From: Candidatus Gastranaerophilales bacterium
GTDB lineage: Bacteria > Cyanobacteriota > Vampirovibrionia > Gastranaerophilales > Gastranaerophilaceae
Reading direction: 5' to 3'
Assembly (NCBI GenBank): GCA_944324455.1
Contig: CALUWJ010000005.1
Location: forward strand, 62,001-126,000
DNA length: 64,000 nt
In this document: piece by piece, positions 1 through 64,000 of the stretch
How the letters are laid out: each line of letters starts with the position of its first letter
Position numbering within the stretch: position 1 is the stretch's first letter
Position numbers and translations under genes: made by a program
The notes under the pieces: generated by a model
What the model saw: only the letters and a program-made list of their open reading frames with translations
Databases searched by the model: none
What the model was told of the DNA's origin: nothing

Positions 1-1211
1 ATTGCGTATTCATCTTCGTAGTTTTTGTGAATTTGTTCATTTTTATTTATCGTACTGATTATTTTTTCTGATATTTTTGAATTTATAATATCAAGATTTT
101 CTGTTGATAATTCGTCTTTCAACTGTTGAAAATTAACTACATCAACAATAACAAGAAATATGTGGTTGTTTTCTAAAAGCGCATTTTCAATTTTGTTAAA
201 AAAATTTAATTCCGTTTTATTTAGAGAGTATTTTTTTTGAGAGCCTTTTTTTGTGTAAGAAAATTTATTAACATATCTTGCTATGAAGAATTTTTCTAAA
301 ACATCTTTTAGAATTAAAATGTTTTCTTCATCTTGCCATTTTTCTTCTTCAAAAGAAAAAAAGCATACTTCTGCCATTTTTTTGTTTAAATGTTGAAAAT
401 TAAGCTCTATTTTTGAATTAAATTCTTCAAGATTTACAACGGTTTTTGAATGAGGGGCGTAAGTTTTAAAAAGTGTATTATTTTTAGCTTTATATTTGTG
501 TAGAATGCTATTTTGAAATATTGGACTTAAAATAATATCTCTAATATCTAAATATACTTTTTCTTCTTTTTTTTCAAACGAATGAACTGAAACAAGCCCC
601 AAGTCGTATTTTAGCAGGGGATATAGAATGTTGAAAAAATTTTTTGCTATTTCTTCATCATCCAATGTGAAGTCATAAAGTTTTTTAAAGGCAAGTTTTA
701 GTTCATCTTCATTGATTTTTTGAATTTCTTCTTGAATAATTTCTTCTTCTTCATTTGATGTTTCAATATCTTCCGTTTCATCAGTTTGAGTTTGAGAAGA
801 TGATTGTTCTAAAATTTGATTTTTATATTCTTCAGTCAAAGGGTGGTCAATTATTGCTTTTTGGGCTAATTCAAGAAGAGAATTTATATTATCGCTTTTG
901 GTCAAAAAATATTCATTAATATCATCTTGAAGATAGTATCTGGCATGTTTAACATCAAGAATACTATATACGATTACAGGAATTTTTGATATAGCAGGGT
1001 TTTCTTTAATGGATTTAACAAGTTTAAACCCTCCAATTAGAGGCATGATTGCATCTGTAATAATTAAATCAGGTGCAATATCAAAAATCATTTCGTATCC
1101 GATTCTTGCATTTTGAGCACTATACACTTCCCAATTATTTTTAGCAAGAATGGTTTTTAAAAGATTTAATTGGGTGCTGCTATCATCTATAATGATTACT
1201 TTTTTTATCAT
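1..1211 (-). CDS. Response regulator with C-terminal degenerate GGDEF domain (partial, 3' end outside window)
   Basis: The reading frame runs off the left edge, so only about 403 residues are visible. Residues 1-120 form a REC domain: IIIDDSS near the start, then a phospho-acceptor Asp53 in LIITDAIMP. An acidic Glu-rich linker follows (around 150-175), then a middle region I do not recognise. At the edge of the window is a GGDEF-like fold (FLVIVDVVNFQQLKDEL) in which the signature reads YEDEY instead of GGDEF, so it is probably not an active diguanylate cyclase. The gene is divergent from the MCP and CheA genes, with 65 bp between them, so CheA at 2359 may phosphorylate it (inference). The start is the ATG at 1209-1211; I see no clear ribosome-binding site. 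Confidence 0.8.
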   Translation of the reverse strand, partial: MIKKVIIIDDSSTQLNLLKTILAKNNWEVYSAQNARIGYEMIFDIAPDLIITDAIMPLIGGFKLVKSIKENPAISKIPVIVYSILDVKHARYYLQDDINEYFLTKSDNINSLLELAQKAIIDHPLTEEYKNQILEQSSSQTQTDETEDIETSNEEEEIIQEEIQKINEDELKLAFKKLYDFTLDDEEIAKNFFNILYPLLKYDLGLVSVHSFEKKEEKVYLDIRDIILSPIFQNSILHKYKAKNNTLFKTYAPHSKTVVNLEEFNSKIELNFQHLNKKMAEVCFFSFEEEKWQDEENILILKDVLEKFFIARYVNKFSYTKKGSQKKYSLNKTELNFFNKIENALLENNHIFLVIVDVVNFQQLKDELSTENLDIINSKISEKIISTINKNEQIHKNYEDEYA

Positions 1212-1276
1212 AGCTTAACTTATTTAATAAAATTATTTATAATAAAATTATACATTTTTTTATATAAAGGTGGAAT

Positions 1277-2335
1277 ATGTCAAAAGAAGTAAATAATAAT
1301 CAAAATAATAAAATTAATATCAATAGAGAACTTACAAGAAAGCAAATTTTTGACGGAGCAATGGTATTTATTGCTTTTTGCGTTAATTTTTATTTTGTAA
1401 AAGTATTGGGTTATGTTAGCTATGACTTGATTACTGTTTCAATAATAACTTTAATTATATTATTGTTTGCTTTTGAATATAGTAAAAATGCCGTTCAAAA
1501 TCCTATGAATAATATCATAATTGATTCTTTAGATGAAACCTTAACTTCAGTCAATTTAATTCAAGATAAAAATAATTCACAAAAAGAAAATAATATTTCC
1601 TCAAATGATAAAATAAAAAATGCAAAAGAATTAATCTTAAATCTTCAAAAATATTCTGATGAAATGGCAGAATTGACTGATAAAACCAGAGAAAAAACAA
1701 ATCAGTCAATTAGTTTTACGAATAATGAATATAGTGCAGTTAAGGCAAATATTGAAAAAATGTTTTCAATAAGACATAAAATTCAAACAATTGCAGAATT
1801 AATTTTAGAATTGTCTGATTTTGTGCAATCAATTTCATCTACGATTGGTCTTGTTGAAGATATAGCAGAGCAAACTAATCTTTTAGCACTAAATGCTGCA
1901 GTAGAAGCAGCTCGTGCCGGAGAACACGGCAAAGGTTTTGCTGTTGTTGCTTCTGAAATTAGAAAATTAGCAGATGAATCAAAACAAGCAACTACAAAGA
2001 TTATTTCATTAATTAATGATATTCAACAGACGGCAAATTCAACGGTTTTGGCAACTGAAGAAGGTACAAAAGAAATTGAATCAGGCCTAGAATTAGCTCA
2101 CACTATTAGTGAAAATATTGAGCAGTTAATTAATGCAATGAATGAAATTTCAAAAAATATGAATGAAATTTTTGTTTCATCTTCTCAAATAAACAATGAT
2201 TCAAAAACAACGGATGGTTATATTGAACAAATTTCTCAATTTGTTGAGCAAAGTCAAAAAATCGCAAACGAAAACGAAGAAATGTTTTCAAAAATTCAAA
2301 CCACATCAAATAATTTAAAACAACAAGTTTTATAA
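1277..2335 (+). CDS. Methyl-accepting chemotaxis protein without periplasmic sensor domain
   Basis: This 352-residue protein carries a chemoreceptor signalling domain. Two hydrophobic segments (about residues 27-47 and 51-68) are joined by only a few residues, so there is no extracellular sensor and no clear HAMP domain. The conserved hairpin tip is present at about 195-225 ([20 protein letters not shown], then [15 protein letters not shown]), flanked by long coiled coil. It is preceded by AAAGGTGG, a good ribosome-binding site. The CheA-type gene starts 23 bp downstream on the same strand, so the two are likely co-transcribed and work as receptor and kinase. The organisation resembles PilJ-PilL pairs of cyanobacteria, but which output it controls (pili or other) cannot be told from this window. 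Confidence 0.9.
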
Positions 2336-2358
2336 AATTCTTCTTATAGGTAGAAAAA

Positions 2359-5300
2359 ATGGAATTTCAAAAAGAGGAATTAGATGAAATATTAAATATT
2401 TTTCAGCAAGAATCCGCAGAAATAATTTCTTCTATGGATGGCAAGCTTTTAATGCTTGAAAAAGGCGGATTTAATTATGATATTGCAATTCAATTATTTA
2501 GAGATGCGCACTCTCTAAAAGGGTCCGCCAGGATGCTTGGGTTTGAAGAAATTCAAAATATTGCTCATAAAATTGAAGATGTAATCAGTTTAATTAAAGA
2601 AAATAAATTAAAAGTTCAGACTTATATTACTGATATTATATCTGAGTGTTTGGAATTTATTTCTGATTTAATTAATAAAACCGTCATGCAAGGAACAGAA
2701 TATAAGAGCGCAGAAACACAAAAATATATAGATAGACTTGAAAATATTAAAAAAGAAACACAAATTGATGATGAAAAAGTGCCTATGGGCGAGGATAATC
2801 CATTTAAAAAGGATTTATTGGAAAAATTAGAAAGATTTGAAAACGATATAATAGAATTGCTTTATATTATTTCTATTGCAAGGGCAAAAAAGAATTTTGA
2901 TAAAGTAATTGAAATTGAAAATACTGTTAATGATTTTATATCTTTATTGAATTTTGATGATGAAAATTTTAGCTCAATTAAAAATTTAGCCCAAAATATC
3001 ATTAATTCTCTTGATAAATATAAAGTTTCAGATAATAAAGAGCTTTCTTTTATGGAAGTCAATTCTGAAGCTATGACTTTAATTGAAGCGTTTTGTGATT
3101 TGCTTGATAAGGAAAATATAAAAAGAAAATCATATTACGATATAATTGATGAAAAATTAGAACAAGATAAATTAAATGAAAATCGGCAAGATAATAAACA
3201 AGTAACAAAAACTCCGGATTTGATTGAATTAAAAGAAGAAAAGCTTAGTGAACTTATTCAAAAAATTCCGCTTTTAGAAATAAACCCAGAGTTTATTGTT
3301 GATGCCAAAGAAATCATTGATGAACTTGTTGCAAATGAAAAAAACGAAATAATTTCTGCAATTTATAAAAACATTAAAAAAATAATTGAAATTTTTAAAG
3401 AAAAAAATATTCCCTTGACTCATGATGTTGTTTTAGGGTTTAGAGAAATTATTGAAGCATTAAAAAATAAGAATAATGTTTCTTTGTCTGATATTTTAAC
3501 AAAATCAGATGTAATTAAAACTATGGTTAAATTTCAATTTAAAAACCATAATAATAAAACTAAAAAACAAAATGAATTAACGCAAAAAGATATTTTAAAT
3601 ACTATTACAAATACTGAAATTAAGACTTTGAGGGTTGATTCAATTAAGCTTGATAATTTAGTAGGGCAAATCGGAGAACTTATTGTTTCAAAAATTAAAA
3701 CAAACGAGCAACTTTCTTTGGCTAAAAAAATAAATAATGATTTAATTGAATGGCAAAAAAACTTTGTAAAGATGGGATATTACATTAAATATTTTGATAA
3801 AAAATATTTATCAAATCCTATCGGGGAAGATGAACATGATTTTAGAAAAATAATTGCATATAACAAGCAATTATGTGCATTATCAGAACAACATAATGAA
3901 AAAATAACTTTTTTAATTAAAGAAATGTCTCATCTTTTTAGGCAAATACAAGAAAGCGAAGCAAAATTAAATTCTACAACAAATGAAATTGAAGAAATGG
4001 TAAAAAACATGAGAATTTTACCATTATCGACAATTTTTCAACTTTTTCCAAGAATGGTTCATAATATCGCAAGAGATAAAAATAAAAAAATTGATTTAAT
4101 AATTAATGGTGCGGATATTACAGCCGATAAAACCATTATTGAAGAAATTAAAATTCCTTTAATGCATATAATAAGAAATTCAATTGACCATGGGATTGAA
4201 GAAGTTGAAACAAGGAAAATGCTGCAAAAAAATCCTATTGGAAAAATTGAAATTAATGCAAGCTATAAGGATAATAAAGTTGTAATTGATGTAAAAGATG
4301 ATGGCAGGGGTTTAAATATTGAAAAAATCAAAGAAAAAGCCCTTGAAAAAAAGCTTTTAACCATTGAAGAATTAAATGCAATTTCTGATGAAGAATTAAC
4401 AAATTTGATATTCTACCCCGGATTTTCAACCGAAGATTTTGTAACAGAGTTATCAGGGCGAGGACTGGGGCTTGATATTGTAAATAATAAAATAAGCCAA
4501 CTGCAAGGCAGAGTGGATATATTTTCGCAAGTCAATAAAGGAACGGTTGTGAGAATTATTTTACCTGCAACTGTTGCAACTAAAAAAGTATTTATTATTG
4601 AAGAACAAAAACAGCTTTTTGCCATTGAAACATCAGTTATAAGGACAATAACAAGAATAAATGCTGATGAAGTTTTTGAAAAAGACAATAATAATTATTA
4701 TATCTATAACGGTTCTGCAATAATTATTTATACTCTTTCTCAAATTTTAGGACTTGAAAATAGACCCCGCGAAACCCTAAAATGTACTTTAATGATAATA
4801 GAAACAGAAAATACAATGTTTGGAGTTATTGTTGAAAAATTAATTTCAGATCAAGAAATTGTACACAAAAAATTAGCTCCGCCATTATATAAAGTAAAGC
4901 ACATTTCAGGTATTACAACTCTAGCTAACGGGGAAGCCTGTTTGATATTAAATATTAGTGATATTATCTCAACAATCGGCTCTAAAAAAATTAGAAGCAG
5001 GATTGTAGTTAAAAATGAGATAGCAAGAGTTCAAGATAATTTTAAATATAAAATACTTGTTGTCGATGATTCGAGAACAACAAGAATGCTGCAAAAAAAT
5101 ATATTATCAAATCAAGGCTATAACGTTTCTACTGCAACAAACCCCATAAATGCGCTGGATAAATGTAAGCAAACTAAATATGATATGGTGATTTCTGATA
5201 TTCAAATGCCTGAAATGAACGGTTTTGAATTTATTAAAGAATTAAGAAGAAATCAAAATTATGAAAAAACCCCTGTGATTGTGGTTAGTTCAGAACCAAA

Positions 5301-5409
5301 GGAAAAATATTCAAAAGAAATTGATGAAACAAGAATAAAGAAATATATTCAAAAAAATACTTTTAGACAAGATGAATTTATTCATGTTATTGAAAATATT
5401 CTACATTAA
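2359..5409 (+). CDS. Hybrid chemotaxis histidine kinase CheA with C-terminal receiver domain
   Basis: The protein has 1016 residues. An N-terminal Hpt domain has phospho-accepting His51 in AHSLKGSARMLG. A long charged helical linker (about 130-400) follows, then the dimerisation region, a HATPase domain (about 590-745; RNSIDHG N-box, DDGRGLN, GRGLGLDIV), a CheW-like domain (about 745-870) and a receiver domain (about 895-1016) with VVDDSRTT and acceptor Asp947 in ISDIQMPEMNG. It is expected to autophosphorylate His51 and pass phosphate to its own receiver or to partner regulators such as the divergent gene at 1-1211. No separate cheW, cheB or cheR is visible. The hybrid layout matches PilL/ChpA-type kinases of cyanobacteria and pseudomonads. 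The last 9 bases overlap the convergent gene on the minus strand. Confidence 0.93.
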   Translation: MEFQKEELDEILNIFQQESAEIISSMDGKLLMLEKGGFNYDIAIQLFRDAHSLKGSARMLGFEEIQNIAHKIEDVISLIKENKLKVQTYITDIISECLEFISDLINKTVMQGTEYKSAETQKYIDRLENIKKETQIDDEKVPMGEDNPFKKDLLEKLERFENDIIELLYIISIARAKKNFDKVIEIENTVNDFISLLNFDDENFSSIKNLAQNIINSLDKYKVSDNKELSFMEVNSEAMTLIEAFCDLLDKENIKRKSYYDIIDEKLEQDKLNENRQDNKQVTKTPDLIELKEEKLSELIQKIPLLEINPEFIVDAKEIIDELVANEKNEIISAIYKNIKKIIEIFKEKNIPLTHDVVLGFREIIEALKNKNNVSLSDILTKSDVIKTMVKFQFKNHNNKTKKQNELTQKDILNTITNTEIKTLRVDSIKLDNLVGQIGELIVSKIKTNEQLSLAKKINNDLIEWQKNFVKMGYYIKYFDKKYLSNPIGEDEHDFRKIIAYNKQLCALSEQHNEKITFLIKEMSHLFRQIQESEAKLNSTTNEIEEMVKNMRILPLSTIFQLFPRMVHNIARDKNKKIDLIINGADITADKTIIEEIKIPLMHIIRNSIDHGIEEVETRKMLQKNPIGKIEINASYKDNKVVIDVKDDGRGLNIEKIKEKALEKKLLTIEELNAISDEELTNLIFYPGFSTEDFVTELSGRGLGLDIVNNKISQLQGRVDIFSQVNKGTVVRIILPATVATKKVFIIEEQKQLFAIETSVIRTITRINADEVFEKDNNNYYIYNGSAIIIYTLSQILGLENRPRETLKCTLMIIETENTMFGVIVEKLISDQEIVHKKLAPPLYKVKHISGITTLANGEACLILNISDIISTIGSKKIRSRIVVKNEIARVQDNFKYKILVVDDSRTTRMLQKNILSNQGYNVSTATNPINALDKCKQTKYDMVISDIQMPEMNGFEFIKELRRNQNYEKTPVIVVSSEPKEKYSKEIDETRIKKYIQKNTFRQDEFIHVIENILH

Positions 5410-6057
5410 ATCCATTGCCATTAAACCGTCAACAAGTATAAATCTGCCCAAAGGAATGACTTCGCAATATTGTTTTAGGCTCTCAATAAAACATTTGTTT
5501 TCGCAAAATCCTCCTGAAATACATATTTTAGAGGGGTTTTTAGCAAAATTATAAGCATTAAAGGCAATGCCATGGATAAATTTTGAAATAGCAATTTCAG
5601 GGTTAATTCCTTGTGCTATATCATCCATGATTTTTTCTAAGCCAAAAATTCCGCAAGTTACAGAGTATTTTTGGGGGTTATATTTTAAATTTTTTACATC
5701 TACGTTATAAAATTTTAAAAGCATTTCAATGGTTGCTCCTGTTGCAGAAGCGCAAGAAGCATTCCAGTCCATATCTTTAAATTTTTTATTTTGATATTGG
5801 ACATATTTAATATCTCTTGAACCTAAATCAAGAGCTATAAAATCATCCTCAAGATATTTTTTAGCCCCGTTTGCAAGAGCCACAACTTCATTTTCATATA
5901 TATTTTTGTCTTTTGCTAAACTATGACCTGTGCATTTATTGTATTTTAAATTCAAAGATTTTAAATCTTTGGTTGGAATAATTGAATAGGTTTTTTCGTT
6001 ATTTTCTATTTTTAAAATTTTTGTCCAAGTTGTTCCTGCGTCAATATAAGTTTTCAT
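5401..6057 (-). CDS. BadF/BadG/BcrA/BcrD-type ATPase (2-hydroxyacyl-CoA dehydratase activator-like)
   Basis: This is an ASKHA-fold ATPase of 218 residues. Visible motifs are an N-terminal phosphate loop (YIDAGTTWTKILKI), a second one (IALDLGSRDIKYV), ASCASATGA and the adenosine-site motif ICISGGFCENK. Cys102 and Cys135 sit where family members place the cysteines that hold a [4Fe-4S] cluster between two subunits. Known members hydrolyse ATP to drive an electron into a dehydratase or reductase partner. The protein is shorter than the usual 255-270 residues. ATG 6057 is preferred over GTG 6063 because GAGG lies 5 nt upstream of it. It directly follows the unknown gene 6060-6794, which is probably its partner. 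No dehydratase alpha/beta subunit is visible in the window, so the substrate is unknown. Confidence 0.75.
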   Translation of the reverse strand: MKTYIDAGTTWTKILKIENNEKTYSIIPTKDLKSLNLKYNKCTGHSLAKDKNIYENEVVALANGAKKYLEDDFIALDLGSRDIKYVQYQNKKFKDMDWNASCASATGATIEMLLKFYNVDVKNLKYNPQKYSVTCGIFGLEKIMDDIAQGINPEIAISKFIHGIAFNAYNFAKNPSKICISGGFCENKCFIESLKQYCEVIPLGRFILVDGLMAMDLM

Positions 6058-6059
6058 CT

Positions 6060-6794
6060 TCACCTCAACTTTAAAAACGCTTCTATTTTAGCTTTTGCGC
6101 TATTTGTTGGAATTGTATCTATATCAATATATAAGCCTTGATATTTATTAGCTAAATATTTTGCAAGAGCGGTTTTAGAACAAAATGCCTGCGTAAAAAA
6201 TACGGTAGGTAAATTTTCATCCACATAGGTTTCAATTTCCCAATCTCCGGGGTATCCTGCTTCAACTGCCCTAGTCCAACCAAAAAGCTCTGTATTATTC
6301 GGAAAAAGATTTAAAATATCAAGGTCATTAGGAGGCACTCCCCAAAAACCAAAAGATGGCTTTACTTCTTCAAGATAAGAATAATCTTTTTGTTCATATA
6401 TGTTTTTGGTTATTATTTCAACTTTTTCTTTTAGGGGTAAATTACTTTTAGATATCGGCAATTTGATTTTAGATATATCGGGGCATTTATCTTCAAAAAC
6501 AGATTGAATAACGCTAAAGCCTTCGTTTTTCAATATTTCAGAGATAAAATAAGCACTATCACATTTATCTTTTCCAATTGGCGCAAGAATTGTGATTATA
6601 TTATTTTTTAAATAAAATGCATTATTACAGATATTTTTGATTATTGTGCAATATGCGTCAGGGACAAATTTTAAATCAGGATATTTATAATCAATATCTA
6701 AATCGACCCATTTTGCTTCTGGATATTTTAATTTATATTCTTGAATTAAAGCCTTTTGAGGATAACCCCAAAAGGCAATTATGTTTTTGTTCAT
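6060..6794 (-). CDS. Unknown protein, putative partner of the activase-like ATPase, internally duplicated
   Basis: I do not recognise the family. The 244-residue soluble protein seems to contain two related halves. One begins IIAFWGYPQKALIQEYK and the other FGFWGVPPNDLDILNLFP, both with a FWG(Y/V)P motif followed by a short helix. Cysteines are scattered (CTIIKNIC, CDSAYF, CPDISK, AFCSKT), so metal or cluster binding is possible but not shown. A longer frame opens upstream, but ATG 6794 is preferred because it starts just after the stop codon of the FAD protein (6796-6798). The downstream ATPase starts only 2 bp after its stop. The tight packing suggests that the three genes form one operon and that this protein is the ATPase target or a scaffold (inference). 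Confidence 0.6.
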   Translation of the reverse strand: MNKNIIAFWGYPQKALIQEYKLKYPEAKWVDLDIDYKYPDLKFVPDAYCTIIKNICNNAFYLKNNIITILAPIGKDKCDSAYFISEILKNEGFSVIQSVFEDKCPDISKIKLPISKSNLPLKEKVEIITKNIYEQKDYSYLEEVKPSFGFWGVPPNDLDILNLFPNNTELFGWTRAVEAGYPGDWEIETYVDENLPTVFFTQAFCSKTALAKYLANKYQGLYIDIDTIPTNSAKAKIEAFLKLR

Positions 6795-6795
6795 A

Positions 6796-8169
6796 TTATC
6801 TGTTTGCGATAACCCTTGCAACATGTACTCCTGAAGCACTTGCTTGCATTAAGCCTCTTGTAACACCTGCGCCATCTCCGATTGCAAAGAGATTTTTAAC
6901 ACCAAGTGTTTCAAGTTCATTTGAAATTAACACTCTTGCTGAATAGAATTTAACTTCAATACCATATAAAAGAGTGTATCTTGAAGCTACACCGGGGGCG
7001 ATTTTATCAAGCGCATAAAGCATTTCGATTATGCTCAATAATTGTCTATATGGCAGAACAAGGCTCAAATCCCCAGGGGTAGCACACTCTAGAGTTGGTT
7101 GAATGATTGATTCTTTAATTCTTTGAGGAGTTGAACGGCGTCCATCTAATAAATCGCCAAATCTTTGAACTAAAATACCGCCTGATAACATATTAGCTAG
7201 TGAAGCAATATGTTGACCGTATTTAATCGGCTCATGGAATGGTTCTGTGAATTTTTTAGAAACTAATAGAGCAAAGTTTGTGTTAGGAGTTTTCTTATCA
7301 GCATAAGAATGACCGTTAACGGTTGAAATGCCGTTATAGTTTTCATTAACTACTTCGCCATTAGGATTCATACAGAATGTTCTAACTTCATCACCAAAAG
7401 TCGGTGCATGGTAAATTAATTTTGATTCATATAATCTTGATGTAATAGGTTCCATAACTGCAGCAGGTAATTCAACACGAACACCCACATCAACTGCGTT
7501 ATTTACCATTTCAATTTTATGTTTAATGAATTGTTTACTTAACCAATCGGCTCCTTCGCGCCCCGGTGCAACAACAACATAATCAGCAAAATATTCATTT
7601 CCTTGATAAGTTGTAAAGCCTTTAATTACTCCATCTTTAATGATTAATTCTTCAACTTGTTCATTGTTTATAATATCTATTCTATCCATTAAATAATCTT
7701 GCATGGATTTTAATACGGCCAAAGATTTTTCTGTTCCCAAGTGACGAACAGGAGAATGAACAAGTTTTAATTCAGCTAATGTTGCAGCATGTTCAATATC
7801 AGCAAAATCAGCTCTATTTGTACCAAAAACGGTTTGTGTTGCGCCATGGTCAAGATAGATATTGTCGCAATATTCAATTAAATTTTCAACTTCGTTGTAT
7901 GGCATATAATCAACCAAATGGCCGCCTACTTCAGGGGTTAGGGTTAATTTGCCGTCTGAAAATGCGCCTGCTCCGCCCCATCCGCATAAAAGACCGCAAG
8001 TCTTGCAGCTAAGGCATTTTTTTTGACCTTCTCTAATCGGACAAATTCTTTTTTCTATTTTTCTGCCTTTTTCAATTAATAAAACTTTCCAATCAGGTTT
8101 TAATTTTGTGATTTCTAAAGCAGTAAAAATTCCCGCAGGGCCGCCCCCAACTATTGCAACATTGTACAT
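6796..8169 (-). CDS. NAD(P)/FAD-dependent dehydrogenase (COG2509-like)
   Basis: The 457-residue flavoprotein has an N-terminal Rossmann FAD-binding motif (VAIVGGGPAGIFTALEI), a second dinucleotide-contact region (DYVVVAPGREGADWL) and a C-terminal FAD motif (NLFAIGDGAGVTRGLMQA). A Cys-rich stretch, CPIREGQKKCLSCKTCGLLC at about residues 43-62, precedes a Gly-rich segment and is typical of the uncharacterised COG2509 family. It may hold an Fe-S centre or redox disulfide. Substrate unknown. It is the first gene of the operon with the activase-like pair, so it may supply electrons to that ATPase (inference from position only). An AAAGGAAA ribosome-binding site precedes the ATG. Confidence 0.85.
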   Translation of the reverse strand: MYNVAIVGGGPAGIFTALEITKLKPDWKVLLIEKGRKIEKRICPIREGQKKCLSCKTCGLLCGWGGAGAFSDGKLTLTPEVGGHLVDYMPYNEVENLIEYCDNIYLDHGATQTVFGTNRADFADIEHAATLAELKLVHSPVRHLGTEKSLAVLKSMQDYLMDRIDIINNEQVEELIIKDGVIKGFTTYQGNEYFADYVVVAPGREGADWLSKQFIKHKIEMVNNAVDVGVRVELPAAVMEPITSRLYESKLIYHAPTFGDEVRTFCMNPNGEVVNENYNGISTVNGHSYADKKTPNTNFALLVSKKFTEPFHEPIKYGQHIASLANMLSGGILVQRFGDLLDGRRSTPQRIKESIIQPTLECATPGDLSLVLPYRQLLSIIEMLYALDKIAPGVASRYTLLYGIEVKFYSARVLISNELETLGVKNLFAIGDGAGVTRGLMQASASGVHVARVIANR

Positions 8170-8262
8170 CTTATTTCCTTTTATTTTACAGTGATAACTA
8201 TATTAATGGGAAAACTTCCTATCTCATTTTACTACAAACAAATTAAATCCATATCTTTTTAC

Positions 8263-8291
8263 TTGAATTTTTAACATTCGTTTAATATTAT
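8263..8291 (+). promoter_or_regulatory. Promoter of clpP
   Basis: A -35 box TTGAAT (8263-8268), a 17-bp spacer and a -10 box TATTAT (8286-8291) are followed by about 24 nt of leader with an AAAAGG ribosome-binding site before the clpP ATG. Confidence 0.75.
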
Positions 8292-8321
8292 GGTTAATAT
8301 AGTTTAAAAAGGTTTTTTATT

Positions 8322-8933
8322 ATGTACGGAATAAACGAATATAAAATAATGGATTATGTGCCTACTGTCATTGAAGCTTCAAGCAGAGGAGAGCGCTCTT
8401 TTGATATTTTTTCAAGATTATTAAGAGAAAGAATTGTTTTTCTTGGTTCTGAAATTGATGATGATGTAGCAAATTCAGTTGTAGCTCAATTATTGCTTTT
8501 AGATAGCGAAAACCCTGAAAAAGATATTATGCTTTATATTAACTCTCCTGGGGGCGTAATTACAGCAGGCATGGCTATTTATGACACTATGAAATTGATT
8601 AAAGCGCCCGTTTCAACAATTTGTCTTGGTGATGCTGCTTCAATGGGTGCATTTTTATTATCAGGCGGAACAAAAGGTAAAAGATTAGCTCTGCCTAATT
8701 CAAGAATTATGATTCACCAACCTTTGGGTGGTGCTAAGGGTCAAGCAACCGATATTGAAATTGAAGCAAAAGAAATTTTAAGAATGAAATCAATGCTAAA
8801 TGAGCTTTTAGCTGAGCATACAGGACAAAAACTCGAAACAATCAAAAAAGATACTGAACGTGATAATTTCATGTCTGCTCAAGAAGCTCTTGAATATGGT
8901 TTAATTGATAAAATAATTACAAAAGAAAACTAA
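8322..8933 (+). CDS. clpP: ATP-dependent Clp protease proteolytic subunit ClpP
   Basis: A serine peptidase of 203 residues, the normal ClpP length. The catalytic triad is Ser107 ([11 protein letters not shown]), His132 ([10 protein letters not shown]) and Asp181 ([11 protein letters not shown]). The oxyanion/handle regions [17 protein letters not shown] are intact. ClpP forms a tetradecameric chamber that degrades proteins fed by ClpX or ClpA/C ATPases; none of these is encoded nearby, so clpP stands as a single-gene unit with its own promoter at 8263-8291. The short N-terminal extension before YVPTVIE fits a normal or self-processed leader. Confidence 0.97.
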
Positions 8934-8941
8934 TTATAGCC

Positions 8942-8970
8942 TTGAAAAACATGTATATTGGTGCTATACT
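8942..8970 (+). promoter_or_regulatory. Strong promoter of the 83-residue protein gene
   Basis: TTGAAA (8942-8947), a 17-bp spacer ending in TGC (extended -10), and TATACT (8965-8970). This is one of the closest matches to the sigma-70 consensus in the window. A GAAGGG ribosome-binding site follows at 8984-8989. Confidence 0.8.
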
Positions 8971-8995
8971 ATAATGTCAATTTGAAGGGTTAGAT

Positions 8996-9247
8996 ATGTC
9001 ATTAGTTACACAATTAGCAAGACAAAGTTTAATAGCTCAAAAGAATGATTTGCAATTTCAAATGTTGCAAAATAATTCAATTCAAAGAGGAATGTTAAAT
9101 AACCCTCTTTATATGGGCAATCTTGAAATGGCAAATGCGCTTGAGTCATCACTGGTGCAAGATAACTTAAATGCCTCCACACAACTAATGGCGCTAAATG
9201 CAGAGCTAAATGCCCTTAAAGACACTAAATTAAACTACTTAGCTTAA
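8996..9247 (+). CDS. Small helical protein of unknown function
   Basis: I do not recognise this 83-residue protein. It is Gln-, Asn-, Leu- and Met-rich, has no cysteine, no signal peptide and no membrane segment, and should be mostly helical. It begins SLVTQLARQSLIAQKNDLQF and ends with an LNAELNALKDTKLNYLA helix. It is a complete transcription unit: strong promoter at 8942-8970, good ribosome-binding site, and a terminator at 9267-9300. That pattern suggests an abundant, real protein. The 138-residue coiled-coil protein at 45199 also sits next to a terminator, but no sequence match between them is obvious. Confidence 0.75.
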   Translation: MSLVTQLARQSLIAQKNDLQFQMLQNNSIQRGMLNNPLYMGNLEMANALESSLVQDNLNASTQLMALNAELNALKDTKLNYLA

Positions 9248-9266
9248 TTAAACAAAATATTTTAAA

Positions 9267-9300
9267 AAAAAGACCGATTGAACTAAATCGGTCTTTTTAT
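9267..9300. terminator. Bidirectional rho-independent terminator
   Basis: The inverted repeat AGACCGAT (9271-9278) and ATCGGTCT (9287-9294), with an 8-nt loop, is flanked by A-run and T-run. It can end both the 83-residue gene and the convergent hisS. Confidence 0.9.
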
Positions 9301-9302
9301 AT

Positions 9303-10538
9303 TTATAATAAATCGTTGAAATTTTCTATTTTCTTTTGTTCGCCGCTGTTTAGGTCTTTAACGCTATAAAATCCTTTTTCTATTTCGTCTTCACCTAAAA
9401 TAACAGCATAATTAGCGCATTTTGAAGCTTTTTCCAATTGCTTAGAGAATTTTCTTTTTTGCATATCAAATTCAACTCTTTTATTTTGACCTCTTAGTTT
9501 TTGAGCCAGTTTTAGAGCTTCTTTTGTATTTGTTGAAACAATATAATAATCCAATTTAGGGGTTTCTTTTTTCTCAACAAGATTATATAATCTCTCAACT
9601 CCCATTGCAAAGCCAACGGCAGGAGTTGGATTACCTCCCAGCATTTCAACAAGTCCGTCATATCTTCCGCCGCCACAAACAGCACTTTGAGAGCCAAGGG
9701 CTGAAGATTTAATTTCAAAAACGGTTCTGTTATAGTAATCTAAACCTCTTACAAGAAGTTTATTTCTTTGATATTTAATGTTTAGTTCATCTAAGTAATT
9801 TAGTAATGTATTAAAATGATTTTTGCACTCATCGCAAATATAGTCATTAAAAATGACTTTTTTTATTTCTTCTTTTTCAAAGATTTTTTGACAGTTTTCA
9901 TTTTTGCAATCAAGAATTCTTAGAGGGTTTTTTTCATAGCGCATTTTGCAATCATCACACATTTCATCAATATAAGGCGCTAAAACCGCTTTAATTGAAT
10001 TTCTGTAATCGTTTTTGCATTTGGGGCAACCCAGAGAATTTAATTCAACTTCTAAATCACCTAATCCTATCGATTTTAAAAATTCAACCGCTGATAAAAT
10101 AACTTCAGCATCAGCTGATGGTTCACTTATTCCAAACATTTCAACGCCGATTTGGTGAAATTGTCTTTGCCTGCCTGCTTGAGGGCGTTCATATCGAAAC
10201 ATCGGTCCAAAATACCAAAATTTTTGAGGAGGACTTTGACGATTTAGGTTGTGTTCAATAAATGCTCTAACTACCCCTGCTGTATTTTCAGGACGAAGTG
10301 TGATGGAGGAGGAATTTTTATCAGCCCCGCCTACGCTAAAGGTGTACATTTCTTTATTAACGATATCAGTTGAATCACCAACACCTCTTTGAAAAAGTTC
10401 TGTTGCTTCAAAAATCGGGGTTTTGATTTCACTAAATCCTGCATTTTGAAATACGTTTTTGGCATTTTCTATAATCCACTGCCATGTAGGTATTTCTTCA
10501 TTTAATATATCTTTTGTTCCACGCTGTGCTTTAATCAT
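9303..10538 (-). CDS. hisS: Histidyl-tRNA synthetase
   Basis: A class II aminoacyl-tRNA synthetase of 411 residues, the usual length. Motif 1 region AQRGTKDI at the N terminus, motif 2 FRYERPQAGRQRQFHQIGVE, the His-specific loops LVRGLDYYNRTVFEI and the motif 3 region GFAMGVERL are all present. The C-terminal anticodon-binding domain (YYIVSTNTKEALKLAQKLR onward) is complete. An insertion at about residues 170-225 carries four CxxC-like pairs (CPKCKND, CDDCKMRY, CKNENCQ, CDECKNH), which suggests a zinc-binding insert seen in some bacterial HisRS. An AAGGAAA ribosome-binding site precedes the ATG. It charges tRNA-His. Confidence 0.96.
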   Translation of the reverse strand: MIKAQRGTKDILNEEIPTWQWIIENAKNVFQNAGFSEIKTPIFEATELFQRGVGDSTDIVNKEMYTFSVGGADKNSSSITLRPENTAGVVRAFIEHNLNRQSPPQKFWYFGPMFRYERPQAGRQRQFHQIGVEMFGISEPSADAEVILSAVEFLKSIGLGDLEVELNSLGCPKCKNDYRNSIKAVLAPYIDEMCDDCKMRYEKNPLRILDCKNENCQKIFEKEEIKKVIFNDYICDECKNHFNTLLNYLDELNIKYQRNKLLVRGLDYYNRTVFEIKSSALGSQSAVCGGGRYDGLVEMLGGNPTPAVGFAMGVERLYNLVEKKETPKLDYYIVSTNTKEALKLAQKLRGQNKRVEFDMQKRKFSKQLEKASKCANYAVILGEDEIEKGFYSVKDLNSGEQKKIENFNDLL

Positions 10539-10593
10539 AGTTATTTCCTTAAAATTTCAATTTTTATTTTACTATAAAAATAATTTTGAAACT

Positions 10594-10632
10594 AAAAAGC
10601 CAATAAATCGATTTCGATATTATTGGCTTTTT
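10594..10632 (-). terminator. Terminator downstream of pgk
   Basis: The 12-bp inverted repeat AAAAAGCCAATA (10594-10605) and TATTGGCTTTTT (10621-10632) lies just after the pgk stop. Its U-run reads on the minus strand. Confidence 0.85.
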
Positions 10633-10651
10633 AAATATTTATTTAATTAAA

Positions 10652-11851
10652 TTAGTCATCAAGAGCATCTACACCGGGAAGAATTTTACCTTCGATGAAT
10701 TCTAAGGAAGCTCCGCCGCCTGTTGAAACGTGTGTAAAATCTTCAGCTTTGGCAAATTTCTTAGCTGCAGAAACTGAATCGCCACCGCCAATAACTGATG
10801 TTGCACCATTTTTAGTTGCTTCAACAATAGCAGCTAAAACTGCTTTTGTGCCGTTTGCAAATTTTGGATTTTCAAAAGCACCAACAGGTCCGTTCATAAG
10901 AATTGTTTTAGATGATTTAATAACATCAGCGAATGCTTTTTGAGTTTCAGGGCCTGCGTCAACGCCTTCAAAACCATCAGGAATGTTTGTAACATCTACA
11001 ACTTTATTTTCGCCGTTTCCTGAAAAATCATTTGTAGCTAATACATCAGTAGCTAAAACAAGTTTAACACCTTTAGCTTTTGCTTTTGCTTCAATAGCTT
11101 TAGCGGTTTCTAATTGGTCATCTTCGCAAATTGAATTTCCGATTTTGCCGCCGTTAGCTTTAACGAATGTATAAGCCATACCGCCGCCGATGATTAAATT
11201 ATCAACTTTTTCGATTAAGTTTTCTAATACGCCGATTTTTGTAGAAACTTTAGCACCGCCAACAATAGCTGTAAATGGATGTTGCGGGTTATCAAGAGCA
11301 GAACCTAAACATCTTAATTCTTTTTCCATTAATAGGCCTGAAACAGCGGGTTTTAAAATTTTAGCTAATTTAGCAGTTGAAGTGTGTTTTCTGTGAGCTG
11401 CGCCAAATGCGTCATTTACATAAAAATCGCCAAGTTTAGCAAGTTCATTTGCAAAAGTCATATCATCGTCTTTTGCTTCTTCGGCTTTATAAAATCTGAT
11501 ATTTTCCAATAGTGCAACTTGTCCGTCTTTAAGCGCTTCAAGTTCTTTATCCGCACCTTGACCAACTAAAGATTTAACAAATAATACATCTTGACCTAAA
11601 ACTTTTGATAAGTATTTTGCAACAGGTTCTAAAGAAAATTCGGGTTTAACTTCTCCTTTTGGTCTTCCTAAGTGTGCCATTAAGATAACTTTAGCGCCTT
11701 TATCAGTTAAATATTTAACAGTAGGAATAATTGCTTGTATTCTGGTGTCATCAGATACATTGTTGTTTTCATCTAAAGGAACATTGATGTCAACTCTTAC
11801 TAGAGCGCGTTTTCCTTTGATATCGCCTAAATCTTTAATGGATTTTTTCAT
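10652..11851 (-). CDS. pgk: Phosphoglycerate kinase
   Basis: 399 residues, full length. Signature RALVRVDINVPLDE near the N terminus, substrate-binding histidine and arginine regions (LMAHLGRPKGE, ENIRFYKAEEAKDD, FGAAHRKH), ATP-binding IVGGAKVSTKI and the C-terminal VIGGGDSVSAA and STGGGASLEF. It transfers phosphate from 1,3-bisphosphoglycerate to ADP in glycolysis. Glycolytic capacity agrees with the glycogen-type enzymes elsewhere in the window. It has its own promoter (11888-11916), an AAGGAG ribosome-binding site at 11859-11864, and a terminator at 10594-10632. Codon use is cleaner than that of its neighbours, as expected for a highly expressed gene. Confidence 0.97.
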   Translation of the reverse strand: MKKSIKDLGDIKGKRALVRVDINVPLDENNNVSDDTRIQAIIPTVKYLTDKGAKVILMAHLGRPKGEVKPEFSLEPVAKYLSKVLGQDVLFVKSLVGQGADKELEALKDGQVALLENIRFYKAEEAKDDDMTFANELAKLGDFYVNDAFGAAHRKHTSTAKLAKILKPAVSGLLMEKELRCLGSALDNPQHPFTAIVGGAKVSTKIGVLENLIEKVDNLIIGGGMAYTFVKANGGKIGNSICEDDQLETAKAIEAKAKAKGVKLVLATDVLATNDFSGNGENKVVDVTNIPDGFEGVDAGPETQKAFADVIKSSKTILMNGPVGAFENPKFANGTKAVLAAIVEATKNGATSVIGGGDSVSAAKKFAKAEDFTHVSTGGGASLEFIEGKILPGVDALDD

Positions 11852-11887
11852 ATTAAAACTCCTTATTAAGTCGTACTTTATAAGGTA

Positions 11888-11916
11888 ATTTTAAAATAAA
11901 GATAAAGATAGTTCAA
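11888..11916 (-). promoter_or_regulatory. Promoter of pgk
   Basis: On the minus strand: TTGAAC (11911-11916), a 17-bp spacer, TAAAAT (11888-11893). Expected transcription start is near 11881, giving about 30 nt of leader. Confidence 0.75.
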
Positions 11917-11922
11917 TAATTA

Positions 11923-12198
11923 TTATTTTTTAAAGATGTTTTTGATTGCTTCAAATAAATCTAAAAATAAATTTTTGATTATGCTTAAAAAATTTTGAGA
12001 TTGAATTTCGTCGTCGATGTCATTTTCTTTTTCAAATGAATCATCAGGATAATCTTTCACTGATGAAAAATCTATTTCTTCATCTTCTTCTTTTTTGCCA
12101 CGTTGAAAATATCCTGTATTTCCACCGCCGCCATCACAGGATTTATGGCTTGCTTGCACGTTAGATAAATTTCCTATGGGATTAAAATCAAATGACAT
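11923..12198 (-). CDS. Small protein with Gly-rich Cys motif and amphipathic C-terminal helix
   Basis: I do not recognise this 91-residue protein. It has three visible parts: an N-terminal segment ending in SCDGGGGNTGYFQRGKK, an acidic middle (EEDEEIDFSS through NDIDDEIQ), and a C-terminal amphipathic helix (FLSIIKNLFLDLFEAIKNIF, then KK). There is no signal peptide. The tail could bind a membrane or a partner protein. It has a close-to-consensus promoter at 12222-12250 and an AGAAG ribosome-binding site, so it is probably a real gene. Roles such as small regulator, peptide precursor or membrane-associated adaptor all remain open. Confidence 0.65.
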   Translation of the reverse strand: MSFDFNPIGNLSNVQASHKSCDGGGGNTGYFQRGKKEEDEEIDFSSVKDYPDDSFEKENDIDDEIQSQNFLSIIKNLFLDLFEAIKNIFKK

Positions 12199-12221
12199 TA
12201 TTTTTTCTTCTTTCTACTATA

Positions 12222-12250
12222 ATTATAGCAGGAATTTGATTATTTCACAA
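12222..12250 (-). promoter_or_regulatory. Promoter of the 91-residue protein gene
   Basis: Minus strand: TTGTGA (12245-12250), a 17-bp spacer ending in TGC, and a perfect TATAAT (12222-12227), i.e. an extended -10 promoter. Confidence 0.8.
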
Positions 12251-12937
12251 CTACGAGAAAAAATGACCCCTTTTAGAGTTAAGAGTAATGTTGTCAAATG
12301 AATATAATGCTGCCGGTCTTTTTGAAACAGATTTTGTATATTCATTTGTTTCAACAAGAATATTGGATGATAGCATTTTTTTTCTGAAATTACGTTTATC
12401 AAGAGTTTTGTTTAAAATTAATTCATAAGATTTTTGCAATTCTGTTAAAGTGAATTTTTTAGGAAGTAATTGAAATGCAATAGGGCATAATTCAAGTCTT
12501 TCACGTGTTCTTTTTAGAGAATATTCAATAATTTCTTTGTGGTCAAATGCTAAAGGCGGAAGTTTTTCAACTTCATACCATTGAACATCTGCAACCCCTT
12601 CTGTGGCTTTAACATCAAGCTTAATGTCTTCTGCTCTTAAAAGCGCAAAATAAGCACAAGTTATAACACGAGCATTAGGATATCTGAGAGGATCGCCAAA
12701 AGTATAAAGTTGTTCAAGATAAATGTTTGAAACACTTGTTTTTTCTTTTAAAACACGTAAAGCCGCATCATCAATATTTTCTGATAATCTGATAAATCCT
12801 CCGGGGATTGACCATTTACCCCTAAAAGGTTCATTGGCACGTTTAACCAATAAGACTTTTAATTTGTTATCATTAATTGTTAAAATAACAACATCGACTG
12901 TGACTTCGTGTGTTTTTGTTTCCGCAAATGTTCTCAT
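12251..12937 (-). CDS. NrtR-like Nudix-domain transcriptional regulator
   Basis: The 228-residue protein has an N-terminal Nudix domain (about 10-145) and a C-terminal winged-helix segment (about 150-215, LTELQKSYELILNKTLDKRN then FRKKMLSS). The Nudix box is damaged: GFIRLSE keeps its first half, but the REUXEEXGU half reads RVLKEKTSV, so hydrolysis is unlikely. This is as in NrtR regulators, which sense ADP-ribose or related ligands and usually control NAD synthesis genes. ATG 12937 is chosen over an upstream TTG because the -10 box at 12944-12949 lies inside that extension. The ATG then sits at the predicted transcription start (leaderless). No NAD gene is adjacent, so targets are unknown. 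Confidence 0.8.
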   Translation of the reverse strand: MRTFAETKTHEVTVDVVILTINDNKLKVLLVKRANEPFRGKWSIPGGFIRLSENIDDAALRVLKEKTSVSNIYLEQLYTFGDPLRYPNARVITCAYFALLRAEDIKLDVKATEGVADVQWYEVEKLPPLAFDHKEIIEYSLKRTRERLELCPIAFQLLPKKFTLTELQKSYELILNKTLDKRNFRKKMLSSNILVETNEYTKSVSKRPAALYSFDNITLNSKRGHFFS

Positions 12938-12943
12938 AGGGCT

Positions 12944-12972
12944 ATAATACAATAAAAATCGATTTATGGCAA
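12944..12972 (-). promoter_or_regulatory. Promoter of the NrtR-like gene, apparently leaderless
   Basis: Minus strand: TTGCCA (12967-12972), a 17-bp spacer, TATTAT (12944-12949), then six bases AGCCCT and the ATG. Transcription should begin at or within a base or two of the start codon. Confidence 0.7.
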
Positions 12973-12992
12973 GTTTTACACTTAATATTAAT

Positions 12993-14780
12993 TTAATCTA
13001 TAATTCTTCCGTTGAATTGTTCAATCATTTCTTGAACTTTATGGCTGTATTGCTTTTTTTCATTTTCAGACATTTGTTCTTTTTCTTCACCCTCTTTTGG
13101 TTGATTTTCTTTAATCGGGTTTTGTTGATTTGATTGAACCGTTTGTTGTGTATATGGCTGAGCTTGCACTTGTGGACGAGCAAAAGAAGGTTTTATTTCA
13201 ATAACTTTTGTATTTTCATCAATTCTTATAAATTCGATTTTATAATCAACCCCTAAGGCTTTAATTGCATTTTCAAGCTGAGGCATTTTTGAGGGCGATT
13301 TTGCTTGAACCAAAGTGTTTTCATTTAAAAACCCGAGAGTGATTGTTTGATTTTCAACTTTAACAAGCTTTGCAACTCCTTTATAAAAGGCTCTTGCAGG
13401 CATTGAAGGAATATGAGAAATTATATCCATCCAAATTTGAGCGCCGTCTTTTAATTGAATATTATCAATTTGCGGTTTTTCAATCGGAGTTTCTTTTATT
13501 GGTTCGGGGGCTTGTGTTGGTTTTTGTTCAATTTTGGGTTCTTTATTTATTGGTCTTTCAATTGGCTTTTCAATTGGCTTTTCAATTGGTTTAGGTTGTT
13601 CAATTGGAGCTTGTATATTAATAGCGGCAATTTTTGGATTTGGCATTACAGGTTTAATATTTTGTACTTGATTAATTGTTAAATCAAGCCTTGAAGCCCC
13701 GATTGCCGCAAGCTCCATCCATAAATAAGGATTTGTTGAAACTTTAATTTCTTTATAATATTCAATGATAGTGTTTAAAATTTTAAATATTTTATCTTTG
13801 TCAAAATTTAGCGCTTTAATCTTTTCAATATCTTCATCAATTAATGAGCTGAAATTTTTAATATTTTCAAGATTATTTGAATTTAAAACCAAAATTACGT
13901 TTCTTAAAAATTCAATAAAATTTTCTGCTAAATTTCTAGGTTCATTTCCTTTTGAATAGATTTCATCAACGCAAATTAAAGCCATTTGCGTATCTTGATT
14001 ATAAATTTCTTTTAGAAGGTTTAAAAGAGTATCGAAATTAATTTTACCTAAAAGTTCTTCAATTAAATCTTTTGATATTTCTTCTTTTACGCCTAAAATG
14101 CTGACTTGGTCTAATAGAGCTAAAGAATCTCTCAATCCTCCTGAAACATTTTTAGCTATTGTATATAGAGCTTCTTGAGTTATTTTAATGTTTTCAATGT
14201 CTGAAATTTCTCTTAGTCTTTTTACAATATCTTGTGTTGTAATTCTTCTTAAATCAAACCTTTGACATCTTGAAACAATTGTTTCAAGAACTTTGTGGGG
14301 TTCTGTTGTAGCTAAAATAAAAATAACATTTTTAGGCGGTTCTTCAAAAGTTTTTAATAGCGCATTAAATGCGTCATTTGAAAGCATATGAACTTCGTCT
14401 ATAATAAAAATTTTATATTTACCATGGATAGGCGCATATTGAACTTGGTTTATGAGTTCTTTGGCATCTTGTATACCTCTATTTGAAGCAGCGTCAATTT
14501 CAATTACATCAAGTCCTTGGGCGTTTGTAATATCAATACAGCTTGCGCATTTTTGGCAAGGTTCTGTGGTTGGACCGTGTTCACAATTAAGAGATTTAGC
14601 CAAAATTCTCGCGCTTGAGGTTTTTCCTGTTCCTCTTGGGCCGCAAAATAAATAAGCATTGGCAATTCTGTTTAATTCTATTGCGTTTGTTAATGCCTTA
14701 ACAAGGCTTTCTTGACCAACTATATCTTTAAAAGATTGCGGACGATATTTTCTAAATAAAGGCAAATAATTTTGTTCCAT
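12993..14780 (-). CDS. dnaX: DNA polymerase III subunit gamma/tau
   Basis: 595-residue clamp-loader ATPase. From ATG 14780: LFRKYRPQSFKDIVGQ, Walker A FCGPRGTGKTSSA, a four-Cys zinc module (CEHGPTTEPCQKCASC), Walker B FIIDEVHMLS, and sensor/arginine-finger regions ILATTEPHK and SRCQRFDLRR. A proline-rich linker at about 395-445 contains a PIEKPIEKPIE-type repeat, and a tau-like C-terminal domain follows. The frame stays open upstream to 15062, but that extension lies antisense inside engB and has no family match, so it is rejected. A TATAAT box lies 7 nt before the ATG without a ribosome-binding site. I see no frameshift-slippery gamma site, though AT-richness makes that uncertain. Confidence 0.95.
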   Translation of the reverse strand: MEQNYLPLFRKYRPQSFKDIVGQESLVKALTNAIELNRIANAYLFCGPRGTGKTSSARILAKSLNCEHGPTTEPCQKCASCIDITNAQGLDVIEIDAASNRGIQDAKELINQVQYAPIHGKYKIFIIDEVHMLSNDAFNALLKTFEEPPKNVIFILATTEPHKVLETIVSRCQRFDLRRITTQDIVKRLREISDIENIKITQEALYTIAKNVSGGLRDSLALLDQVSILGVKEEISKDLIEELLGKINFDTLLNLLKEIYNQDTQMALICVDEIYSKGNEPRNLAENFIEFLRNVILVLNSNNLENIKNFSSLIDEDIEKIKALNFDKDKIFKILNTIIEYYKEIKVSTNPYLWMELAAIGASRLDLTINQVQNIKPVMPNPKIAAINIQAPIEQPKPIEKPIEKPIERPINKEPKIEQKPTQAPEPIKETPIEKPQIDNIQLKDGAQIWMDIISHIPSMPARAFYKGVAKLVKVENQTITLGFLNENTLVQAKSPSKMPQLENAIKALGVDYKIEFIRIDENTKVIEIKPSFARPQVQAQPYTQQTVQSNQQNPIKENQPKEGEEKEQMSENEKKQYSHKVQEMIEQFNGRIID

Positions 14781-14838
14781 AAAATTTATTATAATATAAA
14801 AACCCATGCCCATGGTAGAATAAATAAAAAAGGTAAAA

Positions 14839-15426
14839 ATGAAAATAAAAGACGCAAAATTTTTAATAAGTTCACCAAATTTGAAGCTTTGCCCTGAGAC
14901 CGCATTAGCTGAGTTTGCGCTATTAGGGCGTTCTAATGTTGGAAAATCAACATTTATTAATACGCTAGTTAATAGACAAAAATTGGCAAAAACTTCAAAT
15001 ACCCCCGGAAAAACCAGATTAATCAATCTTTTTGAAATACAAAGCGAGAAAATGCCTTTCATTTTGGCGGATTTACCGGGGTATGGTTATGCAAAAGTGT
15101 CTAAAAAAGAACAAGAATCTTGGCAGAGAAATCTTGAAGAATATCTTTTAAAAAGAAAAAATTTAATTTCAACTATTCAATTTATAGATGCTCGTCATGA
15201 AGTTCAAAAAAATGATATTTTAATGCAGGAATGGCTAAAATATAATAAAATTCCTTGTTTCAATATTTTAACAAAATGTGATTATATTTCAAGAAACGAA
15301 ATAGCTAAAAAAATAGCTATAATTGAAAAACAATTCAATAATAAAGCTCTTGCATTTTCATCTAAAAATCGAATTTATTGTGATGAAGTTGTTTCTTATT
15401 TAGTAAATTTAATTCAGAATAATTAA
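14839..15426 (+). CDS. engB: Ribosome biogenesis GTPase EngB/YsxC
   Basis: A TRAFAC-class GTPase of 195 residues, the standard size. G1 GRSNVGKST, G2 TSNTPGKTRLIN, G3 DLPGYGYAKV and G4 TKCD are all intact, followed by the AFSSK G5 region. It acts in late 50S ribosome assembly. It starts 58 bp from the divergent dnaX, with AAAAGG in front of the ATG. An extended -10-like TGGTAGAAT lies upstream. The 3' end overlaps the convergent rsmG gene by 18 bases. Confidence 0.95.
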   Translation: MKIKDAKFLISSPNLKLCPETALAEFALLGRSNVGKSTFINTLVNRQKLAKTSNTPGKTRLINLFEIQSEKMPFILADLPGYGYAKVSKKEQESWQRNLEEYLLKRKNLISTIQFIDARHEVQKNDILMQEWLKYNKIPCFNILTKCDYISRNEIAKKIAIIEKQFNNKALAFSSKNRIYCDEVVSYLVNLIQNN

Positions 15427-16041
15427 ATTTCTTTCATAAATTTCTTCTAGCGGCAATTTATAAGGAATGATTTTAAAATTGCTGTTTTTATATTTTTTTT
15501 GAAACATTTTTATTTCATCATCAGATAATTTTGCTTTATAAATTAAAAAATTACCCTGTTTTACAAGATGTTTTTTAGATAATTCCCAAACATCAATCAT
15601 TTTCCCGACTGCCCTTGAAACAATCAAATCAACATTTTGATTTGGTGCTTCTTCAATTCTGGAATATAAAATTTCAAGATTATCAAGATTTAATTTATCT
15701 TTAATTTCTTTTATGAAGTTAATTTTTTTTATGCGAGAATCATTTGCAATTATTTTTTTATCTTTAAAACAAATTGCCAAAATTACACTTGGAAATCCGC
15801 CTCCACAACCAACATCAAGGATTTTTTTATGGTTTTTAAAATTATCCCATTTATTAATGGCCAAAGAATCAAAAACATGTTTTTCAAAAAGAACTTTTAT
15901 ATCATTTTGGCTCATTAAATTTGTATGAGAATTATATTGCTTAAATATTTCTTCCCATTGGTTCAATTTATTGATTGTTTTATCATCAAATTCTAAATCA
16001 AGTTCTTTTAATAATATTTCTTTTTCACGATTTGTTATCAT
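15409..16041 (-). CDS. rsmG: 16S rRNA (guanine-N7) methyltransferase RsmG/GidB
   Basis: The 210-residue S-adenosylmethionine-dependent methyltransferase shows HTNLMSQNDI, the SAM motif ILDVGCGGGFPSVILAI and DLIVSRAVGKM, the hallmarks of RsmG. It methylates N7 of G527 (E. coli numbering) in 16S rRNA. It overlaps the upstream STAND/TPR gene by 17 bases on the same strand, so the two are likely co-translated. It also overlaps convergent engB by 18 bases, so three genes here share bases. Confidence 0.93.
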   Translation of the reverse strand: MITNREKEILLKELDLEFDDKTINKLNQWEEIFKQYNSHTNLMSQNDIKVLFEKHVFDSLAINKWDNFKNHKKILDVGCGGGFPSVILAICFKDKKIIANDSRIKKINFIKEIKDKLNLDNLEILYSRIEEAPNQNVDLIVSRAVGKMIDVWELSKKHLVKQGNFLIYKAKLSDDEIKMFQKKYKNSNFKIIPYKLPLEEIYERNLIILN

Positions 16042-18346
16042 ATTTTTCCATAATTAAATCAAAAGTAATTTTATCAAGGCGCATTTTTATATCTTCAATT
16101 CTTGAATTAATACGTGCCACATTTTCGCTTTTCGGGTTTGCTTTGAGTGATTTTTTTGCGTTTAAAAAGTTTTCTAGGGCTTTTTTATCATTTTCTTTAT
16201 CATAATAATATTCGCCTGCTTCAAAATATACAAGAGCAATTTTAAAATCGTCATTTAATTTTGTGGCTGAATCAAGCGCTTGTTTGTAATAGCTGATTGC
16301 GGTTTGTTCATCTATTCTTGAGTATAATTTAGCAAGTTCTTTTTGTGAAAAATACATGTTATTAAGGTCATTATTTTCACTGTCATATAAAAGCGCTAGT
16401 TTTAGAAACTCTGCAGCGTCACGATATTTTGATTCTTCTATATAAATTAAAGCTAAATTTGTTAAAGATAAGCTATAATATTTATTTTCGCTTTTTTCAG
16501 AGCTTGTGGTGTAATTTTTTTGATAATATTTTATAGCATTTTCCCAATCTTGATTTTCATCATAAATTAAGCCTAATTTAAAATAAGCTCTTGAAACTAT
16601 TGATTTATTTTTGCCTAAAACCAATTTTAATGCGTCATTATAGGCCTTTATTGCATTATTTATTTTAGACTCTGCTTCTTCTATTTCACCATATTCTATT
16701 AAGGCGTTTGCTCTATAATTTGTCGGATTGTTTTCGTTTGCTGCAATTTTTATAAATTGAGTTTTTGCAATTTCTGTTTTAAAAAGTCTGACATTTGTCA
16801 TTGCTATTGAAAATTGAAGCTCGCATTTTCTTGAATCTCTTGTTTCAATGGCGTATTCAAGGGCTTCAGAATAGTATTTTTGTGCAACATTAAAATCGTT
16901 CAAGGCTTCATAGTTTTTAGCAATCAGAGAATAAATTTCAATTTTAAATTCATGGTCATTATCTGTTTCTTTTGCTCTTAAAAGTTCTTCTATCGCTTCT
17001 TTGTATTGATAATTTTTAGTGTAATCACGAGATGAATTAATTAAATTTATTATAAAACTATGTTCTTGTTCTTTTTTATATTCTTCTGTGCGTTTTTGAA
17101 GATTTGAATTTTTAGAAAAAATATTATTTTCTCTTGATAAAAAATTTTTTCTTTCTTTGATTTTATTTAATTTTTCATTTAGTTTTAATTTTTGTTTTTC
17201 TTTTTCATCTGCCCAAGGTGTTTGGGGTAATCCAAGATATGAAAAATGCTTATTTGAGGAATTTATTTGCGGTATTAAAGCTTTAAAAGAATCTATTTCT
17301 TTTCTTATTGATTCCCTTGAAAGCCTTAATAATCTATCTTTTGGGCTTTTGGTCAATTCATTTTCATATATTGCAATCAAGTTTTTATAATTTGTTATTT
17401 TTTCTTGAATAGAAAAGGTTTTAACAATATATTGTTTAAAATAATCTTTAACATATATTTCATCCCTAAAACGACTCACAAGAAAATTTTTAGATAAATA
17501 ATCCGCATAAGAAGTATTCCCAAGATTATATTCTCTTAAAAAATCAATGCTTACAGGATGAGATAAAATTGTTAAAATCCTAAATAATCCTTGATAAGCT
17601 GATGGGGTTAGAGATACAAATTTTGATACCATAAATTCTTCAAAATCTATATTTTGACTTTGATTTTTTCTTTCGAATTCAGATATTAAGTCTTTTATTG
17701 AAAAACCTGTTGTAGCACAGTATTTAATACCCATTTTAAGATATAATTCAAGTCCGTTTGTAATATTATAATATTTTTCTTTTATTTCTTCATCAAGTGT
17801 GTCTCCAAGAACGGTTAGTTTAGATTTAAACTCCTCTTTGCTGATTGGGCTGATTTCAAGAGTTTTAATTTTAATTGGTTTAAATCTGAAAAGATTTTTG
17901 TTGTTATTTCTTGCTACAATAATTATTTTTACATTTTCATAACCTGCAAGGTGAGATAAAAAATCAATTATTTCAATGTTTTCATTAACTTTTTCAAAAT
18001 TTTCAACGGTAATTATACATTTTGAATTAATTGTTTTAAAATAATGGCTGATTTTTTCTTTGAAATCATCTGTCATGAATTTTTTAAGAGATATTTTTTG
18101 TGCAAGTGAAAAATTTCTTAATGCATCATAGAAATTTAATAAAAAGTCATCAATTACAGTGTTTTCAAAACAAAAATGCTGAAATATTAAATAATCTTTA
18201 GAAAGTTCTTTAGTTAATTTTTCAATGGTTTCGCTCTTGGCTGAGCCTTTTGGACCGCTCATGTAGAGTAGGTCAAAAGATGATGTGGCAAAATTTATTA
18301 TTTCATTTATAATAGAATTATTAAATTGAAAAAAGCCTTGAGTCAT
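16025..18346 (-). CDS. STAND-type NTPase with C-terminal TPR repeats
   Basis: A 773-residue soluble protein. The N-terminal ATPase region (1-300) has a P-loop MSGPKGSAKSE and a Walker B-like CIITVENFEKV, followed by IIIVARNNN, typical of AAA/STAND signalling NTPases. A charged coiled linker at about 370-430 is followed by at least six TPR-like repeats (430-740; examples AIEELLRAKETDNDHEFKIE and YSLIAKNYEALNDFNVAQKYY). No DNA-binding domain is evident, so it is not a plain MalT/LuxR regulator. STAND proteins usually act as ligand-triggered switches. The function is unknown. It is first in a pair with rsmG and has a leaderless-type promoter at 18353-18381. Confidence 0.7.
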   Translation of the reverse strand: MTQGFFQFNNSIINEIINFATSSFDLLYMSGPKGSAKSETIEKLTKELSKDYLIFQHFCFENTVIDDFLLNFYDALRNFSLAQKISLKKFMTDDFKEKISHYFKTINSKCIITVENFEKVNENIEIIDFLSHLAGYENVKIIIVARNNNKNLFRFKPIKIKTLEISPISKEEFKSKLTVLGDTLDEEIKEKYYNITNGLELYLKMGIKYCATTGFSIKDLISEFERKNQSQNIDFEEFMVSKFVSLTPSAYQGLFRILTILSHPVSIDFLREYNLGNTSYADYLSKNFLVSRFRDEIYVKDYFKQYIVKTFSIQEKITNYKNLIAIYENELTKSPKDRLLRLSRESIRKEIDSFKALIPQINSSNKHFSYLGLPQTPWADEKEKQKLKLNEKLNKIKERKNFLSRENNIFSKNSNLQKRTEEYKKEQEHSFIINLINSSRDYTKNYQYKEAIEELLRAKETDNDHEFKIEIYSLIAKNYEALNDFNVAQKYYSEALEYAIETRDSRKCELQFSIAMTNVRLFKTEIAKTQFIKIAANENNPTNYRANALIEYGEIEEAESKINNAIKAYNDALKLVLGKNKSIVSRAYFKLGLIYDENQDWENAIKYYQKNYTTSSEKSENKYYSLSLTNLALIYIEESKYRDAAEFLKLALLYDSENNDLNNMYFSQKELAKLYSRIDEQTAISYYKQALDSATKLNDDFKIALVYFEAGEYYYDKENDKKALENFLNAKKSLKANPKSENVARINSRIEDIKMRLDKITFDLIMEKYDNKS

Positions 18347-18352
18347 ATTACT

Positions 18353-18381
18353 ATTTTAAAAATTTTTTATAGTATTGGCAA
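18353..18381 (-). promoter_or_regulatory. Promoter of the STAND/TPR gene, apparently leaderless
   Basis: Minus strand: TTGCCA (18376-18381), a 17-bp spacer, TAAAAT (18353-18358), six bases AGTAAT, then ATG. No ribosome-binding site is present. The geometry is the same as in front of the NrtR-like gene. Confidence 0.7.
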
Positions 18382-18560
18382 TAGGTTAAGTATTCGAACA
18401 ATGTGTTGATAAAAATATTTGTAGAAGATTTAAAACCAGTTTAGGTGTGCTTTTTACAGTTGTTGTTAATATTACAAATTGTTAAGAATATTTAATTTAA
18501 AAAGGCAAAAAATGCAATTTAGTGTTGTTTATATAAGTGTGTAGTTGTTTTGGAGTAATT

Positions 18561-19592
18561 ATGCAGCAAGTCCAAAGTCCTAGTGTTGACAGTCTTCCAA
18601 GAATAGGTTATTACGTATCAAAAGAAGAACAAAAGCAAAAATTTTATAAAAATGAGTCTCATATACATAAGCAAGGACCCTTGTCAGGAGTTAAGGCAGG
18701 AGCACACAAGCTCACAAATGATATTTTAACTTATTTCCCCAAAGGTTTTTCAGGTTCAAAAAACAGTGATTTTTATGAATATTTATCTTTGGGCATGGTT
18801 CCTTATGTTGTAGGAAGTGCTATGTTGATTGCTCTGTATGGGGCAGCAAGAGGAAAATTTAACGCAACAGATGCCCATGCTGCAGGAAAAGGCTTTAGAA
18901 TGATGACAGCAGGTGTTCTTGCTTATGGCATAGGAAAGTGGGCTTCAACTAAACTATCAAGAACATTAATAAACGCTTCAACCGGTGTGGATTTAGACTT
19001 AAAATATATAAAAAAAATTAACGAGCTTCCGGAACCCGGACAAGAAAAAGGTATAGTTAGAATTCAATACCCTGGTGTTTATGATTCGGCTGAATTTTTC
19101 AGAAAAGATTTACTTGCAAAAGATTCTGAAATGAATCATGGTTCTGTATTTGCTCTCGATGACAAAAAAGCTAAAAAAGCAGGTTTTAAAGAAAAATTAA
19201 ATAACCCCGGTCAATTAATTAATGAAAAAACCAGAAAGTTAAAAATCAGAGCAACAGCAATGGAAAATATTTCAAAATACGTTGTTGCTGCAACCGGTGT
19301 TGCATTTGGTGCTCAAAAAGCTTTTGAAACAATGAAATTGTCAAAATTTAGCAGTTTAAATAACATAAAATCAAATGCGATAGGAATTTTTTCTTCAATA
19401 TTACAAGCCGGAAAACAACTATGGCAGGGAACAGACAGAAATATCATAACAAGAAATTACGGAAAAGTCTTAATTGGAGCAAGTGCATTAACCACCTTGT
19501 TGGCATGGCTTATTCCTACTATCGGATTTAAAACAAATCCGAATACAATTAAAACAAAAGTTGATACCAATAAAGAATATGAGGTGTGCTAA
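18561..19592 (+). CDS. Unknown multi-pass membrane protein, first gene of glycosidase cluster
   Basis: I do not recognise this 343-residue family. There is no signal peptide. Hydrophobic segments lie at about 77-100 (MVPYVVGSAMLIALYGAA), 110-130 (MMTAGVLAYGIGKWAS), 235-255 (VVAATGVAFGAQKAF) and 305-325 (IGASALTTLLAWLIPTIGF), separated by basic soluble stretches. ATG 18561 is chosen because GGAG lies 5 nt upstream; a frame opening at 18537 has no such site. The next gene starts inside its stop codon (TAATG), so they are translationally coupled. Its company (an 840-residue membrane protein and two GH13-type enzymes) suggests a membrane platform for glucan metabolism (inference). Confidence 0.65.
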   Translation: MQQVQSPSVDSLPRIGYYVSKEEQKQKFYKNESHIHKQGPLSGVKAGAHKLTNDILTYFPKGFSGSKNSDFYEYLSLGMVPYVVGSAMLIALYGAARGKFNATDAHAAGKGFRMMTAGVLAYGIGKWASTKLSRTLINASTGVDLDLKYIKKINELPEPGQEKGIVRIQYPGVYDSAEFFRKDLLAKDSEMNHGSVFALDDKKAKKAGFKEKLNNPGQLINEKTRKLKIRATAMENISKYVVAATGVAFGAQKAFETMKLSKFSSLNNIKSNAIGIFSSILQAGKQLWQGTDRNIITRNYGKVLIGASALTTLLAWLIPTIGFKTNPNTIKTKVDTNKEYEVC

Positions 19593-22108
19593 TGACTTAT
19601 ATAAGCCCTATTCTAAGTAATTCATTGAAACAAAATAATAAAAAAACAAATCAAAATGAAAGTCATTATAATAAAATATATGAAGAATTGACTCGTCATG
19701 CTAATGATGTTAAACCTAATGCTGCAAAAGCAAAAATGATTAAAGGCGGGCCTTTTCATGCTGTTCAAAATACAATAAAAGACGGTAAGAATTTTTATAA
19801 AGCAGTTAAAGACGGCAAATTAAGTGATAATAACCTTGGAAGAATTAATGACCTTGGTATGAAAACAGGTGCATTGCTAATTGCTTCATTTTTAGCAAGC
19901 AGAGCAAAAACTAAAACTGATGCAATTATGCAATTTGTTGGCGGTGCAACGTTCTTTGCTTCTATGAGCTTATGGCCTAAATTATTTATTAATTTACCTG
20001 CAAAACTTGTCCATGGGTTTGATATAGGCGAAAAATATGTTAGTGCTCAGGGAGATGAAAAAGACTTCTTCTTGGATAATCAGTTCTTACCATGGGATGC
20101 GCAACCTAAAGATAAATTAAGAAGAATAGGAAAACGCACGGGTATTAACTACGATAGCCCGAATGGCGAAGAAAAAATCCAAAGAAAAATGCAAAAAACA
20201 GCTCTGCAAAATAGAACTCTATGGATGGCAACAGCGGGTTTTGCTACTCCATTATTAACTGCTATGGTTGGAAATGCGGTTGAGCCAAAGATAAAAAATG
20301 CAGTTATTGAAAGCGATTATAAAAAAGCAAAAGATATAATAACTCCTAAATTATTCTATGAACAAGATGGCACTGCAACAATTAAATCCGGTTTAGCGGC
20401 TTATTTAGACAGTGCTAAAAAGGATGTTAGAAATGTTGCGGGAATTGATGAATTATTCAGTGAGTATTCTAAAAAAGGAAATGTTGATGACGATTTCTTC
20501 AGAAGATTAGTAAGAATGCTTGAAGTTAATACTCCTGATGATATTGTTAAAACAAAAGGTGGAAAAATAGTTAACAGAACTCATCAAATGTTCAAAGATT
20601 TGGATGATTATACGCCAATTCAAAAATTACACGCTATTGAGCTTACTCCATTGTTAAGAGATATGCAGGCTGAAAGCGCAATTGTTGATTATGATAGTTT
20701 GGTGAATGTTCTTGAAAACTTTAAACCGATTGAAACTATTGATGATTTAATTGTAGATGGCGGATCTGTTATTTCGAATGGTAAATCTTCTAATTTTGAT
20801 GTAAAAAACGCACTTCAACAATTCAGCGAAAGCTCTGATAAAACTATGAGTGGTTTGAAGACAATATTGATGAATAACGGATTTGCAGAAGATGAAGTTA
20901 AGGCTGTTCAAAAAGGTTTAAAATTTGACAATACTCCTTTCTTTAATTTGATTAAAGAATACAACGAAAAGGTTCTTCCTGAAATCAGAGGCAGATTTAA
21001 ATCATATATGAATATATTTAATTCTGTTATGGGTTCTAAAACCGAATCTAAGACAACTCAAATATATTTAAATGAATTAGACGGATTGTTAAAAATGCTA
21101 AATCCTAAATATGAAGATTTAAGGGTTATGGCAGAAAACGGCATTATATCTGAATCAACTCAAAGATATTTGACAAAATATTTTTCAGATTTTGCTCAAA
21201 AAACAAAAGACTTAAGCCCCGAAGAATATGAAAAAGCCTTAAAACAATTCTTATCTGTTTCTTTGGATAAAGATTTAGTGGATGCTATGGAAGAATTAGC
21301 AAAAGGCGACAATATTCAAAGCATTGTTGATGGTGCTAAATCTGCTAAAGGAAACCCTGCATTTATCAAATTAAACAATGCAATTCTTGGTACAAAAGGT
21401 GAAGTCGGCAGTTTATCTAAGACTTTGAAAAACTTTAAAGAAAATAAAATAGATTCCCTTGAAGCAATAAAAGCAAAAGCTTTAATTTGCAGTAATTTTG
21501 AAAGAAGGGTTGCAAACGGCGAATTTAAAACTGCACTTGAAAAAGCAGAGTTAATATTAACCGATGCTCAAAAAGCAGGCATGACTCCTGAGCAAATTAA
21601 ACTTAATGACAGCATTCCATATAAAAGATGGCTTGAATATGCAAGATCCGTTGTATATGACGGAACGGTTGCTCAAGACGCATGTGACGGTAATCTTGGT
21701 CTTGGCACAAGACCATTATATACAAGATTGAGAGATATAATTTATGGTGCCGATAATTTCAATCTTGAACAAGAGTTATTGGAAAAAACAGCAAAAGAAA
21801 CAAAAGATAAAACTCTTGCTATTTTTGATATTAAGAAAATAGTGACAAATTTAAGAACATTAAATGAAAAATATATGCCGGATGGAAAAGAAATCATCAA
21901 AAGACCGGAACAAGACTATTTGAGATCTTTAAGTTTCTGTGAAGCAATTTCAAAATATGCAACACAAATTTATAACAATAAGAGCTGGGCAAGAATATTT
22001 GTTCCTATGACGGCTGCTCTTGTTGCAGTAACTTTATTGGTTCAACCATTATTCGGAAAGATTAAAAAAGAATTTCCAGAAGAAAATAAAAACGGAGGTG
22101 CTAAATAA
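19592..22108 (+). CDS. Unknown large membrane-associated protein
   Basis: The 838-residue family is not recognised. Hydrophobic segments lie near the N terminus (about 90-140: GALLIASFLASRAK, FVGGATFFASMSLWPKLFI), at about 208-225 (WMATAGFATPLLTAMVG) and at the C terminus (RIFVPMTAALVAVTLLVQP). Between them is a roughly 550-residue mostly helical, charged soluble region. The N terminus has ISPILSNSL, similar to ISPLLAKALL near the start of the GH13 protein that follows, perhaps a shared short docking sequence. ATG 19592 is preferred over GTG 19586 because GAGG (19581-19584) is spaced 7 nt from it. It overlaps both neighbours by one base (TAATG), indicating coupled translation. No cysteine cluster or enzyme motif is seen. 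Confidence 0.65.
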   Translation: MTYISPILSNSLKQNNKKTNQNESHYNKIYEELTRHANDVKPNAAKAKMIKGGPFHAVQNTIKDGKNFYKAVKDGKLSDNNLGRINDLGMKTGALLIASFLASRAKTKTDAIMQFVGGATFFASMSLWPKLFINLPAKLVHGFDIGEKYVSAQGDEKDFFLDNQFLPWDAQPKDKLRRIGKRTGINYDSPNGEEKIQRKMQKTALQNRTLWMATAGFATPLLTAMVGNAVEPKIKNAVIESDYKKAKDIITPKLFYEQDGTATIKSGLAAYLDSAKKDVRNVAGIDELFSEYSKKGNVDDDFFRRLVRMLEVNTPDDIVKTKGGKIVNRTHQMFKDLDDYTPIQKLHAIELTPLLRDMQAESAIVDYDSLVNVLENFKPIETIDDLIVDGGSVISNGKSSNFDVKNALQQFSESSDKTMSGLKTILMNNGFAEDEVKAVQKGLKFDNTPFFNLIKEYNEKVLPEIRGRFKSYMNIFNSVMGSKTESKTTQIYLNELDGLLKMLNPKYEDLRVMAENGIISESTQRYLTKYFSDFAQKTKDLSPEEYEKALKQFLSVSLDKDLVDAMEELAKGDNIQSIVDGAKSAKGNPAFIKLNNAILGTKGEVGSLSKTLKNFKENKIDSLEAIKAKALICSNFERRVANGEFKTALEKAELILTDAQKAGMTPEQIKLNDSIPYKRWLEYARSVVYDGTVAQDACDGNLGLGTRPLYTRLRDIIYGADNFNLEQELLEKTAKETKDKTLAIFDIKKIVTNLRTLNEKYMPDGKEIIKRPEQDYLRSLSFCEAISKYATQIYNNKSWARIFVPMTAALVAVTLLVQPLFGKIKKEFPEENKNGGAK

Positions 22109-24006
22109 TGTCAATAAATAGTGTGAGATTGGCTCAAATGCCTGTTCAAACAGTAAATAAAAGCACTTCTAAACCTCAAGAAAATACGCCTGTAAAAGAA
22201 AATGAAACTTATCAATTAACTCTGATAAGCCCATTGTTAGCAAAAGCACTGCTGGCACAAAGCAAGAAAGTTTTACCTAATACAAATGTTTCTAATGTTC
22301 AAGGTGTAACTGAAGCTCAAAAAAGAGTCCCAGGTTATAAAAATGAATTAAGAGACATGTTGACTCAGAATAAAGCTAATATCTTAGCGGTAATTCCAAG
22401 AACAATGAATGCTCAAGATAAAGACGGCAACGAATTAATTCAAGGTGATGAAATTTCAGGTAATTTTATTAATGCGGTTGATAGGCTTGATGAAATCAAA
22501 AATTTAGGTTTTAACACTCAACACATGTTACCTATTCATCCAACAGGAAAAACTCATGCTATGGGTACGGCAGGTTCATTATATGCACCAAAAGACTTTT
22601 TGACGCTTGATCCTGAATTGGTTGATGAAAATCCACCTGAAGAAGTTAGAAAAAGAGTTGCAGAATTATACGAACAAAAAACAGGCAAAAAGCTTGAAAA
22701 AATGGATAAAAATGATCCTGAAGTAGCTTTTGCTCAATGTAAATATTATATTGATGAATGCCATAAACGCGGCATAAAAGTAATGCTTGATTTACCGTCT
22801 TGTGCGAGTGTTGATTTTGCAAAAATACACCCTGAATTAATGGCAATAGGGCCGGACGGCAAAGAAAAAGTTCCTCAAGGCTGGCAAGATATCAGAATGT
22901 TTAAGTCTTTTGTTGATGAACAAAGACGTATTTTGAATAAACCTCTTGTTGATATGCTTAAAAAATATGTAGATATGTGCGTAGATTTAGGTTTTGATGG
23001 CATAAGAGCAGATGTTGGCAGGGCAAGACCTGTTGAATTTTGGAATGTAATTATCAACTATTCAAGAGCTAAAGATCCTCAATTTGCATGGTTGGCTGAA
23101 ACATATACCCATGAAGATGCTTCACCACAATTAAATATGCCATATGATAGACCACAAGAACTATTGGAAGTTGGTTTTGATAGTTACTATGGTCAATATC
23201 ATAATTACAGTGATTGGTTGACTGCCGATGTTTTATATGATTATGTAAAAGAAAACATCGATATGAATAATAAAATAGGTGAAAAATGCGGACCTAAATC
23301 TTTAATTGGTTCTTTTGCAACTCACGACGACCAATCTCCAATGTTATACGGCGGTGCCCCTTGGGTGATGTTTACTACAATACTTCAAAGCATGCTCCCC
23401 CAAGTTAATCCGTATATGGTTGACGGTACTCAAACAGGTGATTTCTACTTATATCCTTATGAACATGCGCTTGTTAGAGATTCTGAAACAGATAACCACG
23501 AATGTACGGTTCACTCAGGAAGAATTGATATATTTAATAAATCAAGAAAACCGGGCGGCAATTCTCCTGAAATTTCTGAAGTAGTTAAGGCTGCATTTGC
23601 TCTCAGGGATAATAAATATAATGAATTGGAAAATTCTAAAGCTAAATTATCTATGACAAATGCTCAAGATGTAATTACCAAAGGTTCGTTTATAAAATTA
23701 CCTACGGATAACCCCGAAATTATTGCGTTTGCAAGACATAAAGACGGAAAAACTTTATTATTTATAGGTAATAGAAATATTAATTTAAAAGCAGGCGGTA
23801 AAATTGAAATCCCCGGCTTAAAACCTGATCAAAAATTTGTTAATTTAATGCCAAGCTATGGTGCTGAATGTAAATTCCAAAATAATGGACAAGGCTCTGT
23901 GATTGTAGAAATGGGTGCCGGTAGAGCTTGTGTGTTTGAAATTGACGATAAAGATATTGAAAAATTATCAAAAGCTGAAAATGTGTTGCAGCAAAAATAT
24001 TTATAG
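22108..24006 (+). CDS. GH13 alpha-amylase-family glycosidase
   Basis: The 632-residue protein has a (beta/alpha)8 GH13 core. Conserved regions are visible: LGFNTQHMLPIHPTG, GIKVMLDLPSC (region I-like), GFDGIRADVGRA with nucleophile Asp302, WLAETYT with acid/base Glu331, and FATHDDQSP with His406-Asp407. All catalytic residues are therefore present. A C-terminal beta domain (about 545-620) follows. About 85 N-terminal residues, without signal peptide, precede the core and contain the ISPLLAKALL segment. It should act in the cytoplasm on an alpha-glucan or oligosaccharide; hydrolase, transglycosylase and phosphorylase activities cannot be told apart by eye. It overlaps the previous gene by one base, with GGAGG upstream. 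Confidence 0.85.
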   Translation: MSINSVRLAQMPVQTVNKSTSKPQENTPVKENETYQLTLISPLLAKALLAQSKKVLPNTNVSNVQGVTEAQKRVPGYKNELRDMLTQNKANILAVIPRTMNAQDKDGNELIQGDEISGNFINAVDRLDEIKNLGFNTQHMLPIHPTGKTHAMGTAGSLYAPKDFLTLDPELVDENPPEEVRKRVAELYEQKTGKKLEKMDKNDPEVAFAQCKYYIDECHKRGIKVMLDLPSCASVDFAKIHPELMAIGPDGKEKVPQGWQDIRMFKSFVDEQRRILNKPLVDMLKKYVDMCVDLGFDGIRADVGRARPVEFWNVIINYSRAKDPQFAWLAETYTHEDASPQLNMPYDRPQELLEVGFDSYYGQYHNYSDWLTADVLYDYVKENIDMNNKIGEKCGPKSLIGSFATHDDQSPMLYGGAPWVMFTTILQSMLPQVNPYMVDGTQTGDFYLYPYEHALVRDSETDNHECTVHSGRIDIFNKSRKPGGNSPEISEVVKAAFALRDNKYNELENSKAKLSMTNAQDVITKGSFIKLPTDNPEIIAFARHKDGKTLLFIGNRNINLKAGGKIEIPGLKPDQKFVNLMPSYGAECKFQNNGQGSVIVEMGAGRACVFEIDDKDIEKLSKAENVLQQKYL

Positions 24007-24056
24007 AAAGTTAGATATTTTTATTAAAAGGGAAATTAAACAGTAAAGGATGAGTT

Positions 24057-27000
24057 ATGGATTTATCAATTAATAAAATTCAACAAGCAAAACAAAAGCA
24101 AATTTCTTTTGAGGGAATCAAGAGCACTTATCATAAAAGCGGTACTCCTGTGTTTGATTTTGTTGTTCCTCCTTACAATCCTTTACAGGAAGATGCGTAT
24201 TTAGAGCTTGTATTTTTAACAAAAAAAGAAAAATCAAATGGGTTTGTAAAGCCTGATGATTCAAACATTAAAGTAATTAAATTTGATGAACAAGGTCAAA
24301 TTCAAATCAATAAAGATGTTGTGGATAAAAAAGATATTCCCGCGTTTGCATACAGATATAAATTTGTCAAAAAAGACGGTTCAAAAACAAGATATGAATT
24401 GGACGGTTTTAAAACAATAGATACTAAAAGTGGTTCAAAATTGAATTTGATTAATCTTGGGGATAATTACGGTATTTCACCAAAAGCAGGGACAATGTAT
24501 CATGCTTTTGTTGATTCAAATGCTATTTATGATAAAGACCAAGGTGTAAAAAATAAAAATACTAAAATCAGCAATTTTAGCAGAAATCATTTTAATAAGT
24601 TGGGAGGAAGCCTAAAAGGGCTTGATGCTTTATTAAAAACAGGCGAATTAGACCCTTATACATATATCATAACAACTCCTGATATTGGTGTTGACCCGAC
24701 TTCAAGCCACAAATATTGGTCAAATAATGTATATCAATGCGTTGATACTGATGATTTTAAAGATTTTAATTTTGATTTATATAAGTCAGGTAAGAGATAT
24801 GTTGCTGATATTGCCCTAACTTCACAAAGCATGATTTCCCCTTTAGTTGCACATGCTTTGAAATGGGGCAGCGATTCTCCGTTTTTCCATATGTTAAAAT
24901 TAGAAAAAGGTGTTTCTTTTGGTGTTTTACCTAAAATGCCTGAGCAAGGCAAAGAATATGAATATCCGACATTGGGTATAAAAATTGTCAATCCTAAAAA
25001 AGCAGGATATAACAGAAATAAACCTACTTATATTCAATTTTATGACAGCAGAATGGCTAGCAAAAAACAGCTAAATGATTCTACCAAATTAATTGACAGT
25101 TATGATTCAATGCCTGATGATGTATTTGATATTGTAGGATACCCCGGTTCTGTTCATCAATTTTATTTTGAAGTTGATCCTGAAGATAAAAGATTAGATA
25201 TTTTTAAACATAAGAATTTTGTGCCTATTAAAGATATTAAAAATGTTGAAAAGTTTTTATCATTTGAAAACTTTAAAATTATGGGCAGACAAAAAGCTGC
25301 AGGCGGAACATATTGGGATGGACAAGTTGACTTAGTTAAAGCAAATCTATCAAATCCTGAAAATAATAAAGCAAGTATTGACGGTATGTTAAACATGAGA
25401 AAATATTTGCTCGGCGTTCCTGAATATTGGACTGAGTTAATTCAAAGTGATTTTATTTTAAAAACAGCTCAAATGAACGACAAAGAAAAAATAGCTGTTG
25501 CAAAAAATAATAAGCTTACAGATGAACAAATAGAACAAATTATGACTTCATCAAATTCAATTCCTTCAAGGGTTTTGGATGACAATAAAACAGTTGAAGA
25601 TTATATTGAAGAATTTCCTTTGCAATCTATTAAGGTTAGTCCTGAATTAGCTGCTGTATTTTCTGAGCCTCAATTTAAGGAGGATTTCTTAGACACTTAT
25701 ACCTATGAAAAATTGGATAGTATGATTAATACTATTATTGATGAAGTTATACCTCAAGAGTATAAAGGCAATGATGATTATAGAACTTATGTTGTTAAGT
25801 CATATGCAAATGAAATAATTGAAAAATTATATATAAGTGCATTTAGTCCTGATTTAATTAATGCTGATGCTTCAATAGATAAGGAAGACTTAAAAGACGT
25901 CACTTTAAATTCTATGTTAAATTATAAACCTATAAGTGTTGATGATGAAAGAATGCAGGTTGTTAGAAAATTGCAAAAATCCATCAATACAAGTGCGGTT
26001 CATTTAATTAGAAAGAAAATCGCACATGAATTATCAACAATTTCTTTAGATGATTTTAGACAAGCAGAAGCAATAGTAAATATGGGTAAAGCCGGTTTGA
26101 ATTGGCGTATTGATGCTGCTAAAGATATCGGTGATTTAGATAATATTAGAAATGATGTTACAACTTTAAATGAATTATGGAATGATGACGGCAAGTTCTC
26201 TGGAATTTCAGGTTTTTGGTCTGATTTTGTTAAGAGTGTAAAAAAATATAATCCTGCTGCATTGACTGTTTTAGAAATTACTTGTCTTGGTGATTTCTAT
26301 AAATGGAATGATGTAAATTCAATGAGAAAATTTGATGTAGAAGCAACAAATGAATTTTTAGCAAAAACAGCAGATTCTCTTGATAGAATTGCAAAAAAAG
26401 CAAAAAATGAAGAAATAGATAAAAATGGTTTTTCTGCTGCAGCAAACGTTTTAAGAACAGGTAAAATAACACAAAAAAACAGAAGCGATATTTTAAAAAT
26501 TGCAGAAAAATATTATGGTAAAGATAAAAATAGAGAAAATTATATTAAAGTTTCAGGTGTTTCCGATGAAAACAGAACAAAAATATTGAGTCTTTTTGGC
26601 GGTATAACATCAAACGCAGGTTTTTATGATGATTATTATGCATCATTCTATGAAAACCATGTTGCTTATGCTAAAGAACAGCAATTTATGGAAAAAGCAG
26701 GCGCTACCACAGGCTCAAATTATGATAAATACTTTAACAATTTATCTATGTTTGCAGGCGTAAACCCTGAAAAATATGAAAATATTGACTATAAAGCAGG
26801 AAATGTTTCATTCTTGAGAAGTCAAACAGATCATTTGATGAAATTTTCTCAACCACATGCGGTTATTTATTCTCATACTTTTGTTGAAAATCAAGATAAA
26901 CCACGCCTAGCACACCACTTGCCTTTGGATACAAAATTATTCCAAGCAGGTAATTTGTCAAATTGTTCAGATGAGCAAAAGAGATTGGCTACAGAAATCA

Positions 27001-27953
27001 CAGGCAGAAATGATTATTTAAAAATCAATTCAAAAGCAGTTGCCGTAGCTCAAATTATGAAAGAACAAATTGAAAAACAGTATGCGGATAATCCAAAGGC
27101 AGAGGCAAAATTACTTGCTGCCTTAAGAAACTTAACAAATGGCGTAGAAAAAGAAGGTGATGAACCTGATTTTGATAAAGCTGAAAAATTTGGCTCAATG
27201 GCTTATGAAGATTCTCTGCCTATTATTTTTGAAAAAGCAGGCATGTATGATGTTGATGCAATTTTGGATTTGCGCTATGGAATGATGAAAGATTCTATGG
27301 CGATACAACAATCCTTATGGCAAGTTATGAATGCTATTGTCGGTACGCCCACTTTATTTAACGGTATGGAATTTATCCAAACAGGTAATGAAACATCATC
27401 AAAGAATGTATTTCAGGCAAACAGGGGTGAAATTCTGCACGGTTTAAAAAATGACAAAAGATATGCGCCGTATTATAATAAAATGCAGGCAATTTCATCA
27501 ATGTATAAAGACCCTCAACTAAGCGCAATAAGAGAAGGTTATCCGATATCATTAAAAATTGATAAACAAGATGATTTAGAAATGTGGCCTTTATTAAAAT
27601 ATGATGAATATGGTTCTAAAGTAATTAATGTTATAACTTCAAACCGCCTGCCAAAAGGCACGGAAGCCAGACTTGGTGCTGATAATAATGAAGTACACAA
27701 TATTAATTCAATTGAAATTAAAGATGAAAATAATGTTGCAGGTCTTCCTGACGGCACAAAATTAAGAAGAAAAGTATATGATGAAAAAACTAAAAAATAT
27801 GTGGATGATAATGTTCAATATTTAGTTAAAGATGGTAAAATAGTCTCAGCAAAAGGAAAAATAAAAGTTGATGACACTGTATTAACTTTCTATGTTCCAA
27901 ATCCTAGATTAGAAAAACATAAATATACACCAAGTTATAATGGTGCTCACTAA
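24057..27953 (+). CDS. Very large divergent GH13-like glycosidase
   Basis: The 1298-residue protein starts with an E-set/CBM48-like beta region (about 15-130), followed by a much-expanded barrel. YVADIALTSQS resembles GH13 region I. NWRIDAAKDI holds a candidate nucleophile Asp686, VLEITCLGD a candidate acid/base Glu740, and FVENQDKPR the third Asp947. In that last motif the usual His of NHD is Gln946, a change expected to weaken substrate binding at subsite -1. GTPTLFNGMEFI near 1095 matches the barrel end. Large insertions lie between the motifs, including about 205 residues between Glu740 and Asp947. The AAAGGATG site gives a good start. It lies 50 bp after the first GH13 gene, so they probably act together. 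Substrate unknown. Confidence 0.7.
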   Translation: MDLSINKIQQAKQKQISFEGIKSTYHKSGTPVFDFVVPPYNPLQEDAYLELVFLTKKEKSNGFVKPDDSNIKVIKFDEQGQIQINKDVVDKKDIPAFAYRYKFVKKDGSKTRYELDGFKTIDTKSGSKLNLINLGDNYGISPKAGTMYHAFVDSNAIYDKDQGVKNKNTKISNFSRNHFNKLGGSLKGLDALLKTGELDPYTYIITTPDIGVDPTSSHKYWSNNVYQCVDTDDFKDFNFDLYKSGKRYVADIALTSQSMISPLVAHALKWGSDSPFFHMLKLEKGVSFGVLPKMPEQGKEYEYPTLGIKIVNPKKAGYNRNKPTYIQFYDSRMASKKQLNDSTKLIDSYDSMPDDVFDIVGYPGSVHQFYFEVDPEDKRLDIFKHKNFVPIKDIKNVEKFLSFENFKIMGRQKAAGGTYWDGQVDLVKANLSNPENNKASIDGMLNMRKYLLGVPEYWTELIQSDFILKTAQMNDKEKIAVAKNNKLTDEQIEQIMTSSNSIPSRVLDDNKTVEDYIEEFPLQSIKVSPELAAVFSEPQFKEDFLDTYTYEKLDSMINTIIDEVIPQEYKGNDDYRTYVVKSYANEIIEKLYISAFSPDLINADASIDKEDLKDVTLNSMLNYKPISVDDERMQVVRKLQKSINTSAVHLIRKKIAHELSTISLDDFRQAEAIVNMGKAGLNWRIDAAKDIGDLDNIRNDVTTLNELWNDDGKFSGISGFWSDFVKSVKKYNPAALTVLEITCLGDFYKWNDVNSMRKFDVEATNEFLAKTADSLDRIAKKAKNEEIDKNGFSAAANVLRTGKITQKNRSDILKIAEKYYGKDKNRENYIKVSGVSDENRTKILSLFGGITSNAGFYDDYYASFYENHVAYAKEQQFMEKAGATTGSNYDKYFNNLSMFAGVNPEKYENIDYKAGNVSFLRSQTDHLMKFSQPHAVIYSHTFVENQDKPRLAHHLPLDTKLFQAGNLSNCSDEQKRLATEITGRNDYLKINSKAVAVAQIMKEQIEKQYADNPKAEAKLLAALRNLTNGVEKEGDEPDFDKAEKFGSMAYEDSLPIIFEKAGMYDVDAILDLRYGMMKDSMAIQQSLWQVMNAIVGTPTLFNGMEFIQTGNETSSKNVFQANRGEILHGLKNDKRYAPYYNKMQAISSMYKDPQLSAIREGYPISLKIDKQDDLEMWPLLKYDEYGSKVINVITSNRLPKGTEARLGADNNEVHNINSIEIKDENNVAGLPDGTKLRRKVYDEKTKKYVDDNVQYLVKDGKIVSAKGKIKVDDTVLTFYVPNPRLEKHKYTPSYNGAH

Positions 27954-27961
27954 AAATAAAT

Positions 27962-27990
27962 CCTCCTTAAATAAGGAGGTTTTATTTTAT
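27962..27990. terminator. Rho-independent terminator at the end of the GH13 cluster
   Basis: CCTCCTT (27962-27968), loop AAAT, AAGGAGG (27973-27979), then a T-rich run. An A-rich flank on the other side makes it usable for the convergent gene as well. Confidence 0.85.
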
Positions 27991-29453
27991 ATTATAGTGA
28001 CATTAAAATCTTCCTTTAGGGCTTCAATAACGTGCGGGTTGATTAAAAAAGAAGAACATTGTGCAAGATAAATATCAATTTTTTCATTTAATATTGAAAG
28101 AATAATATCTAGGATAGGAAGATTGCACTGAGAGAAAAATATTGTAATTTTGATATTTTTTTCTTTTAAGCTTTTAATTGATTTAATTAAAATATCTTCT
28201 TCTAATGGGCAATTAAAAGTTATTATTTTTTTCTCTTCATATTCTCCAATATAGTTATCATCAAGCTTTCCCGCTATTAAAATAACTTCTTCATCTTCTA
28301 GATTTTGAATGGTTTTTTCTATTTCTTCATAATCATAGTTGACTTTTAGATATTTTTTTTCTTGATTTTTAACATATCCTTCAATATTTAAACAAGAGTT
28401 AATCAAAGGTTCATAGTTATTATTTTGAATATCAAAAACTTTTTCAAAAGAAATAAGTTTATTTGAAAATATTTCTCCTCGATATAGGTTATCGATTTTT
28501 TGAACAAAGTTTTTAGTGATTAATATTGAACCGAGGAATGTTGAAAACTCATATTCAATATTATCTTTTCCTAAGTGCCCTTTTAAAAATTTATTATTTT
28601 TAAAGTAAGGATAAAAATGAGCTAAAATTAAAGGTCCATTCGTATAGACATTAATCGGGGTCCTGGGGTCATATTCTTCAAGAGTTTTTAAAACAAGCTC
28701 AAGTTCATCGAGGTCATCCCCTGAAACAAGGATAGAGTGCCCTTTTTGCGGGCTAATTTGTATGGAAGCATTTTCTTTATTTCCATATTTTTCCTTATAT
28801 ATTAAATCAAGTTTTTCTTGAATTGCAGTATTAATATAAGAAAATTCTTTTATTCTTCTTATGATTTTTTCATCTCTAATTGAATACCCGTTTGTGAGTG
28901 CAAAAAATCTGATAACTTCATAATCAAATTCATTGTATGATTCATCAAGTTTTTTTATTTTTGTTATTTTAATTGCACATAATTTTGCTTGGAGTGTTAT
29001 GAGTTCAAAAAGACGTTGCTTTTTTCTGTCGCAGTCTTTTTGTTTATTCATAAGAGAATTTTGTGAATAGTTTATTAATTCTGAAATGGTTGTATTGTCA
29101 TTTATTTTTAAATCACAATTAATGATTTCATAAGGAAATTTATGAGAAGAACAATAGTTCATATATTTTTCTTTTGTTTCTTCTTTTATATTTTGCAATT
29201 TTTTAATTAAGCTTAGGTATTTGTTTTGATTGAAACTTGTATTTATTAAAAATGCTGATAGAGCTTCTAATACAACATTCATTATGTTTTCATTCAAAAA
29301 CCCAAATTCTTTCAACTTAACAAGATAATACGATATATCTCTTAGTTGTGCTAAAAGTATTTCATATAGTGAGTTTATGCTTGGATGCACCGAGCATACG
29401 CCAATAGATTGGCAAGAATTTTTTTCCGCAATATTTTTAAAATAATCAAACAT
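27987..29453 (-). CDS. Degenerate hybrid-cluster-protein (prismane)-like protein
   Basis: The 488-residue protein follows the Hcp fold order but has lost much of its metal-binding set. The N-terminal CQSIGVC lies before a helical bundle. The middle SILVSGDDLDELELVLKTLE followed by INVYTNGPLILAHFYPYFKN aligns with the Hcp segment GHDLxxLxxLL...VNVYTHGEMLPAHxYP, and the C-terminal FLINPHVIEALKEDFNV aligns with the Hcp tail. The ligand His of GHDL is Asp and the ligand Glu of THGEM is Pro. The late Cys ligands are not recognisable. True Hcp (about 540-550 residues) reduces hydroxylamine or NO; this copy is probably not a standard reductase. Divergent to the Cys-rich gene at 29608. Confidence 0.65.
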   Translation of the reverse strand: MFDYFKNIAEKNSCQSIGVCSVHPSINSLYEILLAQLRDISYYLVKLKEFGFLNENIMNVVLEALSAFLINTSFNQNKYLSLIKKLQNIKEETKEKYMNYCSSHKFPYEIINCDLKINDNTTISELINYSQNSLMNKQKDCDRKKQRLFELITLQAKLCAIKITKIKKLDESYNEFDYEVIRFFALTNGYSIRDEKIIRRIKEFSYINTAIQEKLDLIYKEKYGNKENASIQISPQKGHSILVSGDDLDELELVLKTLEEYDPRTPINVYTNGPLILAHFYPYFKNNKFLKGHLGKDNIEYEFSTFLGSILITKNFVQKIDNLYRGEIFSNKLISFEKVFDIQNNNYEPLINSCLNIEGYVKNQEKKYLKVNYDYEEIEKTIQNLEDEEVILIAGKLDDNYIGEYEEKKIITFNCPLEEDILIKSIKSLKEKNIKITIFFSQCNLPILDIILSILNEKIDIYLAQCSSFLINPHVIEALKEDFNVTII

Positions 29454-29607
29454 AATTAAAGTTTATTTTATTTTTATAGATTTTTAATTGCCGAAAAGAA
29501 TAATTTTCTTCTAATACTACATTTATAGGATTTATTTGATAAAAACAAAAAAGTGGTGCATAATGTAATTGTATATAAGATTTACTAAGATTTGAGGGAA
29601 AAATATT

Positions 29608-29886
29608 TTGTTTAAAAGTTATGCATATAACTTTGATGATGAACATTTTGTATGCCAGACAAATGGAGTTATTTCCGATTCAATAGTTCAAAATTGGACG
29701 CAGCAAGCACTGGAGTGTTATAAAATTAATTGTAATTGTGATATTTGCCCGATTACAAAAGCGAAGTATTCTTTCAAATGTCAAATGAAGCACATTGTTG
29801 ATATTCTCTTAAAAACCCAAGGGCTGCCTGATGAAAGTGCTATATATCAAAAAGGACAAGATGTCGAAGATGATATAGTGGCATAA
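29608..29886 (+). CDS. Small Cys-rich protein, putative metal or Fe-S binding
   Basis: A 92-residue protein not assigned to a family. Six cysteines include the cluster C37-x4-C42-x-C44-x2-C47 and C58 (CYKINCNCDICPI, then FKCQMKH), a spacing suited to Fe-S or zinc binding. No signal peptide or membrane segment. The start is a TTG at 29608, preceded by GAGGG (29594-29598), with no better ATG in frame. It lies 154 bp from, and divergent to, the Hcp-like gene, so a shared redox role is possible (inference). A weak hairpin follows the stop. Confidence 0.7.
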   Translation: MFKSYAYNFDDEHFVCQTNGVISDSIVQNWTQQALECYKINCNCDICPITKAKYSFKCQMKHIVDILLKTQGLPDESAIYQKGQDVEDDIVA

Positions 29887-29908
29887 AGCAACCCTTGCTG
29901 TTTTATTT
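29887..29908 (+). terminator. Weak hairpin terminator after the Cys-rich gene
   Basis: AGCAA (29887-29891), loop CCC, TTGCT (29895-29899), then GTTTTATTT. The stem is only 5 bp, so the call is tentative. Confidence 0.45.
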
Positions 29909-30322
29909 AATGCTTCTGTTTAAAAAAGATTTAAGCGCATCTTGTTTATTATTGGGTGTTGATAAATCTAAACTTTCATATTCGTCTTCTTCATCAACTA
30001 GTGCGCTTTGATAGAATTTTTTAATAAATAACAGTACAATATATAATAATACTGCAGAAATTGCTACTCCCATCATGGTTTTTAAAAACAATGCCATGAC
30101 TTTTTTGCTTTCTTTATGAGTGTCAGGGATTACATCTTCTTTGACATTTTGAACATTAATCGGTTCAATATCTAAATCATTTACTCTGACATCATTTTGA
30201 ATAACCCCCGTATTATTGGGTGCGGTATTGGGCAGTGTTGTTGTATCTGCAAGTGCAAGCGGGCACATTAGAGCAAAAACAACATATATAAGAACAAATG
30301 TTTTATGAAGTTGTTTTAGCAC
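29903..30322 (-). CDS. Small exported or membrane-anchored protein of unknown function
   Basis: A 139-residue protein with an N-terminal signal peptide (FVLIYVVFALMCPLALA, cleavage likely after ALA at about 25), a Thr/Asn/Pro-rich spacer, one transmembrane helix (about 82-104, MMGVAISAVLLYIVLLFIKK) and a short acidic cytoplasmic tail. The family is not recognised. The start is GTG at 30320-30322, preceded at 8 nt by AAGGAG inside the rne coding region. It overlaps the rne end by 20 bases and is probably co-transcribed with it. Confidence 0.65.
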   Translation of the reverse strand: MLKQLHKTFVLIYVVFALMCPLALADTTTLPNTAPNNTGVIQNDVRVNDLDIEPINVQNVKEDVIPDTHKESKKVMALFLKTMMGVAISAVLLYIVLLFIKKFYQSALVDEEDEYESLDLSTPNNKQDALKSFLNRSIK

Positions 30323-32105
30323 TTTTTGTTCTCCTTGTTCTTCTTTTTGGTTTTTCTTCTTTTATTTCTTTTTGTTCTTCTTCATTTGCTTCTGTATCTT
30401 CTTTTGTTTCAGAGGCTATTTCAGATTTTTTTCTTGTTTTTTTGGCTTTTCTTGATAATTTTTTAGGTTCTTCTTTTGTTTCTTCTTGGTTTTCAAAAGA
30501 AGTTTCTTTTAATTCTTGAACTTTTTGTTGCGCCATATCAATTGCAACTTCTTCAACAACTTCTTTTATTTGTGTGTCTTCATTTTGGAATGTTGTATTT
30601 TCTTTTTGTTTTTCTTCAATTTCAGCTACATTATTTAGCTCAACATCTTTAATTAAATCATCGATTAAATCGTTAACTTGTGCTTTAGTAAGCTCTTGGG
30701 TTGGTGTTTGTTGTTGAGTTTGTTGAGCATTTTGATAGTTTTGTTGATTTCTTTGGTTATTTTTATCGCGTCTTTGGTTTTTATCAAATTTATGATTTCT
30801 TTGATTTTGGTTATTGGGGCTTTCTTGATTGAAATTTGAATTAAACGGCCCTTTTATTTTATTCATTTTTGCTCTTGATTCACCAATATTTGTCGGGGTT
30901 GAGAATTTTAATTCATCAATAACAAAACCTTGCCCTTGGCATTTATCACATTTTTTGGTGAATATTTCAGCTAAACTTTGACCTTGTCTGTGTCTTGTTA
31001 ATTCAACAAGCCCCAAATCAGATAATTGACCGATTTGCGGTTTAGCTTTATCTTTTTCTAAAACAAGTTCAAAATGTTCTAAAAGAGCTAATTTATCCAT
31101 TCTTGAAGCCATATCAATAAAATCGATTACAACCATACCGCCAATATTTCTTAATTTTAATTGACGGGCAATTTCATCGGCTGCTTGTATGTTTGTTTTT
31201 AAAATGGTTTCAGCTTGGTTTGATGAGCTTGTAAATTTGCCTGAGTTAACATCAACAACAGTTAAAGCTTCTGTTTGCTGGATAAATAAATATCCTCCTA
31301 AAGGCAAGTTAACTCTTGTATTTAGAGAGTTTATTATTTCTTTATTGATTCCTGTTGCAACAAGCAAAGGTTCATTGCCTTTATGCATTGTAACTTTTAC
31401 TTGCATATTCCAATGTTGTAATAATTGAGTAGTTCTATGAAGCGCAAAAGCTGTATCCACAATAATTTCATCAACATTAGAATCACATGCTTCTCTTATA
31501 ACTCTATATAATAAATCTTGGTCTCTATATAATAAAGTTGGAGGTTGTGCGCTATCAGCTGCATTTACTATTGAATTCCATTTTTCTAATAGAATTTCTA
31601 AGTCTTCTTGAATTTCAGCATCTGTTTGACCTTCAGCTTCGGTTCTTACAATAACGCCTACGCCGACAGGTTTTAATAAACTAACAATTGATTTTAGTCT
31701 CGCTCTTTCTTTTTGTGAAGTGATTTTTTTTGAAACATTAACGCCTTTTTCATCAGGCAATAACACTAAAAATCTTCCTGGGAGAGATAGGGCTGTTGTA
31801 ACTCTTGGGCCTTTATGTCCTGTTGGTTCTTTTACAACTTGTACAATTAATTTTTGGTTAGGTTTAACTTTTTCTTTTAAGCTTCCTTTTCCCATAATGT
31901 CGTCTGTATGGATAAAGCCCATTTTATCTGCCATCCCTACATCAACAAATGCTGCCTCAATAGATGGTAAAATGTTATCTACTCTTGATAGATAAACATC
32001 CCCCAATAAAACATCACCTTTTGAAACAAAAAATTCGCATACTTTATTATCTTCAGTTAAAGCAGCAATATTGTCTTTTTCTGATATTACAATTTTTTTT
32101 GTCAT
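30303..32105 (-). CDS. rne: Ribonuclease E/G
   Basis: The 600-residue endoribonuclease has an S1 domain (about 35-120, GDVLLGDVYLSRVDNILPSI and VDVGMADKMGFIH), an RNase H-like and DNase I-like catalytic core with the metal Asp residues in LTVVDVNSGKFT and GGMVVIDFIDM, and the zinc-link cysteines CDKCQGQG near 400. A disordered Asn/Gln-rich then Glu/Lys-rich tail (420-600) ends in KRRTRRTKSAKTTS. Cyanobacterial RNase E has a short arginine-rich C-terminal peptide that recruits PNPase, and this basic end could be equivalent (inference). It cleaves mRNA and rRNA precursors. The DUF2344 gene lies just upstream, as in many bacteria. AAAGGAAAA precedes the ATG. Confidence 0.93.
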   Translation of the reverse strand: MTKKIVISEKDNIAALTEDNKVCEFFVSKGDVLLGDVYLSRVDNILPSIEAAFVDVGMADKMGFIHTDDIMGKGSLKEKVKPNQKLIVQVVKEPTGHKGPRVTTALSLPGRFLVLLPDEKGVNVSKKITSQKERARLKSIVSLLKPVGVGVIVRTEAEGQTDAEIQEDLEILLEKWNSIVNAADSAQPPTLLYRDQDLLYRVIREACDSNVDEIIVDTAFALHRTTQLLQHWNMQVKVTMHKGNEPLLVATGINKEIINSLNTRVNLPLGGYLFIQQTEALTVVDVNSGKFTSSSNQAETILKTNIQAADEIARQLKLRNIGGMVVIDFIDMASRMDKLALLEHFELVLEKDKAKPQIGQLSDLGLVELTRHRQGQSLAEIFTKKCDKCQGQGFVIDELKFSTPTNIGESRAKMNKIKGPFNSNFNQESPNNQNQRNHKFDKNQRRDKNNQRNQQNYQNAQQTQQQTPTQELTKAQVNDLIDDLIKDVELNNVAEIEEKQKENTTFQNEDTQIKEVVEEVAIDMAQQKVQELKETSFENQEETKEEPKKLSRKAKKTRKKSEIASETKEDTEANEEEQKEIKEEKPKRRTRRTKSAKTTS

Positions 32106-32123
32106 ATAAATTTTCCTTTAAAC

Positions 32124-32813
32124 TTAAATAACTCTCAAGTTGGTATCGAAAAATTCCACTCTTTTAATTTTGAAAATACTACTGTCATCAAACAAGGTTT
32201 TTAAAAACTCATCCGCCCTTAAGGAGGGGATTTCCTCGTTTTGCCCCGCTTTCAATATAAAGCTTAAAACATTGCCATCCAGAATTTCAAATGTCTTTAG
32301 GGAATTTCGATAATTAATCGTTTTTTCTATACCTTTTTTAGTTTTCTTCGTGATTAACAATTCATCCGAAGACAAACACTTTTCTATAATATATCTTATT
32401 TTGTCTAAATTGTAAACATGATTTTTTTCATCATTTAAAGTTGCTTCATATCTTGCCCATTGTATATAATTTTCAAGGGATTTAGGTTCGTTTGTATTTT
32501 CGGGTATTTCTTTTAGTGAGAGAATTTCAATTCCATTAGGAGAAAATTTTTTAAATTTATCTAAAAAATCATCTTCTAAAGGTTCAAGCGTTTGAAAATT
32601 TACAAGTTCGCAATTTGATTTTATAAAGATGGGCAGTGCGGGAGAATAAGAAACTTTTGGCATTTTATTAAAACCTTGTGATAGTGCCAATTTTAGTTCG
32701 CATCTTCTAAAAATTTTTAAAATTAAATTTTGCCAATCCAAGTGAGAAATAAAACGAAGTTCTTTATCTTTAGTGATTTTAATTCTGTATTTGTATATTT
32801 TTTCTTCTGACAT
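32124..32813 (-). CDS. TIGR03936/DUF2344 family protein (radical-SAM-linked)
   Basis: The 229-residue protein starts with the family pattern YRIKITKDKELRFISHLDWQ, then IFRRCELKLALSQGFNKMPK and SYSPALPIFIKSNCEL. In other bacteria DUF2344 is fused to or next to a radical SAM protein (TIGR03960) and lies upstream of rne/rng, which suggests a role in RNA or ribosome modification. Here rne is present 18 bp downstream, but no radical SAM gene lies upstream in the window. It overlaps the 64-residue gene by one base (TAATG). Molecular function remains unknown for the whole family. Confidence 0.85.
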   Translation of the reverse strand: MSEEKIYKYRIKITKDKELRFISHLDWQNLILKIFRRCELKLALSQGFNKMPKVSYSPALPIFIKSNCELVNFQTLEPLEDDFLDKFKKFSPNGIEILSLKEIPENTNEPKSLENYIQWARYEATLNDEKNHVYNLDKIRYIIEKCLSSDELLITKKTKKGIEKTINYRNSLKTFEILDGNVLSFILKAGQNEEIPSLRADEFLKTLFDDSSIFKIKRVEFFDTNLRVI

Positions 32814-33007
32814 TATTTGCTTTTTAATATTGTAGATTTATTTTGTGCAGAATGAAATAAATTATTTCTTTCTGCCAGATGCTGTTGTAATTCATTAAGA
32901 TAATCTATTTCATCAATAGTTTTATTGAGCTGTTCTTTTAAAACTTCTTTTTTCATGCGATTAAGAAGTTTTTTATATATGAACTCATCTTGAAAAAAAT
33001 TCTGCAT
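32813..33007 (-). CDS. Small coiled-coil protein
   Basis: A 64-residue Lys/Glu/Leu-rich helical protein, not recognised (MKKEVLKEQLNKTIDEIDYL). Support comes from its coupling: its TAA overlaps the ATG of the DUF2344 gene by one base, and an extended -10 element sits exactly 6 nt upstream of its own ATG. It likely heads the DUF2344-rne transcript. Confidence 0.55.
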   Translation of the reverse strand: MQNFFQDEFIYKKLLNRMKKEVLKEQLNKTIDEIDYLNELQQHLAERNNLFHSAQNKSTILKSK

Positions 33008-33013
33008 AGTTAT

Positions 33014-33022
33014 ATTTTAGCA
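33014..33022 (-). promoter_or_regulatory. Extended -10 promoter of the DUF2344-rne operon
   Basis: Minus strand TGC-TAAAAT ends 6 nt before the ATG at 33007. There is no consensus -35 box at 17 bp and no ribosome-binding site. Possible leaderless start. Confidence 0.5.
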
Positions 33023-33063
33023 CTTTAAATTTTTAAAATGCTAAAATTAAAAATATTTTACAT

Positions 33064-33768
33064 TTAGTTAGGCAGTTTTAAATTTTCTTGCAATTCAAGG
33101 ATTATTTTTTCACCTTTTTTGGCTTTGAAATGTAACCCTGGGGAGACAATTCCTGAAACTAAACCGACCCCGCCCCCAACTGAGCCGCCTATAATGAGCC
33201 CTGTGATTGTATGACCTGCTGCAACACCTATTGCAGCACCTAAGCCTGAACCTACCGCACCGATTGATAGCGTGTATGCGGCAATTTTTCCTGCTGTTTC
33301 TTTAGCTCCTTCTTGAAGATATTTTTTATCTGCTAATTGAACGCAAACAGGGATATTTGTACCATCGGGCAGTAAAATATGAGTAAATTCCATAAATACT
33401 TTAGCATTTCTTGAGAACCATTTTGGTTTTTCAATACAGCTTATTCTTGCAATTAAAGAAGAATTGCAAGGAATTAAAAGAGTTCCCTCTTGGGTTTTTA
33501 AATCGTTATCAAAGTTGAATTGTACGTAATCACCTGTTTTATAGTATTTTGAATTGAAATTTTGAGCAAAATTAACTACAATATAATTTTCTTTTTGAAT
33601 TATATTGCCTCCTGAGGTTATTTTAACCAAATCAATTTTTGCATTTTTAACAACAGGCTGCAAATGTTCAACATCATTATCTTGATAGTCAAAAGCAAGA
33701 GCGCTTATAGGTATAAAAGCGTTAAAGCAAAAAATCAAGAGTGTAGTTGATAGAACTTTTTTAAACAT
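33064..33768 (-). CDS. Secreted envelope protein with glycine-zipper region
   Basis: A 234-residue protein with a signal peptide (TTLLIFCFNAFIPISALA, cut at about 25). A beta-rich periplasmic region (about 30-150) contains two Cys (LIPCNSS, ARISCIEK) that could form a disulfide. A glycine-zipper hydrophobic stretch follows (about 160-215, GSGLGAAIGVAAGHTITGLI and GGSVGGGVGLVSGIV), of the kind found in outer-membrane or pore-like proteins. Function unknown. The AAAGGAATTG site supports the start. It stands alone, with 52 bp to the upstream glycosyltransferase gene on the same strand. Confidence 0.7.
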   Translation of the reverse strand: MFKKVLSTTLLIFCFNAFIPISALAFDYQDNDVEHLQPVVKNAKIDLVKITSGGNIIQKENYIVVNFAQNFNSKYYKTGDYVQFNFDNDLKTQEGTLLIPCNSSLIARISCIEKPKWFSRNAKVFMEFTHILLPDGTNIPVCVQLADKKYLQEGAKETAGKIAAYTLSIGAVGSGLGAAIGVAAGHTITGLIIGGSVGGGVGLVSGIVSPGLHFKAKKGEKIILELQENLKLPN

Positions 33769-33821
33769 AACAATTCCTTTTAAAATTTATATATTTATAA
33801 TAACGCATGTTTGAATATTTT

Positions 33822-35909
33822 TTAACCCTTAAAATAGAGTAATTTAATTTTCTTAAAGCCCATTAGAGGGTTAATATATTCAATATAATCAAGTTTATAT
33901 AATTTTGAAAGATAATTAGTTGTATAACAAACTCTTTCTACTGCATTTTTTTCATCTACATTTTCATTGTCAGGTAATTGAATAAATTTAAAGTAACAAT
34001 TTAATTTATTAGTTTTATCAAATCTAACGTTATTATTTTCATCCACTGTATATTTTGTATTTAGTACATCTTCTATATTAAATACATTATCGTTTTGATA
34101 ATCATCAAGTGCTATTATTAAATCATATTTTTTTAATTTTTCTTGATTTAATAATGCGCCGACTAAAAAATCTACGTTGTATCCTTCATAATCAAGGCTT
34201 AGAGCATAAAAAGCAGGGGACTCCAGATTTTTTATAATTGCAATATTTTTTTGATTTTTATATCTTGTTTTAACTGTATTTTTTATTGTATATCCCAATT
34301 CATAAACAGGTATTATTTTATTTGAAAAACTGTCAATGGAGAGTTTTTCAATATCATAATTATTTCTTTTAAGATTATTTAAAATTGCACCAAATGGCAT
34401 TCTTTGAATAAAGAATGGAATTAATGTCATATAAAAAATGCAAAAGAAAATAATTATTGGTTTTAGAATATTTTTTTTAGAGTAAAGGCTGGCTAAAACA
34501 AGAAAACTCAAACAAATAAAAGAAACAATAAATCTGATTGAAAAAATCATAAAAGCACAAGAACGAGCTAAAATAAGAATATTAATTAAAAAGGCGAAAG
34601 CTAATAAAAATAATAGAATTGTTCTTTTGTTTTTATTAAAAAAGAATTTAACAAAAGATATAAATACCATAGGTAAAAATGCTAAAAAACCGAGTATTCC
34701 AAAGCCTGCAACTTGTTCATCCGTACCTATATTAATTTCATATAAATTGACATTGGTACCTATATCAAGAGGCATATTTAATAAATTAAATATTTGTTTT
34801 TTGATTATTAAAATTTTACTGTTTAAATATAATCCCCATTTAAAACCTGTAAAATCAAAAGCTTGAATGAAAAAATTAATCAAATTTGCAATATATCCTC
34901 TAAAACCGCCCCAAAATTTGTGCCCTTGATAAGCGGCATTATTTGAAAAGGGATTATGAAATTGTACAAGGTTTAAAATATAGTTATAGCTTGCAAAAAT
35001 AATAAAATTAACAATAAGATAAATTAAAAAAAGCTTAGTTTTTTCTAGTTTTTTATTTTTTTCAATTAAAATTTCATATCCCATGATTAAACTAAAAAAT
35101 CCTAAAAGCGCGATAATGGCCGTTGTTTTAGTTCCAATAGCAAGGCTTAGGGCTAGTGATGAAAAATAAAGAGTTTTTTTGGAATTAAATAAAAATAAAC
35201 TAAAAGAACTCAATAATAATGCACCAATTAAAATATTTGTCTGCATGCTTGGAATTTGAACAATAATTGCACATAAAGACGAAAATATAAAAATTGCAAA
35301 AAGCCTTTTTCTGTATGAAAATTTAAATTTTTCAAATATTTGCCAGCTTGCAAAAATAACTAAAATATAGCTTAGATAAGAAATAATCCCATAACCGTAG
35401 AAATTTTTTTTAAAAACCAACATCCAAGCATATATAATCTCAGAATTTATGGGCATTATAAGCGCCCTTATATCATTTGTTTCAAAATGCAAAAGATTTT
35501 GATTTTTAACAAATTCCCAAGCTCTTAAAAAATGATATGTTTGACAATCAGGTTCTATTGCAGGGGTTACTATGGCCAAAAAAAGTGTTGAAAAAATTAA
35601 AATAATAAAAGATAAACTAAGAAAAATTAATGATTTATCTAATAAAAGAGAATTTATAAATCTTTTTATATCAAATTTTGGTTTTAAAAATTTACCTTTT
35701 TTGAATTTAAAAAAAGAAAAGCTTAAAATTAAATTTAAAAATGAAAAAATCAAAAGATTGATTTCATTTATTGCGCTAAATAAAGATAAAATTTCCATAT
35801 TAAGCACAATTAAGGCAAAATAAGCTATAAAGATAATTAAAAAATTACTGCATAAAGATGCAATTAAATATGACGAAATAAAGTTAAAAAGAATTGCGCA
35901 AAAAAACAT
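33822..35909 (-). CDS. Polytopic membrane protein, GT39/ArnT-like glycosyltransferase
   Basis: A 695-residue protein with about 12 hydrophobic helices in the first 500 residues and a soluble C-terminal domain of about 190 residues. The first large loop carries AIEPDCQTYHFLRAWEF, with an Asp placed as in polyprenyl-phosphate-sugar GT-C transferases (dolichyl-P-mannose/ArnT type), followed by MPINSEIIYAWMLVF. Such enzymes move a sugar from a lipid carrier to lipid, glycan or protein on the outer face of the inner membrane. Acceptor and donor cannot be inferred. Very AT-rich, with many AAA and ATT codons. A complete leaderless-type promoter precedes the ATG (35916-35944). Confidence 0.65.
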   Translation of the reverse strand: MFFCAILFNFISSYLIASLCSNFLIIFIAYFALIVLNMEILSLFSAINEINLLIFSFLNLILSFSFFKFKKGKFLKPKFDIKRFINSLLLDKSLIFLSLSFIILIFSTLFLAIVTPAIEPDCQTYHFLRAWEFVKNQNLLHFETNDIRALIMPINSEIIYAWMLVFKKNFYGYGIISYLSYILVIFASWQIFEKFKFSYRKRLFAIFIFSSLCAIIVQIPSMQTNILIGALLLSSFSLFLFNSKKTLYFSSLALSLAIGTKTTAIIALLGFFSLIMGYEILIEKNKKLEKTKLFLIYLIVNFIIFASYNYILNLVQFHNPFSNNAAYQGHKFWGGFRGYIANLINFFIQAFDFTGFKWGLYLNSKILIIKKQIFNLLNMPLDIGTNVNLYEINIGTDEQVAGFGILGFLAFLPMVFISFVKFFFNKNKRTILLFLLAFAFLINILILARSCAFMIFSIRFIVSFICLSFLVLASLYSKKNILKPIIIFFCIFYMTLIPFFIQRMPFGAILNNLKRNNYDIEKLSIDSFSNKIIPVYELGYTIKNTVKTRYKNQKNIAIIKNLESPAFYALSLDYEGYNVDFLVGALLNQEKLKKYDLIIALDDYQNDNVFNIEDVLNTKYTVDENNNVRFDKTNKLNCYFKFIQLPDNENVDEKNAVERVCYTTNYLSKLYKLDYIEYINPLMGFKKIKLLYFKG

Positions 35910-35915
35910 ATTGCA

Positions 35916-35944
35916 ATTCTACAAATTTTAATAATTTTTTGCAA
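35916..35944 (-). promoter_or_regulatory. Promoter of the GT39-like gene, apparently leaderless
   Basis: Minus strand: TTGCAA (35939-35944), a 17-bp spacer, TAGAAT (35916-35921), six bases TGCAAT, then ATG. No ribosome-binding site. It overlaps the 35-bp gap to the upstream gene. Confidence 0.65.
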
Positions 35945-35947
35945 GAT

Positions 35948-36277
35948 TTAAATAACGCGCAAACGTCTTTTTATTAATTCTCTTTTATTTTTGCTGAAAT
36001 CTTCATAATTTATATATGATTTTAAAAAACCGTTTTTTAAAATAATTGCAAGATAAGTCAATACTTCACTTTGCAGATTGAAAAGTTTAAATTCGTCATT
36101 TAATAGGCAGGCTATAAATTTTTTTGAACAAATGTTTTGAACATTTTTCATATCCAGACCAATTTTTTCGCTATTTTTAACTTTGCTTAGTATTTTATTG
36201 CAAATATCATCATCTATATTGTCTTTATCGATAACTAAGACAATTTCTTTATTTTGAATTGTTTTAATAAAATTCAT
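35948..36277 (-). CDS. Small soluble protein, possibly STAS-like
   Basis: A 109-residue protein. The pattern of an alternating strand (IVLVIDKDNID), a helix (CNKILSKVKNS), a strand (KIGLDMKNVQNIC) and a helix (KFIACLLND) recalls STAS/anti-sigma-antagonist folds, but no phospho-Ser signature is seen and similarity is weak. ATG 36277 is used; a TTG at 36289 would add four residues. It lies divergent from the pseudo-kinase gene at 36418, so a joint signalling role is possible (inference). Confidence 0.5.
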   Translation of the reverse strand: MNFIKTIQNKEIVLVIDKDNIDDDICNKILSKVKNSEKIGLDMKNVQNICSKKFIACLLNDEFKLFNLQSEVLTYLAIILKNGFLKSYINYEDFSKNKRELIKRRLRVI

Positions 36278-36417
36278 ATTGTCATCCAATAATATACCTA
36301 CATTAATCTTAAAATATAAAATGATAATTGTTAATTAATACAAAGAATGGAGTTTCTATAACTTTTGTTTAGTAAAAAATCATGATAGAATAATTTGAAA
36401 AAGAGTGTTAAAAGTAA

Positions 36418-37563
36418 ATGAAATTAATAGAATATTTTAAAAAGCCAAAAGAAGAAGAAAGTTTTGATTTATTGCCGGATGGCGTGTTTACGCTTGAGCA
36501 AGACGGTAAAATAATTAATGTAAATAATAAAATATTGGATATATATAAAACAACAAAATTCAACATTATAGGTCGTTATTTTTCCGATTTTGTTGAAAAT
36601 GGAACTACAATTTTAAATAAAATCGTCCAAGATGGTTCAAGTGCTTCTGTTAAAGCTATCGTAAAAAATGAAAAAGACGATGAGGAAAAAAGAATTTCTT
36701 TTGAAATGACTGCAACAAGAGATATTGAGGCAGCTAAGGTTTTTGTTTGTGTTAGAAATACTACAAATAAAGAAAAAGAACAAAAAAGCATTAATGAAAA
36801 ATATGCCGCTGCTCAAAAGATAATTGAAGGAAAGAATGATTTTTTATTGGAATCGTCAGGCGCAATATTATCTAATTTAGTTTCAATAAATGGTTTTTCA
36901 AGAGCTTTATTGGATGGAATTGGCGGCGCTTTATCAGAAAAACAAGAAAAATATTTAAATATAATTAACACAAATTCAAATAATTTAAATTATGATTTAG
37001 AAAAATTATTTGCATTGTTTAAATTAGAATCTAATAAAGTTGAATATAATTACAAAACATTTGATTTAATCAGCTTGATAAAATCTATTGAAAGGGTATA
37101 TCAAAAAGATTTTAAAGATAGAAAAATTATCTTTTCTCTTGATTATAGGGCTCTAACCCAAAGGGATTGCTATTTGGATTCTGAAGCTGTTGAATATATG
37201 CTAAGATGCATCATGGATGTGTTTTTTAGATTTTCAAATTTAGGAAAATGTTCTTTGAATATCGGACATCCTCCTGTTGATTTTTTAAAGACCAGAGAAT
37301 TTAGAGCAAATGATTCATTAGACGGTACAAATTACGTTCTGTTTGAAGCAAAAATTACTGATATAGTTTTTAGTCAGGAAGAATTGGATAATATATTTAA
37401 TACATATTATAAAAGCCTGACAAAACGTCCAATAGGACTCAGGGCGACATTAAACATATTAAAAATATATGTTACTGATTTTGGCGGAGATATGTGGGTT
37501 TATTCTAAAGAAAACTTTGGTACAATGATTACATTTGTGCTACCATTGAGAATGGATGGATAA
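36418..37563 (+). CDS. PAS-domain pseudo-histidine kinase
   Basis: A 381-residue protein: N-terminal PAS domain (about 18-120, LPDGVFTLEQDGKIINVNNK), a HisKA-like helical hairpin (about 135-205) and a HATPase-like C-terminal domain ending in GGDMWVYSKENFGTMITFVL. The H-box that normally reads SHELRTPL is SGAILSNL (147-154), so the phospho-His is Gly148. The N-box Asn and the DxGxG nucleotide motif are also missing. It is therefore expected to be catalytically dead and may act as a scaffold or ligand-responsive adaptor. The ABC-transporter ATPase gene starts 13 bp after its stop, so the two are likely co-transcribed. An extended -10 (TGATAGAAT) ends at 36391. Confidence 0.75.
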   Translation: MKLIEYFKKPKEEESFDLLPDGVFTLEQDGKIINVNNKILDIYKTTKFNIIGRYFSDFVENGTTILNKIVQDGSSASVKAIVKNEKDDEEKRISFEMTATRDIEAAKVFVCVRNTTNKEKEQKSINEKYAAAQKIIEGKNDFLLESSGAILSNLVSINGFSRALLDGIGGALSEKQEKYLNIINTNSNNLNYDLEKLFALFKLESNKVEYNYKTFDLISLIKSIERVYQKDFKDRKIIFSLDYRALTQRDCYLDSEAVEYMLRCIMDVFFRFSNLGKCSLNIGHPPVDFLKTREFRANDSLDGTNYVLFEAKITDIVFSQEELDNIFNTYYKSLTKRPIGLRATLNILKIYVTDFGGDMWVYSKENFGTMITFVLPLRMDG

Positions 37564-37576
37564 AAGGGCTGTTTAG

Positions 37577-38671
37577 ATGGCGGATGTGCTTTTAAAGAAT
37601 ATTTCTAAGAGCTTCGGCGATAAAGAAATTTTGAAAAATATTAATTTAGAAATAAAAGATGGAGAATTTGTAGTTCTCGTTGGTGCCTCAGGCTGCGGAA
37701 AATCTACACTATTAAGAATGATTGCAGGGCTTGAAGTTCAAAATGAGGGTGATATTTATATAGATGAAAAATTGGTTAATAATGCTGCTCCAAAAGATAG
37801 AAATATTGCAATGGTTTTTCAAAACTATGCCCTATACCCTCATTTAAATGTCAGGGAAAATATTTCTCTTGGTTTAAAAGTTAGAAATACAGCAAAATGC
37901 GAAATTCAAAGACGAGTACAAAGAGCGGCAGAAATCCTTGTTTTAGAAGATTATCTAAAATCAAAACCAAAGGAATTATCAGGCGGACAAAGACAAAGAG
38001 TTGCTCTAGCCAGAGCAATAGTCAGAGAACCTAAAGTTTTTTTAATGGATGAGCCTTTATCTAATTTAGATGCAAAACTTAGAATGCATATGCGCTCAGA
38101 AATTAAAAAATTACATAAAAAACTAAAAACCACTTTTATATATGTGACCCATGACCAAACAGAAGCACTAACAATGGGTGATAGAATTGTTGTATTGAAC
38201 AACGGAACAATTCAACAGGTTGATACACCTTATAACATATATAATTATCCCAAAAATATTTTTGTGGCTTCATTTATGGGTTCTGCTCCCATGAATATAA
38301 TTGAAGCAGAAGTTAAAAACGGCTTTTTGGTTTTTGGAAATGTAACAATAAGCACAGATTCGCTTCCTTTTGAACTACAAGAAAATATGAAATTATATGT
38401 GGGTGTTAGACCTGAAAATATTGTTTCATCTTATGACCCATCTTATCCTTTTAATTTGATAAAATTTTCTTCTAAGGTTAATTTTGAAGAAAATTTAGGT
38501 TCATATAAAAATGTTTATTTTAATTTTAAAGATAAAGAATTTTGTTCTATTGTAAATTCACAAGCACCAAAATCAAAAAATATTGATTTCTCAATTAATC
38601 CAAAAGACTTGTGCTTTTTTGATTATGAAACACAAGAACTTTTGAATAAGAAAATTGAATTTACTATTTAA
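37577..38671 (+). CDS. ABC transporter ATP-binding protein, MalK/UgpC type
   Basis: The 364-residue ATPase has Walker [10 protein letters not shown] (about 36-44), a Q-loop in [13 protein letters not shown], signature [14 protein letters not shown], Walker [17 protein letters not shown] and switch [10 protein letters not shown] regulatory/TOBE C-terminal domain (about 240-364) is present. These features match the sugar-importer subgroup (MalK, UgpC, MsmK), which often serves several transporters. No permease or binding-protein genes are adjacent, so it is an orphan here, perhaps powering distant sugar importers. It follows the pseudo-kinase gene by 13 bp. Its end overlaps convergent leuA by 8 bases. 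Confidence 0.92.
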
Positions 38672-40217
38672 TTATTTGATTTAAAGCATTGAAAATCGCT
38701 TTAACGTTTGCTTGAGCTGTTGATGTATCTATTGCTCTACCTATGATTTCATTGTTGTTATCATCAAGCATAGAAATTGCACTCATTGCTCTTGCACTGG
38801 AACCTTTTTCATCGCCGTCAAGAGAATATTGCTTATAATATGATAATTTTGTTTTAAAGCCCAATTTAGCTAAACCATTTAAACAAGCATCCAAAGGTCC
38901 GTTGCCTTGCCCTATTACTTCTTTTCTTTCACCTTTAAAGTTAAAGAATAAATCAAAAATACCTTTTTCAATTTGTTTGAATGAAATTAATTCAAATGCA
39001 CCTTCAATATTGCAAATTTTATTAAAGTATAAATCAAGGATTTCTTCTTGAGTAAGTTCGCCTTTTTGTTCGGCCAAGCTTTTTGCAATGGGCGTAAGGT
39101 AGATTGACTCTTGAATTGTAATAGGATATTTAAGAGCCTTAATTATATCATAAATTGCGGTTTTTCCTGATTGAGAAGTGAAGCCTATTTTTTCATCATC
39201 ATATCTTCCGATTAAACTTGGGTTAATTGGTCTATATGCTCCAAAATCCATGTCTTTTGTTTTAATTGCGCCGTCTTGATGAATTCCTGAGCGGTGTGCA
39301 AGTGCTTCAGGACCAATCAGAGGTGCTTTTTCGTATATTTTTACATGGGACATTTGAGAAATAGTAAGAGCTGTTTCATATATTTTTGATAAATTAATTC
39401 CTGTATCTACCCCTGAATTATGAAGTGCTACTGCAACTTGGTTAAAATCTGTGTTTCCTGCTCTTTCGCCTAATCCGTTTAAACAGCATTCTAATTGACC
39501 TGCACCTGAAAAATAGCTTTCAACTGTTGTTGCTGTTGCCATACCTAAATCATTGTGGTTGTGAACAGAAATAATTGTATGTTTAGGTAAATTTTCTTTT
39601 ACTTTTATCATCATATCCAAAAATCTTTTTGGACGATATCTTTCGACTGTGTTTGGAAGATTAATCGTTGTTGCACCTTTTGAAACAATTTCTTTTAAAA
39701 CTTCAATTACAAAATCAAGATTTTCATAACAATCTCCAAAATGTTCAACAGAAAACTCAATATCTGCATTTTTGTTTGTTTTTAATAAATTTTGTGCTGC
39801 ATATTCAACTGCATTGATTGCTAGAGTTGCAACTTCGTCTTGTTTTTTATTTAAAACATGTTCCATATGAAATGGAGATAAAGTTATAAAAGTATGTAAT
39901 CTTGGGTTTTTGGCACAAGAAAGTGCTTCAAGTGCTCTATTAATATCATTTTTATTTGCACGGGCTAAAACTGAAACTTTTGTGTTTTCATCTGCTTTTT
40001 GTGCTAGGGTTGTGCAAGAATCAAAATCCATTTGAGATGAAGCCGGAAAACCTATTTCAACAGCAGGAATGCCAAGTTCAACTATTTTATCAAAAATAAA
40101 TAATTTTTCATTTAAACTCCAAGGTTTTTTTAATGATTGATTGCCGTCTCTTAGGGTGATGTCATAAAAATAAGGTCTTTTAAGCTCATTTTGAGCGGGG
40201 GTTTGATTTCTTTGCAT
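38664..40217 (-). CDS. leuA: 2-isopropylmalate synthase family enzyme
   Basis: 517 residues. [16 protein letters not shown] is the DRE-TIM metallolyase signature with the catalytic Arg. [17 protein letters not shown] and [18 protein letters not shown] hold the metal-binding HxH, and [13 protein letters not shown] is the second family signature. A C-terminal regulatory LeuA dimer domain (about 400-517, with [20 protein letters not shown]) is retained, so leucine feedback is likely. It condenses acetyl-CoA with 2-oxoisovalerate for leucine synthesis; homocitrate or citramalate synthase is less likely. The start motif resembles type 2 LeuA. AAGGAT precedes the ATG, with a promoter at 40268-40296. 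No other leu gene is close. Confidence 0.88.
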
Positions 40218-40267
40218 ATTCTTAATATCCTTAAGGGTTTATTTTTGTCTTCTCTTTGTTATAATAA

Positions 40268-40296
40268 ATTCTAGTCTAAAAAATATTTGTGAGCAA
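40268..40296 (-). promoter_or_regulatory. Promoter of leuA
   Basis: Minus strand: TTGCTC (40291-40296), a 17-bp spacer, TAGAAT (40268-40273). It gives a leader of about 44 nt. Confidence 0.65.
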
Positions 40297-40389
40297 ATGG
40301 GGATTTGTAAAAATTTGTTAAATGAATAATTGATTGAAGCAAATTTTTTTATTCATCATTGTTAGAAATTATGTATTTAAAGAGTATTT

Positions 40390-41004
40390 ATGAAAATTAA
40401 TAGCGTACAACAACAAAATTTTAAAGGAAAAATTCTGGATAATGCAGGCAAGTTTATTATAAACCACCCTGTTGAAACGGCTGCTCTTGCAGGAAGTTCA
40501 GTTATAGCACAAAAAATTGTAATGTCAGGTTCTGAAGCGGTGATTGGGCCTGTTATTGATCTTGGAATAGGTCAAGCAATAACAAAAGCCACCAAAGAAA
40601 AGGACGGAAGAACAAAGCAAAGTTCTAAAATACAGGCAATAAGAACCTTTTCTCAATCTGTGGGTGGAACTATTGTCGGCGTTGTAATTAGAGCAATTTG
40701 TATTGGTGCTATGACATTTGGCTGTATGAAAGCTGGTTCAAAAGCAGGTGAAGCTCTAGCTAATGTACTAAATCCCGAAAAATTATCTGATACCGCTCAA
40801 AAATATCAGTATGCAGAGAAAATGAGCGCTTGGGGTAAAGCACTTGGGGGCGGTTTGGCTACTATGGTAATGATGGTTACAAATTTTATAGTTGATGCTC
40901 CTTTTATTAACTATATCAATAAAAGCGTTACAAATATTTGCTCTAAAAAACCAAATGCACAAACAAATCAAAATAAAGAAAATAATGCAAAGGAGGCTAA
41001 ATAA
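40390..41004 (+). CDS. Unknown membrane protein with N-terminal INSV/FKG motif
   Basis: A 204-residue protein of unrecognised family. It begins KINSVQQQNFKGKILD without a signal peptide. Hydrophobic segments lie at about 30-65 (ETAALAGSSVIAQKIVMSGS), 95-120 (GGTIVGVVIRAICIGAMTF) and 155-178 (GGGLATMVMMVTNFIVDAP), Gly/Ala-rich as in glycine zippers. The C terminus is Asn/Lys-rich. The AAAGAG site fits the start. The next gene overlaps by one base (TAATG) and is also a membrane protein, so they form a coupled pair. In style it resembles the membrane proteins at 18561-22108. Confidence 0.65.
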   Translation: MKINSVQQQNFKGKILDNAGKFIINHPVETAALAGSSVIAQKIVMSGSEAVIGPVIDLGIGQAITKATKEKDGRTKQSSKIQAIRTFSQSVGGTIVGVVIRAICIGAMTFGCMKAGSKAGEALANVLNPEKLSDTAQKYQYAEKMSAWGKALGGGLATMVMMVTNFIVDAPFINYINKSVTNICSKKPNAQTNQNKENNAKEAK

Positions 41005-41726
41005 TGGCATTTAATTTAGCTTCATTGGCAGAAAAATTTAATCCGGAAGGAAAAGCAGGCAAAGTTTTATTGGTATTAAATGCTGCAGGTATGCTTTTTG
41101 CAGCTGCAAGTAATACTTTTGCTGCTGCGGCAGATAAAAATACTTCTGCTGAAGATAAAAAATTCTTAGTTCCTGCGGGAATTTTTACAGGGGTTGTTAA
41201 TATAGCCTTGTATTACAAAATGACTCAAAAAATTATAGACAGATTAAAAGACGTTGCAAATAAACAAGTACAAAATTTGTCTAATGAAGAACTATTGCAA
41301 AAAGCAACACAAGTTGCAAAAGCAAAGATAAATAAAGCAGAAAAAGGAATTTTTAATACCGGATTATTTAAAAAAAGTGCTGATATGGTGCAAAGTATGA
41401 AGGATACTTTACTAACAAAAGAAGGCATTGCAACTCCTTTTGCGATTGAAGAATTTAGCAAAAAAATTCCTGAGGGTGCATCTGTAATGGGTGCTTTTAT
41501 TGGTGCTGTTATCGGTTGTTCGATTATAACTCCTATTGTTCGTGATATAAGCGCATATTTTGTGCAAAGAAAGATGGAAAAAAGAAATCCGGATTTCAAA
41601 GAATTGCCGCATAAGCCATATTTTGACCCTGCTCATATAGAAAGCAGAAGATATGGAAATATTAGAAGACAACCACTGTCTATGAAAAATTATATGGCAT
41701 TTACAAACAATAAACTTAAAGTATAG
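41004..41726 (+). CDS. Unknown membrane protein
   Basis: A 240-residue protein of unrecognised family. Hydrophobic segments lie at about 19-42 (GKVLLVLNAAGMLFAAASNT), 58-72 (VPAGIFTGVVNIALYY) and 165-190 (ASVMGAFIGAVIGCSIITPI), with a charged helical region between. The C-terminal 45 residues are Arg/Pro-rich (HKPYFDPAHIESRRYGNIRR). GGAGG lies 9 nt upstream of its ATG. It is coupled to the previous gene by a one-base overlap. The converging gene on the minus strand begins one base after its stop. Confidence 0.65.
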   Translation: MAFNLASLAEKFNPEGKAGKVLLVLNAAGMLFAAASNTFAAAADKNTSAEDKKFLVPAGIFTGVVNIALYYKMTQKIIDRLKDVANKQVQNLSNEELLQKATQVAKAKINKAEKGIFNTGLFKKSADMVQSMKDTLLTKEGIATPFAIEEFSKKIPEGASVMGAFIGAVIGCSIITPIVRDISAYFVQRKMEKRNPDFKELPHKPYFDPAHIESRRYGNIRRQPLSMKNYMAFTNNKLKV

Positions 41727-41727
41727 T

Positions 41728-42396
41728 TTATGTATTATCTTTAACAAGTTTTATTAATTCTACAAATCTTTTAGATAATTCTACTTGTGATATTTTAAGT
41801 GTACGGGCTATTTCTGTCTGGTTAAGTCTTTTAATATATCTTAGAGAAAAAATATCGTAATAATTTTTTGTAGGATGCTGTTCATCAATCAATTTGACAA
41901 GTTTGAGCAGTTTCTCTATGGTTTGTTCTGAAATTCTTTTTTGCGGACAAAACTCAATGGGGTCGATTAAATCATCGGTTGCATCATATTTTTCGCTTTT
42001 TTGAATTTCTTCTTTAAGATTTACTATTTGTTCATTAATTCTATGACGTTCTATTTCTTGTTCTAAAAGTTCTTTTTCATTTAAAACAGAAGGTTTTTTA
42101 ACGCTTACTATTTCATTTTTTAATTTTGCATTTTGCTCAATTTGTTTATAGATTTTTGTTTCTTCAAATTTTTGTTTTTCTTTTATGATATGTTCCATAC
42201 AGCCATCACAAATCATTTGCAGATGGCGTCTTAAGCGAGGCATATCTCTTATTGCGTCAATCAACAGATATGATTTTTTATATATAGCTTCACAAAAAAG
42301 ATCTATTAATTCTTCGTTTCCTTTGAATTTAGAGCTTTCTCTGATGACGGATTCAATCAAGGCTTTATGTTCTTTGTTAATTTGAATTTTTTTCAT
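41728..42396 (-). CDS. Putative regulator with sigma-70 region-4-like helix-turn-helix
   Basis: A 222-residue soluble protein. Residues 175-215 (IFSLRYIKRLNQTEIARTLK then ISQVELSKRFVELIKL) read as a sigma region 4 HTH: a Y-x-L-R-Y start, a Q-T-E-I-A recognition turn and SQVELSKR. Upstream is a coiled-coil middle (about 75-140) and an N-terminal helical domain with CDGCMEHI. There is no region 2 (-10 recognition), so it is not a complete sigma factor and may be a DNA-binding regulator. It converges on the membrane pair 40390-41726 and is divergent from bamA (183 bp between starts), so envelope control is plausible (inference). Confidence 0.6.
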   Translation of the reverse strand: MKKIQINKEHKALIESVIRESSKFKGNEELIDLFCEAIYKKSYLLIDAIRDMPRLRRHLQMICDGCMEHIIKEKQKFEETKIYKQIEQNAKLKNEIVSVKKPSVLNEKELLEQEIERHRINEQIVNLKEEIQKSEKYDATDDLIDPIEFCPQKRISEQTIEKLLKLVKLIDEQHPTKNYYDIFSLRYIKRLNQTEIARTLKISQVELSKRFVELIKLVKDNT

Positions 42397-42513
42397 ATTA
42401 TTTTCTCTTTAATAAAATATTAGTATAAATTTTTTTAATATGACAGTTTGTAATAATTTTTGTAACATTTTTATTGTTAAAACTAAAACAATTATAGTAT
42501 TTTGTTAAAATTT

Positions 42514-42542
42514 TTGGCTTTAATACTTTTTAGATATATAAT
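42514..42542 (+). promoter_or_regulatory. Promoter of bamA
   Basis: TTGGCT (42514-42519), a 17-bp spacer, perfect TATAAT (42537-42542). Leader about 31 nt with a TTGGAA ribosome-binding site. Confidence 0.75.
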
Positions 42543-42579
42543 AATATTTAGATAATTATCTTATATTGACTTGGAATAG

Positions 42580-44805
42580 ATGAGAAGATTATTTGTATTC
42601 ACATGTGTAATATCGTTGTCTTTGTCTTTATCGTTAGGACAAGGCGCTTTTGCGCTTGATGAAGACCCTATTTCAGGTGTTGACCCTTCAACGGCTTCAA
42701 GGGTTGATATAAAAGAACTTAAAAAAGTCAAGGATATCAAGTCAATTTTTAAAAGAAAAGAAAAAGATGAACAAAAAAAGGAAAAAAAATTAAAACTTAA
42801 AGAAGTTCCTTTGGATAAGTCTGATTTTTCAATGTTTGAAGATGCGGATACTTCCGTTTATGCGCCATTGGGCGATGATAAAAACGAAGTTGATGTAAAA
42901 GATGAAACAAAAAAAACTAAAAAGAAAAATATATTTAATTTTTTTCAAAGAAATAAAACAAAAAAAGTTGAGCCAAAAGATGAAATTATCGAAGAAGCTC
43001 CAACAGAACAAGAAATAACAAAAGATGAAGAATTTAATCACACTTATATCAATGATACTGATATTGTTTATATTAAAGAAGTTGAAATTTTCGGAAATAA
43101 TTTATTAGATACTAACTATATTAAAGAACAGATTAACTCTAAAGAGGGCTATCAATATGTCCGTTCAGAAGTTTCAAATGATTTAAGAACTTTATATAAT
43201 ACAGGATATTTTACTCAAAATATAAGAGCTCTACCTATTAAAATAGATAACAATAATGTTAAATTGAGAATTATATTAGAAGAAAATCCGCCAGTAGCCG
43301 GTTTTAATGTTGTTGGAAATAATAGTATTTCAACAAGTGAAATAATGAATATTTTAAACCGTTATAAAGGACAACCTCAAAATATTCTTAATATTAATAA
43401 TGCAATAAATGAAATCCAAGAACTTTATTCAACAAGAGGCTATATACTTGCCCGAGTTTCAAAAGTTTCAGATGATCCAGATGGATACGTTAATTTTTTG
43501 ATTGATGAGGGGATTATCGGCGATATTATTGTTGAGGGTAATAATAAAACAAGAGATTTTATTGTTAAAAGAAATATATTTTTACAACCTGGATGTGTTT
43601 ATAATGAAAACACAATGCGCTCCGATATTTTAAGGTTAATGGGAACGCAAGCTTTTAAAGATGTTCAAAGAGAGCTTAAAAAAGATGAAAGAACGGGTTT
43701 ATATGACGTTTATGTTGCTCTTGAAGAACAAAGAACAGGTAAGATTTCTTTAGGGGTTGGTATTGATTCAGCCTCAGGTTTCTTTGGCTCTGTTGGGTTT
43801 GGCGAAAATAACTTTAGAGGATTAGGTCAAAAGCTTAATTTGAACGTTTTAGCTGGTACAGGTATTTTGATGAACGACAGTTCTGTTGTACAAAAAGCTA
43901 ATCTACAAGGTGAAATCAGCTTCTTAGAGCCTATGTTTAAAAGAGAAAACCAATCTTTGGGTGCTCGTGTTTTTGCAAGATACTATGGAAGCTATCAAGT
44001 TCCTATGGCGATTGAAAAACGCTTTGGCGGCGAAGTGACGGTTGCTCGTAAATTTGTAGCATTTAAAAATCTATCTGGTTCAATCGGTCTTGGAGTTGAA
44101 AGTGTAACTCTAGATGAAGGTGATGAAGGCGGTATGAGAGCAAGGTATGCTCAAAGAGGAATAGATTGGGCATATCGTCAAAAAGAGCTTGATGGCGGTT
44201 TTTATGTAAAAATAACACCTGCTTTAACTTATGACACAAGAGATAGTGCAGTTAATGCAAGACGAGGTGTTTTAGCAAGAATTACTCTTGAAGAAAATCT
44301 TGGCATATCGGGTGATACATTCGGTAAATTACACGGTATGATAAGAAAATTTATGCCTATCGGAAAGAAATCATCTTTGGTTGTTACTGCTAAAGCGGGC
44401 GGAAAACTCCATGGTGATATGCCAGAATTTGCAGGGTTTGCGCTTGGTGGACCTTATACAATAAGAGGTTTCAATATATCTGAAGTCGGTGTTGGTGACG
44501 GATATATGATGGGTAGTATTGAATATAGAGCGCCAATTCCATTTATAGACAGATTAACTTCTAATTCATTCTTGAATAATTTAAGATTGGCAGCATTTGT
44601 TGACGCGGGTACTTTATTTAATAAATCAATTGGTTCTGATGTATTTGATAAACCAGGATATGCAATTACAGCAGGTGTTGGTTTAAGAGTATTTATACCA
44701 GGGCTAGGACCAATCAATTTAGATTATGGTATTCCTTTAACAAATACATGTGGAGTTGATAGAAAATCCGGCTTCTTTACATTTGGTATGGGCGAAATGT
44801 ATTAA
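42580..44805 (+). CDS. bamA: Outer membrane assembly protein BamA/Omp85
   Basis: 741 residues. A signal peptide (VISLSLSLSLGQGAFA, cut at about 26) and a Lys/Glu/Asp-rich linker (about 40-160) precede three POTRA domains (about 160-375): VKEV-type start YIKEVEIFGNNLLD, VAGFNVVGNNSISTSEIM, and GDIIVEGNNKTRDFIVKRN. The 16-strand barrel follows from about 385. The Omp85 motif GGPYTIRGFNISEVG (lid-lock IRGF) is intact. The protein ends FFTFGMGEMY, with a terminal Tyr in place of the usual Phe. Three POTRA domains with an N-terminal low-complexity stretch resemble cyanobacterial Omp85. It inserts beta-barrel proteins into the outer membrane and shows that the cell is diderm. Confidence 0.92.
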   Translation: MRRLFVFTCVISLSLSLSLGQGAFALDEDPISGVDPSTASRVDIKELKKVKDIKSIFKRKEKDEQKKEKKLKLKEVPLDKSDFSMFEDADTSVYAPLGDDKNEVDVKDETKKTKKKNIFNFFQRNKTKKVEPKDEIIEEAPTEQEITKDEEFNHTYINDTDIVYIKEVEIFGNNLLDTNYIKEQINSKEGYQYVRSEVSNDLRTLYNTGYFTQNIRALPIKIDNNNVKLRIILEENPPVAGFNVVGNNSISTSEIMNILNRYKGQPQNILNINNAINEIQELYSTRGYILARVSKVSDDPDGYVNFLIDEGIIGDIIVEGNNKTRDFIVKRNIFLQPGCVYNENTMRSDILRLMGTQAFKDVQRELKKDERTGLYDVYVALEEQRTGKISLGVGIDSASGFFGSVGFGENNFRGLGQKLNLNVLAGTGILMNDSSVVQKANLQGEISFLEPMFKRENQSLGARVFARYYGSYQVPMAIEKRFGGEVTVARKFVAFKNLSGSIGLGVESVTLDEGDEGGMRARYAQRGIDWAYRQKELDGGFYVKITPALTYDTRDSAVNARRGVLARITLEENLGISGDTFGKLHGMIRKFMPIGKKSSLVVTAKAGGKLHGDMPEFAGFALGGPYTIRGFNISEVGVGDGYMMGSIEYRAPIPFIDRLTSNSFLNNLRLAAFVDAGTLFNKSIGSDVFDKPGYAITAGVGLRVFIPGLGPINLDYGIPLTNTCGVDRKSGFFTFGMGEMY

Positions 44806-45007
44806 ACGCGCAAGCCGTGTGTGAAAACAAAGACAAGCGATGAGCTTGGCTTTGTTGAAACCGTACGAAACCGCCGTAGGATAATTGAGGCTGTTTGGCG
44901 ACTTTAGCCAAACAGAGCCGAAATACCCACAGGCGGAAAAGAACGCGCAAGCCGTGTGTGAAAACAAAGACAAGCGATGAGCTTGGCTTTGTTGAAACCG
45001 TACGAAA
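44805..45007. repeat. Tandem-duplicated structured intergenic repeat (137-bp period)
   Basis: A 66-bp sequence starting AACGCGCAAGCCGTGTGTGA occurs at 44805-44870 and again, identical, at 44942-45007, separated by 71 bp; similarity decays after ACGAAA. Each copy can fold around CAAAGACAAGC-GATGA-GCTTGGCTTTG (one mismatch). The spacer holds a perfect 9-bp hairpin CTGTTTGGC / GCCAAACAG (44890-44915). GC content is far above the surroundings. Open frames on the minus strand here read through both copies and look spurious. The block starts within the last base of bamA and fills most of the 393-bp gap before the gene at 45199. From 45008 to 45198 I see only AT-rich sequence and a ribosome-binding site. 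Confidence 0.85.
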
Positions 45008-45198
45008 TGCCATAGGATGACTAAACAAACGAACACAATTTATTTGTTGCAATTTGTAACAGAATTAAACCTGCTTGGTATAAATTTAAAAACGGTGGAA
45101 TTATACAATTAAGGGTGGTATATACGTTTTGAATTAATAAAAATACTATGCTGCCTAAAAGGGTATAAATAAAATTACAAAATAAAGGAAAATGAAAA

Positions 45199-45615
45199 AT
45201 GCTAGGCAGTTGGATAACAATTCAAAATTATATTGCAAAAGAGCATGACTTGCAGGCTGAATTACTTGATAATTCAATGGATTTAGTGCTGAAACAAAAG
45301 TATGCAAGTGATGAACAAGCAAGTATTACAAAAAAATATAATGTTCAAGAAGATGCCATCCAAGAACAAATGGATGAAATAGGCGATCGTACCAATGATG
45401 AATATAAGGATATGATGGCCGAAATAAAAGAATTAAAAGACGCTGAAGATGCTGAATTAAAAGCAATTGAAGAAGCTCAAACTCAAATGGAGACAGAAAT
45501 CCAAAATGAAAATGCTATGCTTGAAACGCAGCTCCAAGCAATACAAGCAGATAGGGAAGGGCTTGAAGAAGCAAGAAAAGAAGATATTGAAGATTCATTC
45601 GGCTATTTCCAATAA
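45199..45615 (+). CDS. Acidic coiled-coil protein of unknown function
   Basis: A 138-residue protein, not recognised. Short N-terminal segment (LGSWITIQNYIAKEHDLQAE), then almost continuous coiled coil rich in Glu, Gln, Asp and Lys (about 45-128, ending EGLEEARKEDIEDSFGYFQ). No signal peptide. AAAGGAAAA lies upstream of the ATG, and a strong terminator follows at 45641-45668, so it is its own transcription unit. In layout it resembles the 83-residue gene at 8996. Such short acidic helical proteins can be abundant structural or chaperone-like factors, but nothing here shows a role. Confidence 0.7.
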   Translation: MLGSWITIQNYIAKEHDLQAELLDNSMDLVLKQKYASDEQASITKKYNVQEDAIQEQMDEIGDRTNDEYKDMMAEIKELKDAEDAELKAIEEAQTQMETEIQNENAMLETQLQAIQADREGLEEARKEDIEDSFGYFQ

Positions 45616-45640
45616 TTTTGTTGTTAATAACTACAATAAA

Positions 45641-45668
45641 AAAGCCCTGCATAGTGCAGGGCTTTTGT
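45641..45668. terminator. Strong bidirectional terminator
   Basis: AAAGCCCTGCA (45641-45651), loop TAG, TGCAGGGCTTT (45655-45665), with A-run before and T-run after. It serves the coiled-coil gene and the convergent GH57 gene. Confidence 0.92.
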
Positions 45669-45684
45669 ACTTTTTGAGTTTAGA

Positions 45685-47421
45685 TTATTTTCTATCTGCA
45701 TACAAAGGAGCCAGTTTTTTCTCTTGTTGAGGGATAACTCCTTCTTCAATCGGTAAATAAACTCTATAATCAATATCAGCAAAACAATTATCAATTGATT
45801 CAATTTCTGACAGTTTTGCTTCATCGATTGCGTTATTATCAATCATATCTGCAATTTGTTCAAAGCGTTGAACGTGTTCTCTGAACCTATCTGTTGCATA
45901 GTCTTTTGCTTGCCATGTTGTAATTAAGAAAGGCCAATCAGAGCTTTGAAGCAATAATTCTTCTCTTGCAAGTTGATTTAGTGCTCTATGTAGAATTTTA
46001 TCAGTTGGAATATTTTCATATCTTGAAACGATATCTATTATACGTTTTTCGCAAGAATGAATAATAGGCCACATCCATTCTGTTAAATGGTTTTGCCATA
46101 CCCAGAAATGTCCGCCTTGTCCCCAAGAAGATTCAGGAATTTGAATTGCTTCTGTCGGCGGATGGGCTTGTAAGTATTCTCCTGCTGTCATCATTTCAAC
46201 TTCAGGTACATATTTATTTAATTTACGAATAACTTGTTTAATAAATTCGATACCTTCAAACCACCAGTGTCCGTATAATTCTGTATCAAATGAAACCATT
46301 ACAAGACCTTGTTTTCCGTCATGGGAATTTTTGTAGTCATTTAATAAGTGGTAAATTAGATTTGTGTAGTGGTCTGAATTTGAATTAACTTGATTCATAG
46401 CTAATACTGGATCATAAAGCATCTTATCACCTAAATCTGTTGTAGATGATGTAATTCTCCAGTAGTGCATACCTGAATTGCAATCTTTTCTGTGGAATTC
46501 TCTATAACAACCATCTCCGGGGTATCCGTCTGCCGCTGACCATACTTGGAACCCTGCTCTATCGTTTCTACCCATCACGGCAACTTGTGCATCAGGTAAC
46601 CAATATGCACTATATGTGTCATATCCGGTTGCCTCTCTTTTTGGTAATGGTATATACTCAATATTTCCGTAAACTCCTATATTTCTACGGTTTCCGATAG
46701 AGTTTCCACCTTCGATTACGTGTGATTCGGTGAAGAAATATTCTATATCATTGTTCTGTAAGGTAACTTCAATAGCGGGACGCCATTTCTTTTTACCATC
46801 TTTTCCAATGAACTCATAACCTTGTCTATAAGCGCATTCAGGCAACCAACAGCCTTTTGCTTTTTTACCGAAAAGGCGTTTTGTTGTATCTGAACCTACT
46901 TTAAACTGTGCATTTAAATTTGTATCAGTTGCAAGCAACGGTGAAAAACCATGGGTTGCGCCTGATGTTGTTATTTCAATACAACCTAAATCTTGGAATT
47001 TTTTAAAGCCGGAAATTAAGTCTTTGTTGAATTTGTTAATAAATAAATCTTTAATTCTGTTATACCAATCAAAATAATATTTTGCTAAGTATTTAAGATG
47101 TTGGCTGTGCGCTACTTCGGGATCAGGATATCTTTCAAGATCTTCTGATACTGCTTTAATTCTTGAATCAAGATAATCAATAAAGCCTTGTTGCAAATGT
47201 GCATCATTTAATTGTTCTGCTAAAATCGGAGTAATTCCAACAGTTAATTTTGCTTTAATGCCTTCATCATATAATTCTGAAATCATATTTAACAATGGAA
47301 CGTATGTTTCTTCCATACATTCGTATAAGCATTCTTCCCCAAAAGGCCACATACCCGCCATCCTGTAATATGGAAGGTGCGAGTGCAGCATAAAGACAAA
47401 TTGTCCTATTTTTTGTACCAT
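45685..47421 (-). CDS. GH57 1,4-alpha-glucan branching enzyme-type glycosidase (DUF1957)
   Basis: The 578-residue protein opens with the GH57 region I motif QFVFMLHSHLPYYRMAGMWP. WLPECAYRQGYE places the nucleophile at Glu195, and VSFDTELYGHWWFEGIEF the acid/base at Asp379. A C-terminal helical domain (DUF1957-like, SSWGQGGHFWVWQNHLTEWM onward) completes the branching-enzyme subgroup. It makes alpha-1,6 branches in glycogen, fitting with the GH13 genes at 22-28 kb. ATG 47421 is chosen over the longer frame (to 47496) because GGAGG lies 7 nt upstream and the homology starts there. Its upstream gap (250 bp) carries AT-rich sequence with an extended -10-like TGGTATAAA. Confidence 0.88.
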   Translation of the reverse strand: MVQKIGQFVFMLHSHLPYYRMAGMWPFGEECLYECMEETYVPLLNMISELYDEGIKAKLTVGITPILAEQLNDAHLQQGFIDYLDSRIKAVSEDLERYPDPEVAHSQHLKYLAKYYFDWYNRIKDLFINKFNKDLISGFKKFQDLGCIEITTSGATHGFSPLLATDTNLNAQFKVGSDTTKRLFGKKAKGCWLPECAYRQGYEFIGKDGKKKWRPAIEVTLQNNDIEYFFTESHVIEGGNSIGNRRNIGVYGNIEYIPLPKREATGYDTYSAYWLPDAQVAVMGRNDRAGFQVWSAADGYPGDGCYREFHRKDCNSGMHYWRITSSTTDLGDKMLYDPVLAMNQVNSNSDHYTNLIYHLLNDYKNSHDGKQGLVMVSFDTELYGHWWFEGIEFIKQVIRKLNKYVPEVEMMTAGEYLQAHPPTEAIQIPESSWGQGGHFWVWQNHLTEWMWPIIHSCEKRIIDIVSRYENIPTDKILHRALNQLAREELLLQSSDWPFLITTWQAKDYATDRFREHVQRFEQIADMIDNNAIDEAKLSEIESIDNCFADIDYRVYLPIEEGVIPQQEKKLAPLYADRK

Positions 47422-47671
47422 TTTATTGCCTCCGACTTTAAGTAATTTATATTTATGTTTATATTTATACCATAAATTATAATAAAAAATAATCATTTAG
47501 AATTAGTACATTTGTATAAATTTACTAAAGTTAATATAGTTAATTGGAATTAATCATGCGGATATTTATTTTTTGGCAGTTTAATGCTATTTTGGTTGAT
47601 TAATTTCTATTGTACAAAGTATTAAAATTGTTACAATTTTGATTTAAATATTTATGCGCTAAAATAATTAT

Positions 47672-48262
47672 ATGAAAGATGAAAAAATAATTTTGTTCGA
47701 TCCGGGGTTTGCCCCTTTAGTAATTGATTCAATAGGTCAAGTTGGTTATACATATTACATGTTTAGCGCTGTTCCGGATTTAAAATTAAAAAGATTAAAT
47801 TTTTTACATATATATAATAAATTGCAAAAATTATTAAAAACAAACATTGCTTTTTATTTGGGCTGTTTAATGTGGGCAAGTTATATTAAAAAATTTGATA
47901 ATTATAAAATTGAAGGAAATAAACTTTTAGGTGAAGATTGCAAAGAAGAAGAATATACAAGCGAGATTGATTTTTTAATTGATTTTATTGTCAATCAATT
48001 ACCAAGGGATTGCAAATATTATCAAAATAGAAAATATATTCCTGATGAAAAATATTTACCTATATTAAAAACATATAGAGATTTTCTTGTTTTAAATAAA
48101 GGTTTTGTTGAGTGCGATAATACTAATCAAATAGTATTACCTAAAAATATCAAAAATCTATCTGATATTGAAAAAGATAATTTAAATGAAAAAATTCAAC
48201 AAGCTTTACTAAATAAAAATATAGATGAACTTCTTGATTCTTATACTTTAATTTTTAATTAG
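47672..48262 (+). CDS. Unknown small protein
   Basis: A 196-residue protein, not recognised. It begins KDEKIILFDPGFAPLVIDSI and has a moderately hydrophobic stretch (KTNIAFYLGCLMWASYI) and an acidic, Lys-rich C-terminal half. No signal peptide. No ribosome-binding site precedes ATG 47672; instead a TAAAAT box (47660-47665) ends 6 nt before it, as in the leaderless genes of this window, though the -35 is poor. The candidate structured RNA starts 3 bases after its stop. Confidence 0.6.
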   Translation: MKDEKIILFDPGFAPLVIDSIGQVGYTYYMFSAVPDLKLKRLNFLHIYNKLQKLLKTNIAFYLGCLMWASYIKKFDNYKIEGNKLLGEDCKEEEYTSEIDFLIDFIVNQLPRDCKYYQNRKYIPDEKYLPILKTYRDFLVLNKGFVECDNTNQIVLPKNIKNLSDIEKDNLNEKIQQALLNKNIDELLDSYTLIFN

Positions 48263-48265
48263 GAA

Positions 48266-48340
48266 GGTCGGGTTTAAGATGAAATCAAACTATCCCAATG
48301 CAAAAATCATATACGCTAATTAAGGTGATAGGCCCCGACC
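48266..48340 (+). ncRNA. Candidate structured RNA or leader element, three-way-junction shape
   Basis: The 75-nt segment is closed by a perfect 7-bp pairing GGTCGGG (48266-48272) with CCCGACC (48334-48340). Inside it, TTT/AAA plus GAT/ATC (48273-48289) can form one hairpin and TATCCC (48291-48296) with GGTGATA (48324-48330) a second, giving a three-way junction. The length resembles tRNA, but T-loop and anticodon features are absent. It does not match a riboswitch core I recognise. It lies between two same-strand genes, upstream of the promoter at 48377, so it may be a 3' element of the upstream gene or an independent RNA. Tentative. Confidence 0.35.
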
Positions 48341-48376
48341 CATTTATAAGGATAGAATATTTTTTTACAAATTTCA

Positions 48377-48405
48377 TTGTATAAAAGTATAGTTTTTGTT
48401 ATACT
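48377..48405 (+). promoter_or_regulatory. Promoter of the 336-residue coiled-coil gene
   Basis: TTGTAT (48377-48382), a 17-bp spacer, TATACT (48400-48405). This predicts a leader of about 110 nt, long for this window, with GTGAGG near the ATG. Confidence 0.7.
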
Positions 48406-48521
48406 GGATTTGTAGAGTTGATGTTAAGATATATTAAGTTGTGTACAGTTAGGTTAGCAAATAAAATTTATGTCATGTTTTAATATCTATATAAAGTAGT
48501 TTCAAAAATAGTGAGGTAGAA

Positions 48522-49532
48522 ATGGAACAAATTAATTCTATGGTTAGTGTAAGAGCCAACACCCCAGTTAAAAATGATTCAAAAACAAGCTCACCAATAG
48601 ATAAAATTAAACAAAAAATTGATGAAGTACCTGATGGTGCAAAGAAAATTGCTGCCGGTTTAGGCGCTTTAAGTGCAATTGCTATTGCAACAATTGCGAT
48701 TGTTAAACATAAAAATGCTGGTAAAGCTGTGAATGAAGTAAAAGAAGGAGCTTTTGATGTAGCTACTAAAATAATTCCTAAAACTTCTAAAGATATTCCT
48801 CATAAAGCTTCTGAAACAATTGCGCAAGAGGCTGTTGATAAAGTTGCTAATGGTGCAAATTATCAAAAAATTAGACGCGAAGCCACTCGTAATTTAACTC
48901 ATAATGAAAAAGCAGTTGTAAAAGAAAAATTATCTGAATTTAATGCAAGTTTAAATAAAGCAAGACAAGAAAGACTTATTGAAAGAGGTAAAAACGCTAA
49001 AGTTGCCAAAGGTGCGCCTGCTATTGCAGAACAAGCTAACCAAGGTATGAAATCAGCAAGAACAGTTGAAGAAATTAATGCTAGAGTTAGTGCTGCTCAA
49101 CAAGCTGCAGACAGCGCAAAAGCTAAAGCAAGCGAACTTGCACAAAATACTTCAACTAAAGGTGATGTTAGACGCGCTACATATGCTCAACATAAATATG
49201 AACAAGCTCAAAGAAATGCCAATATAGTTAAAGAAAATGGCGAGAAAAGAGCTCAAGAATTAATAGATCAAGCAGAAAAAAAGGCCGAAAATATAGCAAA
49301 AATGCAAGCTACCAAAGGCTATGAAGCAGGTCTTGAAAAACAAGCTGTTAATGCTCAAAATACAACGGCAAATGCTATTAAAAGAGATTATAATCAACAG
49401 TTGAATAAGTATATGAAAAAACATGCAGGCGAATCAAAATATAAATTAGAAGCCAGCTTGAAAAATGGAAAATATGCTGACGAAACTGAAAAAACAGCTA
49501 TTATGCAACTTTTAGCAGGCTTAAAAAAATAA
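48522..49532 (+). CDS. Ala/Lys-rich coiled-coil protein with one membrane segment
   Basis: A 336-residue protein, not recognised. It opens EQINSMVSVRANTPVK, similar to the INSV openings of other unknown proteins here. One hydrophobic helix lies at about 42-62 (IAAGLGALSAIAIATIAIVK). The rest is a long Ala/Lys/Glu/Gln helical region (about 80-330; e.g. AQQAADSAKAKASELAQNTS), reminiscent of apolipophorin or LEA-like helices. A GTGAGG ribosome-binding site supports the start. It could be a membrane-anchored filament or spacer protein. It ends 7 bp from the convergent comM gene. Confidence 0.6.
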   Translation: MEQINSMVSVRANTPVKNDSKTSSPIDKIKQKIDEVPDGAKKIAAGLGALSAIAIATIAIVKHKNAGKAVNEVKEGAFDVATKIIPKTSKDIPHKASETIAQEAVDKVANGANYQKIRREATRNLTHNEKAVVKEKLSEFNASLNKARQERLIERGKNAKVAKGAPAIAEQANQGMKSARTVEEINARVSAAQQAADSAKAKASELAQNTSTKGDVRRATYAQHKYEQAQRNANIVKENGEKRAQELIDQAEKKAENIAKMQATKGYEAGLEKQAVNAQNTTANAIKRDYNQQLNKYMKKHAGESKYKLEASLKNGKYADETEKTAIMQLLAGLKK

Positions 49533-49539
49533 TAAAATT

Positions 49540-51057
49540 TTAAAAACTTCTTAATTGCAGAGCTTGAGCGATGTGAGTGATAGAAATATCTTCCTTTTGT
49601 TCAAGGTCTGCAATTGTTTTAGAGATTTTTAGAATTCTGTCATAGGCTCTTGCTGATAAATTAAATTTGTTTATAGCGTCTTTTAGAAATTTTTTAGTAT
49701 TATCATCAATTTTACAATATTTTTTAATTAATTTTGCATTTAGTTCGCTGTTTGTTAAAATATTTTCGTTTTTATATCTTTCAAGCTGAATTTGTCTTGC
49801 TTTAATAACTCTTTTTCTTATCTCAGAAGAAGTTTCAGCAGTTTTATTGTCTGATAATAGTTCTTCATCTGATAATCTTTGAATTTTTAATTGGATATCA
49901 ATTCTATCTAACAGTGGACCTGAAAGCCTTGATTTGTAACGATTAATTTGAAATTCGCTGCATGTGCATTGTTTTTTATTATCTCCTAAAAATCCGCAAG
50001 GACAAGGATTCATAGCGCCAATTAAAATAAAATTGGCAGGATATTGAACACTTATTTGTGCTCTTGAAATGGTTACAACGTTATCTTCTAAGGGTTGTCT
50101 TAAGACTTCCAAGACATTTCTTGGAAATTCAACCATTTCATCAAGAAATAAAACACCTCTATGTGCTAGAGTAATTTCCCCCGGTTTTGGGTTTGAGCCG
50201 CCACCGATAATTCCAACAGCACTAGAGCTGTGGTGGGGCGAGCGAAAAGGACGAGTTGTGATAAGAGGGTTTTTATTATCCAATAAGCCTGAAATAGAGT
50301 AAATTTTAGTTAATTCAATTGCTTCTTGAGCGGTTAAGGGAGGTAAAATTGACATAAAAGCTCGAGCAAGCATAGTTTTACCTGCCCCCGGTGAACCTGA
50401 TAAAAGAACATTATGTGCTCCTGCAGCTGCAATTTCAAGAGCTTTTTTGGCTTGGTTTTGTCCTTTTATATTTGAAAAATCAATAGGAAAATCTGTTTCT
50501 TTATTTAAAAAATCATTTATATTTTGTTTTAGCTTTTTAAGATCTGAATTTTGATTTAAATATTCAACAACTTGAGATAAATTATCTGCTCCAAGCGTTT
50601 CAATGTTTTCAATAAAGCTTGCTTCTTGAAGATTTGAAGATGGAATAATAACTTTTTCTATTCCTAATTCTGATAGAGAGCTTACTATGGGTAAAATCCC
50701 TTTAACTTCTCTTAGTGAACCATCAAGAGATAATTCACCTATAAAAGCAATTTTTTCTTGATTAAATTCTTTAATTATACCCTCTCTTGATAAAATCCCA
50801 ACAGCCATTGCTAAATCATAGTTTGAGCCTTCTTTTTTTAGGTCAGCCGGTGCAAGATTTATAACAACTTTTGTGGATGGAAAAGAATATCCGGAGTTTT
50901 TAATTGCCAGTCTTAATCTTTCTTTTGCCTCAGAAATGGCTGTATCAGGTAAACCCACAATTATAATTTGAGGAATTGAATTTATTGTATCTACTTCAAC
51001 ATTAATTTCATAAACATTTAAACCAATTACTGCCGCGCTTTTTGTGGATACTACCAT
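49540..51057 (-). CDS. comM: Mg-chelatase-like AAA+ ATPase ComM/YifB
   Basis: 505 residues. The N-terminal Lon-like/ChlI domain (about 1-170, VNLAPADLKKEGSNYDLAMA) is followed by an AAA+ module with Walker A SGSPGAGKTMLARA, Walker B GVLFLDEMVEF, and a Cys motif NPCPCGFLGDNKKQCTC. A C-terminal Mg-chelatase subdomain (NLSARAYDRILKISKTIADL) ends it. ComM is a hexameric helicase that drives branch migration in natural transformation, so DNA uptake or recombination is suggested. The upstream TPR gene overlaps it by one base (TAATG). Confidence 0.94.
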   Translation of the reverse strand: MVVSTKSAAVIGLNVYEINVEVDTINSIPQIIIVGLPDTAISEAKERLRLAIKNSGYSFPSTKVVINLAPADLKKEGSNYDLAMAVGILSREGIIKEFNQEKIAFIGELSLDGSLREVKGILPIVSSLSELGIEKVIIPSSNLQEASFIENIETLGADNLSQVVEYLNQNSDLKKLKQNINDFLNKETDFPIDFSNIKGQNQAKKALEIAAAGAHNVLLSGSPGAGKTMLARAFMSILPPLTAQEAIELTKIYSISGLLDNKNPLITTRPFRSPHHSSSAVGIIGGGSNPKPGEITLAHRGVLFLDEMVEFPRNVLEVLRQPLEDNVVTISRAQISVQYPANFILIGAMNPCPCGFLGDNKKQCTCSEFQINRYKSRLSGPLLDRIDIQLKIQRLSDEELLSDNKTAETSSEIRKRVIKARQIQLERYKNENILTNSELNAKLIKKYCKIDDNTKKFLKDAINKFNLSARAYDRILKISKTIADLEQKEDISITHIAQALQLRSF

Positions 51058-52688
51058 TATATTTCCTCGTCTGATACACTTGGAATAAGTTTTAAGAGTT
51101 TAATATTTGCAATTTCAAAATTAGGATTTAAATTTAGTGAGGTTTTATAAAAATGAATTGCATCTTGTTTTTTATTCATTGCTTGGCTATATAGAGCGCA
51201 AAGATAGTAGTAATAATAATTTTTTTCTAAAGTAAATGCTGCGTTATAAATTAATCCTCTTGCGTTTTTATAGTTTTTATTTTTAAGATTAAGTTTAACT
51301 AATTCACCAAGCGCATTTTCATACATTGGGTTAATTTCTAATACTCTTTTTAAAAATTCTTCTTTTAAGACATCATTTTTTTGAGCAATGCTTATTGCGC
51401 TGTTGTAATAGCTTATATATTCGGTTTTTGGCATTTTATCAAGTTTAAGCTCAAGTTTTTTTAATTCTTTAGGGTTTTGAGCGTATTGTCTGTGCGCTGT
51501 TGTTAGTTTAATCAGCGCTTCATAGTTATCTTTGTCTTTATCATAAGCTTTTTTGTATGTTTTAACAGCGTTTTTGTAATCGCCATGGAGGTATTTAATA
51601 TCTCCCAAACCGATTAAGGTTTCAATATTGTTTTTGTTTTCTTTATATGAATTTACAAAATAAACATTTGCCCTTTCAATATTATCAAGAGCAAGTTCGC
51701 TTTTAGCATAAAGAGTTATGATTTTATCATTGTCTTTATCAAAATTTAAAATATTTTGGCAATCTTTTTTTGTTTTTTCATAGTTGCCCTCAAGAAAACC
51801 TTTGTTTGCAATATGATATTTTTTTTCATCATCTTTACTTGAAGTATTTGCAAGGACAATTTCTTTTTTAAGAGCAATTGTATTAGCAAAAATTATGCTT
51901 GAATTAGATTTTTCAAGTTTTTCAATAAGATTTTGCGCATCTTTATATTTTTTTGAGTTAATTAAAATATCAAGCTTTTGTATTTTATATGAAACATTGT
52001 TTGGGTTAATTGAAATTGCTTTATTTATATAGTCAAGCGCTTTTGAATATTCTTTTAATTCTAAATTTGCGCAAGATAAAATATAGTTATAGTAATCATT
52101 TTTTTGATAAGTTAATTTTTTTTCTAATAAGTCATTAACTGCCTCTTGGGCTGAATTATCAAAATAAATACTTGAATATAATTTGGCGAAATAAATTTCA
52201 TCATCATAAGTTAAATCATTTTTTGGTTTATAGCTTTTTTCAAGGTCAGCTATATTATCATAAAATTGGTTTTTATAGACAATTTTTTCTATTGCTTTAT
52301 TAGCTAAAGAAAAATATCCGATTTCATAAAAAACTTTTGATAAGGCTAAAAGAGATGAATCATTTTCTATTTTATTAATTAAAACATCATATTCATCATA
52401 AGCAACCTTAGCATTTCCTTGGTTAAATTTAGAGGTTGCATCAATGAAATTTTTTCTTATTTGAGATTTTTTATCTACACCTGTTTCTTGGGTTTTATTA
52501 TCATTTGTTAAAAGGGTATCAACTATATTTGCTAAATTGAAATAATTTGTGTTTTGTTTTGGTTCAGTTTGGATTTTGATTTCAGAAACGGGTTCCAATA
52601 GACTGTCCTCGTTTGATGCTTGTGCGCTAAACGGTACAATCAAAGTCAAGAATAAAGATAAAATGATTTTATTTTTTATTCCTCTCAT
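51057..52688 (-). CDS. Exported TPR-repeat protein
   Basis: A 543-residue protein. The signal peptide (IILSLFLTLIVPFSAQA, cut at about 25) implies a periplasmic location or an anchor. At least eight TPR-like helix pairs run from about 80 to 530 (e.g. AVKTYKKAYDKDKDNYEALI and SKALDYINKAISINPNNVSY). No enzymatic domain. TPR proteins scaffold envelope or pilus assembly. It is second in a three-gene minus-strand run (GAF/HD-GYP, this gene, comM), 14 bp after the first, with AAGGAT before the ATG. Specific partner unknown. Confidence 0.75.
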   Translation of the reverse strand: MRGIKNKIILSLFLTLIVPFSAQASNEDSLLEPVSEIKIQTEPKQNTNYFNLANIVDTLLTNDNKTQETGVDKKSQIRKNFIDATSKFNQGNAKVAYDEYDVLINKIENDSSLLALSKVFYEIGYFSLANKAIEKIVYKNQFYDNIADLEKSYKPKNDLTYDDEIYFAKLYSSIYFDNSAQEAVNDLLEKKLTYQKNDYYNYILSCANLELKEYSKALDYINKAISINPNNVSYKIQKLDILINSKKYKDAQNLIEKLEKSNSSIIFANTIALKKEIVLANTSSKDDEKKYHIANKGFLEGNYEKTKKDCQNILNFDKDNDKIITLYAKSELALDNIERANVYFVNSYKENKNNIETLIGLGDIKYLHGDYKNAVKTYKKAYDKDKDNYEALIKLTTAHRQYAQNPKELKKLELKLDKMPKTEYISYYNSAISIAQKNDVLKEEFLKRVLEINPMYENALGELVKLNLKNKNYKNARGLIYNAAFTLEKNYYYYYLCALYSQAMNKKQDAIHFYKTSLNLNPNFEIANIKLLKLIPSVSDEEI

Positions 52689-52702
52689 TTTCTGATTATC
52701 CT

Positions 52703-54457
52703 TTACAAATTATACTTATAGTATTTATTGAATGTATCTGTTAATTTTTTATGATTAACGATGGCATCCCCCTCATTATTTAGAATAACATATAATTCAC
52801 CTAAATTAAACTGTTTTAATAAATTTTTTTCTGAAATATCGATAATATCTTCTAAATTATCTACCATGACTTTTAAAATATCGTAGGTTTTTATATTTAA
52901 AAAAGCATTAACTACATTTTCATCAAAGTGTTTATTTTTGCCCTCTATGATAATTTCAAGAGCGGTTTTTATATCCATTTTGTCTCTGTAGTGTCTTTTA
53001 GAAGTTATTGCATCAAATACATCGCAAACTGCTAAAATTCTTCCGCCAAGAGGAATTTCTTCACCTTTTAGACCTTTGTAATAGCCTGTTCCATCATATT
53101 TTTCATGGTGAGATGAAGCAATTTTAGCTACATCTTTAAAGTTTTTAGATATATAAACCTTGCCTAAAATGTTATGAGTAAAGCGAACGTGTTCTTTAAT
53201 GTGTTCATATTCTTCAGGAGTTAATTTACCCTCTTTTTGTAGAACCGAATCTTTTATGCCGATTTTTCCGATGTCGTGTAAAAGTCCTGCGTTTTTAATG
53301 ATTTCTTTTTCACTCTCAGATAATCCGTATTCATCACAAATTAATCCTGAGTAGGCAGTAACTCTCCTTGAATGACCTGAGGTGATTTTATCTCTTGCAT
53401 CAATTGAGGCTGAAAGGGTGTCAATAAAGCTTGAAAATAGCATTTTTTGTTCTTCGATTAATTTTTTTTGTTTGTTGAATAAATTAGCATTTTCAAGCGC
53501 AATTCCTGCAGATGAACCTATTGCAATTAATAAATCCTCGTCTTTTTGAGTAAAATCGCCCTCAAATTTATTTAAAACTTGAAACACGCCGACAATTTGA
53601 TGGGATAGATTTCTTATCGGCATACATAAAATGTTTCTTGTTTTATAGCCTGTTTTAAGGTCAATTTCTTTATTGAAATATTCGCTATCATAAGCATTTG
53701 ATATATTAACTGTTTCACCGGTCATAGCAACATGACCTGCTAAACCCTTATTTGCACTAAATCTTATTTCTTGCATTTCAAGGCCCAGTGCAACTTTGCT
53801 CCATAGTTCATTGTGTTCGGTATCCAATAAGAATACCGTACATCTATCTGCCCCTAAGGCTTGTTGAATTTGTTGAGCAATAATAGTTAAAAGACTATCA
53901 ATATTTGTTTCGATTGCTATTGTTCTTCCAACTTGTAAAAGTGCTAAAAGAGCGTCATCTTTTATTTCGCTCGGGATAAAAGAGGGAGGTGCCGGGGTTA
54001 TTGTCTTTTTTTGATATTCGTTATCAATTTTCTTTTTATAATCTAATATGGCTTCTTCAAATTTAATATTGTCTGTTTTAATATATAAACTTGCATTTAA
54101 TAGGTTTAGCGCGGGTTCAATATTTTTTTCAAGATATTCAATTAATGCAAAACAAAAAAGGTTGATTTTTTGTGCTATTGCGCTATTAGATGAGCTTGCA
54201 AGGTATTTTGCATCATTTAATAAAGTTAGGGTTTGAAAATATCTTGCACCTTGTCTATAGTTATTAACTGCAAGATATGACATTGAAATAGAAACTAAAT
54301 CAAAAGCTTTTATTGCAATTGAGCATTTATGAATTTTATTTAAATCAGCTAATTTAATGGGTTTATCTTTACAGATATGGTTAAAAAAAGAGTTCAAAAG
54401 AAACTCTTTCATTTCTTGATAATTAATTTTATCAGAAGTATTTAGCGCTTTATTCAT
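52703..54457 (-). CDS. GAF-HD-GYP domain protein, putative cyclic-di-nucleotide phosphodiesterase
   Basis: The 584-residue protein has an N-terminal helical region (about 1-160), a GAF domain (about 185-320, CTVFLLDTEHNELWSKVALG and FSANKGLAGHVAM) and a C-terminal HD-GYP domain (about 340-520). Metal ligands are visible: HSRRV, LLHDIGKIG, ASSHHEKYDGTGY, ILAVCDVFDAIT and the Lys-His of GKNKHFDENVV. The GYP signature reads GYY (Tyr460 in place of Pro), a tolerated or altered variant. Such proteins degrade c-di-GMP under ligand control. It heads the run with the TPR and comM genes. The ATG is preceded by GGGAT. Confidence 0.88.
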   Translation of the reverse strand: MNKALNTSDKINYQEMKEFLLNSFFNHICKDKPIKLADLNKIHKCSIAIKAFDLVSISMSYLAVNNYRQGARYFQTLTLLNDAKYLASSSNSAIAQKINLFCFALIEYLEKNIEPALNLLNASLYIKTDNIKFEEAILDYKKKIDNEYQKKTITPAPPSFIPSEIKDDALLALLQVGRTIAIETNIDSLLTIIAQQIQQALGADRCTVFLLDTEHNELWSKVALGLEMQEIRFSANKGLAGHVAMTGETVNISNAYDSEYFNKEIDLKTGYKTRNILCMPIRNLSHQIVGVFQVLNKFEGDFTQKDEDLLIAIGSSAGIALENANLFNKQKKLIEEQKMLFSSFIDTLSASIDARDKITSGHSRRVTAYSGLICDEYGLSESEKEIIKNAGLLHDIGKIGIKDSVLQKEGKLTPEEYEHIKEHVRFTHNILGKVYISKNFKDVAKIASSHHEKYDGTGYYKGLKGEEIPLGGRILAVCDVFDAITSKRHYRDKMDIKTALEIIIEGKNKHFDENVVNAFLNIKTYDILKVMVDNLEDIIDISEKNLLKQFNLGELYVILNNEGDAIVNHKKLTDTFNKYYKYNL

Positions 54458-54514
54458 ATTCTATCCCATAAACATTCTAGAATTATTATGATTGAATGTC
54501 AAACATATAAAACT

Positions 54515-54543
54515 TTTACAAGGGTTGAATTTTATTGTAAAAT
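54515..54543 (+). promoter_or_regulatory. Promoter of the polA operon
   Basis: TTTACA (54515-54520), a 17-bp spacer, TAAAAT (54538-54543). The leader is about 12 nt and includes GAGGAG. Confidence 0.7.
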
Positions 54544-54561
54544 AGTAATTGAGGAGCAATA

Positions 54562-57186
54562 ATGGAAGATAAAAAGACTTTAATTTTAGTTGATGGGCAT
54601 GCATTGGCTTTTCGTATGTTTTTTGCGCTTGAGAGAACCAACATGCAAACAACGGAGCATATTCCAACTTGGGCAGTGTATGGATTTTTTAAGGCAATAT
54701 TTGATTTATTATCAGATAAAAAATTAAATATCAATCCTAATTCTATAGCTGTTGCGTTTGATGTTTCAAAAGCAACTTTTAGATTGGAAAAATATTCTGA
54801 TTATAAAGCAAACAGGTTAACAATGCCTGATACCCTAAGAACTCAGCTGGAATTAATTAAAGAAGGACTTTGTGCTCTTGATATTCCGATTTATACAAAA
54901 GAGGGTTATGAGGGTGATGATGTAATTGGAACAATTGCTCTACAAGCTCAAAATAAAGGTCATAAAACATATATTTTAACAGGGGATAAAGATAGTTTTC
55001 AGCTTATTGATGATGAAGGTTTAACTACTGTTTTAATTCCCTCTAAAGGTGAAATAGTTAAATATAATAAACAAGAAGTCTATGAAAAAATGGAAGTTTA
55101 TCCAAGTCAAATTGTTGATTATAAGGCTTTATGCGGTGATACTTCTGATAATATTCCAGGGATTAGAGGAATAGGACCAAAATCAGCTTCAGCATTATTA
55201 AATGAATATAAAACTCTTGATGGAGTTTATGAAAATATTGAAAATATAACAAAAAAAGCTCTAAAAGAAAAACTAATTCAAGGAAAAGAAAATGCTTATT
55301 TATCTCAGTTTTTGGCAAAAATAGTAACTGATTTAGATATTGAATTTGATTTTGAGGGTGCTTGTTTAACTACTCCTAATAAAGAGGCTGTTAAAGAATT
55401 TTTGACTAAAATGCAATTTTATTCATTTGTTAAAAATATCGATAAATTATTAGCTCCTTTTAATTCAAAAAATTCTTGTGATGATAATATTGTTCAGTTT
55501 TTACCTCTTGAACAAGAACAAACTCAGCTTGGGTTATTTAGCCAAGTTGAAGAAAAAAAGATAAAAGAAATTAAAAAACTGCAAAATGATGAAGCAAAAA
55601 ATTATCTAAAAGAAAATAAACCTGATAAAATAGGGTTTTTATCGGATTTTGAAGATAGTGCTTATTGCTATATTGCTTATAAAAACGATGTTGTTTTAAA
55701 ATTGCCTGTAATTGAAATAAAAGATATTCTTGAAAATTCTGAAATTAAAAAAATAACTTATGATGTTAAAAACCTTGATTACGATATCAAAGGTGTAATT
55801 TTAGATACTCAGCTTTCTAGTTATATCAAAGATTCATCAAGAAAACATGATTTAATTACACAGATTAATGAATGTCTTAATGTAATTCCTGATGAAAAAG
55901 ATTATTATCTTCTAGCTTCTTATTTGTTTGATTTGTATGAATATTACAATGAAGTTTTAAATGAAAAAGAATTAAAGCTATTGAATGAAGTTGAGCTTCC
56001 CTTATCTTTTGTTTTAAAAGATATGGAAAAAACAGGTGTGAAGCTTGATATAGATTATCTTAAAACTATTGATGATGAAATCATAGTTAAAGTTAAAGAT
56101 TATGAGCAAAAGATATATTCTCAAGCAGGCATGGAATTTAATATTAATTCACCAAAACAGGTTGCTGAAGTTTTGTTTGATAAATTGCAAATAAAACCAA
56201 AGAAAAAAGGTAAATCAGGAAATTATTCCACAAATGCTAAAATTCTTGATGAATTAGCGCTTGAATATAAAATAGCAAGAGATATTTTAGAACATCGTCA
56301 ATTAATGAAATTAAAAACAACTTATATTGACGCCCTGCCTAAATTGGTTAAAAGTGATGGAAAAATTCACACTCATTTTAATCAAACAGTTACAACAACA
56401 GGAAGATTATCTTCATCTGATCCTAATTTGCAAAATATTCCAATTAAAACAGAATTTTCAAATAGAATTAGAGCTGCTTTTGTTCCTACGGACGATGATT
56501 ACTTGATTATGAGTGCTGATTATTCGCAAGTTGAATTAAGGTTATTGGCGCATTATTCAAAAGATGAAGGTTTGATTAAAGCATTTTGCGATGAAATGGA
56601 TGTTCATAAAATTACTGCATCTAAAATATTTAATGTTCCAATGGATGAAGTAACAAAGGAAATGAGAAGAAAGGCTAAAACTGTTAATTTTGGCATAATT
56701 TATGGGCAAACAAGATATGGTTTAGCGCAAACTCTTAATATTTCTCCTTTTGAAGCGCAAGATTTGATTAATAAATATTTTATGACTTATCCAAAAATTT
56801 CAACTTATATTAATGAAACCCTAGAATGCGCTCAAACTAACGGTTGGGTTGAAACTCTTTATGGTAGAAAAAGATATTTAGGAGCAGAATTGAATTCAAG
56901 AAATGCAAATATTAGAGAATTTGCTGCTCGTGCTGCAATAAATGCCCCCTTGCAAGGCTCAAGCGCTGATATTATAAAAATGGCAATGGTGGAATTATTT
57001 TCAAAACTAAAAGGTTTTAAATCAAAAATAATTCTACAAATCCATGACGAACTTGTTTTAGATGTTCATAAAGATGAACTTGATGAAGTTAAGAAATTAA
57101 CGCTTATTGCAATGGAACAAAATCAACCATTGGATGTACCTTTAAAGGTTGAAGTCGGAGTGGGTAAAACTTGGATGGAAAAGTAA
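54562..57186 (+). CDS. polA: DNA polymerase I
   Basis: 874 residues. The 5'-nuclease domain (1-290) shows LVDGHALAFRMFFAL, YEGDDVIGTIA and DYKALCGDTSDNIPG. The middle 3'-5' exonuclease-like region (about 345-470) lacks a clear three-Asp set (DFEDSAYCY and YDVKNLDYDIKG stand in place of the motifs), so proofreading may be lost, as in Bacillus Pol I. The polymerase domain (480-874) is intact: motif A ADYSQVELRLLAH, motif B EMRRKAKTVNFGIIYG, motif C QIHDELVLDV. It fills gaps in repair and removes RNA primers. GAGGAG precedes the ATG, and the next gene starts two bases after the stop. Confidence 0.96.
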   Translation: MEDKKTLILVDGHALAFRMFFALERTNMQTTEHIPTWAVYGFFKAIFDLLSDKKLNINPNSIAVAFDVSKATFRLEKYSDYKANRLTMPDTLRTQLELIKEGLCALDIPIYTKEGYEGDDVIGTIALQAQNKGHKTYILTGDKDSFQLIDDEGLTTVLIPSKGEIVKYNKQEVYEKMEVYPSQIVDYKALCGDTSDNIPGIRGIGPKSASALLNEYKTLDGVYENIENITKKALKEKLIQGKENAYLSQFLAKIVTDLDIEFDFEGACLTTPNKEAVKEFLTKMQFYSFVKNIDKLLAPFNSKNSCDDNIVQFLPLEQEQTQLGLFSQVEEKKIKEIKKLQNDEAKNYLKENKPDKIGFLSDFEDSAYCYIAYKNDVVLKLPVIEIKDILENSEIKKITYDVKNLDYDIKGVILDTQLSSYIKDSSRKHDLITQINECLNVIPDEKDYYLLASYLFDLYEYYNEVLNEKELKLLNEVELPLSFVLKDMEKTGVKLDIDYLKTIDDEIIVKVKDYEQKIYSQAGMEFNINSPKQVAEVLFDKLQIKPKKKGKSGNYSTNAKILDELALEYKIARDILEHRQLMKLKTTYIDALPKLVKSDGKIHTHFNQTVTTTGRLSSSDPNLQNIPIKTEFSNRIRAAFVPTDDDYLIMSADYSQVELRLLAHYSKDEGLIKAFCDEMDVHKITASKIFNVPMDEVTKEMRRKAKTVNFGIIYGQTRYGLAQTLNISPFEAQDLINKYFMTYPKISTYINETLECAQTNGWVETLYGRKRYLGAELNSRNANIREFAARAAINAPLQGSSADIIKMAMVELFSKLKGFKSKIILQIHDELVLDVHKDELDEVKKLTLIAMEQNQPLDVPLKVEVGVGKTWMEK

Positions 57187-57187
57187 G

Positions 57188-57550
57188 ATGAAAAAAATAA
57201 TATTAACTTTAGCTATACTATTTTCTTTTAATTATGTTATGGCAAATATGTTGAATGAATGTTATAAAATATATTCTAAAGACGCTGATAGCTTATTTAT
57301 GAGTGCATTAAGCGCAATAAGTTCATCTGATAAATATGAAATATCTGAAATTCAAACAAAAAATGGTTATATATTATTTTTGGCAGGTTCAAAATATTAT
57401 CTTTTAACTTTAACTAAAAGATATCAAAATCAAACGGAAATAAAAATTCTTCCTCAAAATAGTGATTTTTCTCAAGGAAGCGAAGTTGCAAAAGATTTAT
57501 TTTTGTTGATTGATAATGAAATTAAGACTCCTATGGGGCTGGTTAAATAA
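57188..57550 (+). CDS. Small exported protein of unknown function
   Basis: A 120-residue protein with a signal peptide (IILTLAILFSFNYVMA, cut at about 20) and a mature domain of about 100 residues with alternating strands (KYEISEIQTKNGYILFLAGS, YYLLTLTKRY). Family unknown. It begins at ATG 57188, one base after the polA stop codon; a longer frame from 57149 overlaps polA and lacks the signal peptide at its end, so it is rejected. Its stop overlaps the priA start (TAATG). Co-transcription with repair genes is odd for an exported protein. Confidence 0.65.
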   Translation: MKKIILTLAILFSFNYVMANMLNECYKIYSKDADSLFMSALSAISSSDKYEISEIQTKNGYILFLAGSKYYLLTLTKRYQNQTEIKILPQNSDFSQGSEVAKDLFLLIDNEIKTPMGLVK

Positions 57551-59574
57551 TGAATTTAAAATATGCTCAAGTTTTGGTTGATATTAATAAATTGGGTACA
57601 AAAACATTCAGCTATTTAATTCCTGAAAGTTTAAAAAATGAAATTAAAGTGGGTCAAGCTGTTTCAATTCCTTTCGGCAGAAGAAAAGAAGAACTAAAAG
57701 CTTATGTTGTAGGGTTTAGCGATTATTTAGAAGAAGGAATAAAAGCAAAAGAAATTAGTGAGATTTTAGATAATACTCCATTATTTTCTCTTGAATATTT
57801 AAAGCTTTTAGAGTGGGTTTCAAGCTATTATTTTTGTGATATTCAAACGGTTTTAAATACGGCATTACCTCAGAAATTTTTTGAAAAAAATGTTAAAAAA
57901 TATAGAACGCCAAAGATTAAGGATAAAATTTTTGATATAAAAAAGATAAATTCTGATTTTGAATTATCTAAAGCACAGAAAAAAGTTTATGACGAGATTA
58001 ATAAAGTTGGGGCTAAAACCTCGCTATTGTATGGAATTACAGGTTCTGGGAAAACTGAGATTTATTTTAAATTGATTGAAGATACAATCAATCAAGGTAA
58101 AAATGTGATATTTATGGCGCCTGAAATTGCGCTTGTTTCTCAATTGACTATGAGGACAATAGAGCGTTTTGGCGCTGATTGTGTTGCAATATGGCATAGT
58201 TCAATAACTGAAGCACAAAAATATGAAACTTGGAAAAAATTAAGAAACAATGAAATAAAAATTCTTTTTGGAGCAAGAAGTGCTGTTTTTGCACCAATGA
58301 AAGATTTAGGGCTTATTATAATTGATGAAGAACATGATTCAAGCTACAAACAAACTATGCCTAATCCAAGATATAATGCACGTGATGTTGCTAAAAAACT
58401 TTGTGAATTATATGGGGCAAAATTAATTTTGGGTTCTGCTACACCGTCAATTGAAAGTTATTATGAGGCAATTAATACTAATTCATTGTTTGTCTTAAAA
58501 GAAAGATATAATAATGCGCTTTTGCCTAAGGTTGTTGTTATTGATATGAGAGAAGAAAGAGCAGAAAAAAATTATACTCTTTTTTCAAGAACTTTACAAA
58601 AAAATGTTAAAGAAACAATTGAAAAAGGCGAACAGGTAATATTTTTAATCAATCGCAGGGGTTTTGCTTCTTATACTCAATGTCTTGAGTGCGGAACAGT
58701 TTTAGAATGTCCTAAATGTGCAATTCCTTTGATTTATCATAATCAAACAAATTCATATAAATGTCATTATTGTAATTATGAGGTTGTTAATCCAAAATGT
58801 CCAAAATGCGAAAGTGATGCGCTTGAGCATTTTGGCTTAGGAAGTGAAAAAGTTGAGCTTTCAGCAAGAAAAATGTTTCCGAATTATAGGATTGAAAGGC
58901 TTGATTCTGATAGCTTAACAAAGAAAAATGAGCATGTTGAAATTTTAAAAAGATTTCAAAAAGGCGAAATCGATATTTTAGTTGGTACTCAAATGATAGC
59001 TAAAGGTTTAGATAATAAAAATGTTACTTTAGTTGGTGTTATTAATGCAGATTTGAGTTTTAATTTGCCTGATTATAGGAGTTCGGAACGCGGTTTTTCA
59101 ATTTTAACCCAAGTTGCAGGACGCTCCGGCAGAGGGGAAAAAGAAGGAAAAGTTATTTTTCAAACTTATAATTCAAATAATATATTTTTAAAAAATGCGC
59201 AAGAACAAAATTACGAAGAATTTTATAAAAATGAAATTGAATTAAGGGAAATGCTTGACTATCCTCCTTATTCAAAAATGATTAGAGTTGTTTTATCATC
59301 AAAAGATGATTTTAGAGCTGAAAAATCAGCAGCAGAAATAGAATTTGCACTGAGTGATTATATTAAAAAATTATCTCTTGATGAAACTATTTTAATCCTA
59401 GGGCCTTGCCCTTGTGTGATTAACAGAATTAAAGAAGAATACAGATATAATATCATAATTAAAAATAAACTTTCTGAAAATGGACACAGGACAATTTTGA
59501 GGTTTTTAAAATCAATCAAACTGCCATCTGATATTAAAATGGTTGTAGATATTGACCCATCTGATATATTATAA
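57550..59574 (+). CDS. priA: Primosomal replication restart helicase PriA
   Basis: 674 residues. The N-terminal DNA-binding domain (QAVSIPFGRRKEELKAYVVG) is followed by SF2 helicase motifs: LYGITGSGKTEIYF (Walker A), IIDEEHDSSYKQ (DEEH box) and LILGSATPS. Zinc sites follow in CLECGTVLECPKCAIPL and CHYCNYEVVNPKCPKCES. The helicase C-terminal motif is GTQMIAKGLDNKNVT, with QVAGRSGRG. It reloads the replisome at collapsed forks after recombination, consistent with the helicase-nuclease genes downstream. It overlaps the upstream gene by one base. The next gene begins 5 bp after its stop. Confidence 0.95.
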   Translation: MNLKYAQVLVDINKLGTKTFSYLIPESLKNEIKVGQAVSIPFGRRKEELKAYVVGFSDYLEEGIKAKEISEILDNTPLFSLEYLKLLEWVSSYYFCDIQTVLNTALPQKFFEKNVKKYRTPKIKDKIFDIKKINSDFELSKAQKKVYDEINKVGAKTSLLYGITGSGKTEIYFKLIEDTINQGKNVIFMAPEIALVSQLTMRTIERFGADCVAIWHSSITEAQKYETWKKLRNNEIKILFGARSAVFAPMKDLGLIIIDEEHDSSYKQTMPNPRYNARDVAKKLCELYGAKLILGSATPSIESYYEAINTNSLFVLKERYNNALLPKVVVIDMREERAEKNYTLFSRTLQKNVKETIEKGEQVIFLINRRGFASYTQCLECGTVLECPKCAIPLIYHNQTNSYKCHYCNYEVVNPKCPKCESDALEHFGLGSEKVELSARKMFPNYRIERLDSDSLTKKNEHVEILKRFQKGEIDILVGTQMIAKGLDNKNVTLVGVINADLSFNLPDYRSSERGFSILTQVAGRSGRGEKEGKVIFQTYNSNNIFLKNAQEQNYEEFYKNEIELREMLDYPPYSKMIRVVLSSKDDFRAEKSAAEIEFALSDYIKKLSLDETILILGPCPCVINRIKEEYRYNIIIKNKLSENGHRTILRFLKSIKLPSDIKMVVDIDPSDIL

Positions 59575-59578
59575 AAAT

Positions 59579-62500
59579 ATGATTATAAATGCGCCATCTG
59601 ATAATAATAGAACTAAAATTTTAATTGATGAATATTTGAAACTCTTGAATAATAATGTAAAAGCTCAAGAGATTCTTGTTTTATTGAGAAATTCTAAAAA
59701 GAAAAAAGATTTTATTGAAAAAATCAAAAATCTTTCTCCTTTAGGTAATATTGGAAATCTTAAAATATATAGTTTTGAAGGATTAATTTATAATTATATT
59801 TTAGATAATTGGGCAATTGTTGAAAATTCAATTAAAAATGACGCAAATAGAAAAATCATTCCTAATCTTTGCGGGCTTGAAGTTAGTCAATATATTTTTA
59901 AAGAATGTATTAAAGAGGTTGATTTTATAGGGTATAATTCTAAAACAAGCTTATTACATCAGCTTTTTAGAAGAAACGCTTTAATTAATTTAAATCATTT
60001 ATCTGATGAAGAAGTGGCAAAAAGGGCAAAAATTTTACAAGAAAGCTATTCAACAGAAGCCAATTTAGCAATTAATAAATATAAATTAAAATCTATTCAA
60101 TTAAGGGCTTTTGATTATGTTAGACAGATGAATATTTTTGAATTTTTATATAAAAAATTAAAAAATGAATTTAGTTATGTTTTTGTTGATGATGCTGATG
60201 AAATAACTCCCGCTGTTTTAGCTTATTTAGAATATATTAAGCCATCTGTAAAAGATTTTTATATTGCTTATGATTCAGATGGTTCATCAAGATTAGGCTA
60301 TTTGGGTGCTATAAACATAAATTTTGAAAAATTTTTATCTCAAAAAGAAATAAAACCAAAAATTGAAGATAAGAAATATTCAAATGCAAAAGAAATTCTA
60401 AATTTAGTTAAAAATAATCAAAAAATTGATTTCAATAATATAAGTTTAAAATCATTTTTAAAAAGAAATGAAATGATAGATGAAGTTCTAAAAGATATTA
60501 AAACTCTTATTAATTCAGGAATAAAGCCTTGTGAAATTTCTTTAATTACTCCTTTATCGGATGAATTTTTAAAAACTTCATTAGAAAAATCAGGGTTTAA
60601 TTTTAATTTTTTGACTAAAAATGAAAAATTAAATCAAAATAAATTAATTTCATATATTTTAGAGCTTTTAAAAATAATAAATGATAAAAATAATGAAGAT
60701 GTTTCAGCTTATATTTTAAAAGGGATTTTTATTGAATTATTAAATTTGGATAAAAAAGAATCAGTTAAAATTATTCAGGAATATAAGTTTGAAAGAGATT
60801 TTAAAGGGTCAAATATTTTTGATTTTATCAAAAATAAAAATAATGAAGAATTTGTTAAATTAATTGAAATTTATGAAAAAATAAGGTTTGAAAAATTATC
60901 AATCCAACTTTATGAAATAGTTACAAATTTTCTTCCTTTGGATAAAGAATTATCAAAAGATTACATTAAAATTGCGCAATTATTAAAGCAAATTAATGAT
61001 TTTGAAGATGTTTTTAAAAATTCTGTTTCAAATAATGATTTAATAATACAATTGGAAAATACGATAATTTCAGAAAATCCCTTATCTGATGATGAAATTG
61101 ATGAAAATTCAATTGTTGTATCTTCTGCCCAAAAGATAATTGATTATTCATATAAAACAAAATATCAATTTTTATTGGACGTGAATAACGAAGGTTGGTT
61201 AAGACAAGACATAGGGCCTTTGTATAATGCTTGGGTTATGCAAAAAACTTGGTCAAAAGATACTTTTGAACTTGAAGATAATATTGAATTAACGCTTGAT
61301 AGAACAGCAAGAATATTATATAAGCTCTATTTGTTGGCTGATAAAATAACCTTATATCAAAGTTCTTATGATTCATTGGGGCAAGAAAATTTTTCAGGAA
61401 TAGATAAATATTATAAAACCAATTCTGAAACAAAAGAAACAATAAAAGTAAAACCTATTATTCCAAGAAAAGACCAAGAAGAAGTTTTAAATTATAAAGG
61501 CGGTTTGATGTCTGTTAGTGCCACAGCAGGTTCAGGCAAAACTACTATTATGCTTTTATTGGTAGATAAAATTTTATCAGGTGAAATTTTATCTGATATT
61601 GAGCCTAAAAATATTTTTGTTCTAACTTTCATGGAATCAGCTGCAAGAAACTTCAGGGAAAGAATTAAAGCAAAGTATCCGAATTTATCGGAATTACCTA
61701 ATATATCAACAATCCATGGGCTTGCACTTCGAATAATAAAAGAAAATAATAATTTTTCTCGTCTTGGGCTTGATTATGATTTTGAGATTATAGACGAGAT
61801 AAAAAGAAGTGCAATTTTAGCTGAAATTATCTATTCTCTTGGTATTGCTCCTGATAAAACAGAATTATATGATTCTGCAATCTCGGCTTATAAAAATGAA
61901 TTATCAATTTATGGGGAATTTGATTGTAAAAATAAGCTTTTTTTAAGTGTATTTCAAGCTTATCAGGCAAAATTAAAAGAGCAAAACTTAATAGATTATG
62001 ATGATTTATTGTTGTTGAGCTTAAAACTTTTAAAAGAAAACAAGGATGTATTAGAATATTATCAAGATATTGTTAAAATTATCATTGAAGATGAAGCCCA
62101 AGATTCAAGCTTTACTCAACAAAATTTAATTGGACTTTTAGGGGGAAAATATAAAAATATAATACGTTGCGGAGATATTAATCAAGCAATAACTTCAACT
62201 TTCACAAATTCAGATGTAGCTGGCTTTAGAGAGTTTATGAAAAACTCTAAAAATGTTGTTATGGATAGATGTCAAAGGTGTGCAACAGGTGTTTTAGATT
62301 GTGCTAATAATACAGTAAAATTTGCAAATGAAAATAAAATTGATGCATTTTCATCTTTAGTTATGAAACCGGTGGATGGGGTTAATGTTGTTGATAAATA
62401 TGCAGTTAAGACAGAAGTTTTTGAAGAAGAAAATCTTGAAAACCAATTTATTTTAAATGAGATAAAGCAGATTTTAAAAAATGATAAAAATGCAACAATA

Positions 62501-63370
62501 GGAATACTTCTAAGGAGCAATTTTGCAATAAATAAATGGGATAAATTATTAAAAGATAATTCAATTAAGACTTATAAAAATTCTGATAGTTTGATAAATA
62601 ATCCAATTTATAAAATTTGTCTTTTGATTTTGGAATTTATTTTAAATCCTTATGATATTAAAAAAACGATTGAAATAGCGAGTGAACTTTTTGAATACGG
62701 ATATTATAGATATGATGAAGTAAAATATGCTCAATCACTAAATGAAGCAATATTTTTAAAAGATGATTTTGATAGTCAATTATGGTGGGATTTGAATTAT
62801 TTTCTATTTAAAAATACAACTTCAATTTATGAATTGGTTAATGAAATTGGTTCATATTATTTTTCTAATTCAAAACAAAAGGATAATATTTCTCTTGTTG
62901 CTTCTATTGCAGCTAAAATTCAACTTACACAAAAAACTTTTGAAAATACTTTTAATCGTCTAAGAGAAATTCAATATAAAACTAATTTTTCAAATATTAA
63001 ATTCTTTTCAGTGGATGATACAATACAAAAAGCAAATGCAGTACAAATTATGACGCTTCATAAATCAAAAGGGGATGAATTTGATTGGGTATTTATTCCT
63101 GAATTAACTCAAAAAAACCTATGTTTTAATATAAATGAATATGAATTAAAAGAAAATTCAAAATTTATTCAAAAAGTTAAAAAAGAACCAAAAAATGATT
63201 TAGAGCTTAAAAAAGATATAATTGAAGAAAATTTCAGACTGATTTATGTTGGAATTACAAGGGCAAAGAAAAAATTATATTTAACAACAAGCAATAAATA
63301 TAAATATTTTGCAAAAGTAATTCCATATAAAAATTCTGAAATATTAGAGGGGTTAGCGCAATATGTCTAA
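59579..63370 (+). CDS. Fused pseudo-helicase / UvrD-type helicase (AddAB- or RecBC-like)
   Basis: 1263 residues in two superfamily-1 halves. The N-terminal half (about 1-600) keeps the outline but lost motifs: the P-loop position reads INAPSDNNRTKIL, and the Walker B position reads YVFVDDADEITP (about 200). The C-terminal half (about 625-1263) is intact: Q-motif IPRKDQEEVL, Walker A SATAGSGKTTIM (near 650), DEAQ box IIEDEAQDSS (near 835), IRCGDINQAI, TLHKSKGDEFDWVFIPEL (near 1155) and LIYVGITRAKKKLYL (near 1220). This mirrors RecC/AddB (inactive) joined to RecB/AddA (active) in one chain, without a nuclease domain. The nuclease gene follows with an 8-base overlap. It likely processes double-strand breaks. 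ATG 59579 is just after the priA stop. Confidence 0.8.
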   Translation: MIINAPSDNNRTKILIDEYLKLLNNNVKAQEILVLLRNSKKKKDFIEKIKNLSPLGNIGNLKIYSFEGLIYNYILDNWAIVENSIKNDANRKIIPNLCGLEVSQYIFKECIKEVDFIGYNSKTSLLHQLFRRNALINLNHLSDEEVAKRAKILQESYSTEANLAINKYKLKSIQLRAFDYVRQMNIFEFLYKKLKNEFSYVFVDDADEITPAVLAYLEYIKPSVKDFYIAYDSDGSSRLGYLGAININFEKFLSQKEIKPKIEDKKYSNAKEILNLVKNNQKIDFNNISLKSFLKRNEMIDEVLKDIKTLINSGIKPCEISLITPLSDEFLKTSLEKSGFNFNFLTKNEKLNQNKLISYILELLKIINDKNNEDVSAYILKGIFIELLNLDKKESVKIIQEYKFERDFKGSNIFDFIKNKNNEEFVKLIEIYEKIRFEKLSIQLYEIVTNFLPLDKELSKDYIKIAQLLKQINDFEDVFKNSVSNNDLIIQLENTIISENPLSDDEIDENSIVVSSAQKIIDYSYKTKYQFLLDVNNEGWLRQDIGPLYNAWVMQKTWSKDTFELEDNIELTLDRTARILYKLYLLADKITLYQSSYDSLGQENFSGIDKYYKTNSETKETIKVKPIIPRKDQEEVLNYKGGLMSVSATAGSGKTTIMLLLVDKILSGEILSDIEPKNIFVLTFMESAARNFRERIKAKYPNLSELPNISTIHGLALRIIKENNNFSRLGLDYDFEIIDEIKRSAILAEIIYSLGIAPDKTELYDSAISAYKNELSIYGEFDCKNKLFLSVFQAYQAKLKEQNLIDYDDLLLLSLKLLKENKDVLEYYQDIVKIIIEDEAQDSSFTQQNLIGLLGGKYKNIIRCGDINQAITSTFTNSDVAGFREFMKNSKNVVMDRCQRCATGVLDCANNTVKFANENKIDAFSSLVMKPVDGVNVVDKYAVKTEVFEEENLENQFILNEIKQILKNDKNATIGILLRSNFAINKWDKLLKDNSIKTYKNSDSLINNPIYKICLLILEFILNPYDIKKTIEIASELFEYGYYRYDEVKYAQSLNEAIFLKDDFDSQLWWDLNYFLFKNTTSIYELVNEIGSYYFSNSKQKDNISLVASIAAKIQLTQKTFENTFNRLREIQYKTNFSNIKFFSVDDTIQKANAVQIMTLHKSKGDEFDWVFIPELTQKNLCFNINEYELKENSKFIQKVKKEPKNDLELKKDIIEENFRLIYVGITRAKKKLYLTTSNKYKYFAKVIPYKNSEILEGLAQYV

Positions 63371-63980
63371 AATAATTGATACATTTAGTGCAAATTCTCT
63401 TAAAATTTTGGATAAAAATCCAAAAGAATTTATAGATAGATTTGTTTATCATTTGTCTTTATATAAAAAAGATGAAAGAGCAGATTTGGGTAAAAAATTT
63501 CATAGCTTGATATGCAGCTATATTAAAGGTTTTGATATAACAAAAATGATTATGGAATTATCTGAAAAAGAAAAGAAAATTTATCTTAATTTTATAGATA
63601 AATTAAAAGATAAAAAAGATTTTTTTATTGAAACAGAGTATCCTTTTTTAATTAAAGAAGAATTAAATAATGAAAATTATTATTTAGCAGGCAGATTTGA
63701 CGCTATTTATAAAAAAGATAGCGAATATATTATTTATGATTGGAAAACTTTAAACTTGCCTAAAAATCCAAAAGATGACTTGCAAAGCATTGTTTATATT
63801 TATGCACTATCAAAAATTTATAATACAAAAAATATAAAAATGCGCTATATTTCTCTTGAAAAGCTTGATTTTATTGATGTATTTTATGATGAGGATTTTA
63901 ATTATAAAAATAGAATTGATAAAATAATTGAAAAATATAGAAATTTTACATCTTTGCAAGATTTACAAGTTCATTTTTAG
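63363..63980 (+). CDS. PD-(D/E)XK nuclease, RecB/Cas4-type, stand-alone
   Basis: A 205-residue protein. The RecB-family nuclease pattern is clear: LGKKFHSLI with His47, an acidic strand ETEYPFLI, AGRFDAIY with Asp113, IIYDWKTL with Asp126 and Lys128, and LQSIVYIYAL with Gln141. Only one cysteine is present, so there is no Fe-S cluster of the AddB/Cas4 type. It overlaps the fused helicase gene by 8 bases and is probably translated with it. It would supply the nuclease that AddA/RecB normally carry at their C terminus. The stop falls 20 bases before the window end, so continuation of the operon cannot be judged. Confidence 0.85.
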   Translation: MSKIIDTFSANSLKILDKNPKEFIDRFVYHLSLYKKDERADLGKKFHSLICSYIKGFDITKMIMELSEKEKKIYLNFIDKLKDKKDFFIETEYPFLIKEELNNENYYLAGRFDAIYKKDSEYIIYDWKTLNLPKNPKDDLQSIVYIYALSKIYNTKNIKMRYISLEKLDFIDVFYDEDFNYKNRIDKIIEKYRNFTSLQDLQVHF

Positions 63981-64000
63981 TTATTTCAAAATCTGTTTTA

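Follow-up and report, generated by a model that had tools for sequence, protein, structure and literature searches.

Gene layout and domains at the locus

The window is the whole stretch of 64,000 nucleotides analysed here (Candidatus Gastranaerophilales bacterium, assembly GCA_944324455.1, contig CALUWJ010000005.1, positions 62,001-126,000 of the forward strand; genome G000), and all features described below lie on its plus strand. The locus is made up of a fusion gene at 59579-63370, which encodes 1263 aa (an upstream TTG at 59552 is likewise open), and a nuclease gene at 63363-63980, which encodes 205 aa with a match to PF12705 (E=4.9e-10) and whose ORF starts inside the 3' end of the fusion ORF, the two overlapping by 8 bp (ATGTCTAA). 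The priA gene (57550..59574, with PriA domains) lies directly upstream and is probably in the same operon as the fusion gene, polA (54562..57186, DNA_pol_A E=6e-153) forms the upstream context, and outside the nearest clade this polA-priA neighbourhood is not conserved. The Gabija system was considered as a candidate and rejected, since no GajA-type (OLD-family ATPase/TOPRIM) gene adjoins; the neighbours are priA, the PDDEXK nuclease gene and then flagellar genes.

The sequence-only reading had proposed two SF1 helicase halves in one chain, which is borne out by the motifs, the Pfam matches and an AlphaFold2 model of the N-terminal half. This half (residues 1-631, 59579..61471) is a pseudo-helicase of SF1A fold with dead ATPase motifs. 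Its degenerate P-loop APSDNNRT (residues 5-12, 59591..59614) is a non-P-loop in 31/31 aligned homologues, and its degenerate motif II DDADE (residues 204-208, 60188..60202) carries Asp in place of the catalytic Glu of DExxQD, with invariant columns at D204, D205, D207 and E208 (D-D-x-D-E kept in all 31), so that the earlier claim of a missing P-loop and a degenerate Walker B agrees with the alignment. The SF1 fold is present as well: the model (pLDDT 83) shows the complete fold of an SF1A helicase in residues 1-619 and matches UvrD (Z 26.8), AdnB (Z 22.9, TMq 0.67) and AddB (Z 21.6, TMq 0.65-0.66), with AdnB and AddB giving the top query-normalised TM-scores. In Pfam, the N-half sequence of the window protein alone found no match, and 16 of the 32 members of the N-half family matched UvrD-helicase (best E=1.5e-8). 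A profile search of the PDB found no match with a narrow N-half alignment and PcrA/UvrD/Rep at 3e-5 with a broader one; sequence alone therefore gives no preference to AddB or AdnB.

The C-terminal half (residues 632-1263 plus stop, 61472..63370) is an active-type UvrD-like SF1A helicase with matches to UvrD-helicase PF00580 (E=1.3e-42) and PF13361 (E=1.1e-21). It was correctly read as intact, because the P-loop ATAGSGKT (residues 648-655, 61520..61543) and motif II EDEAQD (residues 837-842, 62087..62104), both invariant in alignment A3, are present together with GDINQAI, TLHKSKG and the motif VI region YVGITRA (about residues 1223-1229, 63245..63265), which contains the arginine finger. Pfam found no PDDEXK domain on the 1263-aa chain. 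In the helicase tree, the C-half and stand-alone cyanobacterial helicases form one clade (support 100/99) that is distinct from PcrA and Rep. The dN/dS of the N-half is 0.07-0.09, about equal to that of the C-half, and these sequence comparisons indicate strong purifying selection on the fusion; as it is also conserved down to about 41% identity, the fusion is more than chance.

The separate RecB-type nuclease of 205 residues in an overlapping gene likewise stands as first described, on the ORFs and the catalytic motifs. GxxxH, GxxD, DxK and QxxxY are all present (catalytic H47, D113, D126, K128, Q141, Y145), and G43, H47, R111, D113, D126, K128, Q141 and Y145 are invariant across 13 nuclease sequences, the protein being of RecB-type PD-(D/E)XK character in motifs and predicted fold. 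Its AF2 model (pLDDT 91) matches the AdnA nuclease (Z 17.0) and the AddB nuclease (Z 13.6), with Z of 10-17 across AdnA, AddB and RecB, and the nearest sequence profile is AdnB (E=2.8e-6). Fe-S-type cysteines occur in most relatives of the nuclease and are absent in the window's clade. Against the Cas4 family the nuclease scored 26.3 bits, below the cut-off of 65. Its top Foldseek match, the Argonaute-associated Cas4 ACE1, was rejected as the identity of the cyanobacterial nuclease, with which searches retrieved no ACE1 chain, unlike a separate family in G005 that matches ACE1 at 1e-92.

Distribution of the fusion and of its separate counterparts

The fusion is found in 167 of the 170 genomes of the window's family, and the three members without it (G115, G283, G288) are also without the small nuclease. 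The helicase and nuclease genes adjoin in 22 Gastranaerophilales loci. BLAST missed the nuclease in several divergent loci and a profile search recovered it in some genera, while its absence beside the fusion was upheld in one clade (L024, L025, L027-L030, L033, L036 and L014, over 3-6 kb of downstream sequence); some family genomes gave no nuclease match anywhere in the profile search. The three-part set is absent from the f4 genomes of the class, so that it is not indispensable there. The P-loop of the pseudo-helicase is lost in Gastranaerophilaceae and in G214 and intact in G341, G337 and the stand-alone cyanobacterial orthologues.

Orthologues of all three parts occur throughout photosynthetic Cyanobacteriota, as separate and usually unlinked genes: a stand-alone pseudo-helicase of about 700 aa (660-730) that retains the P-loop and ends after the helicase fold without a nuclease domain, a helicase of about 770 aa and an Fe-S-type nuclease of about 270 aa. 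The N-half family and the stand-alone cyanobacterial family match over nearly their full length in profile-profile comparison (E=1.9e-21), as do the window-type and stand-alone nucleases with each other (E=6.6e-29). The pseudo-helicase profile matches in 198 of the 386 phylum genomes; pseudo-helicase and nuclease are both present in 121/125 genomes with a strong match to either, even where the genes are unlinked, and the helicase orthologue was found in 22 of the 24 such genomes tested. The three genes stand side by side, unfused, on one contig of G050, and the helicase and nuclease genes are adjacent in G013 and G035. The fused-and-split layout next to polA and priA had earlier been set down as unrecognised: it is undescribed, and both genes do lie directly upstream in the window, but it is neither singular nor a one-off, being the half-fused version of a three-gene set that spans the phylum and is dispersed in photosynthetic cyanobacteria.

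Family searches of the window genome, carried out for the full addAB or recBCD that would have told against the first reading, found no recC match and no AddB, only two PDDEXK_1 proteins being present, neither of them AddB. Across the phylum, none of the 62 recC-positive genomes has a pseudo-helicase or nuclease match, and the helicase orthologue was found in 0 of the 20 tested; this exclusion comes essentially from f32, a single large family of 57 genomes, together with f9, that is, from few independent events, and the Fisher test of recC against the set (p about 1e-41) is not counted as evidence since the genomes are not independent. From these patterns, RecBCD appears to replace the three-part set within the phylum. 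The window genome also encodes a 1028-aa single-chain UvrD-PDDEXK_1 protein (C7), whose helicase lies outside the clade of the C-half, so that the fusion and nuclease are not its sole candidate end-processing enzyme, and some family members have adjacent AddA/AddB-sized PDDEXK proteins in addition.

Proposed function and alternatives

The fusion and the nuclease are best explained, with a probability of roughly 0.7, as an enzyme of the AddAB/AdnAB/RecBCD type, but of different architecture, by which DNA double-strand ends are processed for recombination. Homology and the exclusion with recC suggest a role in break resection, and the physical complex, the strand assignment and the recognition of a signal (Chi) are presumed. 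The C-half would be the only ATP-driven motor, translocating 3' to 5' on one strand. The other strand would be held, and possibly scanned, by the N-half, much as by the inactivated helicase domains in AddB and RecC; the N-half would serve as a scaffold and possibly as a reader of recombination signals, and the nuclease subunit would bind to these two helicase units and cleave the unwound strands. The set probably originated as three separate genes across Cyanobacteriota (pseudo-helicase, helicase and Fe-S nuclease), with the pseudo-helicase and helicase fused in the Gastranaerophilales lineage, the P-loop of the pseudo-helicase lost afterwards, and the Fe-S cysteines of the nuclease lost in the window's clade.

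An unlikely alternative is that the fusion works in repair or fork remodelling as a helicase of PcrA/UvrD kind, placed next to priA and polA, with the nuclease as an independent neighbour. The operon that polA, priA and the fusion form in the nearest clade, the clade that retains the fusion without an adjacent nuclease, and PcrA as the best NCBIfam match of the helicase half, far under the cut-off (178 vs 911 bits), would fit such a role, but the genome encodes a PcrA of its own as well as another helicase, which is Rep-like, with the C-half in a separate clade, and the helicase and nuclease genes are independently adjacent in G050, G013 and G035 as well as in the 22 Gastranaerophilales loci; the co-occurrence of unlinked pseudo-helicase and nuclease also argues against an independent neighbour. 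It is less probable still that C7 performs break resection and that the fusion and nuclease are an accessory or a degenerating relic: both halves show dN/dS of 0.07-0.09 without decay, G028 and G059 have the fusion and the small nuclease without a C7-type protein, and the stand-alone nuclease is the only PDDEXK_1 match in G346, G109, G177 and G013, against which stand the frequency of C7-type proteins in the family and the three fusion-less genomes that have only this type.

Very improbable is an anti-phage helicase-nuclease of the Gabija or UvrD-Cas4 kind. The helicase half is indeed matched by PADLOC GajB models (best E=1.3e-47) and the nuclease, weakly, by Cas4 models, and UvrD-Cas4 fusions occur in defence contexts (PMC5704561), but GajB models match UvrD-like helicases generally, C7 scoring better (4e-70), and presence in 167/170 family genomes and in non-recC cyanobacteria, among housekeeping neighbours, is unlike the patchy occurrence of defence genes.

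If the end-processing enzyme is the correct reading, the motor, scanner and cutter would be genetically separated, and the intact P-loop of cyanobacteria, G341 and G337 and its loss in Gastranaerophilaceae and G214 would record, within one phylum, the decay of a helicase to a scaffold, which has likewise been proposed for AddB and RecC. The three separate genes of most photosynthetic cyanobacteria may be the break-processing enzyme thought to be lacking there, recB, recC or recD having been reported as lacking in model cyanobacteria (PMC5101192). At slightly better than even odds, the ancestral enzyme for double-strand-end resection in Cyanobacteriota was an undescribed three-subunit complex of nuclease-free pseudo-helicase, helicase and Fe-S nuclease, with its genes dispersed, whose place was taken by RecBCD in marine Synechococcus/Prochlorococcus-like lineages, which became half-fused in gut Gastranaerophilales, and the same as the enzyme missing from model cyanobacteria. 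Three named gene families are now available as candidates for cyanobacterial break processing.

Comparison with known systems

No curated family covering the fusion or the stand-alone N-half was found, and neither was a description of the set in the open-access literature (subscription papers lay outside the search), so the fusion did not turn out to be a known annotated AddAB subtype. The set resembles AddAB in its live UvrD-like helicase, its inactivated SF1 helicase domain (N-half fold, with motifs I and II dead, as in AddB) and its RecB-type nuclease, which in most relatives has Fe-S-type cysteines as in AddB. AddA and AddB, however, are separate chains, each with its own nuclease domain, whereas here the helicase units are fused (or separate without a nuclease domain) and one nuclease is free-standing: the C-terminal nuclease of AddA is a separate ORF, and the N-half is followed by a live helicase instead of the C-terminal Fe-S nuclease of AddB. 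The addA_Gpos score is 86.5 bits against a cut-off of 707.65, with no addB match. Mycobacterial AdnAB provides the closest folds (for the N-half that of AdnB, judged by TMq, and for the nuclease that of AdnA) and the nearest nuclease profile (AdnB), but AdnA and AdnB are both helicase-nuclease chains, and the nuclease of the present set is a protein by itself. RecBCD is similar in that RecC is the inactivated partner of a live helicase, and differs in carrying the nuclease on RecB, a dead nuclease-like domain in RecC and a second motor, RecD; G000 has no recC match and its recB score is 61.8 vs 696 bits. Chi is recognised in AddB and RecC by their inactivated SF1 domains (PMC4824097).

Some Clostridiales have an unfused uvrD and Cas4-like operon with a proposed repair role (PMC5704561, Hudaiberdiev et al. 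2017), in which, as here, the UvrD-like helicase and the pfam12705 nuclease are separate proteins of a single predicted operon, but for which, compared by description only, no pseudo-helicase half is mentioned. The UvrD-Cas4 fusions (PMC5704561) join the helicase and a Cas4-like nuclease on one chain, the architecture of C7, and so differ in having the nuclease on the helicase chain and no pseudo-helicase half. The parts are of known AddAB type and the layout is undescribed. In every described RecBCD, AddAB or AdnAB enzyme, to our knowledge, a nuclease domain is tethered to a helicase chain; a free nuclease subunit working with a nuclease-free pseudo-helicase, if true, would mean that such tethering is not needed.

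Architecture of the fusion and its nuclease

The fusion of 1263 residues (59579-63370, + strand) and the nuclease of 205 residues (63363-63980, + strand) are encoded by ORFs sharing 8 bp, with polA and priA just upstream on the same strand, so that the neighbourhood and the overlapping separate nuclease gene are as the sequence-only reading described them. A putative 584-aa GAF and HD-GYP-like protein (52703-54457, - strand) is divergent from polA, a flagellar cluster (FliI, FliH, FliG, FliF, FliE, FlgC, FlgB-like; L044:7947-14557) lies on the opposite strand directly downstream, just past the window's right end, and a flagellin-like gene is found on contig C7 (L042). The host genome is 1.76 Mb long and 99% complete, and those of its relatives that have a name (89-93% identity) belong to Candidatus Gastranaerophilales.

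The N-terminal half carries APSDNNRT at the P-loop position and DDADE at motif II, and the same picture was observed in 31 aligned homologues. Its own sequence alone gave no Pfam match, and 16 of 32 relatives matched UvrD-helicase. In its AlphaFold2 model (pLDDT 83) residues 1-619 form a complete SF1A helicase, which bears out the proposed SF1 fold of this half. The highest Z was obtained with UvrD (26.8), but with an rmsd of 6.5-11, because the domains sit differently; the modelled domain arrangement is better matched by AdnB (TMq 0.67, Z 22.9, rmsd 4.6) and AddB (TMq 0.65-0.66, Z about 21). The dN/dS of this half is 0.07-0.09, similar to the second half, and it is therefore conserved rather than decaying. 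The second half is, as claimed, an intact UvrD-like helicase with complete motifs, and it lacks a nuclease domain. Its orthologues are the stand-alone cyanobacterial helicases, with which it groups at 100/99 support in a maximum-likelihood tree; the host's UvrD-nuclease protein, as well as PcrA and the Rep-like protein, branches outside this clade.

The small nuclease retains all RecB-type catalytic residues. Of the structures compared with its AlphaFold2 model (pLDDT 91), the nuclease domain of AdnA comes nearest (Z 17.0, rmsd 2.7), followed by ACE1 (Z 14.9) and AddB (Z 13.6), in agreement with the RecB-type assignment. The four Fe-S cysteines of AddB/Cas4-type nucleases are absent from the window's clade and present in most relatives (L026, G341, G337, G028, G059 and most cyanobacteria).

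Classical systems in the host genome

Five UvrD-type matches were detected in the genome, namely PcrA, a Rep-like helicase, a 1028-aa UvrD-PDDEXK_1 protein, the fusion and a UPF1-like protein, and two PDDEXK_1 matches, the 1028-aa protein and the small nuclease. Contig C18 (L041/L043) encodes a 1042-aa UPF1/DNA2-like SF1 helicase whose C-terminal stretch resembles Vsr. The 1028-aa protein (contig C7, L042:5395-8478), common in the family, joins a UvrD helicase to a C-terminal PDDEXK_1 nuclease with Fe-S-type cysteines, the architecture of UvrD-Cas4 fusions (PMC5704561). A search for a full addAB or recBCD found no recC match in the genome and, since AddB carries a PDDEXK_1-type nuclease domain and neither match is AddB, AddB appears absent as far as that model detects.

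Distribution across Cyanobacteriota

The N-half profile matched 198 of the 386 phylum genomes, including, as counted from search rows, 167 of the 170 genomes of the window's family and all three genomes of two sister families, together with one other genome of the class (G341), whose protein is fused (1455 aa). The weak matches, in 27 cyanobacterial-side genomes, are stand-alone proteins 660-730 aa long, in which motif II is degraded and the P-loop (GGSRSGKT, GPTRSGKT, GESCCGKT, GEHKSGKT) is kept. A second profile, built from three stand-alone cyanobacterial proteins, matched strongly in 122 genomes and the stand-alone nuclease profile in 124, with both co-occurring in 121; the four others are G051 (no strong nuclease match), G207 (pseudo-helicase not found by profile search), and G177 and G332 (weaker pseudo-helicase matches). 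The G177 pseudo-helicase (L097:7020-9107) runs over two adjacent frames of 361 and 334 aa, by frameshift, split gene or sequencing error. The helicase was present in 22 of 24 tested genomes having the pseudo-helicase or nuclease, the two misses (G131, G374) being draft assemblies.

The three cyanobacterial genes are mostly far apart. They stand in a row, overlapping and unfused, in G050, and helicase adjoins nuclease in G013 and G035, neighbourhoods which supply the guilt-by-association link otherwise missing for the dispersed genes; such side-by-side genes are the likely path to fusion. Among the fused proteins, those of G341 and G337 have kept an intact P-loop, which G214 and the window's family no longer possess, indicating that fusion preceded P-loop loss.

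RecC was detected in 62 genomes (E<1e-60). At the strong threshold none of them matches the pseudo-helicase or the nuclease, and of 20 checked for the helicase 0 carry it. This exclusion runs in the direction that functional replacement predicts, through few independent events, as 57 of the 62 belong to one family (f32), which fits marine Synechococcus and Prochlorococcus, also according to the literature (PMC5101192). It holds for recC and not for every AddAB-like protein, as five Gastranaerophilaceae genomes (G152, G204, G261, G391, G406) carry, besides the fusion, a pair of neighbouring large PDDEXK_1 proteins comparable in size to AddB and AddA, and the cyanobacterium G002 has a 902-aa PDDEXK_1 protein. 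S. elongatus encodes AddAB according to one paper (PMC10269773); in contrast, PMC5101192 lists recB only.

Predicted working and comparison with known systems

In AddB and RecC, single strands are held by the inactivated SF1 domains, which also scan them and recognise Chi (PMC4824097). By analogy, the N-half would serve as scaffold and scanner, the C-half as motor and the small nuclease as cutter; the three parts may form one complex, which would resect DNA ends and could read a signal. In one Gastranaerophilales clade (L024, L025, L027-L030, L033, L036) the nuclease does not adjoin the fusion, and some genomes gave no match to the nuclease profile; several of these carry a UvrD-PDDEXK_1 protein instead, and the fusion may therefore rely on a different nuclease or on none. 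The main interest lies in the dispersed cyanobacterial set, which turns an open question into a directly testable one.

The predicted working is AddAB-class-like, and the system falls outside AddAB, AdnAB and RecBCD by the chain architecture that defines each of these; fusion and nuclease score far under the curated cut-offs for known systems, which speaks against an annotated AddAB subtype. The nearest published hint is an unfused operon of uvrD and a Cas4-like gene in some Clostridiales, reported with no pseudo-helicase (PMC5704561).
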